From an uncultured Lachnospiraceae bacterium (GTDB lineage Bacteria; Bacillota; Clostridia; Lachnospirales; Lachnospiraceae), in contig CALWSF010000023.1 of the NCBI GenBank assembly GCA_944384125.1, positions 1-56,190 of the forward strand: a stretch of 56,190 bases of DNA, in the 5' to 3' direction. Numbering within the stretch: the stretch's first letter is position 1; every line of letters begins with the position of its first letter. A program made the translations under genes and the position numbers. The notes beneath the pieces are model-generated. The model did no database searches, was not told the DNA's origin, and saw only the letters and a program-made list of their open reading frames with translations. This document shows positions 1 through 56,190 of the stretch, piece by piece.

Positions 1-78
1 AAAAATCCGAATTCTCTGGGATTGTCTCTTTCCTGCGTGTTAGGGATTAAAATTCGGTATTAACCGACAACCCCTCTG

Positions 79-477
79 TCACATATCCTTTTCCAGCATT
101 TTTTCACACTCTGACAGGATTATATCACACTGTTTCTTTGCAGCATCTGTACTGCACTGTTCTTTTACCAGCTGCGCATAAAGATGAATCCGAACCGCAA
201 AGCTTCTCAGTCTCCTGATTTCCTCCAAAAGCTCTGTATCCTTCTGAACCAGTATCTCCTCTCTGTCTTCCAGCTCCGCTCTGAGAGTCCGTTCCTGTTC
301 CAATTCCCCGCTTACGGCCCTGACACGGGCAGCCGCCGCCTCTTCCCGGGATTGCAGAACCTCATACTGCTGTTGGATATTGTCTCTCTCATCCCTCCAT
401 TTTTTCTTTTCCGAAATTCTGAAAACAACCGATGCCACTGCAGCAGCTGCAAAAATCAATGCCAAAATTTCTGCCAT
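79..477 (-). CDS. Hypothetical membrane-anchored coiled-coil protein
   Basis: I do not recognise a family for this 132-residue protein. Residues about 4-20 are one hydrophobic segment near the N-terminus. The rest is highly charged (E, R, Q, K) with a heptad-like spacing of leucines from about 30 to 105, so it looks like a single-pass membrane protein with a long cytoplasmic coiled coil. A GGGGAG ribosome-binding site sits 6 nt before the ATG. It starts 15 nt after the stop of the pseudo-receiver gene at 493-1410 and is probably the last gene of the run that begins with the CoA-disulfide reductase. Function is unknown; a scaffolding role with its neighbour is only a guess. Confidence 0.75.
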   Translation of the reverse strand: MAEILALIFAAAAVASVVFRISEKKKWRDERDNIQQQYEVLQSREEAAAARVRAVSGELEQERTLRAELEDREEILVQKDTELLEEIRRLRSFAVRIHLYAQLVKEQCSTDAAKKQCDIILSECEKMLEKDM

Positions 478-492
478 GTTTATCTCCCCGTA

Positions 493-1410
493 TCATTCCA
501 GCCGTTCCCTGACGATCGTCCTAAGCGCATCAATGGAAAAAGGAACGGGAACCCATGTGTATTTTTTACTCTCCATCTCCGGCCTGATTCCGGAAAGGAC
601 AATTACGGGAACATTATCCGCCTTCCACGGCTGGTTTTTCTGCTCAAGCATTTCTGACGTAATAATCCAGACTGCCGGCCTCTTTTTCTGGAGAAATACC
701 TTTGCAGACTCCGGATTCCTGAACACTTCCGTCAGGCTGGACACAGAACGCAGAACACTCACAATTCCTCTGCCGTAATCCCGGTCAGAACAGACAACCG
801 CTACTGTCTTTCCGATATCTTCTCCCCGGCTTGCCCACTGAACAAAATCAAGTACCGGCGTATGGTAAAGACTGAAATCCTTTGTCTCACAGTTTTTCTC
901 ATAATATTTTCTCGCAGCCACACACATCCTGAAACACATCTGCTGGATATCCAGACGGATATGCCCTTTTTCCTGTCTGCTGTCATCCAGAGTCTCTGCA
1001 CAGACGGAGGTTCCGCAGTTAATCCCAAGATGAAAGTATGTTTCTTCGCTGCCATCCTCATTCACAAATCCTCTGTTCTGATGCAGATACTCGCAGCGCA
1101 GCTGCCAGCAACGCTGTCCTGTAAGATAGGGCACCCTGTCATCAGGTCTTCTCTTAAAATATTCCGCCGCATATTCGTCAAACCACCGAACATACTGATT
1201 TCCCACATCTCTTGCAGGCTCCCCGTTGCGATCCGGCATAACTCTCCCATCCCTGTATCTCTTAACCAGTTCCGGATATTCAATGCCTCCGCAGATATCC
1301 GGGAGCGTCAGTGCCAGAGCCAACGCTGACTGCCACCTTTCGTCCTGCAGATTCCTTTCAATTTCCCCGATTCTGCTCAAAAAAGTAAAGCTTGCATCTC
1401 CCTGCTTCAT
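493..1410 (-). CDS. Hypothetical protein with C-terminal pseudo-receiver domain
   Basis: A soluble protein of 305 residues. I chose the ATG at 1410 because a longer frame (to 1497) would overlap the preceding gene by 65 nt; the ribosome-binding site there is weak (AAGAAGACGG). The N-terminal two thirds are helical and unrecognised. The last ~100 residues follow the alternating strand/helix order of a response-regulator receiver: a strand ending in an acidic turn (VVCSDRD), a strand at the phospho-acceptor position that reads WIITSEM with no Asp, VIVLSG in the Ser/Thr strand, and VPVPFSIDAL where receivers have KPF, so the conserved Lys is missing. This suggests a receiver that cannot be phosphorylated. 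It lies 22 nt downstream of the CoA-disulfide reductase and is probably co-transcribed with it. Confidence 0.7.
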   Translation of the reverse strand: MKQGDASFTFLSRIGEIERNLQDERWQSALALALTLPDICGGIEYPELVKRYRDGRVMPDRNGEPARDVGNQYVRWFDEYAAEYFKRRPDDRVPYLTGQRCWQLRCEYLHQNRGFVNEDGSEETYFHLGINCGTSVCAETLDDSRQEKGHIRLDIQQMCFRMCVAARKYYEKNCETKDFSLYHTPVLDFVQWASRGEDIGKTVAVVCSDRDYGRGIVSVLRSVSSLTEVFRNPESAKVFLQKKRPAVWIITSEMLEQKNQPWKADNVPVIVLSGIRPEMESKKYTWVPVPFSIDALRTIVRERLE

Positions 1411-1432
1411 TTGCCTATTTCCGTCTTCTTTC

Positions 1433-3109
1433 TTAATGGCGTCCGGACCGGTAAAAAACAGATCCTCCCGACAGTACGGCAACACGCTCAAATCCATTCT
1501 GCATCAGTATTCTTGCAGCATTATAGGAACGCACTCCAATTGCACAGTACGTAATAATCAGCCTGCTTTTATCAAGTTCATTCATCCTGCCGCGCAGCTG
1601 CCCCAGAGGAATATGACAGGAGCCGGGAACTGAAAACATCTCTCTCTCCCATGCCTCCGTTACATCCAGGACAGTAAAATCATTACTTTCTCCCCCGTCC
1701 GCCAGCATGGATTCCAAATCATTCCATTCAATAAACTGCACCTGTCCCCGGATAATATTTTCTGCGACAAATCCCAGCATATTTACCGGATCCTTAGCTG
1801 ATGAAAACGGCGGCGCATACGCAAGCTCCAGCTCCTGAAGATCATAGATGCTTCCGCCCATCTTCATAACCGATGCCAGTGTATCAATGCGTTTGTCTAC
1901 GCCATCGCGTCCCACGATCTGACCTCCAAGAATCTTTCCGCTCTTCTCAAAAATCATCTTAAGCGTCAGCATTGATGCACCGGGATAATAGGCTGCATGA
2001 GATCTCTGTGAAATCAGAGCAGTACAGTAATCTTCTCCTTTCGTTTTTCCTGCCGCTTTAAGCTGTTTTTCATTTAATCCCACACTGGCAGCGTGAAGAT
2101 CAAATATCTTTGCGACAGCAGTTCCCAGTGATCCTTTGTATTCTTTCTGATCCCCGCAGCAGTTATCCGCAGCAATTCTGGCCTGCCTGTTTGCCGGCCC
2201 GGCCAGCGGAATCATTGTCCGATCTCCCGTTACCAGATGATTTACCCCAATCACATCCCCTACCGCATAGATGTCAGGCACAGATGTCTGCAGGTACTCA
2301 TTTACCGCAATACCTTTCCTTGCGTTTAATTCTATTCCTGCATCCGCGGCAAGCCCGCTGTTGGGTCTGACTCCGATAGAAAGAATTACCATATCCGTTT
2401 CAACCATCCTTCCGGAGGTCAGCTCCAGTCTGATACGATCGTCCTGATGATGGAATTCTTTTACGCCGTCTCCCAGAATCAGATTTACGCCATGTTTTAA
2501 CATATTTTCATGGAGCGGCTCCGCCATCTCTCTGTCTAACGGCGCCATTACCTGATTCTGCATTTCGATGAGTGAAACCTGAAGTCCGGCTTCCCGGAGG
2601 TTCTCCGCCATCTCCAGACCGATAAAGCCACCACCGATAACCGCCGCTGTTTTCGGCCTGCGTTCCTGCAAGAATTTCTTTATTGCATCTGTATCCGGAA
2701 CGTTCCAGAGCGTAAAAATATTGTCAGCATCTATACCGGGTACAGGCGGCTTTACCGGAGAAGATCCTGTGGCGATAATCAGCCTGTCATAACTCTCCTC
2801 ATATACTCTGCCGCTTTTGAGTTCCTTTACCTCTATTTTCTTCTCATCCGGCAGAATCTTTGTGACCTCATTGGATACCCGCACCTCAATATTGAAATTA
2901 GTCTTCATCGCTTCCGGTGTCTGCAGAAGGAGAGCTTCTCTGTTCTTTATAACGCCTCCTATATAATATGGCAGACCACAGTTGGCATAGGAAATGTAAT
3001 CGCCCTTTTCAAATATTATGATCTGTGCATTCTCATCCCTTCTGCGAAGTCTGGCCGCAGCTGTTGCACCTCCTGCAACTCCCCCGATAATCAGTACTTT
3101 TTTGGTCAT
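1433..3109 (-). CDS. cdr: CoA-disulfide reductase / NAD(P)H oxidoreductase with rhodanese domain
   Basis: A 558-residue flavoprotein of the pyridine-nucleotide disulfide reductase family fused to a C-terminal rhodanese domain (CoADR-RHD type). The N-terminal FAD fingerprint is GGVAGG (residues 9-14). The single active-site cysteine is C44 in YANCGLPYYI, typical of CoA-disulfide and polysulfide reductases rather than the CXXXXC pair of glutathione reductase. A second dinucleotide fold (VIGGGFIGLE, ~157-166) binds NAD(P)H, and YAVGD marks the second FAD contact. The rhodanese loop C522-A-I-G-V-R527 keeps the catalytic Cys. The family reduces CoA disulfide, CoA persulfide or polysulfide in the cytoplasm, so roles in thiol redox balance or sulfur detoxification are likely. 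AAGGAG lies 7 nt before the ATG. The exact substrate cannot be read from sequence. Confidence 0.9.
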   Translation of the reverse strand: MTKKVLIIGGVAGGATAAARLRRRDENAQIIIFEKGDYISYANCGLPYYIGGVIKNREALLLQTPEAMKTNFNIEVRVSNEVTKILPDEKKIEVKELKSGRVYEESYDRLIIATGSSPVKPPVPGIDADNIFTLWNVPDTDAIKKFLQERRPKTAAVIGGGFIGLEMAENLREAGLQVSLIEMQNQVMAPLDREMAEPLHENMLKHGVNLILGDGVKEFHHQDDRIRLELTSGRMVETDMVILSIGVRPNSGLAADAGIELNARKGIAVNEYLQTSVPDIYAVGDVIGVNHLVTGDRTMIPLAGPANRQARIAADNCCGDQKEYKGSLGTAVAKIFDLHAASVGLNEKQLKAAGKTKGEDYCTALISQRSHAAYYPGASMLTLKMIFEKSGKILGGQIVGRDGVDKRIDTLASVMKMGGSIYDLQELELAYAPPFSSAKDPVNMLGFVAENIIRGQVQFIEWNDLESMLADGGESNDFTVLDVTEAWEREMFSVPGSCHIPLGQLRGRMNELDKSRLIITYCAIGVRSYNAARILMQNGFERVAVLSGGSVFYRSGRH

Positions 3110-3163
3110 AGTTGTTCTCCTTTTACACCCTTTTCAAAATATCTGCTGTTTATAATACAACTG

Positions 3164-3206
3164 ATTATACCAGCATTCTCCTCTTTCAACCGTGACCTTG
3201 TCACAC
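3164..3206 (-). promoter_or_regulatory. Extended -10 promoter with CRP/FNR-like dyad for the CoADR gene
   Basis: On the minus strand TGGTATAAT (hexamer 3164-3169) is an extended -10 element upstream of the gene starting at 3109. A good -35 at normal spacing is missing (TTGAAA lies only 14 nt upstream). Instead there is a dyad GTGAC-N3-GTCAC at 3192-3204, centred about 41 nt upstream of the expected transcription start. That is where a class II CRP/FNR-family activator would bind. The dyad spacing is not the classic TGTGA-N6-TCACA, so the regulator is unidentified. Confidence 0.45.
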
Positions 3207-3235
3207 ATTGCCATTCTGATTTTCCCGGGATATTT

Positions 3236-4147
3236 TTAAAACAGTTTTTTAATCTTAAAAAGCCATACGCAGATGACGATTACAAGAAGACTCAGAACCA
3301 CAACGGCCGGATAACCGTTCTTAAGCTCCGGCATGTTCTGAAAATTCATTCCGTACCAGCTGGTTATAAGAGTCAGCGGCAGAAAAATGGTGGAAATAAG
3401 TGTTAAAAACTGCATACTCCTGTTCTGCCTTGCATCAATCCGGGACTGATAGGCATCCTTTACCTGCCCCGCATACTCCAGAAGCTGCACTGTTTTATTC
3501 ATCAGGCGTTCCGCCCTGTCCTCAATAATATCAAAATACGGAATCTGTTTCCTGGTAAAATATCCATTTTCATTCTCGGCCAGATTTTTTGCAAAATCAA
3601 CCATTTCATTGTAATAGCTCCTGAGAATCAGGAGTTCTCTCCGCACCGGCATAAGTTTTTCCTGATAATTCTCTGTGTCCCGGCGGCTGGCCTCCTCTTC
3701 CATATTCATCAGCGCCCTTTCCATACCATCAAGAAGCTCATAATCTCTCTCCAGAAACTCCGTAATAAAATTAAACAGAAATCTCCCCTTGTTTACCCCC
3801 TGATGAATTTTTCTGAGGCGTATATTTTCCACAATCCTCTGTCCATAACCGGAATCATCCACAATGATCACAAATTTCCTTGTGATAAAAAGGCACATCC
3901 TGTATCGGCTGCCTGAGATATCCAGGAAACGGGGGATTGCCAGTGTACCATACAGGTATTCCTGCTGCGTCTCTATCTTGCAGAAATTAATTCTGGTAAG
4001 ATTAAGCTCCCCTTCCCAGCAAATCCCGATCTTTCCCAGAGCCTCCTGGTATTCCCGGCTGGTAATCAGCACAGCAGCCTGCCTGTTTCCTGATAGTGCC
4101 GTATCCAGATCCGTCTCTGTCAGAACATCATCCAGAACATATACCAC
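3236..4147 (-). CDS. CorA-family divalent cation transporter
   Basis: A 303-residue CorA-like magnesium/divalent metal channel. The N-terminal ~240 residues form the cytoplasmic domain with long charged helices, followed by two membrane segments. The first (about 247-266) ends in the signature G266-M267-N268 inside SWYGMNF, and the second spans about 280-298, ending in the basic tail KIKKLF. The family works as a homopentamer in the inner membrane. The start is GTG at 4147, preceded by GGGGAG at a 7-nt spacing, and lies only 3 nt after the ppk1 stop, so translation is probably coupled to polyphosphate kinase. Pairing with ppk1 hints at a role in magnesium supply or polyphosphate charge balance, which is inference. 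Confidence 0.88.
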   Translation of the reverse strand: MVYVLDDVLTETDLDTALSGNRQAAVLITSREYQEALGKIGICWEGELNLTRINFCKIETQQEYLYGTLAIPRFLDISGSRYRMCLFITRKFVIIVDDSGYGQRIVENIRLRKIHQGVNKGRFLFNFITEFLERDYELLDGMERALMNMEEEASRRDTENYQEKLMPVRRELLILRSYYNEMVDFAKNLAENENGYFTRKQIPYFDIIEDRAERLMNKTVQLLEYAGQVKDAYQSRIDARQNRSMQFLTLISTIFLPLTLITSWYGMNFQNMPELKNGYPAVVVLSLLVIVICVWLFKIKKLF

Positions 4148-4150
4148 CTG

Positions 4151-6250
4151 TCATCTCCCCATTTCGTCAGCCGGAAGCTTCATTTTTGCTGCTGCGCTTT
4201 CATATGCCATCTGAAACAGAGTTTCCTGAGAATTAAGGGGCGTATCTCCTTTTTCCACCTTGCGGTATGTCCCGTCAGGCAGCAGCTCGCGCGCTTTTAC
4301 ATTATCGCTGAACATAAGTCCGAACATTTCTTTTAACTGCATTTTCATCTGCTCATCCTCAATCGGTGCCGCAACCTCTACACGCCGAACTGTATTGCGC
4401 GTCATAAAATCAGCTGACGAAATATAAATCTCTTCTCTATCTCCTCTGCCGAATATGTAAATTCTGGAATGTTCCAGATACCGCCCCACAATGCTGACAA
4501 CACGGATTCGATCCGTAAAACCTTTAATTCCCGGCTGCAGACAGCAGATTCCCCTGACAATCATCTCTATTGTCACTCCGGCCTGGGAAGCTTCAATCAG
4601 CTTATCTATAATCTTTTTATCTGTCAGGGAATTGATTTTAAATCCAAGATACGCATCCCTCCCCTGACGCACCTCCTGTATCTCCCTCTCTATCCGCTCA
4701 ATCACTTTATTCTGAAGACATCTGGGAGCTACCAGAAGGCTGTTCGTCTCTGCCACCGTTTCTCCCAGTGAAAGAGTTCTGAATACCTCCAGTGCTTCCA
4801 GACCAATGGAAGTTTTTCCCGTAATCAGACAGAGATCCGTATAAAGCCGGGCTGTTTTTTCATTATAGTTTCCCGTTCCAATCTGAGTGATATACTCAAT
4901 CCTGTTCTCTTCTCTCCGGGTTATAAGACAGAGTTTGGAATGTACCTTATAGCCGTCAAGACCATATATAACATGACAGCCTGCCGCCTCCAGCGTACGT
5001 GACCAGGCAATATTATTCTCCTCATCAAAACGGGCTTTCAGCTCCACCAGAACATCTACCTGCTTTCCGTTCTCCGCAGCTTCCACCAGGGCTTCCACAA
5101 CCTTTGAATCTTTTGCCAGACGGTAAAGTGTCATTCTGATTGACACAACTTTAGGATCTGCTGCCGCTTCATGAAGCAGCCTTAGAAATGGTTTTATGCT
5201 TTCAAAGGGATACGAAAGCAGAATATCGTGCTCAAGTGCCTGTTCCGCCACAGGTTTTTCCCTGTCAATAAGAGCTGATTCCTGCGGAACACGCTTCTCA
5301 TAGAAAAGGTCCTGTCTGCTGCGCAGCTCATCCTGAATCTTAAAAAGAAACGACAGATCAAGAGGAGACTGAGAGACAAATACCTGCTCCTGCTTAAGCT
5401 CCAGAAGCCTGCAGAGTCTTTCCGTAATGCCCGTATCGAGTGTCCGCGTCATCTCCAGGCGGACCGGGCTCAGCTTTCTGCGCTGCTTTACAACCTCCTC
5501 CATATGCTCTCTGTAGTCCAGATCCTCATCATAAATTCCATCTGCATCAATATCCGCATTGCGTGTAATCCGGATAACCGATTTTTCCACCACACGGTAC
5601 TTATCAAACACCATGGGGAGGAAGTGAAGAATCAGCTCTTCCGCCAGGATAAAGCTGCCGCTTCTCCCGGCAATGGGAATCAGGCGGTCAAACACATTGC
5701 TGATGCAGGGAATGATCCCCAGCTTTGCCTTATCACTGCGTGTCTCAAGAACCGCCACCGCATAGAGCCCTCCGTTCTTCAGGAAAGGAAACGGCTGCTT
5801 TTTTCCTACTATTATTGTGGACAGAAGCGGCATGATTTCCTGTTCAAAATACCGCTCAAGCTGCTTTTTTTCGCCATCCTCAAGGTACCCGTAATTCACA
5901 ATGCGAATCCCCTGCCTCTCCAGAAGCTTCATCAGATTCTCATACGTCTGATCCTTTCTGCGGCTCATTTCTTCTGCCGTTTTCAGGATCTTTTCTATCT
6001 GCTGGCCCGGAGTCAGATTCGTCTTGTTGTCCCGGACTTCTTTTTTTAAAAACTGCATATCGTGAAGAGAGCCTACGCGAACCATAAAAAATTCATCCAG
6101 ATTGGACTGGAAAATAGAGAGAAATGAGAGGCGTTCACAGAGAGGATTTCCCTCATCATCTGCCTCCTCCAGAACTCTTTCATTGAATTTAAGCCACGAA
6201 AGCTCCCTGTTAATATAACAGCCTGTTTTTATTGCATTTTCTTTCATCAT
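4151..6250 (-). CDS. ppk1: Polyphosphate kinase 1
   Basis: A 699-residue cytoplasmic enzyme that reversibly polymerises ATP gamma-phosphates into polyphosphate. The four-domain PPK1 layout is visible: N-terminal helical domain (INRELSWLKFNERVLEEA, ~13-30, and SNLDEFFMVRVG, ~49-60), head domain with FPFLKNGG (~154-161), and two phospholipase-D-like C-terminal domains. H437 in YKVHSKL is the expected autophosphorylated histidine; IGTGNYNE and the second HSRIYIFGRG motif follow. I take the ATG at 6250 (or the adjacent 6247) because AGGAG at 6256-6260 lies 5-8 nt upstream; an upstream ATG at 6268 has no such site. It precedes the CorA-like gene by 3 nt. Confidence 0.97.
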   Translation of the reverse strand: MMKENAIKTGCYINRELSWLKFNERVLEEADDEGNPLCERLSFLSIFQSNLDEFFMVRVGSLHDMQFLKKEVRDNKTNLTPGQQIEKILKTAEEMSRRKDQTYENLMKLLERQGIRIVNYGYLEDGEKKQLERYFEQEIMPLLSTIIVGKKQPFPFLKNGGLYAVAVLETRSDKAKLGIIPCISNVFDRLIPIAGRSGSFILAEELILHFLPMVFDKYRVVEKSVIRITRNADIDADGIYDEDLDYREHMEEVVKQRRKLSPVRLEMTRTLDTGITERLCRLLELKQEQVFVSQSPLDLSFLFKIQDELRSRQDLFYEKRVPQESALIDREKPVAEQALEHDILLSYPFESIKPFLRLLHEAAADPKVVSIRMTLYRLAKDSKVVEALVEAAENGKQVDVLVELKARFDEENNIAWSRTLEAAGCHVIYGLDGYKVHSKLCLITRREENRIEYITQIGTGNYNEKTARLYTDLCLITGKTSIGLEALEVFRTLSLGETVAETNSLLVAPRCLQNKVIERIEREIQEVRQGRDAYLGFKINSLTDKKIIDKLIEASQAGVTIEMIVRGICCLQPGIKGFTDRIRVVSIVGRYLEHSRIYIFGRGDREEIYISSADFMTRNTVRRVEVAAPIEDEQMKMQLKEMFGLMFSDNVKARELLPDGTYRKVEKGDTPLNSQETLFQMAYESAAAKMKLPADEMGR

Positions 6251-6358
6251 ATCCGCTCCTCGTCCCATTTCAGGTTTTATCCGGAATATATTGTAAAGAA
6301 AATCAAAAAAACAGGCTATCAGACTTTTATGTGGTTTGTGTAAAAAGGCTGTAAAATT

Positions 6359-8437
6359 TTACACAAAAAACGCATATAGCAGATACACAAGCGTTGTACA
6401 CAGACCAATACAGAACAGCATCAGACCAAAGGAAAAGCTTTCCTCTACCATATTAATAACATGTTTTGCATCTCTCTCCCTCTCGCACATTCTCCCAACC
6501 GAGGAGGGACGGCAGCCCAGCCGCCTCCTGCGGCCTGTCAGACAGTCAGACGCACCAAGCAGAATATCCTCTGCCGTTCCCACTATGACTGCCAGCCAGT
6601 TTCCCTCTGACTGACTTCTGTGTTCTTTTACCTGGCGATGGGTTGTTTTTCGCGCCAGGAGAATGAGTCCGTCTGCCATCTGATCCATGGCACGGCAGAA
6701 AACCGCCGAAACAGCCATAAAAGTCCTCGCCAGAGCCGGAAACAGACGCTCATCCGTCCAGGTAAAAACTGTTCCGAATATTCCCGGCAGCAAAACCGTA
6801 AGCACCGGTCTGTATATGAGATTTTCCAGATCAAGCCACGCCGGCCACCGATCCACATAATACCATGTATCCCCAACCCGTTTTCTGAGCCACATGCGCA
6901 CCGGCCCCAGATAAAGAACGATTCCGATTCCTAAAGAAATAAGGGACCCCTGCATATTCTTCCATGACCAGTAAGCTACTGATTCCGCCGTCTTTCCTCC
7001 CAGAAACGACTGACCCAGATCCGCAATAAAATCCATTGTCACTGAGGGCGTCAGACCCAGGAAAAAGAGAAGAGCTGCAGGCAGACTGATTGCCAGACTT
7101 CCAGGGAGGGACATATAGGAAGTCCCCATACTGTCAAATTCCGGCTGCCGCACAGGATGGCGCTCCACAAACAAAGCGACTGTCAGCTTCAGCATATAAG
7201 CAGCCGTCATCCCTCCTGCCAGAAGAAAAATCCATTCTGTCACAGTCCAGACAGCCGGGGATAAAAGCACCTTTGCCGCCTCCGGAAAAACAGGCGCCCC
7301 TGACAGTCCCACATCCAGAGTATGATGAACCGTCAGCTCCCGGTATTCCACAATCGCCTCATGAAGCAGCGTTTTGCTGACATATCCGTTCCAGAACGGT
7401 ACACCGCTTATGCCCAGCGCGCCCATGAGAAAAGAGAAAAACAGAGCCGGTTTTCTGCGGCCAAAACCTCTTATTTCATTGAGGTTCAGCTCATGAAGAT
7501 TCATAAAAACAGCTCCGGCACACAGAAACAGTACCAGCTTCAGGAGGGAATGATTTACCATATGAAGGAACACACCTCTTACTGCCAGAGAATTTTCCTC
7601 CCCCGCCCATGATAAAAGAGAGCTCACGCCAAGCCCCGTCATAATGAAACCTATCTGTGACACAGAAGAACAGGCCAGTGTCCGTTTAAGATCCACGGAA
7701 AACAGCGCAAGGAAAGCACCGGCCAGCATGGTAACAGCTCCCAGGACACATATTAAAAGCCCCCATGCCCCATTGCCTGAAAACATATGACATGTAAGAA
7801 AAATAACCCCGAAAATCCCTGTTTTTGTGAGAATTCCGGACAGCAGGGCACTGGCAGGAGCCGGAGCGACGGGATGAGCTTTGGGAAGCCATATGTGCAG
7901 CGGAAAAACACCTGCTTTCGCGCCAAATCCCACAAGCATCATAACTCCCGATACATACAGAAGTTTCCTCTCTCCGGCCGTATCCCCGCCTCCGGAAAGT
8001 ATCTGCCGGGCCCTCTCTGCCGCCTCATCCATCTCCAGTGTCCCGCAGAGATTATTCAAAATGAAAAGTCCCATTAAAAGAGTCATTCCGCCTATTACTG
8101 CCACCGCCAGATACGTCTGGGCAGCCCGAAGGCTCTCCTTTCTCTCATCAAAGGCAACCCATACATAAGAGGTAAATGACATAATCTCAAAAAACAGAAA
8201 AAATGTATACAGATCAGCAGACAGAAACACTCCTGCCGTAGCAATAAAGGTTGCCCAGAAAAAAATATAATACCTTTTTCTTTTTTCATAATGGGCCATG
8301 TATTCCCGTGAAAAAATCCCGCATGCCGTCCACATCAGAACTGCAAGACATGCGTAAACCAGGCGGAATCCGTCAAGACGGAAATGGAGTCCCATACCTC
8401 CAAAACCGGTTGCATACAAATCGTACACCTGCATCAT
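6359..8437 (-). CDS. Mrp/NuoL-type antiporter-like subunit, fourth paralogue (D4)
   Basis: A 692-residue polytopic membrane protein of the proton-conducting transporter family (NuoL/M/N, MrpA/D). The conserved proton-path residues are present: E84 (LFFEIMSF), K174 (FGAKAGVFPLH), K205 (LTKTG), K300 (NHSLLKLVLF) and K355 (GYVSKTLL). Compared with its three upstream paralogues, where the first Glu is at 137-142, it lacks roughly the first two membrane helices. It carries a long C-terminal extension: an amphipathic, Arg-rich stretch (~530-660) and a last membrane helix (~668-690). That resembles the lateral helix of NuoL-type subunits. The start overlaps the stop of the preceding gene as ATGA, with GGAGG 9 nt upstream. 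It is the last gene of the Mrp cluster. Confidence 0.88.
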   Translation of the reverse strand: MMQVYDLYATGFGGMGLHFRLDGFRLVYACLAVLMWTACGIFSREYMAHYEKRKRYYIFFWATFIATAGVFLSADLYTFFLFFEIMSFTSYVWVAFDERKESLRAAQTYLAVAVIGGMTLLMGLFILNNLCGTLEMDEAAERARQILSGGGDTAGERKLLYVSGVMMLVGFGAKAGVFPLHIWLPKAHPVAPAPASALLSGILTKTGIFGVIFLTCHMFSGNGAWGLLICVLGAVTMLAGAFLALFSVDLKRTLACSSVSQIGFIMTGLGVSSLLSWAGEENSLAVRGVFLHMVNHSLLKLVLFLCAGAVFMNLHELNLNEIRGFGRRKPALFFSFLMGALGISGVPFWNGYVSKTLLHEAIVEYRELTVHHTLDVGLSGAPVFPEAAKVLLSPAVWTVTEWIFLLAGGMTAAYMLKLTVALFVERHPVRQPEFDSMGTSYMSLPGSLAISLPAALLFFLGLTPSVTMDFIADLGQSFLGGKTAESVAYWSWKNMQGSLISLGIGIVLYLGPVRMWLRKRVGDTWYYVDRWPAWLDLENLIYRPVLTVLLPGIFGTVFTWTDERLFPALARTFMAVSAVFCRAMDQMADGLILLARKTTHRQVKEHRSQSEGNWLAVIVGTAEDILLGASDCLTGRRRRLGCRPSSVGRMCERERDAKHVINMVEESFSFGLMLFCIGLCTTLVYLLYAFFV

Positions 8438-9987
8438 GCCGCCGCACCTCCTATCCGGCCAAAAAGCTCAAGAAATGGTCCCGGATACAGTCCCATAAAA
8501 AGAATAACCCCTGCAAAAATAAACAATGGCACCAGCATCTCCCACCCCGGATCACAGTTGGCGCATACATCATTTTCTTCCGTTTCCGCCGTTTTTAATG
8601 ACCCCTCTGACACTCTGGGGAAATATGCACGCACAAGAACAGACAGCATATAAACAGCCGTCATAAGCGCCGAATAAAGAATAACAGCCACCCCCAGAAC
8701 AGGCAGAAAAGCCCCCCATTTGCCTTCTTCCACGATACTGCTCCCATAAGAAAGCGCGGCACCACACAGATTCCATTTGCTGACAAAGCCTGCAAAAAGC
8801 GGAATACCCATGAGAGAAAGACTGGCGACTGTAAGGCAGCCAAAGGTTGCCGGCATACGTTTTCCGAGCCCGTCCAGCTCATAAACGTAATTTTTCCCTG
8901 TCTGATGCATCACGGCCCCCGCGCAGAAAAATGAGCAGATCTTCATAAACGCATGTGCTGCCATATGACACAGCGCGGCCGCCAGGCCAAATGGCGTCAT
9001 AATTGCCGCCCCGAACAGTATATAGGACAGGTTGCTGACGGTCGAATAGGCCAGTCTCCGTTTCCAGTGTATTTCCTTTACTGCCATTGTGGAACCAAAG
9101 AGTATGGTCAGAAGTGCAGCAGCCATGACAGTATACTGGGCCCAGCTTCCTCTCAGAAATGATGCACCGAAACTGAAATACGTAAAGCGCATCACAGCAA
9201 AAGCTCCCGACTTTACGACCGCTACCGCATGTAAAAGTGCCGTTACCGGTGTGGGAGCAACCGTCGCCCGCGGAAGCCACACATAACAGGGCAGAAGAGC
9301 CGCCTTTACTCCAAATCCGAAAAAAGCCAGGACATAAACCAGAAGAAGCATATCCCGCTGCTGTGTCATCGCCTGTGTGCTGAGTATTCCGCCTGCAATA
9401 AACTCTGAAGTCCCGGTTGATGAAAAAACAAGGACAAATATGATGCCGATAAACGCAAAGGCGGCTCCCCCTATGGAATAGTAAAGATATGTCCGGCTGG
9501 CAAGCACCGCCTCTCTTGAAAGCGGAAACAGAACAAGCGGAAATGTGACAAGAGTAAGCATCTCATAAAATATATACAGAGTCACAAGATTTCCTGCCAG
9601 CGCAATCCCCAGAGTTACCCCGTATGTCATTACGTAATATGCAAAAAAAGTTCCTTTCCTCTTTTCTTCCCGCATATACGCCAGAGAAAACAGTGTAGCC
9701 AGGGGCCATAAAACAGCTATAAGACCTGCAAAGAATCCTCCCATCAGATCAAGCTTAAACATAACTGACAGGTTGGAATAAAGCCGGAAAAGCACAACCC
9801 GCCGGCCCCACATATCACTGCATAAAAGCAGCAGAACAAGAAGACTGTTAAAAGAAACAACGCCAAGTGTTACTCTTTCCAGGCATTTGCCTCCTATCCT
9901 GCGATGTCCGGCCAGCTTCGCAAGAAGCAGGATTCCGCCTCCCATCAGAGGAAGCAGCACCGGAACAGTAAGCAGAAAACCTTTCAT
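8434..9987 (-). CDS. Mrp/NuoM-type antiporter-like subunit (D3)
   Basis: A 517-residue integral membrane protein with about 14 predicted helices, of the NuoM/MrpD antiporter-like family that carries H+ or Na+ across the membrane. Key charged residues are retained: E142 (FYEMLTL), K228 (FGVKAALLP), K259 (VVKSG), K349 (HAFMKICSF) and K404 (GFVSKWNL). The usual MFPLHxWLP stretch reads LLPCYVWLPRA, so the His found in the paralogues is replaced by Tyr here. GGAGG lies 6 nt before the ATG at 9987, and the gene follows D2 with a 13-nt gap. It is the third of four tandem D-type subunits and is clearly divergent from the others rather than a recent duplicate. Confidence 0.9.
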   Translation of the reverse strand: MKGFLLTVPVLLPLMGGGILLLAKLAGHRRIGGKCLERVTLGVVSFNSLLVLLLLCSDMWGRRVVLFRLYSNLSVMFKLDLMGGFFAGLIAVLWPLATLFSLAYMREEKRKGTFFAYYVMTYGVTLGIALAGNLVTLYIFYEMLTLVTFPLVLFPLSREAVLASRTYLYYSIGGAAFAFIGIIFVLVFSSTGTSEFIAGGILSTQAMTQQRDMLLLVYVLAFFGFGVKAALLPCYVWLPRATVAPTPVTALLHAVAVVKSGAFAVMRFTYFSFGASFLRGSWAQYTVMAAALLTILFGSTMAVKEIHWKRRLAYSTVSNLSYILFGAAIMTPFGLAAALCHMAAHAFMKICSFFCAGAVMHQTGKNYVYELDGLGKRMPATFGCLTVASLSLMGIPLFAGFVSKWNLCGAALSYGSSIVEEGKWGAFLPVLGVAVILYSALMTAVYMLSVLVRAYFPRVSEGSLKTAETEENDVCANCDPGWEMLVPLFIFAGVILFMGLYPGPFLELFGRIGGAAA

Positions 9988-10000
9988 ACGCGCCCTCCCG

Positions 10001-11491
10001 TCACATCACAGCAGCCGCTATAGATTCCAAAAACCGGATCAGACTTCCCGGAAAACAGCCAAACAGCAGAGATGCCGCAGCAAATATCACAATGGGAATC
10101 CTCATCCGGGCAGACGGCTCTCTCCCCGAAAGCTGCCTCTCTTCAATTTCCTCTCCCCTGAAATCAGAACCGGGAAAATAACCGTTTACTGTAAGCGGCA
10201 GAAGATATCCCGCTGTCAGAAGGGCGCTCACAAGAAGCACCGCCGGCCCCGCAAAAGACCAGACCCCCGTTCCGGATTCCAGGGCACCGGATGCCAGAAA
10301 CCATTTGCTCACAAAACCGCTGGCAGGAGGAATTCCCACAAGTCCCAGAGAAGCAACCGTATACCACGCCAGCGTCCGGGGCATAACCCGTCCCAGGCCC
10401 CGCATCTCATCTGTCCGTGTCCATCCTGTCGTGACAATGACAGCGCCCGCAACCAGGAAAAGAGCATTTTTTATAAGTGAATGGAACACGATATGGGACA
10501 GAGCCCCTGCAAAAGCTGTTGCGTTCAGAAGCCCCAATCCAAACAGGATATAAGAAACCTGACTCACTGTCGAATATGCCAGTCTTTTTTTCAGTACCGG
10601 TTCCCGGTACGCCAGCATAGACCCCATAAAAACAGTCAGCAGCGTCAGAAAGATCCAGGTATTCTGCACCCAGGTTCCTCTGATGGATTCCGGTCCGATC
10701 ACAAAATACACAACACGAATGACAGCCAGAACACCGGATTTCGTGATGACACCTGAGAGAACCGCACTGGCCGGAGCCGGGGCAACAGGATGCGCTGTGG
10801 GAAGCCATCCGTGAAGAGGAAACATGCCTGCCTTTGCGCCAAATCCCACCAGCATACAGAAAACAGCCACGAGAAACAGCGCTCTGCTCTGCCCGAGCAC
10901 TGCAGAATCAAGAGCCCCTCCCGCACAAAATTCCAGGGTCGTTACTCCGGACAGGAAAAAAATTCCAAACAGTGCCAGAAAGGCCCCCGCCACCGAGTAA
11001 AACAGATACTTAAGCCCCGCCATAATGGCCTGACGGCTCTTCTCATGAAGAACCAGCGGCAGAGAGGTCAGTGTCATAAGCTCATAGAAAACATACAGGG
11101 TAATCAGATTGGCAGACAGATCCAGTCCGATAAGTACCCCCTCCACGATCAGATAGAAGCCAAAAAACCGGGTTTCCTCTTTTTCATGCCTCATATAGGA
11201 AATGGAATATATTCCCGACAGCAGCCACACAGACGCAGTAAGAAGCCCGAACAGACAGCTTATCCCGTCAGCTCTGAAGACAAGTGCAAGTGAATCCGTT
11301 ATGCTCCACAGCGTAACCGTTACATCCGTCATCAGTGCAGAGACCACAAACAGCAGCTGCACAGCCAGAACCGCTGTTACTATCCCCTCCTCAAGTTTTC
11401 GTCTTTTCCGGAAAACCGGCATTGCCATAAGGAAAATTCCGGCGGCAATCGGGAAAAAAATCGGCAATATCAATCTTACGTTTTCTTCCAT
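10001..11491 (-). CDS. Mrp/NuoM-type antiporter-like subunit (D2)
   Basis: A 496-residue polytopic membrane protein of the NuoM/MrpD family. Conserved ion-path residues: E137 (VFYELMTL), K220 (FGAKAGMFPLHGWLP), K251 (ITKSG), K341 (HSLIKNALF) and K396 (GFVSKWFL). AGAGGAG lies just before the ATG at 11491. It follows D1 with an 11-nt gap in the same operon. A charged cytoplasmic loop (~425-450, FRGEEIEERQLSGREPS) precedes the last helices. In Mrp complexes each such subunit forms one cation channel, so this protein probably adds a second translocation path beside D1. Confidence 0.9.
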   Translation of the reverse strand: MEENVRLILPIFFPIAAGIFLMAMPVFRKRRKLEEGIVTAVLAVQLLFVVSALMTDVTVTLWSITDSLALVFRADGISCLFGLLTASVWLLSGIYSISYMRHEKEETRFFGFYLIVEGVLIGLDLSANLITLYVFYELMTLTSLPLVLHEKSRQAIMAGLKYLFYSVAGAFLALFGIFFLSGVTTLEFCAGGALDSAVLGQSRALFLVAVFCMLVGFGAKAGMFPLHGWLPTAHPVAPAPASAVLSGVITKSGVLAVIRVVYFVIGPESIRGTWVQNTWIFLTLLTVFMGSMLAYREPVLKKRLAYSTVSQVSYILFGLGLLNATAFAGALSHIVFHSLIKNALFLVAGAVIVTTGWTRTDEMRGLGRVMPRTLAWYTVASLGLVGIPPASGFVSKWFLASGALESGTGVWSFAGPAVLLVSALLTAGYLLPLTVNGYFPGSDFRGEEIEERQLSGREPSARMRIPIVIFAAASLLFGCFPGSLIRFLESIAAAVM

Positions 11492-11502
11492 TTTTATCTC
11501 CT

Positions 11503-12999
11503 CTATCCAAACATCGAAAGCCCCTCCCGGATGGCTCCGACAATTGGCTGAGACGCAAGTCCCAGAATAAAATTAAGCACCACGAAGCACACAATTGAAA
11601 TCCGCAGAGCAAAGGAACTCTTTGGCTGTGCGGCCTGTTCCTCCCCATACACGCCCCGGCGCGAATAGACAGAAATAACAAGCCTGAGAAAATACACCGC
11701 ATTAAGCGTCGTACTGACCGCCAGTACTATAAGAGTCGGCAGCATCTTCCCAGGGCTCTGAAGCGCTGACGTCGCGAAAAGCAGCTTGGATATAAAGCCC
11801 GACAGCATGGGAAATCCCACCATGGAAAGCGCTCCCACCGTAAATCCGATTCCGGCCACGGGATTGCGGTAAGCCGCTCCCCGCAGACTTTCCGGGTTCC
11901 GTTTTCCCCCCGATACATCGTAAAGCCCTACGGCACTGATAAAAAGAAGCGCCTTTGTGGCAGAATGCGTAAAAACATGAAACAGAGCTGCAATGACTCC
12001 TGCCTCTGTACCCAGGCCGATTCCCATATAAATATACCCAATCTGGGCAACTGATGAATAGGCTATCATACGCCCCGTGTCCCTTTCACGTATTGCATGG
12101 AGAGAGCCCATCAGCATGCCCGCAATGCCGAAGATATACAGTACATTTACCATGTGGCTGTCTATGATATTCTCCGTTCCCAGCACACGGAAGAAAATCT
12201 TGACAAGAAGAAAAATGTAGCCTTTTGAAACCAGACCCGACAGAACCGCACTGGCGGTCGGCGTGGCATATCCGTAAGTATCGGGAATCCAGTAATGAAA
12301 CGGATACAGTCCGCTCTTAATAGCCAGTCCCACGCTGATAACAGCAAGAACCACAAGCATGGGAATCTCATAACGCCCGTCAGCCAGAATCGCCGCCACC
12401 GCCTCTTTCGCCGGGCTCATCAGAAGATGACCCGTAATGTCATAGAGAATACTCAGACCAATCAGAAACAGGCCGGATCCCAGCTGACTCAGTATCATGT
12501 AACGAATCGCTGCCGACAGACTGCGTCCCCGCATCCGGATCATTATCAGGCCGCATCCCGCAATCGTGTTAATCTCCACAAACACATAGGCAGTAAAAAG
12601 ATCGTTTGTATAAACAAGAGCCAGAAGGGAACTGAGCATCAGATCAATCATAATGTAAAACAGATTGAGCTTTGACGCCTCCACATCCTCCACTGCATCA
12701 TTCATGCCTCCCAGAACAGAGAGAAACATGACAATTCCGAACATAACCGCCGTGAGCCCCTCCAGTACACCGGCCCGTATCTCATTTCCCCAGGGGGCCG
12801 GAAAATGCCCCATCATATACGTATAGCTTTCCCCTGTTTCCCGGCAGAAAAACAGTACGCAGGCAGACATGGCAGTCGTGATTCCAATCATGCAAAGGCT
12901 CAGATCACGGGCGCGCCGCCCGGACAGAACGGAGGACACAATTCCTGAAAACATGGCAAGTATAATCGAAAAAAAGGGGAAATTCTGCACGAAGCTCAT
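11503..12999 (-). CDS. mrpD: Na+/H+ antiporter subunit D (MrpD/MbhH-like, D1)
   Basis: A 498-residue membrane protein and the best match in the cluster to canonical MrpD/MbhH, both by position directly after mrpC and by sequence. Ion-path residues: E142 (FVEINTIAGCG), K228 (LAIKSGLYPFHYW), K259 (LVSKG), K349 (HSATKALLF) and K405 (GFISKLLF). The ATG overlaps the mrpC stop as ATGA, with AAGGAGGAG just upstream. MrpD exchanges Na+ (or K+) for H+ across the cytoplasmic membrane as part of the multisubunit complex. Confidence 0.92.
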   Translation of the reverse strand: MSFVQNFPFFSIILAMFSGIVSSVLSGRRARDLSLCMIGITTAMSACVLFFCRETGESYTYMMGHFPAPWGNEIRAGVLEGLTAVMFGIVMFLSVLGGMNDAVEDVEASKLNLFYIMIDLMLSSLLALVYTNDLFTAYVFVEINTIAGCGLIMIRMRGRSLSAAIRYMILSQLGSGLFLIGLSILYDITGHLLMSPAKEAVAAILADGRYEIPMLVVLAVISVGLAIKSGLYPFHYWIPDTYGYATPTASAVLSGLVSKGYIFLLVKIFFRVLGTENIIDSHMVNVLYIFGIAGMLMGSLHAIRERDTGRMIAYSSVAQIGYIYMGIGLGTEAGVIAALFHVFTHSATKALLFISAVGLYDVSGGKRNPESLRGAAYRNPVAGIGFTVGALSMVGFPMLSGFISKLLFATSALQSPGKMLPTLIVLAVSTTLNAVYFLRLVISVYSRRGVYGEEQAAQPKSSFALRISIVCFVVLNFILGLASQPIVGAIREGLSMFG

Positions 13000-13370
13000 T
13001 GCTTCTCCTCCTTCGCAAGCATCAGGATTTCATCCAGATTGAGAGAGCCGTACTTTTCATAAAGCCGCTTCGTCAGCGCCAGCATAAGAGCCGTTGTACT
13101 GACAGACACCACAATTCCCGTCAGCACAAGACCGCTGGGAACAGGATTAATATACAGGGAGGCATCCAGGGTCTCCTCAGTTACAATGGGTACCATTCTC
13201 CCGTCGATATATCCTTTGGCTGCCAGAAAAAGATAGACTGCCGTGTCCATTATATTCATTCCCATTATCTTCTTAATAAGATTCTGGTGCAGCAGAAGCA
13301 TGGTAAAGCCCACACCAAACAGAATAACCGACACTGTTGCCTCAAGATTCCGGCTGAAAAATTCCAGCAT
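12996..13370 (-). CDS. mrpC: Na+/H+ antiporter subunit C (MrpC/NuoK-like)
   Basis: A 124-residue protein with three membrane helices (about 7-26, 32-48, 73-98), matching the NuoK/MrpC/MbhG family. The family signatures LHQNLIKKIMGMNIM and SGLVLTGIVVSVSTTALMLAL (two halves of the second helix pair) are visible. I use the ATG at 13370, which abuts the stop of the MbhE-B fusion gene and has an AGGGGGG site ~9 nt upstream; a longer frame to 13439 would run into that gene. It overlaps mrpD by 4 nt. Confidence 0.9.
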   Translation of the reverse strand: MLEFFSRNLEATVSVILFGVGFTMLLLHQNLIKKIMGMNIMDTAVYLFLAAKGYIDGRMVPIVTEETLDASLYINPVPSGLVLTGIVVSVSTTALMLALTKRLYEKYGSLNLDEILMLAKEEKQ

Positions 13371-13371
13371 C

Positions 13372-14367
13372 CTACATTCCCCCCTTCCGGAACAGGGTAT
13401 AAAATGCATACATGGTACATGCCACCACAAGACCCACACAGATATTCAGCGGCAGAATCAGGCCGCTGCTTAAAATGTGCCCCGGTATTCCAAGAGGAAT
13501 CCCGCTTTCCAGATGATTCGCGCCCGTGTAAAATGAATAGCTCTTTGCAAGACAGTAAAAACTGAGAGCACACACGGTCACACGTCTGTATACCCGCTCT
13601 GTAAAAAAACGTTCTGTCTTTTTAAAGCCAAATGCATTCAGATACAAAATCAGACCGGAGCCAAGAACAGCTCCCCCGGAAAAACCTCCCCCCGGGGACA
13701 GATGTCCGTTGAGGATAATATAGATTCCGAAAATAAATATGAACGGAACCAGGACACATGCGCACTTCTGCAGTATAATATCATTTTTCGGTTCAAACAG
13801 GCGATCATTCTCATCCATCAGACGCTTTTTCTCTCTGTCCCCGCTGGCTGCATCAATCCGCAAAAGAGCCAGAACACAGCAGGAAGCGATAAAGAGCACG
13901 CATGACTCTCCGAAGGTATCAAACGCTCTGTAATCCAGAATCATTCCCGTAACTGCATTGACGGCCCCGGTCTCCTCAAGTCCCTTTTCCAGATACCGCA
14001 TCGGAACCTCATTGTTGGCCGGATTGGCCGCATTCCCAAAGGGCGGAAGATAGAGCACCGTCCAGAGAAGAACGGAAATAATTCCCAGACACAGAATAAC
14101 CGACATCACGCAGTAAAAGCGGCGAAAGAAGCGGATTCCCCGGCTTTTTAAAACGGCCTCATCCTCTTCATGCCGGTCCCCGTACATCCCACTCTCTTCG
14201 ATATCTTCAAAAGGAAAAACATCCCCCGGATCAGACGCTTTTTCTCTATCCCGAACCGAAGGCACCTGAATCTCCACTCCCTGTTCCAGCGGATCTATTT
14301 CTCCTGCTTCCCAGCGAAGAAACTTCTTCCACCGGCTTGTCTCATAATTATCTCTTCTTCTGCTCAT
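13372..14367 (-). CDS. mrpB: Fused MbhE-like / MnhB (MrpB) antiporter subunit
   Basis: A 331-residue protein joining parts that are separate genes in archaeal Mbh clusters. Residues 1-78 are a charged, probably cytoplasmic extension that I cannot match. Residues ~82-170 hold two membrane helices around LPPFGNAANPANNEVPMRY, the MbhE-like domain (equivalent to the tail of MrpA). Residues ~195-325 are the MnhB/MbhF domain with its signature GHLSPGGGFSGG (221-232) and four helices. The start at ATG 14367 is supported by GGGGGG 5 nt upstream; a GTG at 14391 lacks a site. It overlaps the preceding DUF4040 gene by 20 nt and abuts mrpC. Confidence 0.87.
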   Translation of the reverse strand: MSRRRDNYETSRWKKFLRWEAGEIDPLEQGVEIQVPSVRDREKASDPGDVFPFEDIEESGMYGDRHEEDEAVLKSRGIRFFRRFYCVMSVILCLGIISVLLWTVLYLPPFGNAANPANNEVPMRYLEKGLEETGAVNAVTGMILDYRAFDTFGESCVLFIASCCVLALLRIDAASGDREKKRLMDENDRLFEPKNDIILQKCACVLVPFIFIFGIYIILNGHLSPGGGFSGGAVLGSGLILYLNAFGFKKTERFFTERVYRRVTVCALSFYCLAKSYSFYTGANHLESGIPLGIPGHILSSGLILPLNICVGLVVACTMYAFYTLFRKGGM

Positions 14368-14614
14368 TCTGTCCCCCCTTTTGAATGGCACCTATTTTTT
14401 TCAGTGTGACAAAAAACAGAATGCTCGTCACTCCCGCTCCCACAGCCGCCTCTGTGATAGCGAGATCAGGGGACTGCAAAAGCACCCATATCATGCACAT
14501 AATCAGGCTGTAAGACATAAATATAATGATGGATGTGAGCAGATTCTTTGTAAAGGCAACTGAAACAGAGCAGACAATCAGGCTCAGAAGAAGAATCGCT
14601 TCAAACACTCTCAT
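14348..14614 (-). CDS. DUF4040 subunit (MrpA C-terminal / MbhD-like)
   Basis: An 88-residue protein with three membrane helices. QSPDLAITEAAVGAGVTSILF is characteristic (residues ~51-71) of the DUF4040/MbhD domain, which is the C-terminal region of MrpA in seven-subunit Mrp systems and a separate gene in Mbh-type operons. The start at ATG 14614 is set by AGGAGG at 14624-14629; upstream in-frame codons fall inside mrpG and lack a site. It overlaps mrpG by 14 nt. Its presence as a free gene, with no full-length MrpA, places this cluster in the Mbh-like arrangement. Confidence 0.87.
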   Translation of the reverse strand: MRVFEAILLLSLIVCSVSVAFTKNLLTSIIIFMSYSLIMCMIWVLLQSPDLAITEAAVGAGVTSILFFVTLKKIGAIQKGGQNEQKKR

Positions 14615-14993
14615 GCTCCAATTCCTCCTCCCCTGCAATTGGGGATTCCTCCCCGTCAGCGCCGATCGCATCAAATTCCAGAACAGCCATTTCTCCCAGA
14701 TCCTCATCCGTCATAGCTTCCAGCCGGCTGATCATATGCCCGGAAACAGGCGATGCAACCCAGAAAAAAAGAATCACAAGAAACAGCTTGAGCGAACTCA
14801 TCGAAAATCCGCGGATCAGCATAAGTCCAAGGAACACAAACAGAATGCCCAGCGTATCTCCCATTGCAGCCGCATGCATCCGGTTCAGTGCATGATGCAG
14901 GCGGTTAACACCGAATACAGAAAGAATCATAAAGACAATTCCCACTGCAAAACATCCCCCCGCAAGAATAAAACGTACCCACTCAAGAATCAT
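14601..14993 (-). CDS. mrpG: Na+/H+ antiporter subunit G
   Basis: A 130-residue MnhG/MrpG protein with three membrane helices and the family's central NRLHHALNRMHAAAMGDTLG region. The last ~35 residues are acidic and cytoplasmic, longer than a minimal MrpG. It overlaps mrpF by 4 nt (ATGA) and precedes the DUF4040 gene. In Mrp complexes E, F and G form the distal small-subunit module needed for assembly and transport. Confidence 0.9.
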   Translation of the reverse strand: MILEWVRFILAGGCFAVGIVFMILSVFGVNRLHHALNRMHAAAMGDTLGILFVFLGLMLIRGFSMSSLKLFLVILFFWVASPVSGHMISRLEAMTDEDLGEMAVLEFDAIGADGEESPIAGEEELEHESV

Positions 14994-15400
14994 TTCCCAT
15001 CCTCCTCCCCGGCAGCATGACGGCCTTTATTATCTCTTACGTCCCTTTCACGGCACTCCTCTCCCTGGTGTGTCAGATTATCCGCAATTGCACCGAAGTC
15101 CGGCTTCAGCTTTTTTTTCTGAAGGTAGACGCCCGTATAAACTTTACACAGAACAACGACTCCCAGAAAACTTATCATCGCATAAATCAGACATACATCC
15201 ACCAGATAATCTTCCTCCAGGAAAACCGACAGTATGGCAATAGCCGTAATAACCATAGTGCCGGTCATATTGATCGCAATAATACGGTCCGAAATTCCGG
15301 GGCCCAGAAAAGAGCGAATCATACTGGCGATAATGAGAACGGCCAGAATAATCAGCGACCCCAACAAAAGTATGTCATATGCCTGTTCTGTCAACCCCAC
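14990..15400 (-). CDS. mrpF: Na+/H+ antiporter subunit F
   Basis: A 136-residue MnhF/MrpF protein with three membrane helices; the family signature LGPGISDRIIAINMTGT is at about 32-48. The C-terminal ~40 residues are a charged hydrophilic tail that is not part of the core domain. The start is GTG at 15400 with AGGAGG 4 nt upstream, overlapping the end of mrpE by 10 nt, which suggests coupled translation. Confidence 0.9.
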   Translation of the reverse strand: MGLTEQAYDILLLGSLIILAVLIIASMIRSFLGPGISDRIIAINMTGTMVITAIAILSVFLEEDYLVDVCLIYAMISFLGVVVLCKVYTGVYLQKKKLKPDFGAIADNLTHQGEECRERDVRDNKGRHAAGEEDGK

Positions 15401-15867
15401 TGCGCCTCCTTCTCTTCCATTTCACGAAGCAGCTCTACGAAAACCGAATGCTCAATCCCTTCCGCCAGTTCGCGATCCAGACAGTGAACACAGTATCTGT
15501 CTCCCTCCACTGAAACTGTTATTGTCCCTGGCGTAAGGGTAATGGAATTTGCCAGAATAACCCGTGCCATACCCGTACGGAATACCGCCGTAAAATACAC
15601 CAGAGCAGGCTCAGGCATGATTTCCGGCGACGTAATAATACGCAGAACACAGACATTTGCCCGGACGATTTCCCGGACAAGCGCCCAGAAGTACCGGATG
15701 CCCAGAGGAATCAGCCGGAACAGAAGAATCTCCCGCCGCACACTGTAATCCAGATATCTGCACATAAAATAAAACAGCGCAGCTGAAATCCCAACGCCAA
15801 AGATACATATCTCCAATGTAATCCTTCCATTTAAAATCAGCCACGCTGCAAAAAGCAATAACAGCAT
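15391..15867 (-). CDS. mrpE: Na+/H+ antiporter subunit E
   Basis: A 158-residue MnhE/MrpE protein, first gene of the ten-gene antiporter cluster. An N-terminal pair of membrane helices is followed by a soluble domain with the typical ANSITLTPGTITVSVEGD stretch (~104-121) and a closing amphipathic region. I use ATG 15867 with AGGGGTGA just upstream; the longer frame begins with a TTG at 15939 that has no ribosome-binding site. A promoter lies ~130 nt upstream. Confidence 0.9.
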   Translation of the reverse strand: MLLLLFAAWLILNGRITLEICIFGVGISAALFYFMCRYLDYSVRREILLFRLIPLGIRYFWALVREIVRANVCVLRIITSPEIMPEPALVYFTAVFRTGMARVILANSITLTPGTITVSVEGDRYCVHCLDRELAEGIEHSVFVELLREMEEKEAQWG

Positions 15868-15998
15868 ACGATCACCCCTGCCGGTACCGGCGTAAAATCC
15901 GCTACCTCTCTCTTTGTCAAATATATTTTCTTCAGCCAATCAAAAAATTTGCTGCTGCACAGAAACACAAAGGCCAAAAATCGTCGCAATTTTACTTC

Positions 15999-16027
15999 AT
16001 TATATCTCTTCAGTCTAATAAATACAA
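15999..16027 (-). promoter_or_regulatory. Promoter of the Mrp-type cluster
   Basis: Minus-strand TTGTAT (16022-16027), a 17-nt spacer, and TATAAT (15999-16004). It lies between the terminator of the ammonia-lyase gene and mrpE and gives a leader of about 125 nt. No other good promoter is seen before the ten overlapping or closely spaced antiporter genes, so they are probably one transcript. Confidence 0.6.
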
Positions 16028-16054
16028 GATATATATCAAAATATAAAGAATTAA

Positions 16055-16113
16055 TCAAAATAAAAAAGAAAAGAAGCAAACCAGTCAGATATTCTTCAAT
16101 TTCCGACTGGTTT
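16055..16113 (-). terminator. Terminator after the diaminopropionate ammonia-lyase gene
   Basis: A 12-nt inverted repeat with one mismatch (16078-16089 with 16102-16113, AAACCAGTCRGA type) followed on the minus strand by a T-rich tract (16055-16077). It separates the ammonia-lyase transcript from the Mrp cluster. Confidence 0.6.
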
Positions 16114-16126
16114 ATCACTTTTCTTT

Positions 16127-17350
16127 CTAAATATCAGAATACTTTCCGTCCCAGACAATCTCCCTGTATCTGGCTTTATCTGTATCTCCCTCTGTCGAAA
16201 AACAAAGTATTATGGAGTTCTCATCCAGCCCCAGCTTCTCCTTCAGATTTTTCCCATATCCTTTTCGCAGAACCTCGGCTGCAAATCCCAGCGCTGCTGC
16301 ACCGCTTTCGCCGGATATTACCCTTTTATCATTCCCCAAAGGATTGCCAAGTATTCTCATTCCATCCGCTGCAATCTTATCCGGCATAGAAATAAAACAG
16401 TCCGCGTATTGACAAAGAATATCCCAGGCAAGAGCACATGGCTCACCGCATGCAAGTCCCGCCATAATCGTATCCAGAGATCCTTTTACAGCATGCAGCT
16501 TTCCATCCGAAGCCCAGGCCGTACGAAACAGGCAGTCAGCCCTCTCAGGCTCGACAATGGTAATATGCGGCCTGTTTTCATCTCCATAAACATCAGCAAA
16601 AAAACCTGTAACAGCTCCCGCCATGGCCCCCACTCCTGCCTGAAGAAAAATATGCGTAGGTTTTATGCCATTCAGCTGCTGATATGCCTCATACGCCATA
16701 GTTGTATAGCCTTCCATAATCCAGCCGGGAATCCTTTCATACCCTTCCCAGGATGTATCCTGAATAACAATCCAGCCATTCTGCCTGCCCTTTTCCCGGG
16801 CCAGCCGTACCGAATCATCATAATTAAGTCCCGTAATGCAGGCATCTGCGCCCAGACTGCTTATATTTGCAAGCCTCTCTTCAGAGCTCCCTTTCGGCAG
16901 ATAAACAACACTTTTCTGGCCCAGACGTTTTGCCGTCCATGCCACTCCTCTCCCATGGTTTCCGTCTGTTGCCGTCACAAAAGTCAGCTCTCCAAGATCT
17001 GTCCTTATCTTTTTATCAGTCAGACGTTCATACGTCATCTCGGAAATATCCAGGCCAAGTCTTTTTGCACAGTATCTTCCGATAGCATAACTTCCCCCCA
17101 GGACTTTAAAAGCATTTAATCCAAACCGGCAGCTTTCATCCTTCACATAAATCCCGGATACATTAAGTTTTTCCGCCAGATTCTTAAGACTGACCAGGGG
17201 AGTCTCCGCATATTCCGGAAAACTTGCATGAAAAGCACGGGCTCTTTCTGCAGCTTCAAGGCCAAATCTTCCTGCAACGGCCGCAGGCACAGTCATTTTT
17301 CTCTGGATATGGACTTCCCTTATTTTTCCTTCCATCTGTCTCTCTTTCAA
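16127..17350 (-). CDS. dpaL: Diaminopropionate ammonia-lyase
   Basis: A 407-residue PLP enzyme of the tryptophan-synthase-beta fold family that converts 2,3-diaminopropionate to pyruvate and two ammonia. The PLP lysine is K82 in GLNAFKVLGGSYA, TATDGNHGRGVAW is the substrate/cofactor loop, and GESGAAALG near residue 347 and the Ser-rich LCFSTEGDTD near the C-terminus contact PLP. Length matches E. coli YgeX. The start is either TTG 17350 (GGGGGG at 7-nt spacing) or ATG 17335 (weak site); I list the former. It stands alone, divergent from a cupin gene. A role in amino acid catabolism in the cytoplasm is expected. Confidence 0.92.
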   Translation of the reverse strand: MKERQMEGKIREVHIQRKMTVPAAVAGRFGLEAAERARAFHASFPEYAETPLVSLKNLAEKLNVSGIYVKDESCRFGLNAFKVLGGSYAIGRYCAKRLGLDISEMTYERLTDKKIRTDLGELTFVTATDGNHGRGVAWTAKRLGQKSVVYLPKGSSEERLANISSLGADACITGLNYDDSVRLAREKGRQNGWIVIQDTSWEGYERIPGWIMEGYTTMAYEAYQQLNGIKPTHIFLQAGVGAMAGAVTGFFADVYGDENRPHITIVEPERADCLFRTAWASDGKLHAVKGSLDTIMAGLACGEPCALAWDILCQYADCFISMPDKIAADGMRILGNPLGNDKRVISGESGAAALGFAAEVLRKGYGKNLKEKLGLDENSIILCFSTEGDTDKARYREIVWDGKYSDI

Positions 17351-17425
17351 ATACTTTCCCCCCTCTTTTGCCTCTAATCAGCATCTCTCCAAAGCATGAC
17401 CGCCCTCAGAAAATGCGCTTAAAAC

Positions 17426-17431
17426 ATTATA
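17426..17431 (-). promoter_or_regulatory. Extended -10 element for dpaL with overlapping dyad
   Basis: TGATATAAT on the minus strand (hexamer 17426-17431) upstream of dpaL, with no convincing -35. A short dyad ATCAG-N5-CTGAT (about 17430-17445) overlaps the upstream edge and could be an operator; the regulator is unknown. Confidence 0.4.
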
Positions 17432-17524
17432 TCAGATAAGCTGATGCAAAAACAGATATTGTCCGTCCTTACAAATTTGACATTTAATGCCTAAAAAGCA
17501 TGCCTGATAATAAATTATAACTAT

Positions 17525-17553
17525 TAGACATTCAAAAAAAGCAGCCATATAAT
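17525..17553 (+). promoter_or_regulatory. Promoter of the cupin gene
   Basis: TAGACA (17525-17530), 17-nt spacer, TATAAT (17548-17553), about 58 nt before the cupin start codon at 17611. Confidence 0.6.
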
Positions 17554-17610
17554 AAATGTATTCCCGAAAGGAGCACATTTATTTTTATATAAAGAAAGGC
17601 AGGAACATAT

Positions 17611-18054
17611 ATGAAATATTTATCCCATAAAGATTTTGAAAAAGCAAACATATTTGGCAAAGGTAATCTCAATGAAACTTTTTCCCGGTATTTTATCGGA
17701 AAATCCTTTTTAAATCCTCTTACAAGCCCTGATGAAACCACTGTCTTTCTTGCGAATGTAACTTTTGAACCGGGATGCCGGAATAACTGGCATATTCATC
17801 ATGCTTCAGGCGGCGGCGGGCAGATTCTGATCTGCACAGCGGGAGAAGGCTGGTACCAGGAAGAAAATAAGCCGCCGGTATCTCTCAGCGCCGGAACGGT
17901 AATCACAATACCGCCTGAAGTCAAACACTGGCACGGAGCCAAAAAAGACAGCTGGTTTTCACATATTGCAGTGGAGGTACCGGGTACAGACACCTCAAAT
18001 GAATGGTGCGAACCTGTAACCGATGAAGAATATAACAAATTAGAAGATAAGTAA
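17611..18054 (+). CDS. Cupin-domain protein
   Basis: A 147-residue single-domain cupin. Cupin motif 1 is visible as GCRNNWHIHHAS...Q (HIH metal ligands near residue 57-59, with Gln in place of the usual Glu after a glycine-rich GGGG loop) and motif 2 as PPEVKHWHGA (third His). The fold binds a divalent metal and often accompanies carboxymuconolactone decarboxylase-like enzymes, but no such neighbour is present, so substrate is unknown. AGGAA lies a few nt before the ATG. Transcribed divergently from dpaL; it ends 31 nt before the convergent tRNA-Leu gene. Confidence 0.88.
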   Translation: MKYLSHKDFEKANIFGKGNLNETFSRYFIGKSFLNPLTSPDETTVFLANVTFEPGCRNNWHIHHASGGGGQILICTAGEGWYQEENKPPVSLSAGTVITIPPEVKHWHGAKKDSWFSHIAVEVPGTDTSNEWCEPVTDEEYNKLEDK

Positions 18055-18084
18055 AAGAAATACAGAACATGCAGAAATATCCAA

Positions 18085-18164
18085 TGCGGGTAACAGGATT
18101 TGAACCTGCACACTTTCGTACCGGAACCTAAATCCGGCGCGTCTGCCAATTCCGCCATACCCGC
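18085..18164 (-). tRNA. tRNA-Leu (anticodon TAG)
   Basis: Full cloverleaf on the minus strand: acceptor GCGGGTA pairs with TACCCGC plus discriminator A, D arm, anticodon stem CCGGA/TCCGG around loop TTTAGGT (anticodon TAG), short class II variable arm, and T arm with GGTTCAAAT. No CCA is encoded. Second gene of a two-tRNA transcript after tRNA-Ala. Confidence 0.95.
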
Positions 18165-18208
18165 ATATCTTATTAAAGAAAAAGCCCGGTATAAACCAGA
18201 CTTTTAAA

Positions 18209-18281
18209 TGGAGCATACGGGATTCGAACCCGTGACCTTTTGAATGCCATTCAAACGCGCTCCCAGCTGCGCTAATGCCCC
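18209..18281 (-). tRNA. tRNA-Ala (anticodon GGC)
   Basis: Cloverleaf with acceptor GGGGCAT/ATGCTCC, including the alanine identity pair G3-U70, and anticodon loop ATGGCAT (anticodon GGC). The T loop is GGTTCGAATCC. It precedes tRNA-Leu by 44 nt on the same strand. Confidence 0.95.
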
Positions 18282-18305
18282 ACAAAACTTTTTTCAAGTG
18301 TGTAC

Positions 18306-18311
18306 ATTATA
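18306..18311 (-). promoter_or_regulatory. Extended -10 of the tRNA-Ala/tRNA-Leu unit
   Basis: TGTTATAAT on the minus strand (hexamer 18306-18311), about 25 nt upstream of tRNA-Ala(GGC). A consensus -35 is not evident. Confidence 0.5.
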
Positions 18312-18735
18312 ACACAGGTTTATATAAAAGGGAAGAGTCTTTTCGTATAATGTTTAAATTGTTTTAAAAATGCTGACATTTTAATTCCTTATAGACTGGA
18401 GATTTTATGCCGGCTGATTCCATTCTGCCCGACAAACAGTGATATTCCAGAGAGAAATGTGTCAGCTGATATTGACTATATCATTCCGTATAAAGGTTTT
18501 TTCTGACTTCAAAACTGACCAGGTCCGTATATGCTTCAGGCTTTTTTTATATATTGAACGGCCAGCTCCAAATTTCTGTTTTTGTTATTTGGTATAGCTT
18601 TCTTTTGTACCAGAGTGATTTTAATTGCAGACATCTGTCTTCCTCCTGCATTATGTCTCTCTTTTCATCATCAGATGTTTCGTCTTGTATTTTCAAAAAA
18701 ACAATTCTGCTTCCGGACTTTGTCCGGCTGAAATA
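18312..18735. other. Gene-free stretch between divergent tRNA units
   Basis: About 420 nt, AT-rich. It contains several T runs and one 61-codon frame (18554-18739) without ribosome-binding site or recognisable protein character. Apart from the flanking tRNA promoters I see nothing functional. Confidence 0.5.
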
Positions 18736-18763
18736 TTGAATTTTTATATTTCTGTGATATAAT
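18736..18763 (+). promoter_or_regulatory. Promoter of tRNA-Ala(CGC)
   Basis: TTGAAT (18736-18741), 16-nt spacer, TGATATAAT extended -10 (hexamer 18758-18763). Predicted start about 8 nt before the tRNA. Confidence 0.65.
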
Positions 18764-18777
18764 AATAAAGACTCTGC

Positions 18778-18850
18778 GGGGACATAGCTCAGCTGGGAGA
18801 GCGTTGCGTTCGCAACGCAAAGGTCGCGGGTTCGAATCCCGTTGTCTCCA
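18778..18850 (+). tRNA. tRNA-Ala (anticodon CGC)
   Basis: Acceptor GGGGACA/TGTCTCC with the G3-U70 alanine identity pair, anticodon stem TTGCG/CGCAA around loop TTCGCAA (anticodon CGC), T loop GGTTCGAATCC, discriminator A. Followed at once by a strong terminator. Confidence 0.95.
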
Positions 18851-18852
18851 CG

Positions 18853-18901
18853 AAAAAGCCCTTAAATAACGGTATAATCCGTTATTTTCAGGGCTTTTTT
18901 T
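18853..18901. terminator. Bidirectional terminator between tRNA-Ala and the RsbU-like gene
   Basis: AAAAAGCCCT, an inner AAATAACGG/CCGTTATTT stem with a 6-nt loop, and AGGGCTTTTTTT. It has A and T runs on opposite sides, so it can end both the plus-strand tRNA transcript and the minus-strand phosphatase transcript, whose stop is at 18906. Confidence 0.85.
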
Positions 18902-18905
18902 GCTG

Positions 18906-21353
18906 TTATTTCACAGTATTTCCTGATATGATTCTCAGACAAAGCATGGTAATATCATCAAACTGCGGCGCCTCCCCCACAAAGCTGTCCACATCTTTTT
19001 TAACCGTCCGGCATACTGTCTCTGCATCCGAATATTTCACAGTGTTCAATATTTTCAAAAGTCTTTCATTTCCATAAAACTGTGAATTTTCATCTTCAGC
19101 TTCCGTTACACCATCCGTATAAAGATATATCTCATCTCCCGGTTCAAGTTTCATCATCCCGGTCCGGTAGCAGATATTTTCCATTGCTCCCAGAACAAAT
19201 CCCGGGCGGAAAACAAGAAACTCAAATTCGCCGTTTCCATGCCTTACTGCCGGCGGATTATGCCCGGCGTTGGCGAAGACAAGCTCATATGTCCCCAGGT
19301 TCAGTATGCCCATCCAGCAGGTCACAAACATCTCCGCATCATTCTCTTCACACAGAGCCTGATTCGCCTTTGTCAGAATTGCAGCAGCATCCGCCTCCCT
19401 GTCCGCATAGCTTTTGAGCAGCGTCTTTGCTTTCATCATAAACATAGCGGCTGTAATACCCTTTCCTGAAACATCCGCAATCAGAAAAGCCAGACGGTTT
19501 TCATCCAGTAAATAAAAATCATAAAAATCACCGCCCACTTCTTTTGCCGTATGCATCGCAGCAAAAATATCAAAATCATGTCTGTCCGGATATGGAGGGA
19601 AAATTCCGGGGAGCGTTGAAAACTGTATAACCTTTGCAACCTCCAGCTCTTTGTCAAGCCTTGCCGCTGCCTCCGCAATATATCCTTTCAGTGTCATAAC
19701 AGTGGAATTAATATCGTCAGAAAGAGAGACAAACTCCTCATTTGTCCTGACATTTACCGACACATTCAGATTTCCTCCCGTAATCTCTCCGAGAGTCTCA
19801 TTAATCCTGTGAATATTTTCAACCACCAGCTTTTTGAGAAGAAAATATATGAGTACAAACAGCACTGCGAACACGAGGATCTCCATAAATAAAGTCACAT
19901 AGACAGACAAATCCCGTGAAAACAGTACCTCAGATACCGGAACCACAGCAACGATATAATACCCTTCCGTTATTGCATACATCAGATAACAGTCTGTACC
20001 GTAAACTACTGTCTCATAGCGGACATTTTCCTCCATTGTGTCTGTGTCAATCCAGATCCCTGCAACTTCAAGATTCTTTCCCTCATTGCCATTGGGATCA
20101 CTCACTATTCTCCAGTTGTCAGCGGCAATAATCATATATCCGCTCTCTCCCACATGACGGTTTCTTGTCGCCCCGATTACCTGAGCATCTATATCCTTCT
20201 GAAACCGCTCCGCATCATATCCTACCTGCACGAAACCTCCCCATGACAGGGAAACCCCGGCATATTTCATATATGTCTTTCCATCCTTTGACACGGGCTG
20301 ATAGCTCTGAACCAGCTCGTCTTCGCCTTCAAGAAGAACAAGAAAATCGCCTGACTGCTCCCCCTGTCTCATGTCAAAGCCCATATATTCCTCATTGGTC
20401 GAAGCAATAATAACCCCATTTTCATCTGCTACATTGATTTCTGAAAAATCATTTCCCGGTCTGGCACGAAGTCTGAAAAGCAGTTCATTATCCACAGTTC
20501 CCGCCGCCTCAATATAGGCAGCGGCACTGCGGGTCAGTTTAAGCAGATTTTCATCAGACGCATCTTCAATATCAGCCTTTACATCCGCTATATTCAGGCG
20601 CATGAGCGCTTCATTGTCGCTCTGAGCAAAACTGGTCTGCAGAACATAAGTAAACATACTGGTCATGCAAAAGACCGCAACTACCACAATAAAAAGCCAT
20701 CTTGAAAATGACTGTGCCAGTTTTTTGTGTTCCCTGGCCTGGCACAGCCTTTCCTTTCCCACAAATGCCACGGCCAGAAGCGAAAGCATCAGAGAAACTG
20801 CATTGGCCAGTATCATTGGACCTGAACATGCCTTGACAAAAATAAATGCCTGATGCACATCATCCATATTCGTAAAGAATATCATCAGCATATGCAGAAC
20901 TTCCATTATGAGTCCTATCGCAAATCCATAATACCAGACCGGCTTCTTGCCATCAAACATCCATTTCCGAAGCCCCGCTCCCATCATTCCGGCAATAACT
21001 GCAGAGACAGAACACGCAATACGCGTGTAGGTACCCGCCCCCCACAGAACGGCAAACCACCTCTCAATACCTCCTATCAGTCCCGCAATAATTCCGGCAG
21101 GGCCGCCAAAAACAAGCCCTGCACAAAGCGGTGCCGCGTCTCTGACATTAATAATAACGCCATATGCAGATACTCCGAACTCCGAACAGAAAACTGCCGC
21201 AAGCCCAAACACAATACCATATATAATCTGCCTGTACATTTCCCTCATTTTCCTGAAATCTGTTTTTTTATCCAGATAATACAGGCCAAGTGCCGTAACG
21301 ACCGGACAGAGCCCAATCGTCATCAGCCTTACATATATCATACCCGTGTCCAT
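18906..21353 (-). CDS. PP2C-type (RsbU-like) phosphatase with LytS-like membrane domain
   Basis: An 815-residue signalling protein. Order: a 5-6 helix LytS/5TM-like domain (~1-200) with NVRDAAPLCAGLVFGG and its following Gly-rich helices; a membrane helix; an extracytoplasmic sensor (~235-455); a second membrane helix (~465-485); a HAMP-like linker; and a C-terminal SpoIIE/RsbU PP2C phosphatase (~575-812) with GGDFYD, DVSGKG and FDDITML metal-binding motifs. Such proteins dephosphorylate anti-anti-sigma factors in response to an external ligand. No anti-sigma or anti-anti-sigma gene is adjacent. I use ATG 21353 with GGGGGAAGAG upstream; ATG 21383 has no site. Confidence 0.88.
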   Translation of the reverse strand: MDTGMIYVRLMTIGLCPVVTALGLYYLDKKTDFRKMREMYRQIIYGIVFGLAAVFCSEFGVSAYGVIINVRDAAPLCAGLVFGGPAGIIAGLIGGIERWFAVLWGAGTYTRIACSVSAVIAGMMGAGLRKWMFDGKKPVWYYGFAIGLIMEVLHMLMIFFTNMDDVHQAFIFVKACSGPMILANAVSLMLSLLAVAFVGKERLCQAREHKKLAQSFSRWLFIVVVAVFCMTSMFTYVLQTSFAQSDNEALMRLNIADVKADIEDASDENLLKLTRSAAAYIEAAGTVDNELLFRLRARPGNDFSEINVADENGVIIASTNEEYMGFDMRQGEQSGDFLVLLEGEDELVQSYQPVSKDGKTYMKYAGVSLSWGGFVQVGYDAERFQKDIDAQVIGATRNRHVGESGYMIIAADNWRIVSDPNGNEGKNLEVAGIWIDTDTMEENVRYETVVYGTDCYLMYAITEGYYIVAVVPVSEVLFSRDLSVYVTLFMEILVFAVLFVLIYFLLKKLVVENIHRINETLGEITGGNLNVSVNVRTNEEFVSLSDDINSTVMTLKGYIAEAAARLDKELEVAKVIQFSTLPGIFPPYPDRHDFDIFAAMHTAKEVGGDFYDFYLLDENRLAFLIADVSGKGITAAMFMMKAKTLLKSYADREADAAAILTKANQALCEENDAEMFVTCWMGILNLGTYELVFANAGHNPPAVRHGNGEFEFLVFRPGFVLGAMENICYRTGMMKLEPGDEIYLYTDGVTEAEDENSQFYGNERLLKILNTVKYSDAETVCRTVKKDVDSFVGEAPQFDDITMLCLRIISGNTVK

Positions 21354-21490
21354 ATCTCTTCCCCCACATCCGAACCGTCCCATTCACACAGAAAGTACAG
21401 CCGTACCCTGTATCTGTATTCAATTTTACATCAAACCCTTTATATTTGGAAGATATTTTCGTTTATGGATATTCCTTCTGACAGATTCGT

Positions 21491-21528
21491 GCACAAAAAA
21501 ATGGAAACCCTGATATTTCAAGGTTTCC
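21491..21528. repeat. Hairpin repeat, copy A (left end of island; HK terminator)
   Basis: GCACAAA, an A run, then GGAAACC-N12-GGTTTCC (21503-21528). The same sequence recurs at 24306-24348 with a one-base indel. On the minus strand the hairpin is followed by TTTTTTT, so it also serves as terminator ~65 nt after the histidine kinase stop. Confidence 0.7.
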
Positions 21529-21593
21529 AATGGCATCTTTATCCCCTGCTTTTTTACTGTCAATCTGACTTTAATATCTGAAGTAATATACGC

Positions 21594-22868
21594 TTACAGT
21601 ACCAGTCGCAGACGGAACCAGCCGTCCGTCAGGTCAAACTGGCACGTCGCTCCATTTTTCCGGCAAAAGGCAGAGATGGACTGCACTCCCAGACCGTGTC
21701 CGGACTGCCGGGTTATTGGCAAACCATTTCTATCAAAAGAAATATTACCAATACAGGGATTGGAAATCTCCAGCAAGACACCAGGCGTTCCCGCCATCTT
21801 GCACCGGATTTCCCGCTGCTCCTGCGACAATTTAAGATTGGCATGAATGGCATTTTCCAGTGCATTGGCAATTACAATAGCCAATTCCCCCTCATCCACC
21901 GGGAGTGTATCAGGCAGAGCCAGCTTTGCCTTCACAGAGATACCCTGTTTTTGAGCCTGATCAAAATAAGAGGAAAATACTGCATCCAGCACAGGCGGGC
22001 GACACCATCTGATTACCCTCTTCTCATCCAGCCGTTTTTGAGTAACCTCCAGAAAATCCAGCGCGGCGTCCTTATCTCCACGGGACACCATCTCCATCAC
22101 AGCCCTGATCCGGTGGCGCAGGTCGTGACGTTCTGTACGTATTGAATTCTCTACAGCCCGCACTGCCTCCATCCGGCCTCGCAAAGCAGATAGCTGTAAA
22201 ACGGCCAGCTGTGCCTCATAGTAAGCGCAATTTTCTTTTTGTACCCGCTCAAAAAACAGATACATCAGATAGTAGGAGCAGCCGCACAGCACCATCAGAC
22301 TGCAAATAAAGATTACTGCAATTGTGGGGTCAATTGATTCTGAATGATTAACAATATATATCAGGGTAAAAAATGACACAATCGGAATGATGCACAAAAT
22401 TCCCCAGCTGTGATTCATTTGGTGCAACATATTCCGGTATGTAACGCTGAAACGACGTAGAAAAATGAACATGACTATAAAAGAAATAATTCGTATGAAA
22501 AAAGAAAAATATTCATTTTTCCACAAAACCATTTCCGCCATATTAGCAATTGTCGTTCCAACGCAGCCAATAAACAGAGCAGTCGCTATATTAAAAACGG
22601 CACGGAAATCCCGTTGGCTGGAACACCAAAGTGTACACAGAATATAAGGCAGCGTTACAGTAAAGACACCTACACGCATATAAGTATCCCAGAAATCCAG
22701 AAAAAGCAGTCCGATCAAATTAGCAGAGACGACCATTACCACTGTAACGATCCATCGAAGCCGCCATGTGGCAACCGGCTTTCGAAAATCAATCATAAGC
22801 ATCACATAGCCGCCCAGAAACATCTGCGTCACGCCCACAAACAGAGTATGATAGAAATCCAAATTCAA
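21594..22868 (-). CDS. AgrC-like sensor histidine kinase (GHKL), orphan
   Basis: A 424-residue membrane histidine kinase. Six or so membrane helices fill residues 1-205, followed by a coiled linker, a phospho-acceptor box with H248 in RTERHDLRHRI, an N box (IVIANALENAIHAN, ~332-344) and a G box (GHGLGVQSI, 390-398). This is the HPK10/AgrC layout used for peptide pheromone sensing. No LytTR response regulator, AgrB or AgrD is adjacent. The start is TTG 22868, overlapping the stop of a short upstream frame as TTGA; a second TTG six nt in has better spacing from AAAGGGG. It lies inside the putative island and ends ~65 nt from repeat copy A. Confidence 0.85.
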   Translation of the reverse strand: MNLDFYHTLFVGVTQMFLGGYVMLMIDFRKPVATWRLRWIVTVVMVVSANLIGLLFLDFWDTYMRVGVFTVTLPYILCTLWCSSQRDFRAVFNIATALFIGCVGTTIANMAEMVLWKNEYFSFFIRIISFIVMFIFLRRFSVTYRNMLHQMNHSWGILCIIPIVSFFTLIYIVNHSESIDPTIAVIFICSLMVLCGCSYYLMYLFFERVQKENCAYYEAQLAVLQLSALRGRMEAVRAVENSIRTERHDLRHRIRAVMEMVSRGDKDAALDFLEVTQKRLDEKRVIRWCRPPVLDAVFSSYFDQAQKQGISVKAKLALPDTLPVDEGELAIVIANALENAIHANLKLSQEQREIRCKMAGTPGVLLEISNPCIGNISFDRNGLPITRQSGHGLGVQSISAFCRKNGATCQFDLTDGWFRLRLVL

Positions 22869-23005
22869 TACCCCTTTGTTCTGTCAATTACCTTCGCAAT
22901 TTTTCGCTTTCCATCATCCAGTGATTGCCACAGACTTTTCTCAGACGCCATCGCCAAGAACATAGGCACCACAGTCCGGCTCTTATCCGTCAGAGGTTCT
23001 GACAA
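22865..23005 (-). CDS. Small ORF (46 aa) coupled to the histidine kinase
   Basis: An open frame ending exactly at the kinase start (TTGA overlap), the hallmark of translational coupling. If it starts at TTG 23005 (CAGG 7 nt upstream) the product has 46 residues, rich in K, S and D, with no cysteine and no membrane segment, so it is not a typical AgrD precursor. The frame stays open upstream to about 23098 but without an ATG. It lies 3' of a strong promoter and a leader hairpin. I do not recognise the peptide. It could equally be the tail of a decayed regulator. Confidence 0.35.
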   Translation of the reverse strand: MSEPLTDKSRTVVPMFLAMASEKSLWQSLDDGKRKIAKVIDRTKGY

Positions 23006-23071
23006 TTTTATACCTGTGCTGACATTTTGTTCTTTGTACGTATCTGCAAAAACTTCTGCCGCTTCTTTCTT

Positions 23072-23091
23072 TATCCTGCATGAGCAGGATA
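23072..23091 (-). promoter_or_regulatory. Leader hairpin before the small ORF
   Basis: A perfect 8-nt inverted repeat TATCCTGC-N4-GCAGGATA located ~16-35 nt into the predicted transcript from the promoter at 23114-23142. It could be an operator or an mRNA structure affecting translation of the unusual-start small ORF; it lacks a T run, so it is not a terminator. Confidence 0.4.
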
Positions 23092-23113
23092 ATATTTTTG
23101 TTTACATACTGCA

Positions 23114-23142
23114 ATCTTAGTCCATTTTGTTCTAAATGTCAA
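23114..23142 (-). promoter_or_regulatory. Strong promoter of the small ORF-histidine kinase unit
   Basis: TTGACA (23137-23142), 17-nt spacer, TAAGAT (23114-23119) on the minus strand. It overlaps the -35 area of the divergent XRE gene, whose TATAAT is at 23162-23167, so the XRE protein may repress both. Confidence 0.65.
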
Positions 23143-23188
23143 TATCTACTTTTTTATACTTTATAATGGTTTCAAAGGAGAATACCTT

Positions 23189-23395
23189 ATGAAGTATGAA
23201 CGCCTGCAGAAGTTAAGAGAAGAACAAAACTGGACTCAAACATACGTAGCACATAGATTAAATATTGCACAACGTACTTACTCTCACTATGAAAATGGTA
23301 CCCGTTCAATTCCTCTCGACTTGTTATGCCAATTAGCTGATTTATATCATGTAAGCACTGACTATCTGCTAAACCGAAGCAATAAAAAACAGTAA
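23189..23395 (+). CDS. XRE-family transcriptional regulator
   Basis: A 68-residue single-domain helix-turn-helix DNA-binding protein. The HTH spans about 15-36 (WTQTYVAHRLNIAQRTYSHYENG), followed by the typical LCQLADLYHVSTDYLL ending. AAAGGAG lies 8 nt before the ATG. It is divergent from the kinase unit with overlapping promoters, the usual arrangement for an autorepressor of a mobile-element module. Confidence 0.9.
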   Translation: MKYERLQKLREEQNWTQTYVAHRLNIAQRTYSHYENGTRSIPLDLLCQLADLYHVSTDYLLNRSNKKQ

Positions 23396-23655
23396 CTATT
23401 TTAAATAAAAACTTAATCTCACATTTTACAGACTCAGCGTCTTTTTATTTAATCGAGATAGTTCTTTATCTGCCAGTCAAAAATGTCTGCCAATGAAAAG
23501 AATCTTTCTTCTCTTCCCTCATTAAATTGCAAAGGAATTTTTTCAAAGTTTCATTTTTAAGAACTCGAAAATAAACCCGGCTCTGACAAAAGCAGCAAAA
23601 TGGTATCTGCCCAATAAGCAAATGCCATAATCATAATAATTTCATACATTTTTGA
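23396..23655. other. Gene-free AT-rich stretch in the island
   Basis: 260 nt with no supported gene. Minus-strand frames here (for example ending at 23557) are hydrophobic but lack ribosome-binding sites. It may be decayed element DNA. Confidence 0.4.
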
Positions 23656-23684
23656 TTGATGAATACGTAAATACGCACTATAAC
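23656..23684 (+). promoter_or_regulatory. Promoter of the truncated HTH/toxin unit
   Basis: TTGATG (23656-23661), 17-nt spacer, TATAAC (23679-23684), followed by AGGAGGAG before the ATG at 23732. Confidence 0.55.
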
Positions 23685-23731
23685 TAAAACATAGAAACAA
23701 GGAAACAGAAAATCTACCAGGAGGAGCAAAA

Positions 23732-23866
23732 ATGCAGCTAAAAGAGATCCGCAACAAAAAGGGACTATCCGTTCCTCAACTTGCAGAACTTTCCGGCGTT
23801 CCGCGTCGAACAATACAATGTACATTACATATCAGGACCTGGTTCAGATTGGAATGTTCATTGTAG
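23732..23866 (+). pseudogene. Truncated XRE-type HTH gene
   Basis: A 44-codon frame with an excellent AGGAGGAG site. Residues 1-29 begin a normal XRE domain (LKEIRNKKGLSVPQLAELSG, then VPRRTIQ). The reading then loses similarity at about 23815, where the sequence becomes that of the holin-like toxin gene in another frame. This looks like a recombination junction that fused the front of a regulator gene to a toxin locus. Confidence 0.6.
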
Positions 23867-23955
23867 CCCTCGTGGAATTTATTATACAATCTTTCGGTAA
23901 AAAAACAGCCGCCACTACTCGCAATAGTGACGGCTGTGTAAAACTGTTCTCATAA
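23818..23955 (+). CDS. Putative holin-like / type I toxin peptide
   Basis: A 45-residue peptide with one hydrophobic helix (about 9-26) after MYITYQDLVQIGMFIVALV, which I recognise as the pattern of the small 'putative holin-like toxin' peptides of Firmicutes, often the toxin of type I toxin-antitoxin pairs. A polar tail (KKTAATTRNSDG) overlaps a hairpin. No ribosome-binding site precedes this ATG because the upstream DNA is the truncated HTH gene, so the gene may be silent or translated only by re-initiation. Confidence 0.5.
   Translation: MYITYQDLVQIGMFIVALVEFIIQSFGKKTAATTRNSDGCVKLFS
23899..23937. terminator. Hairpin in the toxin 3' end; terminator for antisense RNA
   Basis: A 13-nt stem with one mismatch (23905-23917 with 23925-23937, ACAGCCG...CGGCTGT) and a 7-nt loop. 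On the minus strand it is followed by TTTTTTT, a good intrinsic terminator for a transcript coming from the right. Type I systems of this kind commonly have an antisense RNA overlapping the toxin 3' end; a weak minus-strand promoter (TTGAAA near 23975) is possible but not convincing. Confidence 0.45.
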
Positions 23956-23990
23956 AAGTTGACAGCTTATTTTCAAGGATTTCATAATAA

Positions 23991-24287
23991 AACCAAGAGA
24001 ATAAGGAAGCATTCAAAGCAGCACATAAATATGACTATAAATACAAAGTACAGGCGGTAAAACTGGTCAAAGAAATCTCCGACGCCAAGGCTGCGAAAAA
24101 ATCAGGAATACTTGAAGGAACGATCCATACACGGCTGAAAGCAGTCAGGGCAGCTATGGGAAGGTTTCATATCCCTGCCAGTGCAATGAAATTGTTGGGA
24201 CATAGCGATCTAAATACAACTCCGGGATATATTTATAATCCACTGACAGAAAAAGAAACTTACGATCTTGTATCAAAAGCATTGTAA
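23991..24287 (+). pseudogene. Fused transposase OrfA / tyrosine-integrase C-terminal remnant
   Basis: A 98-codon open stretch without a start codon. Codons ~10-56 match the start of an IS3-type transposase OrfA (KYDYKYKVQAVKLVKE, AKAAKKSGI). From about codon 57 it becomes the end of a tyrosine recombinase: MKLLGHSDLNTTPGYIYNPLTE holds the family's LGHS motif and the region of the catalytic tyrosine, while upstream catalytic residues are absent. One frame crosses both parts, so a deletion joined two mobile-element genes. It is evidence for a past integrative element beside tRNA-Thr. Confidence 0.7.
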
Positions 24288-24305
24288 ACTGTCTTCAAAA
24301 CAACA

Positions 24306-24355
24306 GGCACAAAGAAAAAACGGAAACCCTGATATTTCAATGGTTTCCGTTTTCT
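24306..24355. repeat. Hairpin repeat, copy B (right end of island; tRNA-Thr terminator)
   Basis: Same repeat as at 21491-21528: GCACAAA, an A run, then GGAAACC-N13-GGTTTCC (24322-24348). The stem extends by AAC/GTT. On the minus strand it is followed by TTTTTTC and lies 8-15 nt downstream of tRNA-Thr, so it is the tRNA terminator. Its duplication 2.8 kb away is consistent with att-site duplication. Confidence 0.7.
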
Positions 24356-24362
24356 TAAATCG

Positions 24363-24435
24363 AGCTGCTGACGGGAATCGGACCCGTGACCTCCGCACTA
24401 CCAATGCGACGCACTACCGACTGTGCTACAGCAGC
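24363..24435 (-). tRNA. tRNA-Thr (anticodon GGT)
   Basis: Minus strand cloverleaf: acceptor GCTGCTG/CAGCAGC, anticodon stem TCGCA/TGCGG around loop TTGGTAG (anticodon GGT), T arm CGGGTCCGATTCCCG, discriminator T. It borders the integrase remnant and was probably the integration target. Confidence 0.94.
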
Positions 24436-24562
24436 ATCACGCTCATCTCTGAGCCTTGAATAGTTTATCACGCTGGCCGTCTTTTGTCAACCTCTCTTTT
24501 ATTAAAATCATATTTTTTTACGGGATTACTGACCTGCCGGATAAGAAGCCATTGATATACTT

Positions 24563-25303
24563 TTATCCCAGTCTCTGTCTTACAATCTCATAAGCCAGAA
24601 CACCGGCCGCCACAGAGGCATTCAGCGAATCAATATCTCCCTTCATGGGAATGGATGCCGTAAAATCACATTTTTCCCGCACCAGACGGCTGACTCCCTC
24701 TCCCTCATTTCCTATCACAAGTCCAATGGGTCCGCGCAGATCCAGACGGTACATAAGCTCTCCCCCCATGTCTGCACAGACAAACCAGAGACCTTCCTTT
24801 TTAAGTTCATCAATTGTCGCTGCAAGATTTGTTACTTTGGCAACCGGTGTGTAATTAACCGCACCGGCTGAAGTACGCGCCACCACTGGCGTCAATCCTA
24901 CCGCACGTCTTTTCGGAATAATCACACCATGGGCTCCCGCCTGGTTGGCTGTACGGATAATTGCCCCCAGATTGTGAGGATCCTCAATTCCGTCCAGGAT
25001 GAAAAGGAATGGCTGCTCTCCTTTATCTCTCGCTGCCTTCAGCATATCGGATATTTCTGCATACGAATAGGCCGCTGCAACGGCTATGACCCCCTGATGT
25101 TTACCTGTTTCCGAAAGCTGATCCAGCCGTTCCCGTGAGACAAACTGAAGCAGGGTATCCTGTTTTTTTGCCTCTCTGACAATAGTGCGAACGGGCCCGT
25201 CCTGACATCCGTCCAGAACAAACAGTCTGTCTATGGTCTTTCCGGCCCTGAATGCCTCCAGAACGGCGTTTCTTCCCTCTATCTTACTCTCCTCAATTCC
25301 CAT
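24563..25303 (-). CDS. rlmB: 23S rRNA (guanosine-2251-2'-O)-methyltransferase
   Basis: A 246-residue SpoU/TrmH-family (SPOUT) methyltransferase. An N-terminal L30e-like RNA-binding domain begins at IEGRNAVLEAFRAG, and the SPOUT motifs follow: DGIEDPHNLGAIIRTA (motif 1), IGNEGEGVS (motif 2) and IPMKGDIDSLNASVAAGVLAYE in two halves (motif 3). Members methylate G2251 or close positions in 23S rRNA using SAM. The start at ATG 25303 has GAGGA upstream and follows the mrnC stop by 7 nt. Part of cysS-mrnC-rlmB, a common Firmicutes order. Confidence 0.93.
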   Translation of the reverse strand: MGIEESKIEGRNAVLEAFRAGKTIDRLFVLDGCQDGPVRTIVREAKKQDTLLQFVSRERLDQLSETGKHQGVIAVAAAYSYAEISDMLKAARDKGEQPFLFILDGIEDPHNLGAIIRTANQAGAHGVIIPKRRAVGLTPVVARTSAGAVNYTPVAKVTNLAATIDELKKEGLWFVCADMGGELMYRLDLRGPIGLVIGNEGEGVSRLVREKCDFTASIPMKGDIDSLNASVAAGVLAYEIVRQRLG

Positions 25304-25310
25304 CTTTTCC

Positions 25311-25763
25311 TCATTTCTCCTCAGTCTCCGGAGGCGGCAGTTCTCCCAGACGGTCAAGCCCCGTCCCCAGCAGAAAAGCCATGCGCTCAAACTGCTCTGT
25401 CAGATAAAGATATCCCATCAGAGCTTCAAAGCCAGTTGCCATGCGGTAATCTTTCATGGAGGCATGTTTTGGCATGGTAGCTGATTTTGCATTTCTTCCC
25501 CGGCGGTAAGCTGACTTCTCCTCCTCAGTCAGCTCATCCTCCAGGATTCTGTAAAAATTTGCCTGCGCCTCCGCTTTCACAAGGCCGGCCGTCCGCTTAT
25601 GCATCTTGCTGACCTGCGTGTTACCCCGATTCATAACAAGGGTCCGGATAGCCACCTCATAAACCGCGTCCCCGATGTAAGCCAGCGCCAGAGGAGAATA
25701 CTCCTCCGGCTTTACCGGCTTCAGATGCAGCATCTCCTTAAAACAGTTCAGGCACGTTTCCAT
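25311..25763 (-). CDS. mrnC: Mini-ribonuclease III
   Basis: A 150-residue RNase III catalytic domain without a dsRNA-binding domain. LALAYIGDAVYEVAIR carries the RNase III signature with catalytic acidic residues, and ATGFEALMGYLYL the second metal-binding region. Mini-III matures 23S rRNA ends as a dimer in Firmicutes. It overlaps the cysS stop by 16 nt and precedes rlmB, matching its rRNA role. Confidence 0.94.
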   Translation of the reverse strand: METCLNCFKEMLHLKPVKPEEYSPLALAYIGDAVYEVAIRTLVMNRGNTQVSKMHKRTAGLVKAEAQANFYRILEDELTEEEKSAYRRGRNAKSATMPKHASMKDYRMATGFEALMGYLYLTEQFERMAFLLGTGLDRLGELPPPETEEK

Positions 25764-27157
25764 TTCACGCCTTCCCTCGTATCTTCCAGGACAATACCTT
25801 TTTCAAGAAGAGTATTTCTTATCTCATCCGCTCTGGCAAAATTCTTTTCCTTTCTTGCCTGCTGGCGTTCTTCTATCAGCTTTTCGATCTCACTGTCAAG
25901 AATCTCTTCTTTCACTTCTGTGATGATTCCGAGAACATTGCAGAGCTTCTCCAGAGTCTCCTTCATAAATGAGATGTATTCTTTTGTAGACTCCGCAGAA
26001 ACCGTAGAATTGCTCAGCTTCACAAGCTCAAATATGGCAGAAATCGCATCGGCCGTATTGAAATCATCGTCCATGGCCTCCTCAAATTTCGTCACAAAAC
26101 CACGGGCAGTTTCACAAGCCTCCTGCTCTCCGGGCAAAATTGCTCCCTCTCGCGCATCTGCCAGAAAATCCCGCTGACGCTGTGCTGCCGTGCGGATACG
26201 CTCCAGCCCGTTCTTTGATGCCTCCATCAGTTCCGCGCTGAAATTCAGCGGACTGCGGTAATGAGCACTCAGCATGAAGAAACGCAGTACCTGCAGATCA
26301 TACTTTTCACTGATCTCCCGTACCGTAAAGAAATTCCCCAGAGACTTGGACATCTTTTTATTGTCTATATTCAGAAACGCATTGTGCATCCAGTAAGTTG
26401 CAAAAGTCTTTCCATTGGCAGACTCACTCTGTGCAATCTCATTTTCATGATGCGGGAATACCAGATCTTCGCCGCCTGCATGAATGTCAATGGATTCGCC
26501 CAGATATTTTTTGGACATAACAGAGCATTCGATGTGCCATCCCGGACGTCCCTCGCACCAGGGGGACTCCCAGTAAGGCTCTCCCTCTTTCTTCGGCTTC
26601 CAGAGAACGAAATCCGTCGGATCCTCCTTATCCTCTTCGCCCGTTACTTTTATCTCACGAAAACCGGACTGGAGATCATCCAGATTCTTATGAGAAAGCT
26701 TCCCGTATTCTTTAAACGATCTGGTCCGGAAATAAACCGTTCCGTCCCCGCCCACATAAGCATGACCTTTTTCAATCAGCTCGGAAATCATATCCAGCAT
26801 GCCGCAGATCTCTTCCGTCGCCTTGGGATGTGTAGTAGCCGGCTTAACATTCATCATCTCCATATCTTTTTTGCACTCCGCAATATAGCGCTCTGATATG
26901 GTATGGGCATCCACACCCTCCTCAATGGCCTTTTTAATAATCTTATCATCGACATCCGTAAAATTGGATACATAATTGACATCGTATCCCTTATACTCGA
27001 AATACCGACGCACCGTGTCAAACACGATCATCGGCCGTGCATTTCCAATGTGAATATAATTGTATACCGTAGGACCGCATACATACATCTTTACCTTACC
27101 CGGCTCAAGCGGAACGAATTCCTCTTTCGTCCGTGACAGCGTATTAAATATTTTCAT
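25748..27157 (-). CDS. cysS: Cysteinyl-tRNA synthetase
   Basis: A 469-residue class I aminoacyl-tRNA synthetase. HIGNARP is the HIGH motif, preceded by the zinc-ligand Cys in [25 protein letters not shown] contains further zinc ligands; KMSKSLGN is the KMSKS motif; the C-terminal helical domain ends the protein. Length fits the family. ATG 27157 is preceded by AGGAG; a longer frame to 27286 overlaps the upstream ispF gene and is not used. Confidence 0.97.
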
Positions 27158-27224
27158 ATCTGTTAATCTCCTCTTCCTGTTTCCAGTCCGGCATATATTT
27201 TTCAAAACATTCTGTCCGAAAAAA

Positions 27225-27806
27225 TCACAGCAGATCATCTTCTTCCGGATCCGGAGCAGCTTCCTCCCCGGCCCGGCAGACAGCACATCCGCCGCACCCG
27301 GCTGCCATCATTTCTCTATCATAGCAGTAATTCTCTACCTGCGTCAACAGGGTAATCGCCTGAGCTGAAATTCCTTCCCCGTTTCCGGTAAATCCAAGAC
27401 CTTCCTCTGTAGTGGCCTTCACACTTACCTGCCCCTCAGAAATTCCCAGCGCCAGGGCAATGTTTTTCGCCATCTGCGGCCGATAAGCAGAGAGCTTGGG
27501 CCTCTGTGCGATGATCGTAGCATCAATATTTTCTATTATATACCCTTTCTCATCCAGAAGTGATCCCACTTTTTTGAGAAGCTCTATACTGGAAATGCCC
27601 TCATATGCCGGATCTGTATCCGGAAAATGCTGGCCGATATCTCCCAGTGCCGCAGCCCCAAGAAGCGCATCCATCACTGCATGAACCAGCACATCCGCAT
27701 CCGAGTGCCCCGCCAGCCCTTTCTCATACGGTACATCCACGCCTCCAAGAATCAGCCGCCGGCCGGCTGTCAGTCGGTGCACATCGTATCCCTGTCCGAT
27801 TCTCAT
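27225..27806 (-). CDS. ispF: 2-C-methyl-D-erythritol 2,4-cyclodiphosphate synthase with cysteine-rich tail
   Basis: MEP-pathway enzyme that makes the cyclic diphosphate precursor of isoprenoids; homotrimer, cytoplasmic. Metal ligands D8, H10 (GYDVHR) and H42 (DVLVHA) and the family segments [17 protein letters not shown] and [11 protein letters not shown] are intact. The usual protein ends near residue 158. Here a 35-residue tail follows with C161 and a cluster C171-G-G-C174-A-V-C177, then an acidic end. The tail looks metal-binding or redox-active but I know no function for it. AAGGA precedes the ATG; cysS follows 67 nt downstream. Confidence 0.95.
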
Positions 27807-27913
27807 ATTCTTTATCCTTTCCTTCCTCTGCCTTTAAATATGGCATACTCCTGCTGCACCCTCTTCATGCATTCCGGAATATGCCCTTTCATGCCTTTTT
27901 CTTTTTTGAAATT

Positions 27914-28837
27914 CTACACAATAATGCGGACTCTCCGCTCTATACACCTTAAATCCACATCGCTCTGATACTGACAGCTTTCCCCATCCACATGAACCGC
28001 CATGGGACGTTCCGTATGAATCTGCACTTCCCTGCATCGATACGTACGAATTCCTCTGTTATGCCTGCATTTAAAAAAAGCACGAATCAAAATGGACAAT
28101 ACCTCACGCTTGGAGGCATGACTTACAATGCACACATCCAGATTTCCGTCACTGCAGTCAGCCTTGGGTGCGAACCTGAATCCTCCTCCCTCACAGGGAT
28201 GAAGCTGGACACTTATAAAATAGATATAATTGAATTCCACCCTCTTGATACCGTCAAGAAGAATGTATCCCTTTACCGGCTTCGCACTGAAATACTGAAA
28301 TAACCCTGTCAGTATATATGGCATTCTGCGCATATGAAGGCGATTAAAAAAAGGTTTCAGGCGGGAATAGAGAAGACGATGACACACTGCCGCATCCAGT
28401 CCGATACCGGAACTGACAATAAATCTCCTGTGCCGCAGTACATCATCTCCATAGGTTATCACACCATAATCTATCTGACGGTAATAGCGCGGATTCAGGA
28501 TTCTTCTGAGACTGCGAACAGGCGAGCGCTTCAGTTTAAGACTCCGGGCCAGATCGCTCCCTGTACCCGCCGGAATATACCCAAGTGTAATGAAGTCGGA
28601 AAAATTTATTCCATCCAGTACCTCATTCATCGTCCCGTCTCCGCCGATTACCACTATTACTCTGGGTTCCGCACATTTTTCTGTCAGAGCTTTGGCATAC
28701 TCCGACGCCTGACCGGGACGCTCCGTCAAAAACGCCTGGTACTCCACCCCTTCCGGTTCCAGGCGCTTTTCAATCTTTTTCCAGATTTTGTATCCGTATC
28801 CGCTCCGCGAGGCTGGATTAATAATAAAATAATACAT
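27914..28837 (-). CDS. Diacylglycerol kinase-family lipid kinase
   Basis: A 307-residue protein of the DagK/YegS/sphingosine-kinase catalytic family. GGDGT (65-69) is the nucleotide-binding motif, GYIPAGTGSDLARSL the substrate/nucleotide loop, and EGGGFRFAPKADCSDG the C-terminal conserved region. It probably phosphorylates diacylglycerol or a related lipid at the membrane. I use ATG 28837, 5 nt after GGAGG; the ATG at 28849 has no spacing for its site. Confidence 0.88.
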   Translation of the reverse strand: MYYFIINPASRSGYGYKIWKKIEKRLEPEGVEYQAFLTERPGQASEYAKALTEKCAEPRVIVVIGGDGTMNEVLDGINFSDFITLGYIPAGTGSDLARSLKLKRSPVRSLRRILNPRYYRQIDYGVITYGDDVLRHRRFIVSSGIGLDAAVCHRLLYSRLKPFFNRLHMRRMPYILTGLFQYFSAKPVKGYILLDGIKRVEFNYIYFISVQLHPCEGGGFRFAPKADCSDGNLDVCIVSHASKREVLSILIRAFFKCRHNRGIRTYRCREVQIHTERPMAVHVDGESCQYQSDVDLRCIERRVRIIV

Positions 28838-28946
28838 CACGGCCTCCATCCTTTTTATTTATTACCTTAAAATCACTCTGCAATTAGTATACCATACTTC
28901 CTAATAAATGATAAGAAAATTTCTATAAAATATTTTCAAAAAAGTA

Positions 28947-28975
28947 TTGACAATTGGAACAATAAATATTATACT
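28947..28975 (+). promoter_or_regulatory. Promoter of the tRNA-Val/tRNA-Met unit
   Basis: TTGACA (28947-28952), 17-nt spacer, TATACT (28970-28975); start about 25 nt before tRNA-Val. Near-consensus, as expected for stable RNA. Confidence 0.8.
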
Positions 28976-29005
28976 AACTAAGCAATCGCGAGTTGCGAAG
29001 CACAC

Positions 29006-29078
29006 GGGGTCTTAGCTCAGCTGGGAGAGCATCTGCCTTACAAGCAGAGGGTCATAGGTTCGAGCCCTATAGGCCCCA
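29006..29078 (+). tRNA. tRNA-Val (anticodon TAC)
   Basis: Acceptor GGGGTCT/AGGCCCC, anticodon loop CTTACAA (anticodon TAC), T loop GGTTCGAGCC, discriminator A. First gene of a two-tRNA transcript. Confidence 0.96.
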
Positions 29079-29120
29079 TCCAATCCTGTTAATGCGGATT
29101 GATATTTATTCATATGATAT

Positions 29121-29194
29121 GGCGGAATAGCTCAGTTGGCTAGAGCATACGGTTCATACCCGTAGTGTCGAGAGTTCGAATCTCCCTTCCGCTA
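29121..29194 (+). tRNA. tRNA-Met (anticodon CAT)
   Basis: Acceptor GGCGGAA/TTCCGCT, anticodon loop TTCATAC (anticodon CAT), T loop AGTTCGAATCT, discriminator A. The paired first base (G-U) and lack of the three G-C anticodon-stem pairs indicate the elongator form. Ends 3 nt before a terminator. Confidence 0.92.
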
Positions 29195-29197
29195 CTT

Positions 29198-29230
29198 AAG
29201 GATTCCTGAGAACAGGAATCCTTTTTTATT
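29198..29230 (+). terminator. Terminator of the tRNA-Val/tRNA-Met unit
   Basis: AAGGATTCCTG, 4-nt loop, CAGGAATCCTT, then a T run. A perfect 11-bp stem. Confidence 0.9.
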
Positions 29231-29324
29231 CTCCGTGAGAAAGACCATTGCTTTGAGATTCTGTCTGACAGCAAAACAATGGCCTGCACTCTGTTTTTCT
29301 TATTGTAAATAACGCATTTTTTTA

Positions 29325-30527
29325 TTATTTCCCAAGTCCCATCTCGTCCCTGACATCCTTAAAGCACTTCACTATAAAATCAATATCCTCTCTGGTATGC
29401 CCCGCACATACCTGTGTACGGATTCTCGCTTTCCCTCTGGGAACAACCGGATAAGAGAACGCTACCACATATACCCCTTTTTCCATCATCCGCTTTGCAA
29501 ACTCTGCAGCAAGTCTTTCATCATACAGCATTACAGGCACACAGGGATGTGTTCCGGGGATGATGTCAAAGCCATTGTCCGTCAGAAGTTTTCTGTAATA
29601 TGCCGTTACATCTTCCAGATGATCCCGGAGTGCAGTGCTTTCCCGGAGCATATCCAAAAGCTCGAGACTGGCACCAACAATAGCCGGAGCCAGTGTATTG
29701 GAAAACAGATAGGGACGGCTTCTCTGGCGAAGAAGATCTATGATTTCCTTCCGGCCCGAAGTGTATCCTCCGGAAGCACCTCCCAGTGCTTTTCCAAGTG
29801 TCCCCGTAATAATGTCCACACGACCTTCCACGCCATTATACTCCGGGGTTCCGCGCCCTGTCTTTCCGACAAATCCCACTGCATGACTGTCATCCACCAT
29901 AACAAGAGCATGATATTTATCTGCCAGATCACATACTCCCCTCAGATTGCAGATAATACCGTCCATGGAAAAAACCCCGTCCGTGGCAATCAGTTTAATG
30001 CGGGCTCCGGCAGCGTCCGCCTCCTTCAGCCTTTCTTCCAGATCTCCCATATCATTATTTTTATAACGGTATCTCCTGGCTTTACACAGGCGAACACCAT
30101 CAATGATAGAAGCATGATTCAGTTCATCACTGATTACCGCGTCCTCTTCTGTGAGGATCGTCTCAAACAGGCCGCCATTGGCGTCAAAACAGGAAGAATA
30201 AAGAATGGTATCGTCCGTGCCGAGAAACTCAGATATCTTTTTTTCCAGTTTTTTGTGGATATCCTGAGTTCCGCAGATAAAACGCACGGAAGCACATCCG
30301 TATCCTCTCTCGTCATATGTGCGCTTGGCCGCCTCAATAATCCTTTTATTATCTCCCAGCCCCAGATAATTGTTGGCACACATATTCAGAACTTCCCGGC
30401 CGTCCTCCAGTCTTACTCTGGCTCCCTGAGCAGATGCAATGGGTGCCTCTCCCTTAAACAGACCGGCCTCTCTGATATCTTCCACTTCCTTTGCATAAAT
30501 ACGTAAAATATCATTTTTTCGCTCCAC
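29325..30527 (-). CDS. kbl: Glycine C-acetyltransferase (2-amino-3-ketobutyrate CoA ligase)
   Basis: A 400-residue PLP enzyme of the alpha-oxoamine synthase family, cleaving 2-amino-3-ketobutyrate with CoA to glycine and acetyl-CoA. K246 in [10 protein letters not shown] binds [14 protein letters not shown] and NANNYLGL-like ANNYLGL are family hallmarks. The start is GTG 30527: AGGAGG spans the tdh stop codon and lies 9 nt upstream. An in-frame ATG at 30548 overlaps tdh and has no site. Second gene of tdh-kbl, which converts threonine to glycine. Confidence 0.95.
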
Positions 30528-30540
30528 GCTGTCTCTCCTC

Positions 30541-31593
30541 CTAATCATTAATATGCTCCCAGTTCAGAATAACCTTCCCTGACTGTCCGGAAATCATCGC
30601 TTCAAATCCCTTTTCATAATCACAAATATCAAACCGGTGGGTTATAATATCCGAAATATCCAGTCCCGCCTGAATCATCGTAGTCATCTTATACCACGTA
30701 TCCCACACTTTTCTCCCGTAAATGCCCCGGATGTTTAACCCGTCAAATATTACGGTCTCCAGATCCACCTTCGATTCCCTGCCCTGAAGTCCCAGAAGGG
30801 CAATTTTGCCTCCGTGCTTCATATTGTGGACCATATCGGATAATCCCGCCTGGCTTCCTGACATTTCAAGTCCCACATCAAAGCCTTCTGTCATCCCAAT
30901 GGATTTCATCACATCAGACAGTCTTTCCTCCCGCAGATTTACCGTTCTCGTTGCCCCCATTTTCTCTGCCAGCTCCAGGCGGTACGGATTTAAATCTGTG
31001 ATTACCACATGACGCGCCCCGGCAAAACGTACAATAGCTGCAGCCATAATTCCGATAGGACCCGCACCTGTAATCAGGACATCCTCTCCCAGCACTTCAT
31101 AAGACAGAGCAGTGTGAGCAGCATTTCCGAACGGATCAAAAATCGCATACAGCTCTTCCGGTATACCGGGGCTGCAGGGCCATACATTGGAAGCCGGTAT
31201 TACCAGATATTCTGCAAATGCACCGTTTCTGTTTACCCCTACTCCCATGGCATCCTTGCAGTTTTCCTTGTGGCCCTCCAGACAATTACGACATTTTCCG
31301 CATGTAATATGTCCTTCCCCCGAAACCAGATCGCCGACCCGGAAGCCCTGAACACCTGCTCCCGTCTCCACAACCTCTCCCACATACTCATGCCCCGCTG
31401 TAAGTCCGACAGGAATAGTATGCTGTGCCCAGTCATTCCACTGATAAATATGTACGTCAGTACCACAGATAGCTGTCTTCCGGATTTTAATTTTTACATC
31501 ATTCAGTCCGACTTCCGGAATCGGAACCCGCTTCATCCAAAGACCCGTCTCCGGTTTTTCCTTAACCAGCGCCCACATACAGTTATCCCCCAT
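30541..31593 (-). CDS. tdh: L-threonine 3-dehydrogenase
   Basis: A 350-residue zinc-dependent medium-chain dehydrogenase oxidising threonine to 2-amino-3-ketobutyrate with NAD+. Catalytic zinc ligands C43 ([10 protein letters not shown]) and H68 (AGHEYVGE); structural zinc cysteines C98, C101, C104 and C112; Rossmann motif [10 protein letters not shown]. Length and HIYQWNDWA match TDH rather than sorbitol dehydrogenase. GGAGG lies 7 nt before ATG 31593. Followed by kbl with overlapping translation signals. Confidence 0.96.
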
Positions 31594-31774
31594 GATTTTC
31601 CCTCCCTGCTGTTAATTTATATAATCCGGTTTCATTGTTCCCCATATCATCATCATAAACGCAGATTTTCAAAATAGCAAGAACTTTTTCCGTATATGGC
31701 GTACATTTTTTCATTTTTTGTTTTTGTATCACGTACACATACAGTTGTTTTTCACAGAAAAACATTTATTTTGC

Positions 31775-31813
31775 TCATTTTTTTATGCAATTTACCATCA
31801 TTTTTGATATCAT
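31775..31813 (-). CDS. Possible 12-residue leader peptide upstream of tdh-kbl
   Basis: ATG at 31813 is preceded by AAAGGAGGAGG, one of the best ribosome-binding sites in the window, yet the frame closes after 12 codons (MISKMMVNCIKK). It lies ~180 nt before tdh on the same strand. The peptide is not rich in threonine or glycine, so it is not an obvious attenuator, and I find no clear terminator between it and tdh. It may be a regulatory upstream ORF or a chance match. Confidence 0.35.
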   Translation of the reverse strand: MISKMMVNCIKK

Positions 31814-31829
31814 AATCCTCCTCCTTTAT

Positions 31830-32009
31830 GCGCTCCGAAAATACACATCATTTTTTTAACACTGTTTTCATATTCCTTAAAATATAAAGATTATATTTTT
31901 CTTTGCAAATCTATTAACCTTTTCTAAACCCTCTTGAAGTCCGTGTACTAGTATGCTATAATCAGAAAAATCACAGAAATGTTAAATTTATGTTAATTTT
32001 TTCGGCGAG
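31830..32009. other. AT-rich intergenic region between tdh and the PAP2 gene
   Basis: About 180 nt of AT-rich DNA that must hold the divergent promoters. A minus-strand TATAAT-like ATATAATC near 31890 and a plus-strand GCTATAATC near 31957 are the best -10 candidates; -35 elements are weak on both. Confidence 0.4.
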
Positions 32010-32024
32010 ATGAGGCTGATATAT

Positions 32025-32678
32025 ATGAAAAAATTTCTGAAAAAATATGGTCATTTCTGGATTCTCAGCTATGGATTTATTTACATTCCATGGTTTCTGC
32101 ATCTGGAGAAAACCGTTACAAAGCATTACCATATCATGCACTCCAGGCTGGATGACCTGATTCCTTTCAATGAATTTTTTGTCATCCCCTACTTTTTATG
32201 GTTTGCTTATGTAGCCGCTGCCATTGTATGGTTTTTCTTTACAAACCGCGAGGACTATTATCGCCTGTGCGGCTTCCTTTTTACGGGAATGACTCTTTCA
32301 CTGCTGATTTGTACCCTGTTTCCCAACGGGACTGATCTGCGGCCTGTTGTCGATCCCGACAAGAATATATGTTCATACCTTGTGTCTCTTCTCCATGAGG
32401 CAGATACATGTACCAACGTTTTTCCCAGTATACATGTATATAATTCTATCGGAACACATATTGCTGTTATGAAAAGCGAACGGCTGCGAAGCCATCGGCT
32501 GATCCGCGCGGCATCATTTATTCTGATGGTTTCCATCTGTATGGCTACAGTCTTTCTGAAACAGCACTCCATCATTGACGTAATTGGAGCTGTCCTTCTG
32601 TCCGCTGTCATTTATCCGCTCGTATATTCCGGCAGCACACAGAGTGAACGAAAAACAGAACCGGAGTTTATACGCTGA
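32025..32678 (+). CDS. PAP2-family membrane phosphatase
   Basis: A 217-residue integral membrane protein with about six helices. It has FPSIHVYNSIGTH (PAP2 motif 2, with SIH in place of SGH) and KQHSIIDVIGAVL (motif 3 with catalytic His and Asp). The family dephosphorylates phosphatidate or isoprenoid pyrophosphates on the outer membrane face. Start ATG 32025 has GAGG 9 nt upstream; the ATG at 32010 would lack a site. Single-gene transcript ending at a bidirectional terminator. Confidence 0.85.
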   Translation: MKKFLKKYGHFWILSYGFIYIPWFLHLEKTVTKHYHIMHSRLDDLIPFNEFFVIPYFLWFAYVAAAIVWFFFTNREDYYRLCGFLFTGMTLSLLICTLFPNGTDLRPVVDPDKNICSYLVSLLHEADTCTNVFPSIHVYNSIGTHIAVMKSERLRSHRLIRAASFILMVSICMATVFLKQHSIIDVIGAVLLSAVIYPLVYSGSTQSERKTEPEFIR

Positions 32679-32739
32679 TGCAGACAGCATGGACGCATCA
32701 TTTCTGCACATAATGTTTTCCTCAGATGATGCGTCAAAA

Positions 32740-32774
32740 AAACAGGAACCATTTTTTCGGTTCCTGTTTTTCTA
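32740..32774. terminator. Bidirectional terminator, PAP2 gene / glycosyltransferase
   Basis: AAAACAGGAACC-N8-GGTTCCTGTTTTT, flanked by A and T runs, between convergent genes at 32678 and 32799. Confidence 0.85.
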
Positions 32775-32798
32775 TATATCGGCAATACTGCCTCTTTA

Positions 32799-33821
32799 TT
32801 AGTTAAACCCGTAAAACTTCTGTGTGATCTTATAACAGGCGATTGACAGTTTTCTTCCTCCCTTGCCCGGAAGATTGATTCCCTGTCCCAGAAATCCCCA
32901 GCGCAGCCGGAGATAAAGAGGAAAATTTTTCTGCTTAAGGTACTGCCAGAGTTCTTTCTTTTTCTCCAGATTTTCTTTTGTTTCCGATCGGATAGCCAGA
33001 ATTGAGCTGACCGTCATCATAATCTCCAGATAACGAACCATATAATGCCGCAGTTTTCTGTTCTGGATTTTTGTCACATCATAATAACCCAACATCAGCT
33101 TCGTTACCCGAATCTGCTGGTCCAGTCGGCCAATCATAACTGTTTCATTGACTGACTGATCGTCTCTGCCGATAAAATAGCGATAAAAATTCACATCCAG
33201 ATAATATATAGATTTTACAAAAGGAAGCGGCTCATAGACGAATATATTGTCTACATAAAATGTATGCTTTGGAAGTTCCAGTCCGCATTCTCTCAGAAGT
33301 TCGGTGCGGTAAATAACGGAATGCATCAGGATATACTGACCAAGCATAAACATCTTTGTTCCGCTCCAGTCAATCAGCTCTTCACGCGGAAGCGCAGTCC
33401 GGTAATTCATAACTTTTTTCCGTCTGGCACCCTGTTTTTCATACACAAAATTAGTGACCAGCATGTCCAGTTCTGTCTCTTCTTCCTGCACGAAACGACG
33501 CAGCACAGCAAGTACCTGACGGTACGCATCTTCATTTACCCAGTCATCACTGTCCACCACTTTAAAATAAATTCCGGAAGCATTCCTCAGTCCCGTATTG
33601 ACAGCCTCTCCATGTCCGCCGTTTTCCTGATGGATCGCCCGGCATATCCCCGGATATTTACGCTCATACTCATCGGCAATTTCCGCCGTGTTATCCTTAA
33701 ATGAGCCATCATCCACAATCAGAATCTCCACTTCATCGCCGCCCGGCAGAAGGGACTCAATACAGTGCCGCATATAAGCAGCTGAATTATAGCAGGGAAT
33801 TGCGATTGATAAAAGCTTCAA
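32799..33821 (-). CDS. Family 2 glycosyltransferase
   Basis: A 340-residue GT-A fold glycosyltransferase. SIAIPCYNSAAYMRHCIESLL starts the nucleotide-binding fold (first 20 residues shown in part), EILIVDDGSFKD contains the first conserved Asp, and KVVDSDDWVN the DXD metal/nucleotide site. Acceptor and sugar are unknown; such enzymes build cell-surface polysaccharides. The start is TTG 33821, overlapping the HD gene stop as TTGA with GGAGG 10 nt upstream. Confidence 0.87.
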   Translation of the reverse strand: MKLLSIAIPCYNSAAYMRHCIESLLPGGDEVEILIVDDGSFKDNTAEIADEYERKYPGICRAIHQENGGHGEAVNTGLRNASGIYFKVVDSDDWVNEDAYRQVLAVLRRFVQEEETELDMLVTNFVYEKQGARRKKVMNYRTALPREELIDWSGTKMFMLGQYILMHSVIYRTELLRECGLELPKHTFYVDNIFVYEPLPFVKSIYYLDVNFYRYFIGRDDQSVNETVMIGRLDQQIRVTKLMLGYYDVTKIQNRKLRHYMVRYLEIMMTVSSILAIRSETKENLEKKKELWQYLKQKNFPLYLRLRWGFLGQGINLPGKGGRKLSIACYKITQKFYGFN

Positions 33822-34408
33822 CGTTCCAAATCCTCCATCTCCTCATTTACGCGGTCCTCACAGGAACGCATTGCCAGAATCGTCTGTTCCATAAGCCGAT
33901 CCAAATCCCAGCCCAGCAGCTCAGCCCCATTCTTTATAACATCTCTGGAACAGCCTGCCGCAAATCTCTTATCCTTGAACTTTTTCTTCAGACTGGAAAC
34001 CTCCATGTCTTTTGTGCTCTTTGAGGGACGCATCTTCGCAGCTGCCCAGATAAGACCTGTCAGTTCGTCAGTGGAGAAAAGTATTTTTTCCATCTCATGC
34101 TCCGGTACTGTGTCTGAACAGATGCCATATCCATGGCATACAACAGCGTGAATGAGGTCATCCTCCGCTCCTCCGGCTTTCAGAAGCTCCGGTGCTTTTT
34201 GACAGTGCTCATCAGGATAAAGTTCAAAATCAATGTCATGAAGCAGTCCGGCAATCCCCCAGAAATCTTTCTCGTCCCCGTAGCCCAGTTCATCCGCATA
34301 CCATCTCATCACACCCTCTACCGTAAGAGCGTGCAATATATGAAAAGGCTCTTTATTGTACTGTCTGAGAAGAGCCATCGCCTGTTCTCTGTTCAGCGCT
34401 GTTTTCAT
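33818..34408 (-). CDS. HD-domain hydrolase
   Basis: A 196-residue HD-superfamily metal-dependent phosphohydrolase (HDIG subgroup). H28 (LHALTVEGVMRW, following EPFHIL), the HD pair in GLLHDIDFE and later VCHGYG supply the metal ligands. Stand-alone proteins of this type are widespread in Clostridia; the substrate is unknown, nucleotides being likely. It overlaps the glycosyltransferase by 4 nt and is the first gene of the pair. Confidence 0.85.
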   Translation of the reverse strand: MKTALNREQAMALLRQYNKEPFHILHALTVEGVMRWYADELGYGDEKDFWGIAGLLHDIDFELYPDEHCQKAPELLKAGGAEDDLIHAVVCHGYGICSDTVPEHEMEKILFSTDELTGLIWAAAKMRPSKSTKDMEVSSLKKKFKDKRFAAGCSRDVIKNGAELLGWDLDRLMEQTILAMRSCEDRVNEEMEDLER

Positions 34409-34550
34409 CCTGCATTTTTCCTTTCTTTCGTAATTATTATTTTCCCATCTAATAGTTATATCAAAATCTCAATCTAAAATAAAGTGCAATTTATGTAAAA
34501 TTCAGTTATGTTTTTATTACGAAAACACATGTCTGCCGCAATTTTTATCT

Positions 34551-35804
34551 TCACACGGCAAACGCGTCCAGGCATATCCTGAAATACCAGAGATAGTCTG
34601 CCTTTTCTGTCTCCTCCGCCGTATAGATGGGATACACTGCAACCTGTTTCCCTCCAACGGAGTAGAAGACGCTTCCCACTGCCATCCCCTTCTCAACAGG
34701 TGCCTCCAGCTCCTTCGGATATTCATATCTGATAACCGGTTTTTCTCCCTCTTTTAGGAGCACTTTCAGGGTCTGCTCTTCCCTGTCAAGATTTAACGAG
34801 AGAGACACACTGTCCTGCCTTCCGTTTTTTACCGGAATTCTCGGGAATTCCTTTCCCCTCTCAAATATTTCACACATCTCATAGGAATTGAACGCGTAAT
34901 TTGCCAGTACACGCATATCCTCCCATTTATAAGTCTTGTGGGGAGGCCAGCCGCATCCCAGGAGTGCAACAGCAAATGCTTTGTTTCCGTCCTCCAGAGC
35001 AGCCACATAACAATATCCTGCACCAGCCGTAAATCCTGTTTTCCCGGACAATGCCTCCGGCATCATAGACAGCAGAGCATTGTGATTTGCAAGATAAAAG
35101 GATCTTTTTCCCGTTTCGTCTGCAACTGTGCGAGACTGTGTACGGGTAATTGCAAGAAACTCTTCCCGTTTAGGAGACTGATAAACGCAGTAACGCATAA
35201 TGAGAGCCAGATCTGCAGCTGTAGTGGAATGAATGTTTCCATTTTCCCCTTCTCCATCCAGACCATTGGGTGTCACAAAAAATGTATCACGGCACCCTAT
35301 GTCCCGGGCCTTCTGGTTCATCATCCCGGCAAATCCCTCAACAGAACCGCCGATATGCTCCGCAACTGCTACGGCTGAGTCATTATGTGATTCCAGCATG
35401 AGAGAATACAGAAGATCTTCAAGACGATATCTCTCCCCCTCCCGAATACCCATCTGAACATCGGGCATGGAGGCAGCCAGAGCAGACACCTCCACCAGAT
35501 CATCCATATTTCCCTGCTCAAGAGCCAGTATGCAGGTCATTATTTTTGTCGTACTTGCCATGGGCCTTTTCGTATTTTCTTCCTTCCCATACAGAATACG
35601 CCCTGTCTTCAGATCAAGAATAACAGCCGACTGCGCATTCAGCTTCAGCTCTGTTTTTGCCGGAGCATGCTCTTCACGGACATTTCCGGCCTCTTCCATC
35701 TGTCCAAAACTAACAGCCGCTCCGCAGGCAGACCTGAGCGGCAAAAATGCCAGAACAGCACCGGCCAGCAGAGCGGCTGCAATATTTTTTATTCTTCTTT
35801 TCAT
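34551..35804 (-). CDS. dacF: D-alanyl-D-alanine carboxypeptidase (S11, DacF-like)
   Basis: A 417-residue penicillin-binding protein. Signal-peptide-like N-terminus (MKRRIKNIAAALLAGAVLAF then a cleavage region near ACGAA). Catalytic triad motifs: S84-T-T-K87, S139-H-N141, K255-T-G. A C-terminal beta-rich domain (~280-400) precedes an amphipathic end (YLWYFRICLDAFAV) that may anchor it to the membrane surface. It trims the terminal D-Ala of peptidoglycan pentapeptides. Transcribed alone, downstream of the aminopeptidase gene by 68 nt. Confidence 0.93.
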   Translation of the reverse strand: MKRRIKNIAAALLAGAVLAFLPLRSACGAAVSFGQMEEAGNVREEHAPAKTELKLNAQSAVILDLKTGRILYGKEENTKRPMASTTKIMTCILALEQGNMDDLVEVSALAASMPDVQMGIREGERYRLEDLLYSLMLESHNDSAVAVAEHIGGSVEGFAGMMNQKARDIGCRDTFFVTPNGLDGEGENGNIHSTTAADLALIMRYCVYQSPKREEFLAITRTQSRTVADETGKRSFYLANHNALLSMMPEALSGKTGFTAGAGYCYVAALEDGNKAFAVALLGCGWPPHKTYKWEDMRVLANYAFNSYEMCEIFERGKEFPRIPVKNGRQDSVSLSLNLDREEQTLKVLLKEGEKPVIRYEYPKELEAPVEKGMAVGSVFYSVGGKQVAVYPIYTAEETEKADYLWYFRICLDAFAV

Positions 35805-35872
35805 TCTCCGTCCCCCGCTTCTCTCTCAGGCTACTATATGAAAGAAGAATAAATTTTATGAAAAGACAGGTT

Positions 35873-37963
35873 TCAGTTTCCACCCTTTCCCATTCTGTCA
35901 AGAGGCACATTAAGTGCCTCTGTCCCCGGCAGAGCAAAACGCCCGTTTGCTATAATCGCAGTTCTCTCCCCGTCAGCGCCCACAGCCTCAATGGAATCCA
36001 GCTCTGAATAGGGAAGCGTGATATCTGTATGGCAATTAAAATATGCTTCCTGCGGATTTTCATGTCTTTGAACCGAAAACGCATTCTCCCGGGCTTTCAT
36101 TTCTTTCCCGTCAGGATTATAAATAGGACAGTCCTCCATTCTGCTGTAGCACGTATCTCCCACCGCAAAATGAGGCCCCATCTTTTCCGCGATCAAAATC
36201 GGAAATTTGTCCAGAATCCCGTACCTTCCGGCAACCTCATATGCTGTTGTGTTAGTTCCGATAGCAAATTCTCCCATAGGAAGAAATTCGTGATTCTTTA
36301 AAATAACCTGCTTTACCAGATCCCGGCACTCTTTCTCTGAGTCAAAATTTCTGCATGTACAGGATACTGTCTTACCATCCTTAAACTCTATCTCAAGATC
36401 CCGGAACTGAAATTCTCCGATGTATACACTCCCTACATGCAGAATACCCGATGTTCCGGCAAGCAGAGGAGATGTAAACACCTCCCCCACCGGAATATTG
36501 ACATCTGCCACGCAATTCTCAAAATTTGTCTCCTTCTTCGGATCTCTCAGAGGAGGAAGGCAGACTGTAAGCCAGGTGCGATTCCCGTCACGGCCACGGA
36601 TTTCAACTCTGTCCGCTTTATCCAGGGCATCAATAATTTTCTGCTGAATATCCCGGTACAATTCATAATCCAGCGTATTAATGCGGATCGTCTCTCGGAA
36701 TATATCCTCAAAGTCCGGTCCGATCTCAGGAACAGGAAATGCAATAATTGTAAAGCTAGTCTCCGTTCCGGGGATAAAGGAATCAATAATCCCCATAGCT
36801 TCCGATGAATAAGAAAGCAGAAGCTTTTCCTGCTTTTCGCTGAGAGAAAACGCCTCACTTTTATTTATGGGTTTAAATGTCCTCTCCCCAAAGGTTTCCA
36901 CCACCGCCGGCCCCGCATATCCGGCAGCAAGCTCCCTCTGCTCCTCATATGCAACCCGGAGCACTGACAGCTTTCTCTCTTTAAATGCCTTATCCAGATA
37001 TATTGCATTGTCATAACGATGGTCATACTCATACTGCCTGTTTGCAGGAGTGCCATAATATCCGTTTGTCCGGGAAGAAGCTCGATTCATTGTTCCCACC
37101 GCTGCACGGACCAGCACAGGTTCAAGGCCCATTCTGCGGAAATTTTCAACTGCCCTGCGGATCATCCTTTCAAATCCGATAGGATAACGCAGCTGAACTG
37201 TCTTTTTGTTTTCATAGCTCCGGCCGGTAGCCGCAAAGCCCTTTCGATACCCCTCCGTGTAAGTATCCGCCATCCGGCATATCATTTCCTCGGGAAGAGA
37301 CGCCAGAAAAACGGACATTTCCTTTTCCGTATCAGAAATATACTCCCCGTATCTGTAGAGATACCGCACATCCGACAGATCACTGTCCATCACAATTGAT
37401 AAAGCAAAATCAAGAGACGGATCCAGAGTCTCACGGATTCTGTATGTCAGGGTCACATCGCAGTAATCGCTGACATAGTAGTAAAGAGCCTCTTTAAGCT
37501 CCTCAAGCTTTGGCTCCTCTTCCTCAAAAAGATTGTAAACCTCTATGAATATCTCTTCCAGTATAGTAAGATCTGTCAGACGGCTCTCGTAGGCATACAC
37601 AATTCCGCTCCGAATCTCCGTATACAGAAAAGAAAGCAGCGGGCCGTACTGCACGCCCAGAATACGGGAAGCATATGCCGGGTTGGCATAGCTCTCATCG
37701 TAATTTTCAGGAAGGACATCCCTGTAGAGCGCCTTATTCAGTTTCTCAAGTTCTGCCAGTCCCATGACTGCCAGCTCCCCGTTTTTCTGTTTCTCATACG
37801 TATCTTCAAGGAGCATTATAAATTCAGCTGTTCCGATAAAATAATTCCTGTATACATCAGAAACACTTGTCTCATCGAAAATACGGCCAATCCGTTCAGC
37901 CGCCAGCTCATGCCGCCCGGCTACTGCCTCATTCTCCTCCCGAAATAAATCCCAGTATTTCAT
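35873..37963 (-). CDS. M29-family aminopeptidase
   Basis: A 696-residue metallo-aminopeptidase. The C-terminal ~370 residues are the M29 (thermophilic leucyl aminopeptidase) domain: VADVNIPVGEVFTSP and FLPMGEFAIGTN each provide a glutamate ligand, AEKMGPHFAVGD and FNCHTDITLP provide His/Asp. The N-terminal ~320 residues are a helical extension common in Clostridia versions and much longer than in Bacillus AmpS. ATG 37963 is fixed by AGGAGGT 7 nt upstream; a longer frame to 38230 overlaps the preceding small membrane gene. Cytoplasmic peptide turnover is the likely role. Confidence 0.88.
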   Translation of the reverse strand: MKYWDLFREENEAVAGRHELAAERIGRIFDETSVSDVYRNYFIGTAEFIMLLEDTYEKQKNGELAVMGLAELEKLNKALYRDVLPENYDESYANPAYASRILGVQYGPLLSFLYTEIRSGIVYAYESRLTDLTILEEIFIEVYNLFEEEEPKLEELKEALYYYVSDYCDVTLTYRIRETLDPSLDFALSIVMDSDLSDVRYLYRYGEYISDTEKEMSVFLASLPEEMICRMADTYTEGYRKGFAATGRSYENKKTVQLRYPIGFERMIRRAVENFRRMGLEPVLVRAAVGTMNRASSRTNGYYGTPANRQYEYDHRYDNAIYLDKAFKERKLSVLRVAYEEQRELAAGYAGPAVVETFGERTFKPINKSEAFSLSEKQEKLLLSYSSEAMGIIDSFIPGTETSFTIIAFPVPEIGPDFEDIFRETIRINTLDYELYRDIQQKIIDALDKADRVEIRGRDGNRTWLTVCLPPLRDPKKETNFENCVADVNIPVGEVFTSPLLAGTSGILHVGSVYIGEFQFRDLEIEFKDGKTVSCTCRNFDSEKECRDLVKQVILKNHEFLPMGEFAIGTNTTAYEVAGRYGILDKFPILIAEKMGPHFAVGDTCYSRMEDCPIYNPDGKEMKARENAFSVQRHENPQEAYFNCHTDITLPYSELDSIEAVGADGERTAIIANGRFALPGTEALNVPLDRMGKGGN

Positions 37964-37968
37964 CGTCT

Positions 37969-38295
37969 TTACCTCCTGAATCCAATCAGAATTATTACCA
38001 GCCAGAGAATTACCATCACTCCGCCAACGACTGTTCCTATCCGGGCCAGCAGATAATTTTTTTCCTCCTCCCGGAAAGAACGCTTCCCATATATGAGAGA
38101 GGCGCAGGAAAATAAAAGACTGGAAAAACACATGGAAATAGCTCCCAGCGGCGTATTTCCCTGATTTCTGACACTGATTACCATGCCGGCCACACCCAGA
38201 ACCAGGCTTACTGCTGCCAGACCGACACACCAGTAACTGTTTTCTGCCATCGGTTTTCTGATATAGGAAATACGGTTATCTGTTTGATGCTCCAT
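37969..38295 (-). CDS. Small two- to three-helix membrane protein (DUF6142-like)
   Basis: A 108-residue membrane protein with hydrophobic segments at about 23-42, 50-68 and 85-104 and a cytoplasmic KRSFREEEKNY loop. It resembles the DUF6142 family of Clostridia; no function is known. AGGAGG lies 10 nt upstream of ATG 38295. It overlaps the VanZ-like gene by 20 nt and ends 5 nt before the aminopeptidase start, so the three are one unit. Confidence 0.75.
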   Translation of the reverse strand: MEHQTDNRISYIRKPMAENSYWCVGLAAVSLVLGVAGMVISVRNQGNTPLGAISMCFSSLLFSCASLIYGKRSFREEEKNYLLARIGTVVGGVMVILWLVIILIGFRR

Positions 38296-38746
38296 TCTTC
38301 CAACGCCTCCTGACTATCCGTATAAATGACACTGACAGATATCCTGTCACGCCTCCAAGTGTATTTAAAAACATATCATCCACATCAAAGCTTCCAATCT
38401 TAAAAACCAGCTGAACCGTTTCAATAAAAAAACTCATGAGAAAACTCAGAAGAAACGTATTATACCATATACGGCCTCTCCGGCTTATGATTGGCAGAAT
38501 AAAACCAAATGGCACAAAACACAGTACATTTCCCAGTGTATTGAGCAGAAATGCACGCATCCCCAGAAGCTCCCTGTAACGATAAAATCTTTTTATCTCC
38601 TTAAACAGTACAAGGTTATAAGCATACTCCGCATGTCCGGAGCGGCCGAACCCATCTGAAAAAAACATAAAATAAGTCAGCGACACCAGATAACAGACAA
38701 ACATAATCCAACATATTTTCTGATGCAGCCTCGTCCGTTTAAACAT
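38276..38746 (-). CDS. VanZ-like family membrane protein
   Basis: A 156-residue protein with four membrane helices. NLVLFKEIKRF, NTLGNVLCFVPFGFILP and SFFIETVQLVFKIGSFDVDD are typical of the VanZ-like family, associated with low-level teicoplanin resistance in one enterococcal member but of unknown function here. ATG 38746 follows GGGG at 5-nt spacing; a longer frame (to 38914) would overlap a terminator and a small gene. Confidence 0.85.
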   Translation of the reverse strand: MFKRTRLHQKICWIMFVCYLVSLTYFMFFSDGFGRSGHAEYAYNLVLFKEIKRFYRYRELLGMRAFLLNTLGNVLCFVPFGFILPIISRRGRIWYNTFLLSFLMSFFIETVQLVFKIGSFDVDDMFLNTLGGVTGYLSVSFIRIVRRRWKNGASNR

Positions 38747-38794
38747 AATTTCCCCATCACAATCTATCAGTCTTGTATCCACCGTCAACTGCGG

Positions 38795-38826
38795 AAAAAG
38801 GCATCCGCTCCTCATCTGCGGATGCC
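38795..38826 (-). terminator. Terminator after the 49-residue membrane protein gene
   Basis: GGCATCCGC-N9-GCGGATGCC followed on the minus strand by TTTTT, 10 nt after the stop at 38836. Separates the small gene from the VanZ-like unit. Confidence 0.85.
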
Positions 38827-38835
38827 AGATATTAT

Positions 38836-38985
38836 CTAAAAAGTAATTTCCGACTTGCGTTTTAAAAGAACAGCCCCGCTGACTATCGCCATCACACCGG
38901 CCGTTACTCCACACACAATAATTACGCTCCCAATCACAAGATTGATTACGCCGGCTCCCCGCATTGTTTTATAGATCCTCTCCAT
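38836..38985 (-). CDS. Conserved-looking 49-residue membrane protein
   Basis: ATG 38985 has AAGGAG about 10 nt upstream. The product begins MERIYKTMRGAG, has one or two short hydrophobic segments (about 13-25 and 27-41: NLVIGSVIIVCGV, TAGVMAIVSGAVLL) and a basic end KRKSEITF. The Gly-containing helices suggest a hairpin in the membrane. Similar small proteins occur in Lachnospiraceae as far as I recall; no function is known. It follows pyrE by 115 nt and is closed by a strong terminator, so it may be the last cistron of the pyr transcript or a separate unit. Confidence 0.72.
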   Translation of the reverse strand: MERIYKTMRGAGVINLVIGSVIIVCGVTAGVMAIVSGAVLLKRKSEITF

Positions 38986-39100
38986 AAGCAGACATCTCCT
39001 TCCAGTCCCTCACAGCCGTTTCACAGCGGCCGCCGGACACACTCAACTTTGCCGTCCGAGCCTATGCCGAAGCCAGCGCACTCATCGACCGGACAGCCTG

Positions 39101-39775
39101 TTATTTTACTCCATACTGATCATAATATGCATCTATTGCCGCTTTCAGACCATCATCTATCACGATGCGGCCCTGACACTCACGGTTGTAAAGGTGTTCC
39201 ACCACATCCGCCATTGTTACGATAGCCGCGGTCGGAAAACCATATTCATCGCGGATCTCCTCAAGTGCACTTTTCTCGCCTTTTCCTCTCTCCATACGAT
39301 TCAGAGATACAATAAGACCCTTAATCTCCACATCTGCCTGTGCCCGGATAATCGGGAATGTTTCCTCAATAGACTTGCCGGATGTGGTAACATCCTCTAT
39401 AATAATCACTCTGTCTCCGTCCTTCAGCTTACTGCCGAGAAGGATTCCGGTATCTCCATGATCCTTTACCTCCTTGCGGTTGGAGCAGTAACGGACCTCT
39501 TTTCCGTAAAGCTCACTGATTGCCATGGCTGTTGCCACTGACAGAGGAATTCCCTTGTAAGCAGGCCCGAAAAGAACATCAAAATCCAGACCGTAATTAT
39601 CGTGAATGGCCTTTGCATAGTATTCTCCCAGACGTCTCAGCTGCATTCCTGTGACGTATGCGCCGGCATTCATGAAAAACGGAGACTTTCTCCCGCTTTT
39701 TAATGTAAAATCGCCGAATTTCAGCACTTCACTTTCGACCATAAAGCCGATAAAATCTTTCTTATACTGTTCCAT
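39101..39775 (-). CDS. pyrE: Orotate phosphoribosyltransferase
   Basis: A 224-residue type I phosphoribosyltransferase joining orotate to PRPP to give OMP. The PRPP-binding motif is VIIIEDVTTSGKS (about 122-134); FTLKSGRKSPFFMNAG and GPAYKGIPL are orotate/PRPP contacts; the RKEVKDHGDTG loop carries catalytic lysines. GGAGGG lies 10 nt upstream, spanning the pyrD stop. Last clear enzyme of pyrF-K-D-E. Confidence 0.97.
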   Translation of the reverse strand: MEQYKKDFIGFMVESEVLKFGDFTLKSGRKSPFFMNAGAYVTGMQLRRLGEYYAKAIHDNYGLDFDVLFGPAYKGIPLSVATAMAISELYGKEVRYCSNRKEVKDHGDTGILLGSKLKDGDRVIIIEDVTTSGKSIEETFPIIRAQADVEIKGLIVSLNRMERGKGEKSALEEIRDEYGFPTAAIVTMADVVEHLYNRECQGRIVIDDGLKAAIDAYYDQYGVK

Positions 39776-39781
39776 GTATAT

Positions 39782-40705
39782 TTATCCCTCCGTATCCGCT
39801 TTCGCTACCGCTCCGATAAGTTCATTTATATCCTGTATGCCGTACAGATTCATGTAATCTTCAATTCCTCTTACAATATCCTCCGTGGCGTATGGATTAT
39901 GGAAATTTGCCGTTCCGACAGCTACTGCCGTCGCTCCTGCCAGAATAAACTCTATGGCATCATCCGCCGTCATAATACCGCCCATGCCGATAATGGGAAG
40001 TTTCACTGCCTGCGAAACCTGATAAACCATGCGGACTGCCACAGGCTTCACGGCCGGTCCGGAAAGACCACCCGTACGGTTGGCCAGAGCAAATTTTCTC
40101 TTATGAATATCAATTTTCATTCCGGTCAGAGTATTGATCAGAGAAAGCGCATCCGCTCCCCCTGCCTCGGCGGCCTTTGCCATTACCGTTATATCCGTGA
40201 CATTGGGGCTCAGCTTCATAATAACAGGCTGCTTCGCATGGCGCTTTACTTCCCTGGTAATCATCTCCACTGCCTTCGGATCCTGGCCGAAAGCAATACC
40301 TCCCTCCTTGACGTTGGGACAGGAAATATTGATCTCCAGCATATCCGCCGGCTGGTCGCCAAGTTTTTCCACAACATCAATATAGTCTTCTGTCGTTTTT
40401 CCGCACACATTTACAATTATCTTTGTATCAAACTGCCTGAGAAACGGAAGATCTCTCGATGCAAACACATCAAATCCCGGATTCTGAAGACCGATGGCAT
40501 TGAGCATACCGCCGTATACCTCAGCGATGCGGGGCGTCGGATTTCCCGGCCACGGCACATTGGCCACGCCTTTTGTAACCACGGCTCCCAGATGATTAAG
40601 ATTTACCATCTCTCCATATTCTGCGCCGGAACCGAAAGTGCCTGATGCCGTCATGACAGGATTTTTCAGTTCTACCCCTGCAAGATTTACTTTCGTGCTA
40701 ATCAT
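39782..40705 (-). CDS. pyrD: Dihydroorotate dehydrogenase B, catalytic subunit
   Basis: A 307-residue FMN TIM-barrel enzyme (class 1B) that oxidises dihydroorotate to orotate, passing electrons to PyrK and NAD+. Catalytic Cys lies in VNVCGKTTEDY-like NISCPNVKEGG (NISCPN); FMN contacts include ASGTFGSG, GMGGIMTADDA and AVGTANF. ATG 40705 overlaps the pyrK stop (ATGA) with GGAGG 7 nt upstream, as expected for a 1:1 complex. Confidence 0.97.
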   Translation of the reverse strand: MISTKVNLAGVELKNPVMTASGTFGSGAEYGEMVNLNHLGAVVTKGVANVPWPGNPTPRIAEVYGGMLNAIGLQNPGFDVFASRDLPFLRQFDTKIIVNVCGKTTEDYIDVVEKLGDQPADMLEINISCPNVKEGGIAFGQDPKAVEMITREVKRHAKQPVIMKLSPNVTDITVMAKAAEAGGADALSLINTLTGMKIDIHKRKFALANRTGGLSGPAVKPVAVRMVYQVSQAVKLPIIGMGGIMTADDAIEFILAGATAVAVGTANFHNPYATEDIVRGIEDYMNLYGIQDINELIGAVAKADTEG

Positions 40706-41466
40706 AAATCCACCTCCTGCGCCGGGAAGACAGGACCGTCTTTACAGATCCGCCTGTTGTGTACATTGCTGTGAGAATCCACATCTCTGGTCTTACATAC
40801 ACAGGCAAGGCAGGCACCGATCCCGCATGCCATCTTCTCCTCGAGAGAAATATAACAGGGAATACCTTCTTTTGCCGCATATTCCTTCAGGGCACGGAGC
40901 ATAGGTGTAGGACCGCAGGCATACATCACATCAGCCGACAGGCCGTTCTCCCTGATGGCATCCAGAACATTCCCATGGCTTCCGACGCTTCCGTCCTCCG
41001 TAGCAACGAATACTTCCCCATACGCTTCAAACTCGTCCCGCAGAAAGAGATTTTCATCCCGGTATCCCAGAATAATCTGCTTTTCACAGTTTAACTGTTT
41101 TGCCAGTTCCAGCATGGGCGGTATCCCAATTCCGCCTCCAATGAGAAATACATTTTCTCCTTCCCGGGGAAAACCGTTTCCAAGAGGTCCCATTATGTCA
41201 ATGGGATCTCCCGATACATATCCTGAAAACTCCTGCGTACCTGCACCCGCAATCCGGTAAACAATGCGCAGACGTCCTTCCTCCGGGTCCGCCTCACAGA
41301 TGCTGATAGGCCGCGGCAGAATCCGCGAACCGTCCCGGCTGTAAACGGCAATAAACTGTCCCGGCTTTGCAGAAGCAGCCATCTCTGTAATAATCCACAT
41401 GCTGAAAATTCCCGGTGCCAGTTCCTCCTGGCTGTAAACCACTGCCGTTTCCTTTTTCTGTGCCAT
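40702..41466 (-). CDS. pyrK: Dihydroorotate dehydrogenase B, electron-transfer subunit
   Basis: A 254-residue FAD and [2Fe-2S] protein that links PyrD to NAD+. RPISICEAD is the FAD-binding RPxS-type motif, GGGIGIPPMLELA the NAD-binding start, and C-G-I-G-A-C-L-A-C plus the Cys in RRIC the four iron-sulfur ligands near the C-terminus. It sits between pyrF and pyrD. Confidence 0.96.
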   Translation of the reverse strand: MAQKKETAVVYSQEELAPGIFSMWIITEMAASAKPGQFIAVYSRDGSRILPRPISICEADPEEGRLRIVYRIAGAGTQEFSGYVSGDPIDIMGPLGNGFPREGENVFLIGGGIGIPPMLELAKQLNCEKQIILGYRDENLFLRDEFEAYGEVFVATEDGSVGSHGNVLDAIRENGLSADVMYACGPTPMLRALKEYAAKEGIPCYISLEEKMACGIGACLACVCKTRDVDSHSNVHNRRICKDGPVFPAQEVDL

Positions 41467-41477
41467 GTGCGCCTCCT

Positions 41478-42395
41478 TTACAGTACACTTCCGATATCAG
41501 CAATCATATCAACAACCGCCTGTCTCGCCGCATCGCCGAAATGATCGGCGCCGAACGAAGCATACTGCTCTTTTTTGTATGCTGCAATGATGCCACGGGA
41601 AGAATTGACAATAGCGCCCAGACCATCTTCATTAAAACAATACCGGAGATCCTGAGCCGTCGCTCCCTGTGCTCCGTATCCCGGCACAAGAAAATATGTT
41701 TTCGGCATAAGGCGGCGGAGAATCCGGCTCATCTCAGGGTAAGTAGCCCCCACAACAGCTCCCACATTGCTGTACTCGCCATCCATCGAAGCCTCGCCCC
41801 ATTCAACCACTTTCTCGGCTACCAGCTCGTAGAGCGGCCGGCCGTCTATCACTCTGTCCTGGAACTCTCCGCTGGAGGGATTTGATGTTTTAACAAGTAC
41901 AAAGATTCCGCGATCACACTGACTGCATACATCCACAAACGGCTTAACCCCGTCTGTACCCAGATACGGATTTACCGTAACAAAATCAGAGTGAAACCCT
42001 TCATATGTCCGGCTTTCAACCTGCACGGTTCCCAGATGCCCTGCAGCATACGCAGCAGACGTGGATCCGATATCGCCGCGCTTTACATCGCCGATCACAA
42101 GCAGTCCCTTGTCCTGACAATACTTAACTGTCCTTTCATAGACTTTGAGCCCCTCAATGCCAAACTGCTCATACATGGCAATCTGCGGCTTTACAGCAGG
42201 GATCAAATCAGCAGTTGCATCCACAATCGTTTTATTGAACTGCCAGACCGCCTCAGCAGCTCCCTCGAGAGTCTCCCCCAGCTCCTTAAACGCTTTCTCC
42301 TTTACCTGCTCCGGAATATAGCCAAGCATGGGATCAAGACCCACACAGATGGGGGCCTTTGTCTTCTGAATCTTTTCAATTAACTTGCTAACCAT
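41478..42395 (-). CDS. pyrF: Orotidine 5'-phosphate decarboxylase (long form)
   Basis: A 305-residue class 2 OMP decarboxylase that makes UMP. APICVGLDPML opens the barrel, DVKRGDIGSTSAAYA carries the catalytic Lys-Asp array, and FLVPGYGAQGA and VNSSRGIIAAY are phosphate-binding loops. First gene of pyrF-K-D-E. The start is ATG 42395, with GGAGG 8 nt upstream; a GTG at 42398 is the alternative. Confidence 0.96.
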   Translation of the reverse strand: MVSKLIEKIQKTKAPICVGLDPMLGYIPEQVKEKAFKELGETLEGAAEAVWQFNKTIVDATADLIPAVKPQIAMYEQFGIEGLKVYERTVKYCQDKGLLVIGDVKRGDIGSTSAAYAAGHLGTVQVESRTYEGFHSDFVTVNPYLGTDGVKPFVDVCSQCDRGIFVLVKTSNPSSGEFQDRVIDGRPLYELVAEKVVEWGEASMDGEYSNVGAVVGATYPEMSRILRRLMPKTYFLVPGYGAQGATAQDLRYCFNEDGLGAIVNSSRGIIAAYKKEQYASFGADHFGDAARQAVVDMIADIGSVL

Positions 42396-42433
42396 CACAT
42401 TTTCCTCCGGGATTCATTCGTATAATCTCATAT

Positions 42434-42462
42434 ATTCTATCATAACTGCTATAGCGTTTCAA
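42434..42462 (-). promoter_or_regulatory. Promoter of the pyrFKDE operon
   Basis: TTGAAA (42457-42462), 17-nt spacer, TAGAAT (42434-42439). It leaves a leader of only ~30 nt before pyrF, too short for a PyrR-type attenuator, so control must act elsewhere. Confidence 0.65.
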
Positions 42463-42486
42463 GACAGCGATTTCCCTTTTATTTTC

Positions 42487-42523
42487 CAAAAAAGCGCTGC
42501 CTCTCCTCAGTGGAGAGACAGCG
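42487..42523 (-). terminator. Terminator of the lrgAB-nitroreductase operon
   Basis: CGCTGTCTCTCC-N5-GGAGAGGCAGCG (12 bp with one G-U) then TTTTTT on the minus strand. The stem overlaps the nitroreductase stop codon at 42507-42509. Confidence 0.9.
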
Positions 42524-43271
42524 TAGCAACATAGTCTCCGTTTTTATATGTTTTAGATGCAAAATGCTCATCCGTAACAGTCTCCAGTTCCATCCAGAGT
42601 TCCTCCGCCGCCAGCATGATGTGGGAAAGCATAATACCTATGCTGAACTCCCGCATTGCACGTGCGGATTTACCCGGTATTCTGTTTTTCTGAGCAAAAA
42701 CATAAATCCGATCTGAATAGACGATAAACCGCCAGGGCTGCGAATTAAAAGCAGATGGAGCCAGTCTCGCTGCCCGCAGTATGGTCTTCATCTGCTCGCC
42801 GGCCTCCTCCTTGAATATGCACAGCTCATTTAACGGCAGCCGCTTGGCCAGCGGACTCTCCCGGTAAAGTCTTCCCTCCGGATATCCGAATGCCACAAGC
42901 ATCATACACTTTTTACCATTTTTCGATTTCACAGAAGGATGGGAGCCGCCCAGATAGCAGGTACCGAGACCCTTGACCGTCATATAGAGCACCATCTGCT
43001 CCATTATATAGCCGGCATTTCTCTCGCTTCCCTCTTCCTGCTCCGAATAAATCGCCAGATAGTAAGGCGCTTCTGCTTTCCAGAGCCCCTTTACCCCGGC
43101 TTTTCCCTTTGTGTTATCCAAAATATCCAGCTCCGTGCGGATTCTGTCATTCAATCTGGAGGTCTTTTCAAAATAAGAACGTATCTGCGCCAGGAGCTTT
43201 TCAGGAACCTCTTTATCCGTATATTTTCTAACAGAATGACGACATCCTATCGCCTCATAAAGATTCATCAT
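42507..43271 (-). CDS. Nitroreductase-family flavoprotein
   Basis: A 254-residue FMN-dependent nitroreductase. CRHSVRKYTDKEV near the start and RAARLAPSAFNSQPWRF around residue 170 are FMN-binding; the protein is longer than minimal NfsB-type enzymes because the two halves of the active site are separated (TM1586-like arrangement). Physiological substrate unknown. ATG 43271 (or 43268) is preceded by GAGGGGAG. It lies 30 nt after lrgB and is the last gene of that operon. Confidence 0.85.
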   Translation of the reverse strand: MMNLYEAIGCRHSVRKYTDKEVPEKLLAQIRSYFEKTSRLNDRIRTELDILDNTKGKAGVKGLWKAEAPYYLAIYSEQEEGSERNAGYIMEQMVLYMTVKGLGTCYLGGSHPSVKSKNGKKCMMLVAFGYPEGRLYRESPLAKRLPLNELCIFKEEAGEQMKTILRAARLAPSAFNSQPWRFIVYSDRIYVFAQKNRIPGKSARAMREFSIGIMLSHIMLAAEELWMELETVTDEHFASKTYKNGDYVATLSLH

Positions 43272-43301
43272 GCTCTCCCCTCCCTGTCCCAAATCCGGCA
43301 T

Positions 43302-43994
43302 CTAAATAAGTCCTGATACCATAGGAACCACTATTACTGTAAGCAGTCCTGCCACCGCAATAGCCAGACTGCTCATCGCTCCCTCTATCTCTCCCAGCTC
43401 CAGCGCCTTGGCCGTTCCAATCGCATGGGCGGCTGTTCCCAGAGCCAGTCCCTTTGCCATTGGCTCCTCGATCTTCAGCACCCCAAAGAGCCAGTCGGCA
43501 ATAATATTTCCAATAATTCCTGTTACAATAATACTGACAACCGTCAGAGTGACAATTCCTCCTGCTTCCTCACTGACTCCCATTCCAATAGCAGTTGTGA
43601 TTGATTTTGGAAGCAGCGTCACATAATGTGCATGCTCAAGGCTGAATGCACGGGACATCACATAAATGCTCCCGGCACTTCCGGCCACTCCGGCAAAAAT
43701 CGATGCCGCCACAGCCATGCCATGCTTTTTCAGAAGCGAAAGCTGACGGTAAAGAGGTATCGCCAGGCATACGGTTGCAGGTGCCAGAAAATAACTCAGG
43801 TAAACTGCCCCTCTATTATATTCATCATAATCCACGTTAAATACTGTCAGAAACAGAATAACTGTCAGAATTGCCACAAGCAGAGGATTGAACACAGCCA
43901 GCCCCGTCTTTTTTCTGAGCCACATTCCAAACAGATAGGCTCCCACACTGACCAGCATTCCAAAATAGAGTGAGGCGTGAATCAAATCATTCAT
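43302..43994 (-). CDS. lrgB: LrgB/CidB-family membrane protein
   Basis: A 230-residue membrane protein with about six to seven helices. LLPKSITTAIGMGVSEEAGG and GTAAHAIGTAKALELGEIEGAMSSLAI (family signature in two parts) are diagnostic of LrgB. LrgAB proteins are implicated in murein hydrolase control and in pyruvate uptake in other Firmicutes. Overlaps lrgA by 8 nt. Confidence 0.93.
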   Translation of the reverse strand: MNDLIHASLYFGMLVSVGAYLFGMWLRKKTGLAVFNPLLVAILTVILFLTVFNVDYDEYNRGAVYLSYFLAPATVCLAIPLYRQLSLLKKHGMAVAASIFAGVAGSAGSIYVMSRAFSLEHAHYVTLLPKSITTAIGMGVSEEAGGIVTLTVVSIIVTGIIGNIIADWLFGVLKIEEPMAKGLALGTAAHAIGTAKALELGEIEGAMSSLAIAVAGLLTVIVVPMVSGLI

Positions 43995-44355
43995 TTTTCT
44001 TTTCCTTCTTTCCGTTTTTCCGAATCACGCTCTGTGCCACACTGCCTGTAACCGCCATGACGAACACGGTTGATACCACTGTGATGACCGTCAGGGGAAT
44101 CAGGATAGACTTGGCTTCTTCCACACTGTCCAGAAGTCCCACTCCTGCCGGTATAAACATAAGCGGCATGGTCTCCAGAAAAAAATCCCCCATTGTGGAA
44201 ACATCTTCCTCGCGAATCCATCCGGTACACAGGAAAATAAGCAGAAGAAAGAGACCGTACACTCCGGCAGGCACTGGCAGAGGCAGCAGATAATTAAGTA
44301 TTTCTCCGATTACCGTAATCCCGAAAATAATTACCAATTGCTTTAAATATTTCAC
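43987..44355 (-). CDS. lrgA: LrgA/CidA-family membrane protein
   Basis: A 122-residue holin-like membrane protein with four helices. GEILNYLLPLPVPAGVYGLFLL and ETMPLMFIPAGVGLLDS are the LrgA/CidA signatures (each quoted up to its core). GTG 44355 is the start: AGGAG lies 8 nt upstream, while the in-frame ATG at 44373 has none. First gene of lrgA-lrgB-nitroreductase. Confidence 0.91.
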   Translation of the reverse strand: MKYLKQLVIIFGITVIGEILNYLLPLPVPAGVYGLFLLLIFLCTGWIREEDVSTMGDFFLETMPLMFIPAGVGLLDSVEEAKSILIPLTVITVVSTVFVMAVTGSVAQSVIRKNGKKEKKNE

Positions 44356-44448
44356 ATTCTCTGCTCCTCTCATAATTATGCCGACATCTGTGTCCGAAGC
44401 TGCCCCGGCAGACTGTATGGAAACATCTGCCTGAGCTGTACTCGTTTT

Positions 44449-44477
44449 ATTCTATCACTCGTTTTTTTATTGGACAA
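44449..44477 (-). promoter_or_regulatory. Promoter of the lrgAB operon
   Basis: TTGTCC (44472-44477), 17-nt spacer, TAGAAT (44449-44454) on the minus strand, ~95 nt before lrgA. Confidence 0.55.
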
Positions 44478-44510
44478 GATGAAAAAGTAGCATATTTTCT
44501 TTAAAATTTC

Positions 44511-44540
44511 TTGAATTTTTTGCTTCATATGTACTATACT
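44511..44540 (+). promoter_or_regulatory. Promoter of the GNAT gene
   Basis: TTGAAT (44511-44516), 18-nt spacer, TATACT (44535-44540), ~75 nt before the start at 44616. Confidence 0.5.
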
Positions 44541-44615
44541 GTTACCGGCTCCGTAAAAACACGGATCCCCTGTTTATAAACAGTAAAATATACATAAAAA
44601 CTCAGGAGATTTTTA

Positions 44616-45407
44616 ATGAAACTGATCCATACTGCACAGCTTGATGCCCGGCAGAAAAATGAAATTGAAAAGCTGATAACAGCCTGCAGAAAATACCGTC
44701 CGACGGGAATTTCCTTCCCCTTTGATGATGCATCTGTATTCTGTCTTCTCTATGACCCCTCACTGGTGTGTGCACTTGCCCTCTCTCTTCCTTCAGACCC
44801 CGAAATACCGGCTGAATGCACTGCCTTCACTCTGCCCGGCCGGAGAGGAGAAGGTCTTTTTACCTCCGCTATGGATAGTATTTCCGACCGGATTGACGAT
44901 TATGATCTTCTTTTTCCGGCTGATCACAGAGATCCGGATACTCTCCTGGCGCTCAGTGCCATGGGAGCTGAACGGATTTCTGATGAATACATGATGGAAT
45001 GTGAGCTTTCCGGAAAGGATTTTTCTTCTTTACCCAATCCGCCTCTGCCAATTACAGAGAATAATACCCATATTTTTATTGATGAAACATCTGACGCAGA
45101 AGGAACCGTTACCCTGACCTTTAATCTCTTTGCCGGTTCCCCCCGAAAACAGTCCCCTGACGCACTTTGCCGTACCGCCCTTTTTCATCAGTCAGAAAGG
45201 GCCTGCTTCTACGATTTTTCAGTAAAAAAAGAACTCCGAAGACAGGGAATCGGGCAAAAGCTTCTGCTCCATGTTCTTCTGCTGCTTCACAGACGCGGCG
45301 TGTCATCCGTCTTTCTGCACGTTTCAGGCAGCAATACTGCAGCGGTCTCTCTCTACAAAAAAACAGGATTTCAGATTACTGAAACCCTGTCTTACTATCT
45401 CTACTGA
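44616..45407 (+). CDS. GNAT-family N-acetyltransferase
   Basis: A 263-residue protein. The C-terminal ~90 residues are a GNAT domain: FSVKKELRRQGIGQKLLLHV holds the acetyl-CoA binding R-R-Q-G-I-G loop, and SGSNTAAVSLYKKTGF is the closing motif. The N-terminal ~160 residues look like a degenerate second GNAT fold (PGRRGEGLFTSAMD keeps the RxGEG loop), so it may be a tandem GNAT protein. Substrate unknown. AGGAG lies 8 nt before the ATG. Convergent with the RelQ-type gene. Confidence 0.87.
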   Translation: MKLIHTAQLDARQKNEIEKLITACRKYRPTGISFPFDDASVFCLLYDPSLVCALALSLPSDPEIPAECTAFTLPGRRGEGLFTSAMDSISDRIDDYDLLFPADHRDPDTLLALSAMGAERISDEYMMECELSGKDFSSLPNPPLPITENNTHIFIDETSDAEGTVTLTFNLFAGSPRKQSPDALCRTALFHQSERACFYDFSVKKELRRQGIGQKLLLHVLLLLHRRGVSSVFLHVSGSNTAAVSLYKKTGFQITETLSYYLY

Positions 45408-45429
45408 TATCAGAGACATCCAGGCGTCT

Positions 45430-46143
45430 CTATTTCTGTACCACTAATCCCTTCTCCTCAATCTTACGGCGAATATCCAGCATCTTCCAGTCTGTCTTTG
45501 CTATAATCTCAGCACACTTTTTCAGTTCTCCCCCGATCTCAGTGGAATCCATATCATCCAGGTGCTTTTTGTATTTCAGCTGATGATCAAGGCTGGCCCA
45601 GAAATCCATGGCAATTGTCCTGATCTGAACTTCAACACGAATCTGTTTTTTCGAATCGGAAAAAAAGACCGGCACCTCCACGATCATATGGTAGCTTCGA
45701 TATCCGTTCTCCTTGGGCGAACGGATATAATCCTTCACAGCAACAATCGTGACATCATCCTGTCTCGCCAGCATACGGCTGATCTCATAAATATCATCAA
45801 TAAAGGAGCAGATTACCCGAATACCGGCAATATCATCCAGATTCTGCATCATGGACTCCACTGACAGCGGAAGCCCTCTCCTCTGGAGCTTTTCAATAAT
45901 ACTGGCCGGCTTTTTAATCCGCGCTTTGATCATCTCAATGGGATTTCTGGAATTTCTGATCGAAAGTTCATCGTTGAGAACCTCCAGCTTTGTTTTAACT
46001 TCCCGAATCGCACAATTGTACTGCATCATGCTCTCCTGGAACTGCTTGGCTGTACTCAAAAGCTTTTCGGGGACCTCAAACGGCTGTGGTGTATTAACTG
46101 CAAACTGGCTGAGCGCACCGTTGGGATTCTGATCAAAATTCAT
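45430..46143 (-). CDS. Small alarmone synthetase (RelQ/YjbM type)
   Basis: A 237-residue single-domain (p)ppGpp synthetase with no hydrolase or TGS/ACT domains. DDIAGIRVICSF, KENGYRSYHMIVEVPVF and EVQIRTIAMDFWASLDHQL are the RelA/SpoT synthetase motifs (ATP and GTP binding, catalytic Glu). It makes ppGpp/pppGpp from ATP and GDP/GTP. ATG 46143 has GAGG 8 nt upstream; a GTG at 46152 is poorer. Own promoter upstream. Confidence 0.92.
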   Translation of the reverse strand: MNFDQNPNGALSQFAVNTPQPFEVPEKLLSTAKQFQESMMQYNCAIREVKTKLEVLNDELSIRNSRNPIEMIKARIKKPASIIEKLQRRGLPLSVESMMQNLDDIAGIRVICSFIDDIYEISRMLARQDDVTIVAVKDYIRSPKENGYRSYHMIVEVPVFFSDSKKQIRVEVQIRTIAMDFWASLDHQLKYKKHLDDMDSTEIGGELKKCAEIIAKTDWKMLDIRRKIEEKGLVVQK

Positions 46144-46185
46144 TCTCAACACCTCTTATAACTGCCTTATTGTATGTTCCAAATT

Positions 46186-46214
46186 ATTATACATGATGCG
46201 ACAAAAAGAAACAA
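46186..46214 (-). promoter_or_regulatory. Promoter of the small alarmone synthetase gene
   Basis: TTGTTT (46209-46214), 17-nt spacer, TATAAT (46186-46191) on the minus strand. Confidence 0.6.
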
Positions 46215-46302
46215 TGCTGAGAATCATTAAATTTCACGAAATATAACGTCCCGCTCTGACCGCCGAAACACTAAACCGGCCTGTTTTCTGTCAGTCTGTA
46301 TA

Positions 46303-47130
46303 TTAAAGAGCTTCAATAACATCAGCTGCCTTATCCAGCCATGGACTCTCTATACTCTCCACAGCTCCCCGATCCACACTTGAGGCAATTTCCGGATTTA
46401 CCGGAATGCGTGCCAGTACCGGTATCCCGTAAGACTCTGCCGTCTCCTCTATATGGCTCTCCCCAAACACAGAGATCTTTTTGCCGCAGTCAGGACATTC
46501 CAGATAGCTCATGTTCTCCACCAGACCGATGATCGGAATATCCATCTTCTTTGCCATGTTTACTGCCTTTGCCACGATCATGGACACAAGATCCTGCGGC
46601 GAAGTCACAACAATGATGCCATCCAGCGGAAGAGACTGGAATACTGTCAGCGGCACGTCTCCGGTTCCCGGCGGCATATCAACAAACATATAATCGATAT
46701 CTTTCCAGAGCGCCTCTCCCCAGAACTGTTTAATCACGCCTCCCACAATGGGACCGCGCCAGATAACCGGATCCGTCTCATTTTCCAGAATCAGGTTGGA
46801 AGACAGAATCTCAACGCCGGAAGCGCTTGCCCGGGGAATCATCAGCTGATCCGCCGTTACCCCAACCATACCATGAAGACCAAATGCCTTGGGAATGGAC
46901 GGACCTGTAATATCCGCATCGAGAATACCCACTTTATTTCCTCTCTGACGCATCTTACAGGCCATCAGGGAGGTTACCAGTGATTTTCCCACTCCTCCTT
47001 TGCCACTGACTACACCAATTACTTTTTTAACAGAACTCTGCGGATTCAACGGCTCCAGAAAACTTTCCTGAGTCCGGCTCTCGCAGTTCTCACTGCAGCT
47101 TGAGCAGTTGTGGTTGCAATTTTCGCTCAT
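46303..47130 (-). CDS. Mrp/ApbC/Nbp35-type Fe-S cluster carrier ATPase
   Basis: A 275-residue P-loop protein. The deviant Walker A is GKGGVGKS (44-51); the switch region reads DMPPGTGDV. It has a cysteine-rich N-terminus (C5, C9, C12, C16 in ENCNHNCSSCSENC), as in Nbp35, and the C-terminal ECPDCG pair that bridges a [4Fe-4S] cluster between subunits. It delivers iron-sulfur clusters to apoproteins in the cytoplasm. AAGGAG lies 7 nt upstream. Despite the name 'Mrp' it is unrelated to the antiporter cluster. Confidence 0.93.
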   Translation of the reverse strand: MSENCNHNCSSCSENCESRTQESFLEPLNPQSSVKKVIGVVSGKGGVGKSLVTSLMACKMRQRGNKVGILDADITGPSIPKAFGLHGMVGVTADQLMIPRASASGVEILSSNLILENETDPVIWRGPIVGGVIKQFWGEALWKDIDYMFVDMPPGTGDVPLTVFQSLPLDGIIVVTSPQDLVSMIVAKAVNMAKKMDIPIIGLVENMSYLECPDCGKKISVFGESHIEETAESYGIPVLARIPVNPEIASSVDRGAVESIESPWLDKAADVIEAL

Positions 47131-47242
47131 TTCTTTTCTCCTTTTTGTTCTAAACCTGTTTTCAGGCCGCCGGGATGCACCTGCCTCAAAGCAGGCCGGC
47201 GTCTCGTACCATTCAGCCTGTTGTTTATATTAGCATATTTGC

Positions 47243-47274
47243 ATAAAAAAAGAAAGAGGGCAGTCCGCCCTCTT
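47243..47274 (-). terminator. Terminator of the folT-bioY operon
   Basis: AAGAGGGC-N5-GCCCTCTT followed on the minus strand by TCTTTTTTT; the stem begins at the bioY stop codon. Confidence 0.88.
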
Positions 47275-47884
47275 ACCGGTTCTCTCCATACTCCTCGAGG
47301 AACGGCCGCACAACCGGACGCAGCCGCCTGGCAGCCGCCGCCGCAAGGACACAGAGTATTATATCAGGAAACATTGTAGGCATGCAGTAAACCATAAAAA
47401 CCGCTCCCCAGCCAACAGGCTGCGACGCGACAAACCGCATAATCAGATAAAAATAAATCATCCCCGCTCCATAATAAAGCAGATACGCAGCAAAGGACGC
47501 AGCCGCCAGAACCGAGGGGCGAAGCGTTCTCCTTACCTCACAGATCTTTCCGGCCGCAAATGCAGCCGCGGCAAATCCCAGCAGGAATCCGAAAGTAGGA
47601 CGGATAATATAGGCCGGCCCTCCGCCGCGGGCAAATACCGGCACACCCAGAAGGCCAATAGCCAGATACACCCCCACACTCAGAAATGCCCTCTTTGATC
47701 CCAGAAGAAATGCAGCGAGAAGGACAAAAAACCACTGAAGCGTAAAATTTATTGTATCAGCCCCCGCCGGAATCACTACTTTAACAAACGCCCCGATTGC
47801 TATCAGCGCGGCAAACAGACCGCATACTGCCAGATCTCTTGACATTTCCCTCCGACGCACTGTAGGTACGGCTTCTGCTTTCAT
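47273..47884 (-). CDS. bioY: Biotin ECF transporter S component BioY
   Basis: A 203-residue membrane protein with six helices. LLGVPVFARGGGPAYIIRPTFGFLLGF is the BioY biotin-binding loop (key residues VFARGG and PTFGFLLG). It captures biotin and works with a shared ECF ATPase/T module, which is not in this window. The gene follows folT with a 46-nt gap, placing biotin uptake under the same tetrahydrofolate-responsive leader. Confidence 0.95.
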   Translation of the reverse strand: MKAEAVPTVRRREMSRDLAVCGLFAALIAIGAFVKVVIPAGADTINFTLQWFFVLLAAFLLGSKRAFLSVGVYLAIGLLGVPVFARGGGPAYIIRPTFGFLLGFAAAAFAAGKICEVRRTLRPSVLAAASFAAYLLYYGAGMIYFYLIMRFVASQPVGWGAVFMVYCMPTMFPDIILCVLAAAAARRLRPVVRPFLEEYGENR

Positions 47885-47930
47885 CCTGTCTCATCCCCAT
47901 TTCCCTGTATTGTCATTTACTGTCTGAAAT

Positions 47931-48494
47931 TCAGCCGATCTGAAACTTTCTGATTGCCCGCACAAGCCCGGCATTCTCCATCTTCTTTGCGATAACATAG
48001 AAAAGAGCGGAATCCACCGGCCACATGACGGCATTTTTAATAAGACGCATGGGCAGAAGCACAATAATCGCCTTTCCCGACATCATACTGAGCCACAAAG
48101 TCCCAAGGCAGATGTTGCAGATTACAACAACAACCAGATGCGCCCACAGTGCCCGTCCGAAAGTGAGAGGCTTTCTGTACAGAATCGTTCCGTAGATAAC
48201 TCCCGCCAGTATGGCATTAAAGGTAAACCCCGGGAAAAATGCTCCTGTCGGCTTCACAATGAACTTTACCAGATCGAGAATCCCTCCGTACACTGCACCA
48301 ACCACCGGTCCGAACAGGTAATAGACAAACTGATTGACCACACTTCCAAACCCGATTTTGAGATACGGACCTGCCTCGATCGTAAAGTATCCCAGAATTA
48401 CGGAGATGGCCATCAGCATGGCGGCAGTCGTGATTGTCCTGACATGCTTAAGCTCAAGGTAGGAATCACGGTAAATGTCTGCCATTTTTTTCAT
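47931..48494 (-). CDS. folT: Folate-family ECF transporter S component FolT
   Basis: A 187-residue membrane protein with about six helices. LKIGFGSVVNQFVYYLFGPVVG and GGILDLVKFIVKPTGAFFPGFT are typical FolT/ECF S-component segments (cores quoted). ATG 48494 is set by AGGAGGTA at 48501-48508. A tetrahydrofolate riboswitch lies just upstream and supports the folate assignment. Energy-coupling subunits must be encoded elsewhere. Confidence 0.93.
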   Translation of the reverse strand: MKKMADIYRDSYLELKHVRTITTAAMLMAISVILGYFTIEAGPYLKIGFGSVVNQFVYYLFGPVVGAVYGGILDLVKFIVKPTGAFFPGFTFNAILAGVIYGTILYRKPLTFGRALWAHLVVVVICNICLGTLWLSMMSGKAIIVLLPMRLIKNAVMWPVDSALFYVIAKKMENAGLVRAIRKFQIG

Positions 48495-48500
48495 AAAAAA

Positions 48501-48542
48501 TACCTCCTTTTCTGCAGATCTCTCGAACCACATCAGGAGATA
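48501..48542 (-). promoter_or_regulatory. folT expression platform: anti-SD / SD pair
   Basis: The folT Shine-Dalgarno AGGAGGTA (48501-48508) is fully complementary, with one G-U pair, to TATCTCCT at 48535-48542 just after the riboswitch aptamer. Pairing would close the ribosome-binding site. TATCT can also pair with GGATA a few nt upstream, giving the competing fold. This points to translational control. Confidence 0.6.
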
Positions 48543-48556
48543 ATACTATCCAAGAT

Positions 48557-48652
48557 GCAGCGGGATGCGGGATACCGACCGCGGATTTCTCCTTCGTCCG
48601 GCTGACAACTCCCTGTTCAGCCGGCACTTAACGCCTGTATCCCTACTCTGCG
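48557..48652 (-). promoter_or_regulatory. Tetrahydrofolate (THF) riboswitch
   Basis: Minus-strand RNA with the THF aptamer landmarks in order: P1 GCAG (5') with CTGC (3'); AGAGTAGG; GGCGTTAAGTGCC; a stem CCGGCTGA.../TCAGCCGG enclosing ACAGGGAGTTG; ACGAAGGAG; TCCGCGGT; and GTATCCCGC closing with GGGATAC of the 5' side. These are the conserved blocks of the folT-associated THF riboswitch class. It lies directly before folT, its known target. Binding of reduced folate should lower FolT (and BioY) production. Confidence 0.85.
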
Positions 48653-48674
48653 TTTCTTTTTTATTTGTTTGTTT

Positions 48675-49214
48675 TTACAGTATACCACATTTTTTCCGCT
48701 TTTCAAGCACAACATGTACTCCCGCAGCAATCAGGCTGCCCAGTACAGCTCCCGCCAGAACATCGCTGGGAAAATGAACAAAAAGGTACATCCTGGAAAA
48801 TCCTATCAGGACAGCAAGTGCGAGAAAAGCGTATCCCCACCGCCTGTGATACAGAAAAACACTGACCGCTGCCTCAAAGGACGCCAGGGTATGACCGGAT
48901 GGGAAAGAATAATCATCAGGGCTTTGAATCAGCAGCGCAATTCCCGGCTCCAGCCAGCAGGGCCTGTCCCGCATAACAAGATTTTTTATGAGCAAATTTC
49001 CCAGCAGAAAACCAACTGCCAGGGAAATGAGCACCGCCAGCCCGACTCTCCTGGTTTTCGCAAAACAGAGCATCACTGCCCCTGCCACGATAAAAAACCA
49101 TCCCGCATTCCCCAGAAATGTGACAAACATCATAAAGCGATCCAGAAGCGGTCCGTGCAGCTCCTGCAGACGATATAATATTCCAAATTCTATTTCTGAC
49201 AGAGCTCCGCCCAC
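48675..49214 (-). CDS. PAP2-family membrane phosphatase
   Basis: A 179-residue protein with five to six helices and all three PAP2 motifs: KNLVMRDRP, YSFPSGHTLASF and SRMYLFVHFPSDVLAG. Likely undecaprenyl-pyrophosphate or lipid phosphatase at the cell membrane. The start is GTG 49214, immediately after the thioesterase stop, with GAGG 5 nt upstream, so translation is coupled. The folT promoter lies within its 3' end. Confidence 0.92.
   Translation of the reverse strand: MGGALSEIEFGILYRLQELHGPLLDRFMMFVTFLGNAGWFFIVAGAVMLCFAKTRRVGLAVLISLAVGFLLGNLLIKNLVMRDRPCWLEPGIALLIQSPDDYSFPSGHTLASFEAAVSVFLYHRRWGYAFLALAVLIGFSRMYLFVHFPSDVLAGAVLGSLIAAGVHVVLEKRKKCGIL
48679..48706 (-). promoter_or_regulatory. Promoter of the THF riboswitch-folT-bioY operon
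   Basis: TTGAAA (48701-48706), 16-nt spacer, TATACT (48679-48684); start near 48672, 20 nt before the aptamer. It lies inside the 3' end of the upstream PAP2 gene. Confidence 0.65.
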
Positions 49215-49649
49215 TTAAGCCTCTTCCTTTCCCTGCTCCGTATATTCCCGGAATGCCCGGTCCATCTCTATATAATTTCTCTTCAGAGAAACAGGTTTCC
49301 CATCCCTTGTCAGAAAGCAGTGACGGCTTTCTCCCACACACCGGATCTGTCCGGTCTCTTTATCAATAACGGTATATTCCATTGTCATCCTGATTCCGTT
49401 ATATTCCTTTAAATTGACAAGAACCTGCACGGTTTCTCCAAAACGCGCCATGCTCTTGTATTCGCACCGGACAGACAGGACAGGACTTATGATTCCCTGT
49501 TTTTCCATCATGTCATACCCCATACCCATCTGATCCATCAGGTCAATCCGGGCCTCTTCAAACCAGTGAAGATAATTGGCATGATGAATAATACCCATCT
49601 GATCCGTTTCATAATACTGCGCCCGATGTTCATAGATTCTGACTTTCAT
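49215..49649 (-). CDS. YbgC/FadM-type acyl-CoA thioesterase
   Basis: A 144-residue hot-dog-fold thioesterase. YYETDQMGIIHHANYLHWFEEAR holds the 4HBT catalytic Asp/His pattern (key residues D of TDQMG and H of HHANY). It hydrolyses short or medium acyl-CoA or acyl-ACP. ATG 49649 has GGAG 8 nt upstream; a longer frame to 49676 would run into the HPr terminator. Precedes the PAP2 gene with no gap. Confidence 0.91.
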   Translation of the reverse strand: MKVRIYEHRAQYYETDQMGIIHHANYLHWFEEARIDLMDQMGMGYDMMEKQGIISPVLSVRCEYKSMARFGETVQVLVNLKEYNGIRMTMEYTVIDKETGQIRCVGESRHCFLTRDGKPVSLKRNYIEMDRAFREYTEQGKEEA

Positions 49650-49674
49650 TCTGACCTCTCCTTTCATTTCCAGC

Positions 49675-49692
49675 AAAAAGGCTCAGCAGCCT
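49675..49692 (-). terminator. Terminator of the HPr gene
   Basis: AGGCT-N4-AGCCT followed by TTTTT on the minus strand, preceded by a second imperfect GGGGTGC/GGCATCCCC hairpin (about 49701-49730). It lies between the HPr stop and the thioesterase start. Confidence 0.65.
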
Positions 49693-49752
49693 AAAACAAA
49701 GGGGATGCCGCTCAGCACAGCACCCCTCCCTTCGTCTCAGTCAATATGCCGG

Positions 49753-50016
49753 TTATTCGCCGAGGCCGCTCTCGATCGCCTCTGCAATCGTCTCAAGTGC
49801 CTCCTCCTCATCCGGCCCGTCACAGATTACTGTAATTTCCGCACCGCACTTTACACCCGCCGCCATCACGTTCAGAACACTCTTTGCGACAATCCTCTTT
49901 TCGCCGCACTCAATTATCGTATTACTTTTAAACTTCATAGCTGTCTGAGATAAAACTCCGGCTGGTCTCAGATGAAGTCCGGACGGATTTACAACCGTCA
50001 GTTTTCTGGATACCAT
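49753..50016 (-). CDS. ptsH: HPr phosphocarrier protein
   Basis: An 87-residue HPr. H15 in NPSGLHLRPAG is the EI phosphorylation site and S46 in AKSVLNV the HPr-kinase site, so both PTS transfer and CcpA co-repression functions are possible. Residues around S46 differ from the usual KSIMGVM (here KSVLNVM). ATG 50016 has GGAGG 6 nt upstream. Enzyme I is not adjacent. Confidence 0.93.
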   Translation of the reverse strand: MVSRKLTVVNPSGLHLRPAGVLSQTAMKFKSNTIIECGEKRIVAKSVLNVMAAGVKCGAEITVICDGPDEEEALETIAEAIESGLGE

Positions 50017-50103
50017 ACGCTGCCTCCTTATTCCCATTACTGTGCAGACACGCACTGCATGTCTTTCTGATGCTGAATCTTCTATCCCTGGAATATTATA
50101 TAA

Positions 50104-50136
50104 ATTCTAGTATAAGTTATTTCCACTGTCAAGTGG
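50104..50136 (-). promoter_or_regulatory. Promoter of ptsH with dyad over the -35
   Basis: TTGACA (50127-50132), 17-nt spacer, TAGAAT (50104-50109). A dyad CCACT-N4-AGTGG (50123-50136) covers the -35 box and may be a repressor site. Confidence 0.65.
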
Positions 50137-50204
50137 CGCCTCGCGAAATTTCAGGTCCTGATTTTCCCGTCAAAAATATCTTATAACAGAGAAAAACTCT
50201 TCTC

Positions 50205-52643
50205 TCACTCTGCGCTGCTTCCGAAAATCTGCTCCGCATACTTTACTGACGCCATAGCATCACGGCAGTATGCATCCGCCCCGATTGTTCTGGCATATTC
50301 CGGTGTGAGAACAGCTCCGCCTACCATTACTCTGACCCAGGGTGCACGCACTCGCAGAAGGCGTATCGTCTCCTCCATGGACGGCACAGTCGTCGTCATA
50401 AGAGCCGAGAGACCCACGAGACGTATTTTTCTTTTTTCTGTCTCATCCGCAATCAGCTCCGGACTGACATCCTTTCCCAGATCAAGAACCTCAAAGCTGT
50501 AATTTTCCAGAAGAACCTTCACAATATTCTTTCCTATATCGTGGATATCTCCCTTAACCGTTGCCAGAATAATGGTTCCACGCTTTTCTCCCGTCTCTCC
50601 GGACATTTCCATCTTTTTCCGTATTTCTTCAAACGCTGCTTTCGCAGCCTCAGCGCTCATCAGAAGCTGCGGCAGAAATATGGTTCCGCGCTCAAATCCC
50701 TGGCCCACATGATCAAGAGCCGGTATCATACAGGTGCGAATAAGCTCCAGGGCGTCTTCCGTTTCAAGAAGAACAGAGGCCGCCGCCGCTGCCTGATCTT
50801 TAAGTCCCTTCTCCACACTGGAAATCAGACGCTTCCTGCCGGTCTCAGCATCATCCGGAGACAGTATTTTTTCCGCCTGCATCTGTTCCTTTGCCTGAAC
50901 AGCATTTCCCGGATAAACAGTCTGCCCGTACGCTCCAATATAATCTTTGCAGTGCTCATCCAGAGCAGCCAGGGCCCGGTAGCTTCGATAGACCTGCATC
51001 ATCGCCTGTGAATTGGGATTTATGATAGCCGCCGTCAGACCATTCTGCAGAGCCATGGCAAAAAAGGCAGAGTTTATGTTTTCACGCTGAGGCAGACCAA
51101 AAGAAATATTGGAAACACCCAGTATGGTGTTTCCTCCCAGTTCCTCCCGCACTCTGCGCACTGTCTCCAGTGTTGTCAGAGCACTTTTCGGTTCTGAACT
51201 GATTGTCATGCACAGCGCATCTATCACAATATCCTTTTTGGAAATCCCGTATTTTTCCGCCTCCCTGTATATTTTCCCTGCGATGGCAATCCGCCCGTCC
51301 GCTGTCTGAGGAATCCCGTTTTCATCCAGCGTCAGCGCAACAACAACGCCTCCGTAATGCTTTACAAGGGGAAAAACTGCATCCATCACTTCCTGCTTTC
51401 CGTTTACGGAATTAATTAATGCCTTGCCGTTATATACTCTGAGCGCCTGTTCCATAGCTTCCGCATTTGATGTATCAATCTGCAGCGGCAGCTCCGTCAC
51501 GCTCTGCAGTTCCATGACAACTTCCCGCATCATAGCGGTCTCGTCGATTTCCGGAAGACCCACATTGACATCCAGCACCGCAGCTCCATTGTCCTGCTGT
51601 GTGAGCCCTTCCTTCAGAATATATTCCAGATTATGCTCCCGAAGCGCCTGCTTGAATCTGGATTTTCCGGTAGGATTAATCCTCTCCCCTATAATGACAG
51701 GATCCTTTCCTATCTCCACGGCAGACGCATAGGACGTGACAACAGTAAAGTCTTTCTCCCGGCGCACGGGCGGCTTTTTCCCTCTGCGAAGCTGATCAAG
51801 AAGCCTGATATGTTCAGGAGTCGTACCGCAGCAGCCCCCCACAGCGGATACCCCCAGTTCGATGAGTTCTCCCACCGCCTCTGCAAACTCCTCCGGTCCT
51901 ATATCGTATACGGTTTTTCCTCCCTCACTTCTGGGAAGCCCCGCATTGGGATTTACAATGACAGGGAGGGATGAATACCTGATAAGTTCCTCCACCATAG
52001 GGCGCATCTGCCGCGGCCCCAGTCCGCAGTTAATTCCAAGGCCGTCCACTCTGAGTCCTTCCAGCAATGCCACAACAGCTTTCGGTGTAGCTCCCGTCAG
52101 CAGTTTTCCCCGCTCATCAAAAATTACCGTAGCCAGGACGGGAAGCCGGGAATTCTCCCTGGCTGCCAGAACAGCAGCCTTAAGCTCATATGTGTCACTC
52201 ATCGTTTCAATCAGGATCAGATCCGCCCCTTCACGGACACCAATCTCAACAATCTCACGAAATATGGATACTGCAGACTCAAAATCCAGATCTCCCATGG
52301 GCTTTAAAAGTCTCCCTGTCGGTCCTATATCCAGAGCCACCCATCCGTGTCCTGCTGCCTCAACCGCCTTCCGGGCATTTCTCACTCCGGCACTCACAAT
52401 TTCCTCCAGGCCATACTGTGTCTGTTCATTGTATTTAAGGCGATTAGCCCCGAAAGTATTTGCCAAAACAATATCGCAGCCGGCATCCAGATATTCCCTG
52501 TGAATTTCTGTCAGGATATCCGGATGAACAATATTCCATGTCTCAGGCAGCTCTCCCGGCAAAAGCCCCCTCTCCTGCAGAAGACTTCCCATTCCTCCGT
52601 CAAACAACATGATTTTACTGTTCCACTCTTCTAAAATTCCCAT
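50205..52643 (-). CDS. metH: Cobalamin-dependent methionine synthase, without activation domain
   Basis: An 812-residue enzyme that moves the methyl group of methyl-THF to homocysteine through cobalamin. Order: homocysteine-binding barrel (1-285) with zinc ligands C206, C271 and C272; pterin-binding barrel (~300-560, starting at VIIGERINPTGKSRF); B12 cap and Rossmann domain (~600-812) with GDIHDIGKNIV providing the cobalt-ligand His. The AdoMet-binding reactivation domain present in the ~1200-residue E. coli MetH is missing here and is encoded by the separate gene just upstream. Weak AAGGGA ribosome-binding site. Confidence 0.95.
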   Translation of the reverse strand: MGILEEWNSKIMLFDGGMGSLLQERGLLPGELPETWNIVHPDILTEIHREYLDAGCDIVLANTFGANRLKYNEQTQYGLEEIVSAGVRNARKAVEAAGHGWVALDIGPTGRLLKPMGDLDFESAVSIFREIVEIGVREGADLILIETMSDTYELKAAVLAARENSRLPVLATVIFDERGKLLTGATPKAVVALLEGLRVDGLGINCGLGPRQMRPMVEELIRYSSLPVIVNPNAGLPRSEGGKTVYDIGPEEFAEAVGELIELGVSAVGGCCGTTPEHIRLLDQLRRGKKPPVRREKDFTVVTSYASAVEIGKDPVIIGERINPTGKSRFKQALREHNLEYILKEGLTQQDNGAAVLDVNVGLPEIDETAMMREVVMELQSVTELPLQIDTSNAEAMEQALRVYNGKALINSVNGKQEVMDAVFPLVKHYGGVVVALTLDENGIPQTADGRIAIAGKIYREAEKYGISKKDIVIDALCMTISSEPKSALTTLETVRRVREELGGNTILGVSNISFGLPQRENINSAFFAMALQNGLTAAIINPNSQAMMQVYRSYRALAALDEHCKDYIGAYGQTVYPGNAVQAKEQMQAEKILSPDDAETGRKRLISSVEKGLKDQAAAAASVLLETEDALELIRTCMIPALDHVGQGFERGTIFLPQLLMSAEAAKAAFEEIRKKMEMSGETGEKRGTIILATVKGDIHDIGKNIVKVLLENYSFEVLDLGKDVSPELIADETEKRKIRLVGLSALMTTTVPSMEETIRLLRVRAPWVRVMVGGAVLTPEYARTIGADAYCRDAMASVKYAEQIFGSSAE

Positions 52644-52718
52644 ATATCTCTGATCCCTTTCCGTCTGTTTTCCTTTTGTTTTGTCAGCATGCTGTCATAG
52701 CAGATTCCATATGAATTT

Positions 52719-53372
52719 TTACTGAATCTCATTTCTTCTGTACAGGCAATCCTGCTTTCTGCAAGCCTCGCATCCCGATTTGGCGCAGGAAAGCTCCTCT
52801 CTGCCCGCTCCGATAACGGCCGTTACGGATTTGGACGGATTCATCATAAAACTTTCCGTAAGCATAATCCCCACTGTTTTTTCAGCTGACAGTGCACGGC
52901 ACAGTTCCCTCTGACAGGAAACAGAAAAATCCCCATAACCGGGACTGAATCTGGGGCGCAGAAAAAGCCCTCTTTTCTTTGCCTCAATCCGCAGCTCCTG
53001 GTTTTTTTCATCACAATAAGCCTCTATCATGGCTGCCGCTGCCGCCTGGAGAACAACCGCCCGGCTTACCTCCAGCCGGGTATACCGGCGAAGCAGCAGA
53101 TCAACCCCGGCTCCCAGAGTAGCCGCAAACAGTATAACCTCTTCGCATCCTTTGAGATTTTTCTTCAGATCTTCACTTTTCACAGAAAAACAGGTAAAAT
53201 CCAGACTTCCGTCAGGCAAAACAGACATTGGAAAGCTCCTTGAAAAGCTGCGGGGCTTCGCTGCCCGCTCCAGCTCCTCCAGACATTCTCCAACCAGCTT
53301 TTTTGTTGCATCATCCGGCCTGTTCCCCATTATTCCAAGATAGCGGTATATCTCCTGAAGATTTACCATCAT
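52719..53372 (-). CDS. Stand-alone methionine synthase activation-domain protein
   Basis: A 217-residue protein matching the MetH reactivation (AdoMet-binding) domain. LRPRFSPGYGDFSV corresponds to the RxxPGY motif that binds AdoMet. It ends in a cysteine-rich tail (KSGCEACRKQDCLYRR) seen in clostridial stand-alone versions. It likely docks on the neighbouring MetH to reduce and remethylate cob(II)alamin. AGGAGG is 10 nt upstream of the start at 53372 (or 53369). Lies between metF and metH. Confidence 0.85.
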   Translation of the reverse strand: MMVNLQEIYRYLGIMGNRPDDATKKLVGECLEELERAAKPRSFSRSFPMSVLPDGSLDFTCFSVKSEDLKKNLKGCEEVILFAATLGAGVDLLLRRYTRLEVSRAVVLQAAAAAMIEAYCDEKNQELRIEAKKRGLFLRPRFSPGYGDFSVSCQRELCRALSAEKTVGIMLTESFMMNPSKSVTAVIGAGREELSCAKSGCEACRKQDCLYRRNEIQ

Positions 53373-53430
53373 GCTCGCTCATCCTCCTGCCGTTCCTGTT
53401 TTTTGAACTTTTCCGGTCTTATGCATCCGG

Positions 53431-54291
53431 CTACAGGATCTCAGAAAGACTCTGGCGTATCTGTGCCGCCACATCCGGCTTATTCATTGAATACACATGG
53501 ATCCCGTTTACATGATTTGCGATCAGATCAATGATCTGTTCTGTGGCATAAGCGATTCCCGCCTGTTTCATTGCCGCCGGATTATCTCCGAACCGATCCA
53601 CAATTGCCTTGAATCTGGCCGGGAGATACGTTCCTGACATCTGGCAGATACGGGTTATCTGCTTCGCATTTGTGACCGGCATAATACCTGCCACAACGGG
53701 AACCGTAATTCCTCTTTCCCGAATCCGGTACAGATAATTATAAAGAATATTGTTGTCAAAAAACATCTGCGTCGTCACAAAATCACAGCCGGCATCCACC
53801 TTCTCGCGCAGATGTTCAATATCTGCTGTTTTATTTGCAGACTCAACATGTCCCTCCGGATAGCAGGCAGCTCCGATACAGAGACTCTCGTCGAACTGTT
53901 TGATATCGTATATGAGCTGAGAAGCATACTGATAATCCTCCGCCCTGCGCCCGTCCTTCGGAATATCGCCTCTGAGTGCCAGGACGTTCTCGATTCCGCT
54001 CTCCTTCATTTCTCCCAGAACACGTCTTACTTCTTCCCGCGTTGATGAGACACAGGTCAGATGCGCCAGCGTATTTACCCCGCACTTTTTCTGAATTTCG
54101 GACGCAATTCCCACTGTATAACGGCTGGTGCCACCCCCCGCTCCATAAGTCACACTCATAAAAGCCGGATTGAGCTGTGCAATTTTAAATGCAGCCTCCT
54201 CCACTGATTTGTAACTGTCTGCTTCCTTCGGAGGAAAAACCTCAAAGGAAAGGGTTGGCTGGCCTTTCGCCAGAATATCTTTAATTTTCAC
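53431..54291 (-). CDS. metF: 5,10-methylenetetrahydrofolate reductase
   Basis: A 286-residue FAD TIM-barrel enzyme producing methyl-THF for MetH. LSFEVFPPKEAD with the catalytic Glu, SVTYGAGGGTS, LALRGDIPKD and TQMFFDNNILYNYL are family motifs. No separate MetV partner is seen. GTG start at 54291 with AGAGGATG upstream. First gene of the metF-activation protein-metH set. Confidence 0.96.
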   Translation of the reverse strand: MKIKDILAKGQPTLSFEVFPPKEADSYKSVEEAAFKIAQLNPAFMSVTYGAGGGTSRYTVGIASEIQKKCGVNTLAHLTCVSSTREEVRRVLGEMKESGIENVLALRGDIPKDGRRAEDYQYASQLIYDIKQFDESLCIGAACYPEGHVESANKTADIEHLREKVDAGCDFVTTQMFFDNNILYNYLYRIRERGITVPVVAGIMPVTNAKQITRICQMSGTYLPARFKAIVDRFGDNPAAMKQAGIAYATEQIIDLIANHVNGIHVYSMNKPDVAAQIRQSLSEIL

Positions 54292-54373
54292 TGTCTGTCA
54301 TCCTCTCTTTTGTCATTTCTTTTGATTGCTTCTTCCTCTGGCGAAATAAAACTGCCGGTATTCAGCTTTCATG

Positions 54374-54811
54374 TCAGAAAAGAAACATGATAAACGGAAG
54401 AAAGCCCGTCAGAAGCATACACAAAAATATTACGGCAATCACTATGACAACCACCCCCTGGGCAGCATTGCCTGAATTTTTTTGCTTTCCCGCAGCGGGA
54501 TACGTCTTCTTCTGCGGTTTTGCCGCCGTACCATATGTCCTGGCCGGAGTTTTTCCGGCTCCTGCCGGCATCCTGTCTGCCATCATGGCCTTATCCTGTA
54601 TGGAACGGGAAGGCTGCTGACCCGGCCGTTTTGTCACAGACGCCGGTGGTTCAGATATCTGCAGCATGCTGCTCTGCTCTCCGGAGCGCCGCTCATTCAG
54701 ATAATAGGTAGCATTTACCGTATTAGGATGTGCGACAAAAGCTTTGCAGAATCTGCAGTAATGATTACTTTTCATCACATGATCACAAATGGGACAAATT
54801 CGTCTTGTCAT
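54374..54811 (-). CDS. Zinc-ribbon membrane protein, function unknown
   Basis: A 145-residue protein: an N-terminal zinc ribbon (C6-x2-C9 in ICPICD and C19-x2-C22 in YCRFCK), a long low-complexity linker rich in P, A, G, K and S (~40-115), and one C-terminal membrane helix (~118-142). AGGAGG lies before ATG 54811. Divergent from the PTS IIC-like gene; 82 nt upstream of metF. Function unknown. Confidence 0.8.
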   Translation of the reverse strand: MTRRICPICDHVMKSNHYCRFCKAFVAHPNTVNATYYLNERRSGEQSSMLQISEPPASVTKRPGQQPSRSIQDKAMMADRMPAGAGKTPARTYGTAAKPQKKTYPAAGKQKNSGNAAQGVVVIVIAVIFLCMLLTGFLPFIMFLF

Positions 54812-54973
54812 CTCTTATCCTCCTCGTCCGCGGCCACATCTGCACCACAGATACAGTTCGCCGGACAGCCGCAGTCTGATACTACTTTCTGCCAAGTGTC
54901 CCTATTATATCATATTAATGAAAGATTATGTTGTTATTTTTTTGTCAATGATGCGTAAAAAAACGGAAAATGC

Positions 54974-55001
54974 TTGTATTATTAATAATTTATGGTAGAA
55001 T
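54974..55001 (+). promoter_or_regulatory. Promoter of the IIC-like gene
   Basis: TTGTAT (54974-54979), 16-nt spacer, TGGTAGAAT extended -10 (hexamer 54996-55001), ~68 nt before ATG 55069. Confidence 0.5.
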
Positions 55002-55068
55002 ACAGTCACTAATCTGCCCTGAATCTGCCTGTTTTTGCAGCCTGGTCGGGGCTTCGGGGGAGGATATT

Positions 55069-56097
55069 ATGAAATCAGAAAACTTCAGAGCTTTTCTGGA
55101 ACGCAAACAGATTCATTTTTCTGTACAGACATATCTGATCGACGCAATGGGCGCAATGGCTTTCGGACTCTTTGCATCACTGCTCATTGGAACGATCTTC
55201 GCCACTCTTGGAGAAAAAACACAGATTGCCGTTTTTACCACTATTTCAACTTATGCAAAGGGAGCAACCGGCGCTGCACTGGGCGTCTCCATCGCCTACG
55301 CCCTGAAAGCTCCCCAGCTTGTACTTTTCTCCGCCGTCACGGTGGGTATTGCCGGGAATGAACTGGGAGGCCCCGTGGGCGCCCTCGTAGCTACCATTAT
55401 CGCCACGGAGCTGGGAAAGCTGGTATCGAAGGAAACTCCTGTTGATATTCTCGTCACACCCGGGATTACCATTATTTCCGGTGTTCTGGCCGCACAGTTT
55501 GTGGGTCCCGGAGTTTCTGCCTTTATGACGGCTTTCGGGGATCTGGTAAAGACTGCCACTGTCATGCAGCCCTTCTTTATGGGAATTCTTGTGTCAGCCC
55601 TCATTGGCATTGCACTGACTCTTCCTATCAGCAGTGCCGCCATCTGCATTATGTTAAGCCTGGACGGTCTCGCCGGAGGAGCTGCGACGGCCGGCTGCTG
55701 TGCACAGATGATAGGTTTTGCCGTTCTCAGTTTCCGCGAAAACAGATGGGGCGGACTTCTGGCACAGGGTCTGGGGACTTCCATGCTTCAGATGGGAAAT
55801 ATCGTCCGCAATCCAAAAATCTGGATTGCGCCCACACTGGCATCCATGGTAACCGGCCCCGTCTCAACTGTCATTTTCCGTCTTGAAAATATTCCGGCGG
55901 GTTCCGGAATGGGAACCTGCGGACTCGTCGGTCCCATCGGAATATATACTGCCATGCAGGGAAAAGGAAACCCTGTCATGTGGCCCGGTATCATTCTTGT
56001 ATGCTTCGTTCTTCCAGCTCTTCTCACTCTCTTCTTTGGAATGCTGTGCCGGAAAGCCGGGTGGATTCACGACGGAGATATGAAACTGGATCTGTAA
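55069..56097 (+). CDS. PTS IIC-like membrane protein (PTS_EIIC_2 family)
   Basis: A 342-residue membrane protein with about nine or ten helices. AGNELGGPVGALVATIIATELG, LPISSAAICIMLSLDGLAGG and SGMGTCGLVGPIG are features of the PTS_EIIC_2 family (cores quoted), which usually stands alone without EIIA/EIIB domains. Substrate is unknown and true PTS function is doubtful. ATG 55069 is fixed by GGGGGAGGATATT; a longer frame from 54970 lacks a site. Single-gene transcript with a strong terminator. Confidence 0.82.
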   Translation: MKSENFRAFLERKQIHFSVQTYLIDAMGAMAFGLFASLLIGTIFATLGEKTQIAVFTTISTYAKGATGAALGVSIAYALKAPQLVLFSAVTVGIAGNELGGPVGALVATIIATELGKLVSKETPVDILVTPGITIISGVLAAQFVGPGVSAFMTAFGDLVKTATVMQPFFMGILVSALIGIALTLPISSAAICIMLSLDGLAGGAATAGCCAQMIGFAVLSFRENRWGGLLAQGLGTSMLQMGNIVRNPKIWIAPTLASMVTGPVSTVIFRLENIPAGSGMGTCGLVGPIGIYTAMQGKGNPVMWPGIILVCFVLPALLTLFFGMLCRKAGWIHDGDMKLDL

Positions 56098-56117
56098 TAT
56101 AATATCTGCAAAAAAAT

Positions 56118-56169
56118 GGGGCTGTCGCATCAATGATTAGGAAATCATAGATGCGGCAGCATCTTTTTG
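56118..56169 (+). terminator. Terminator of the IIC-like gene
   Basis: A long stem 56121-56138 / 56142-56160 (GCTGTCGCATC...GATGCGGCAGC with inner ATGATT/AATCAT) followed by TTTTT. Confidence 0.88.
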
Positions 56170-56190
56170 CCATTTTTAAGCCGAAATATT

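Follow-up and report, generated by a model that had tools for sequence, protein, structure and literature searches.

The window – the whole 56,190-nucleotide stretch of DNA from an uncultured Lachnospiraceae bacterium that was analysed here – carries on its minus strand, at 6359-15867, ten adjacent genes: MrpE, F, G, MbhD, an MbhE+MnhB fusion, MrpC and four D-type subunits (D1 to D4). The antiporter that they specify is Mrp, a known transporter, in enlarged form. Our preferred reading, to which we attach a probability of about 0.6, is that of a stand-alone secondary cation/proton antiporter of the Mrp (CPA3) 'group 3', in which a single cation module would be joined to a row of four D subunits and up to 4 H+ would be moved per cation. 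The initial annotation had spoken of a larger complex or a pure exchanger, and this stands as the likeliest reading to the extent that D1 to D4 assemble together, as we infer that they do.

All ten reading frames are open on the minus strand at the positions given in Table 1, and every Pfam match is above cut-off, those of the four D proteins to Proton_antipo_M at E 2.6e-50 to 5.8e-55. Both the count of four D-type proteins and the proposed likeness of the order E-F-G-DUF4040-(MbhE+B)-C-D to mbhA-H are borne out by this content and arrangement. A single transcription unit would fit, because the gaps between neighbours are only -107 to +13 nt, with the D genes overlapping or at most 13 nt apart. 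Scans for promoter-like sites (17 against 10.3 expected) and terminator-like sites (16 against 13.7 expected) carry no weight.

Table 1. Genes of the antiporter cluster and the predicted lateral helix of D4, in positions of the window.
Feature	Position	Strand	Description
MrpE (MbhA-like)	15391..15867	-	158 aa from ATG at 15867; Pfam MNHE E 6.9e-27
MrpF (MbhB-like)	14990..15400	-	136 aa; Pfam MrpF_PhaF
MrpG (MbhC-like)	14601..14993	-	130 aa; Pfam PhaG_MnhG_YufB
MbhD (DUF4040; MrpA C-terminal part)	14348..14707	-	Pfam MbhD 7e-20; 6cfw_D alignment; true start probably downstream of 14707
MbhE + MnhB fusion	13372..14391	-	339 aa; Pfam MnhB + MbhE; best solved match 6u8y_E
MrpC (MbhG/NuoK-like)	12996..13439	-	Pfam Oxidored_q2; compared with 6u8y_G, 6cfw_G
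D1	11503..12999	-	498 aa; Pfam Proton_antipo_M; MbsH/MbhH/MrpD-like, adjoins MrpC
D2	10001..11491	-	496 aa; Pfam Proton_antipo_M; middle antiporter-like subunit
D3	8434..9987	-	517 aa; Pfam Proton_antipo_M; middle antiporter-like subunit
D4	6359..8437	-	692 aa; end subunit, MrpA(N)/NuoL-like architecture
D4 predicted lateral helix	6644..6829	-	residues 537-598; AF2 secondary structure

Group 3 Mrp systems are defined, in the relevant passages of PMC8415708, as lacking mrpA and as having mrpD 'sometimes with multiple copies'. The window brings homologues of MrpE, F, G, B, C and D together in one cluster (by Pfam), with no fused mrpA: none of the four D genes is joined to MbhD or MbhE. The usual Mrp has two proton-channel subunits, MrpA and MrpD; four Proton_antipo_M proteins are at odds with a classical system, in which one MrpA and one MrpD are the sole antiporter-like subunits.

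Judged by its recurrence, the window cluster is not an isolated oddity. Wherever contigs reach among the best 80 related loci (mostly titled Lachnospiraceae) the ten-gene order is found again: complete in 67, each with its four D genes in one same order, and preserved among the visible genes of the remaining 13, which run into contig ends. The cluster is nonetheless not universal in the family, because MNHE was detected in just one of the five same-family genomes of the phylum draw, namely the window's own. D genes per cluster number 1, 2, 3 or 4, and rarely 5 or 7, in a hand-chosen sample of the phylum; clusters with three are common there and occur also on haloarchaeal plasmids.

Each of the four D proteins carries the complete set of proton-path residues, Glu in TM5 and Lys in TM7, TM8 and TM12: E142/K228/K259/K405 in D1, E137/K220/K251/K396 in D2, E142/K228/K259/K404 in D3 and E84/K174/K205/K355 in D4. 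The Glu, Lys and Lys reported earlier for all four were correctly identified, and a fourth residue is likewise kept. Among orthologues from the best 80 related loci (at least 85% of the length of the window protein, window included), all four residues are intact in D1 (74/74), D2 (70/70) and D4 (68/68), and in D3 the Lys of TM8 is replaced by Asn in one of 70. Of 78 D rows from other clusters, 9 differ at one or two key positions.

In a tree of the D subunits, those of the window's kind fall into separate D1, D2, D3 and D4 groups that agree with gene position. The D1 group has 31 rows and is starred; D1 is MbsH/MrpD-like, and its best solved matches are 6u8y_H, 6cfw_H and 7qru_D. The D2 and D3 groups are sisters and make up one starred group of 22 rows; by sequence, the two are products of a tandem duplication. 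D4, closest by sequence to MbhH, is not grouped with the MrpA rows. The cluster had been described as holding three extra NuoM/NuoL-like subunits: extra subunits there are, but not three equivalents. D2 and D3 are the additions, because D4 resembles MrpA(N)/NuoL in architecture, a predicted lateral helix included.

The fold of D4 is that of a model, the best structural matches of which are MrpA chains. D4 begins at a position corresponding to MrpA residue 49 and thus lacks about two of the N-terminal helices. In the AF2 model the long helix listed in Table 1 is followed by helices at 614-634 and 646-691, the second of which includes a hydrophobic stretch; block pLDDT is 55-80 over 531-600 and 34-76 beyond 600. 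A lateral helix and a final anchoring helix after TM14 are predicted here at moderate local confidence, and the last helix is unmatched because the alignment to 7qru_A stops at model residue 564.

A linear row might be expected to leave its mark on D4 as a longer linker, running from TM15 to the last helix, in clusters with more D genes. Median linkers are 33 residues in 1-D clusters (n=2), 45 in 2-D (n=7), 83.5 in 3-D (n=54), 105 in the 4-D clusters of the best 80 related loci (n=67) and 115.5 in other 4-D clusters including the window (n=8), with anchors that cannot be relied on in the 1-D rows, in part of the 2-D rows and in L135/L156. The ranges overlap widely (71-214 residues for 4-D, 54-192 for 3-D and 0-207 for 2-D), and close relatives are not consistently different: the 4-D loci L086 and L087 have linkers of 101 and 99 against 96 in the 3-D locus L093, and 4-D linkers of 71 (L088), 90 (L089), 145 (L147) and 130 (window) compare with 3-D linkers of 78 (L187), 93 (L095), 101 (L085, L092 and L094) and 138 (L091). 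For these reasons linker length was rejected as support for a linear row. It does not track D-gene number, and the end subunit is not lengthened in the manner of 2M complex I. A hydropathy count on the same linkers was confounded by amphipathic helices.

That linker length does not track D-gene number lends something to the strongest alternative, which we consider unlikely: that D2, D3 and D4 are exchangeable isoform partners of D1, giving at least two alternative complexes on one cation module, each with two or three antiporter-like subunits and an ordinary stoichiometry. Loci with two D4-type genes (L131, L141) or three (L143) also suggest several end subunits to a module. Exchangeable partners sit poorly, however, with a single order of all four D genes in 67 of 67 complete loci, with key residues intact in all full-length orthologues but one D3, with window D genes that overlap or lie within 13 nt, and with tree groups that match position.

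The cation module departs from the classical one. Since the classical MrpC His pair (H37, H40) aligns with Thr66 and Tyr69 of the window MrpC, the cation site differs from that of classical Mrp. MrpF has Asn44 (codon 15269-15271) at the position of the sodium-path Asp (D35 in A. flavithermus, D38 in B. pseudofirmus); the aligned residue is Asp in 6cfw_B, 6u8y_B, 6z16_F, 7qru_F and 7d3u_F and in 11 of 11 classical clusters, and Asn in all 79 rows from the best 80 related loci and the window. That Asp has been called invariant in classical Mrp, and its absence here was unexpected. MrpG has Asp46 in the motif RMHAAAMGDTLG (codon 14856-14858), an acid not present in classical MrpG: the position is Asp in all 81 rows from the related loci and window, and Ser, Ala, Thr or Leu in 10 of 10 classical clusters. 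Across 172 of 172 clusters the MrpF and MrpG acids are mutually exclusive and one is always present, a division seen likewise in haloarchaea. The exclusion is a deep split among Mrp clusters. The two positions would contact each other. Other acids of the module are constant: MbhD Glu86, equivalent to E69 of MbhD in the alignment to 6cfw_D, is Glu in 81/81, and the MbhE+MnhB fusion retains Asp158 and Glu162, the Asp/Glu of MbhE being kept in 81/81.

Replacement of the classical Asp on MrpF and of the His pair on MrpC would suit a second alternative, less probable than that of isoforms, by which the antiporter serves K+, Ca2+ or another cation, not Na+, and the four D subunits serve pH homeostasis, not energy conversion; one Mrp is reported as a Ca2+/H+ antiporter (relevant section of PMC5703873). 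Against this, an acid is conserved at either the F or the G position, the MbhD and MbhE acids are invariant in the best 80 related loci, and motifs of the genome's V-type ATPase K subunit hint at a Na+ economy. These motifs, LPGTQG and METY, we take to be Na+ ligands.

That the cluster lacks a redox module, as was noted from the window, holds across the draft genome (94.33% complete) for the four families searched: for NuoD, NuoH, NuoB and NiFe-hydrogenase there is no match to PF00346, PF00374, PF00146 or PF01058 at E 0.001. The NuoB/NuoD or NiFe-type subunits and NuoH-type linker of MBH, MBS and complex I are thus not found in it, and neither is a fifth PF00361 (Proton_antipo_M) protein. Rnf proteins are encoded in the window's genome, as in 110 of 147 class genomes, but we draw no link with 4-D clusters, because these occur both with Rnf (genomes G118 and G140) and without an Rnf-Nqr match (G010, where the cluster is cut by a contig end, G043 and G049). 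Among neighbouring genes (59 of the 80 loci have more than 3 kb upstream; the 14 commonest families were listed and judged by eye) no family is common to all loci, and the commonest occurs in 27/80. A membrane arm of a redox-driven pump, with its catalytic module encoded elsewhere as in MBH, MBS and complex I, would account for the resemblance of gene order and of MbhD and MbhE/B to MBH and MBS, but it is highly improbable given that the 94.33%-complete genome yields no large (PF00346, PF00374), small (PF01058) or linker membrane (PF00146) subunit, that Rnf is dispensable, and that no neighbouring gene is shared by all loci. Nor need the antiporter be driven, as had been suggested, by something not encoded here, because Mrp exchangers run on ion gradients (PMC7419157, in the passages on Mrp).

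In the scheme that we put forward for subunit order, ion identity, direction and stoichiometry, the cation module (E, F, G, MbhD, MbhE-B and C) would be joined to a row C-D1-D2-D3-D4, closed by D4 with its lateral helix. Na+ or K+ would pass at the interface E/F/G-MbhD-C, where MrpG would provide the carboxylate that classical Mrp has on MrpF. Cation movement at the C-D1 junction would be relayed from D1 to D4 via the chain of Glu-TM5, Lys-TM7, Lys-TM8 and Lys-TM12, each D moving one proton opposite to the cation, at an H+ per cation above the 2:1 proposed for MrpA+MrpD and up to 4:1. With only one E-F-G-MbhD/E-B-C module present, the up to four cation paths initially envisaged are better read as a single path for cations and four for protons. 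Part of PMC7419157 makes the case for a mechanism with two H+ and for extending it to complex I-like enzymes with three or four units; the stoichiometry of classical Mrp is not established, according to the pertinent passages of PMC7419157 and PMC9568556.

Described group 3 systems offer partial parallels, as far as the passages on their gene content go. The stand-alone Mrp of P. furiosus has, like the window, no fused mrpA; the Aphanothece cluster CD1D2EFGAB has an extra mrpD-like gene, and the Nitrospira group 3 Mrp two NuoM/NuoL-like genes after mrpD; none of the three has redox genes in the cluster. Na+/H+ activity is recorded for the Aphanothece cluster with two mrpD genes (PMC5703873, in part). 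The window differs from all of these in its four D-type genes, its fused MbhE+MnhB and a ten-gene order that is constant wherever seen in the best 80 related loci. A Natranaerobius mrpA-like gene was set aside as a comparable system, being described in the relevant text as a single-gene antiporter outside any cluster. Classical group 1 Mrp (MrpA-G; 6z16, 7qru) matches in seven module types if MrpA is equated with D4 + MbhD + MbhE, and has the same key residues in the D chain; the window, in contrast, has MrpA split in three, two D subunits added, the acid on MrpG and not MrpF, and the MrpC His pair replaced. P. furiosus MBH (6cfw) has the mbhA-H order and the MbhD Glu in common with the window, and MBS (6u8y) has in MbsE the MbhE+F fusion together with an H'-like end subunit; unlike both, the window has four D subunits, no hydrogenase or sulfane reductase module, and no equivalent of the MrpF Asp present in 6cfw_B and 6u8y_B. 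The 2M complex I of Chadwick et al. 2018, with four antiporter-like subunits, was reportedly proposed to raise H+ per cycle. It resembles the window in having four such subunits in a complex I-related membrane arm, but has redox genes and a lengthened NuoL, whereas the window is without redox genes and its end subunit is not consistently lengthened. That complex is cited in PMC6606698 (in part). Neither a four-D stand-alone Mrp nor the exchange of acids between F and G was found described in our search of open-licence papers.

A broader and more tentative possibility is that stand-alone Mrp systems form a separate deep subfamily, marked by an MrpG carboxylate in place of that of MrpF, in which D subunits have been varied in number, beginning at one or two and reaching three, four or perhaps more: 'gearboxes' with different H+/cation ratios, of which the window would represent 4 H+ : 1 cation. 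The number of protons per antiporter-like subunit is still argued for both complex I and Mrp, and a redox-free series with one to four D subunits would be a natural way to relate H+/cation to subunit number, and to see if every D subunit carries a single proton. The F-to-G acid swap provides a sequence marker that divides the Mrp clusters seen here into two groups, and it directs attention to a cation-entry site accessible to mutation.

The ten genes at 6359-15867 on the minus strand are open reading frames that each adjoin or overlap the next, and every one of them is assigned a Pfam family above cut-off (see table); an NCBIfam scan gave none above the curated cut-off among the matches listed (the best 25 for each D protein). 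The cluster is preceded on its 5' side by a gene for a PLP-dependent enzyme and followed on its 3' side by genes for a polyphosphate kinase and a CorA-like protein.

Genes of the Mrp-type cluster, with positions of the four antiporter-like (D) subunits
Gene or family	Positions	Strand	Pfam match
MNHE (first of ten)		minus	above cut-off
MrpF_PhaF		minus	above cut-off
PhaG_MnhG_YufB		minus	above cut-off
MbhD		minus	above cut-off
MbhE fused to MnhB		minus	above cut-off
Oxidored_q2		minus	above cut-off
D1, Proton_antipo_M	11503-12999	minus	above cut-off
D2, Proton_antipo_M	10001-11491	minus	above cut-off
D3, Proton_antipo_M	8434-9987	minus	above cut-off
D4, Proton_antipo_M	6359-8437	minus	above cut-off

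The kind of system is already known, because passages in three publications describe it: group 3 Mrp clusters are defined as lacking mrpA and sometimes carrying several copies of mrpD (PMC8415708), a Nitrospira cluster of this group continues after mrpD with two extra NuoM/NuoL-like genes (PMC7784846), and Ito et al. remark that anaerobe clusters look markedly different (PMC5703873). Our literature search found in print neither the recurring ten-gene layout with four D genes, nor the duplication that gave D2 and D3, D4's architecture or the exchange of acids between MrpF and MrpG described below.

Conservation of the layout was assessed among the best 80 of 361 relatives recovered by a contig search with the MbhE-B protein, a choice of query that biases the set toward clusters like that of the window. 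All ten genes occur in one order and on one strand in 67 of these 80 loci; in the other 13 the cluster reaches a contig end, the visible genes still being in order, and one locus (L078) has 482 bases after D3 with no match to D4. By record title the 80 are mostly Lachnospiraceae; other titles name Hungatella, Enterocloster, Butyricicoccus or Candidatus Onthenecus. No neighbouring gene common to all 80 loci was found; the most frequent neighbour family, judged by eye to resemble a tRNA methyltransferase, occurs in 27, and upstream sequence of more than 3 kb is available in 59 loci. Nor do all members of the family carry the cluster: among five genomes of the same family in the phylum sample, MNHE matches occur in the window's genome only. 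Across that sample MNHE was matched in 139 of 398 genomes.

A graded series of D-gene numbers emerged from a hand-chosen sample of stretches, drawn from other Clostridia and from elsewhere in the phylum, together with a plasmid of Peptoclostridium acidaminophilum. A cluster was present in 94 of 101 loci scanned. Uncut clusters comprised five with one D gene (some of which may be fragments), eight with two, 54 with three, seven with four, one with five, two with seven and 11 of the classical MrpA plus MrpD type, counts that are biased as frequencies by the choice of sample; six further clusters were cut by contig ends. Outside the window's group MbhE and MnhB are mostly two genes. Haloarchaeal plasmids carry three-D clusters of similar layout, and in that of Halobaculum marinum D1 is followed by one gene of 3291 nt (L193:5995-9285) that may, from its length and its match to D2, encode two fused D subunits. 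The two seven-D clusters (L131:703-14996 and L141:3322-17821) group their seven D-type genes, two of them end-type (D4-like), around a single E-F-G-MbhD module, in genomes of the same family that each have a second Mrp cluster. The three-D cluster of P. acidaminophilum is directly followed by genes for a histidine kinase and a response regulator (L187:15629-17903), which possibly regulate the antiporter.

According to a passage in PMC7419157, MrpF D35 on the sodium path is "invariably conserved" and D35L yields an inactive complex, the effect of Glu or Asn in B. subtilis itself being mild; simulations place bound Na+ at the same residue, D38 (PMC9568556). In the window this position is Asn44, and it is Asn in 79 of 79 rows of the best-80 set, window included. 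Among the other uncut clusters with at least three D genes Asp is absent from all 64 (Asn 50, Gly 12, Ala 1, Leu 1), while all 11 classical clusters have it. When acids that might compensate were sought, MrpG position 46 stood out: it is Asp in 81 of 81 rows of the best-80 set with the window, Asp or Glu in all 64 multi-D clusters, and an acid in none of ten classical ones.

When the two proteins were paired cluster by cluster, 156 had the acid on MrpG only (G type), 16 on MrpF only (F type), none on both and none on neither (172 of 172). An alignment-free motif search returned the same exclusion in 146 of 146, a further 26 being unmatched by the patterns. All scored clusters with at least three D genes, and some with two or one, are G type. 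The rule also holds in seven of seven named plasmid clusters in which both proteins were readable – four haloarchaea and Acaryochloris (whose MrpF aligns poorly) being G type and two alphaproteobacteria F type, with L195, L200 and L202 left unscored. The four solved complexes with both subunits matched (6z16, 7qru, 6cfw and 6u8y) are all F type, and MBH and MBS therefore belong to that type. Because a tree of 96 clusters (MrpC plus the next D) requires two changes of type, one of them forced by starred branches, the 172 cases do not count as 172 separate tests: they reflect a small number of independent events, each preserved with no exception.

The four D proteins of the window each retain Glu-TM5, Lys-TM7, Lys-TM8 and Lys-TM12; none has Glu at TM12, whereas E. 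coli NuoM does. These residues are kept, one D3 excepted, in full-length orthologues of the best-80 set (74 rows for D1, 70 for D2, 70 for D3 and 68 for D4, including the window), and of the 78 D rows that the tree includes from non-classical clusters of other kinds, 9 deviate at one or two of the key places. The exit-side acids MbhD Glu86, MbhE Asp158 and MbhE Glu162 are each present in 81 of 81 rows of the best-80 set with the window. D4 of the window (start at 8434-8440) lacks about two N-terminal transmembrane helices, as do at least 29 relatives (at least 30 of 68 D4 proteins), apparently in two separate groups; animal ND2, which lacks its first helices, offers a parallel. In four other clusters (L116, L123, L130 and L137) the last D protein has a linker of 156-207 residues before its last helix, with repeats of about 22 residues visible by eye.

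Within the window's genome (94.33% complete) D1-D4 account for all Proton_antipo_M matches, and PF00346, PF00374, PF00146 and PF01058, each of which gave matches in control genomes, had none at E 0.001. There are two neighbouring Rnf-Nqr matches, at a place where frames read by eye as RnfB-, D- and G-like. ATP-synt_C matches are confined to one 186-aa frame (G000:C1:54428-54853, L191), by its two halves a predicted V-type K subunit, and that search detected no separate F-type c subunit. The K subunit carries LPGTQG and METY motifs, which are Na+ ligands in Enterococcus NtpK. Together with the Rnf matches, these motifs make a Na+ economy in the host plausible.

How might four D subunits work together? 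A passage in PMC7419157 couples two antiporter-like units to one cation path, giving two H+ per Na+, and its authors regard the row as extendable to three or four units in complex I-like enzymes. The D4 linker does not lengthen as D number grows, which counts against a simple row. So does the existence of clusters that have more than one end-type D gene (L131, L141 and L143), a hint that end subunits may be exchangeable. Under the row scheme, D1-D4 would move up to four H+ per cation, although we infer both n and the direction of transport. At equilibrium the cation-motive force would equal n times the proton-motive force, from which either conversion would follow: a steep Na+ gradient could be maintained at the expense of a weak proton gradient, or the Na+ gradient that Rnf builds up could drive protons outward.
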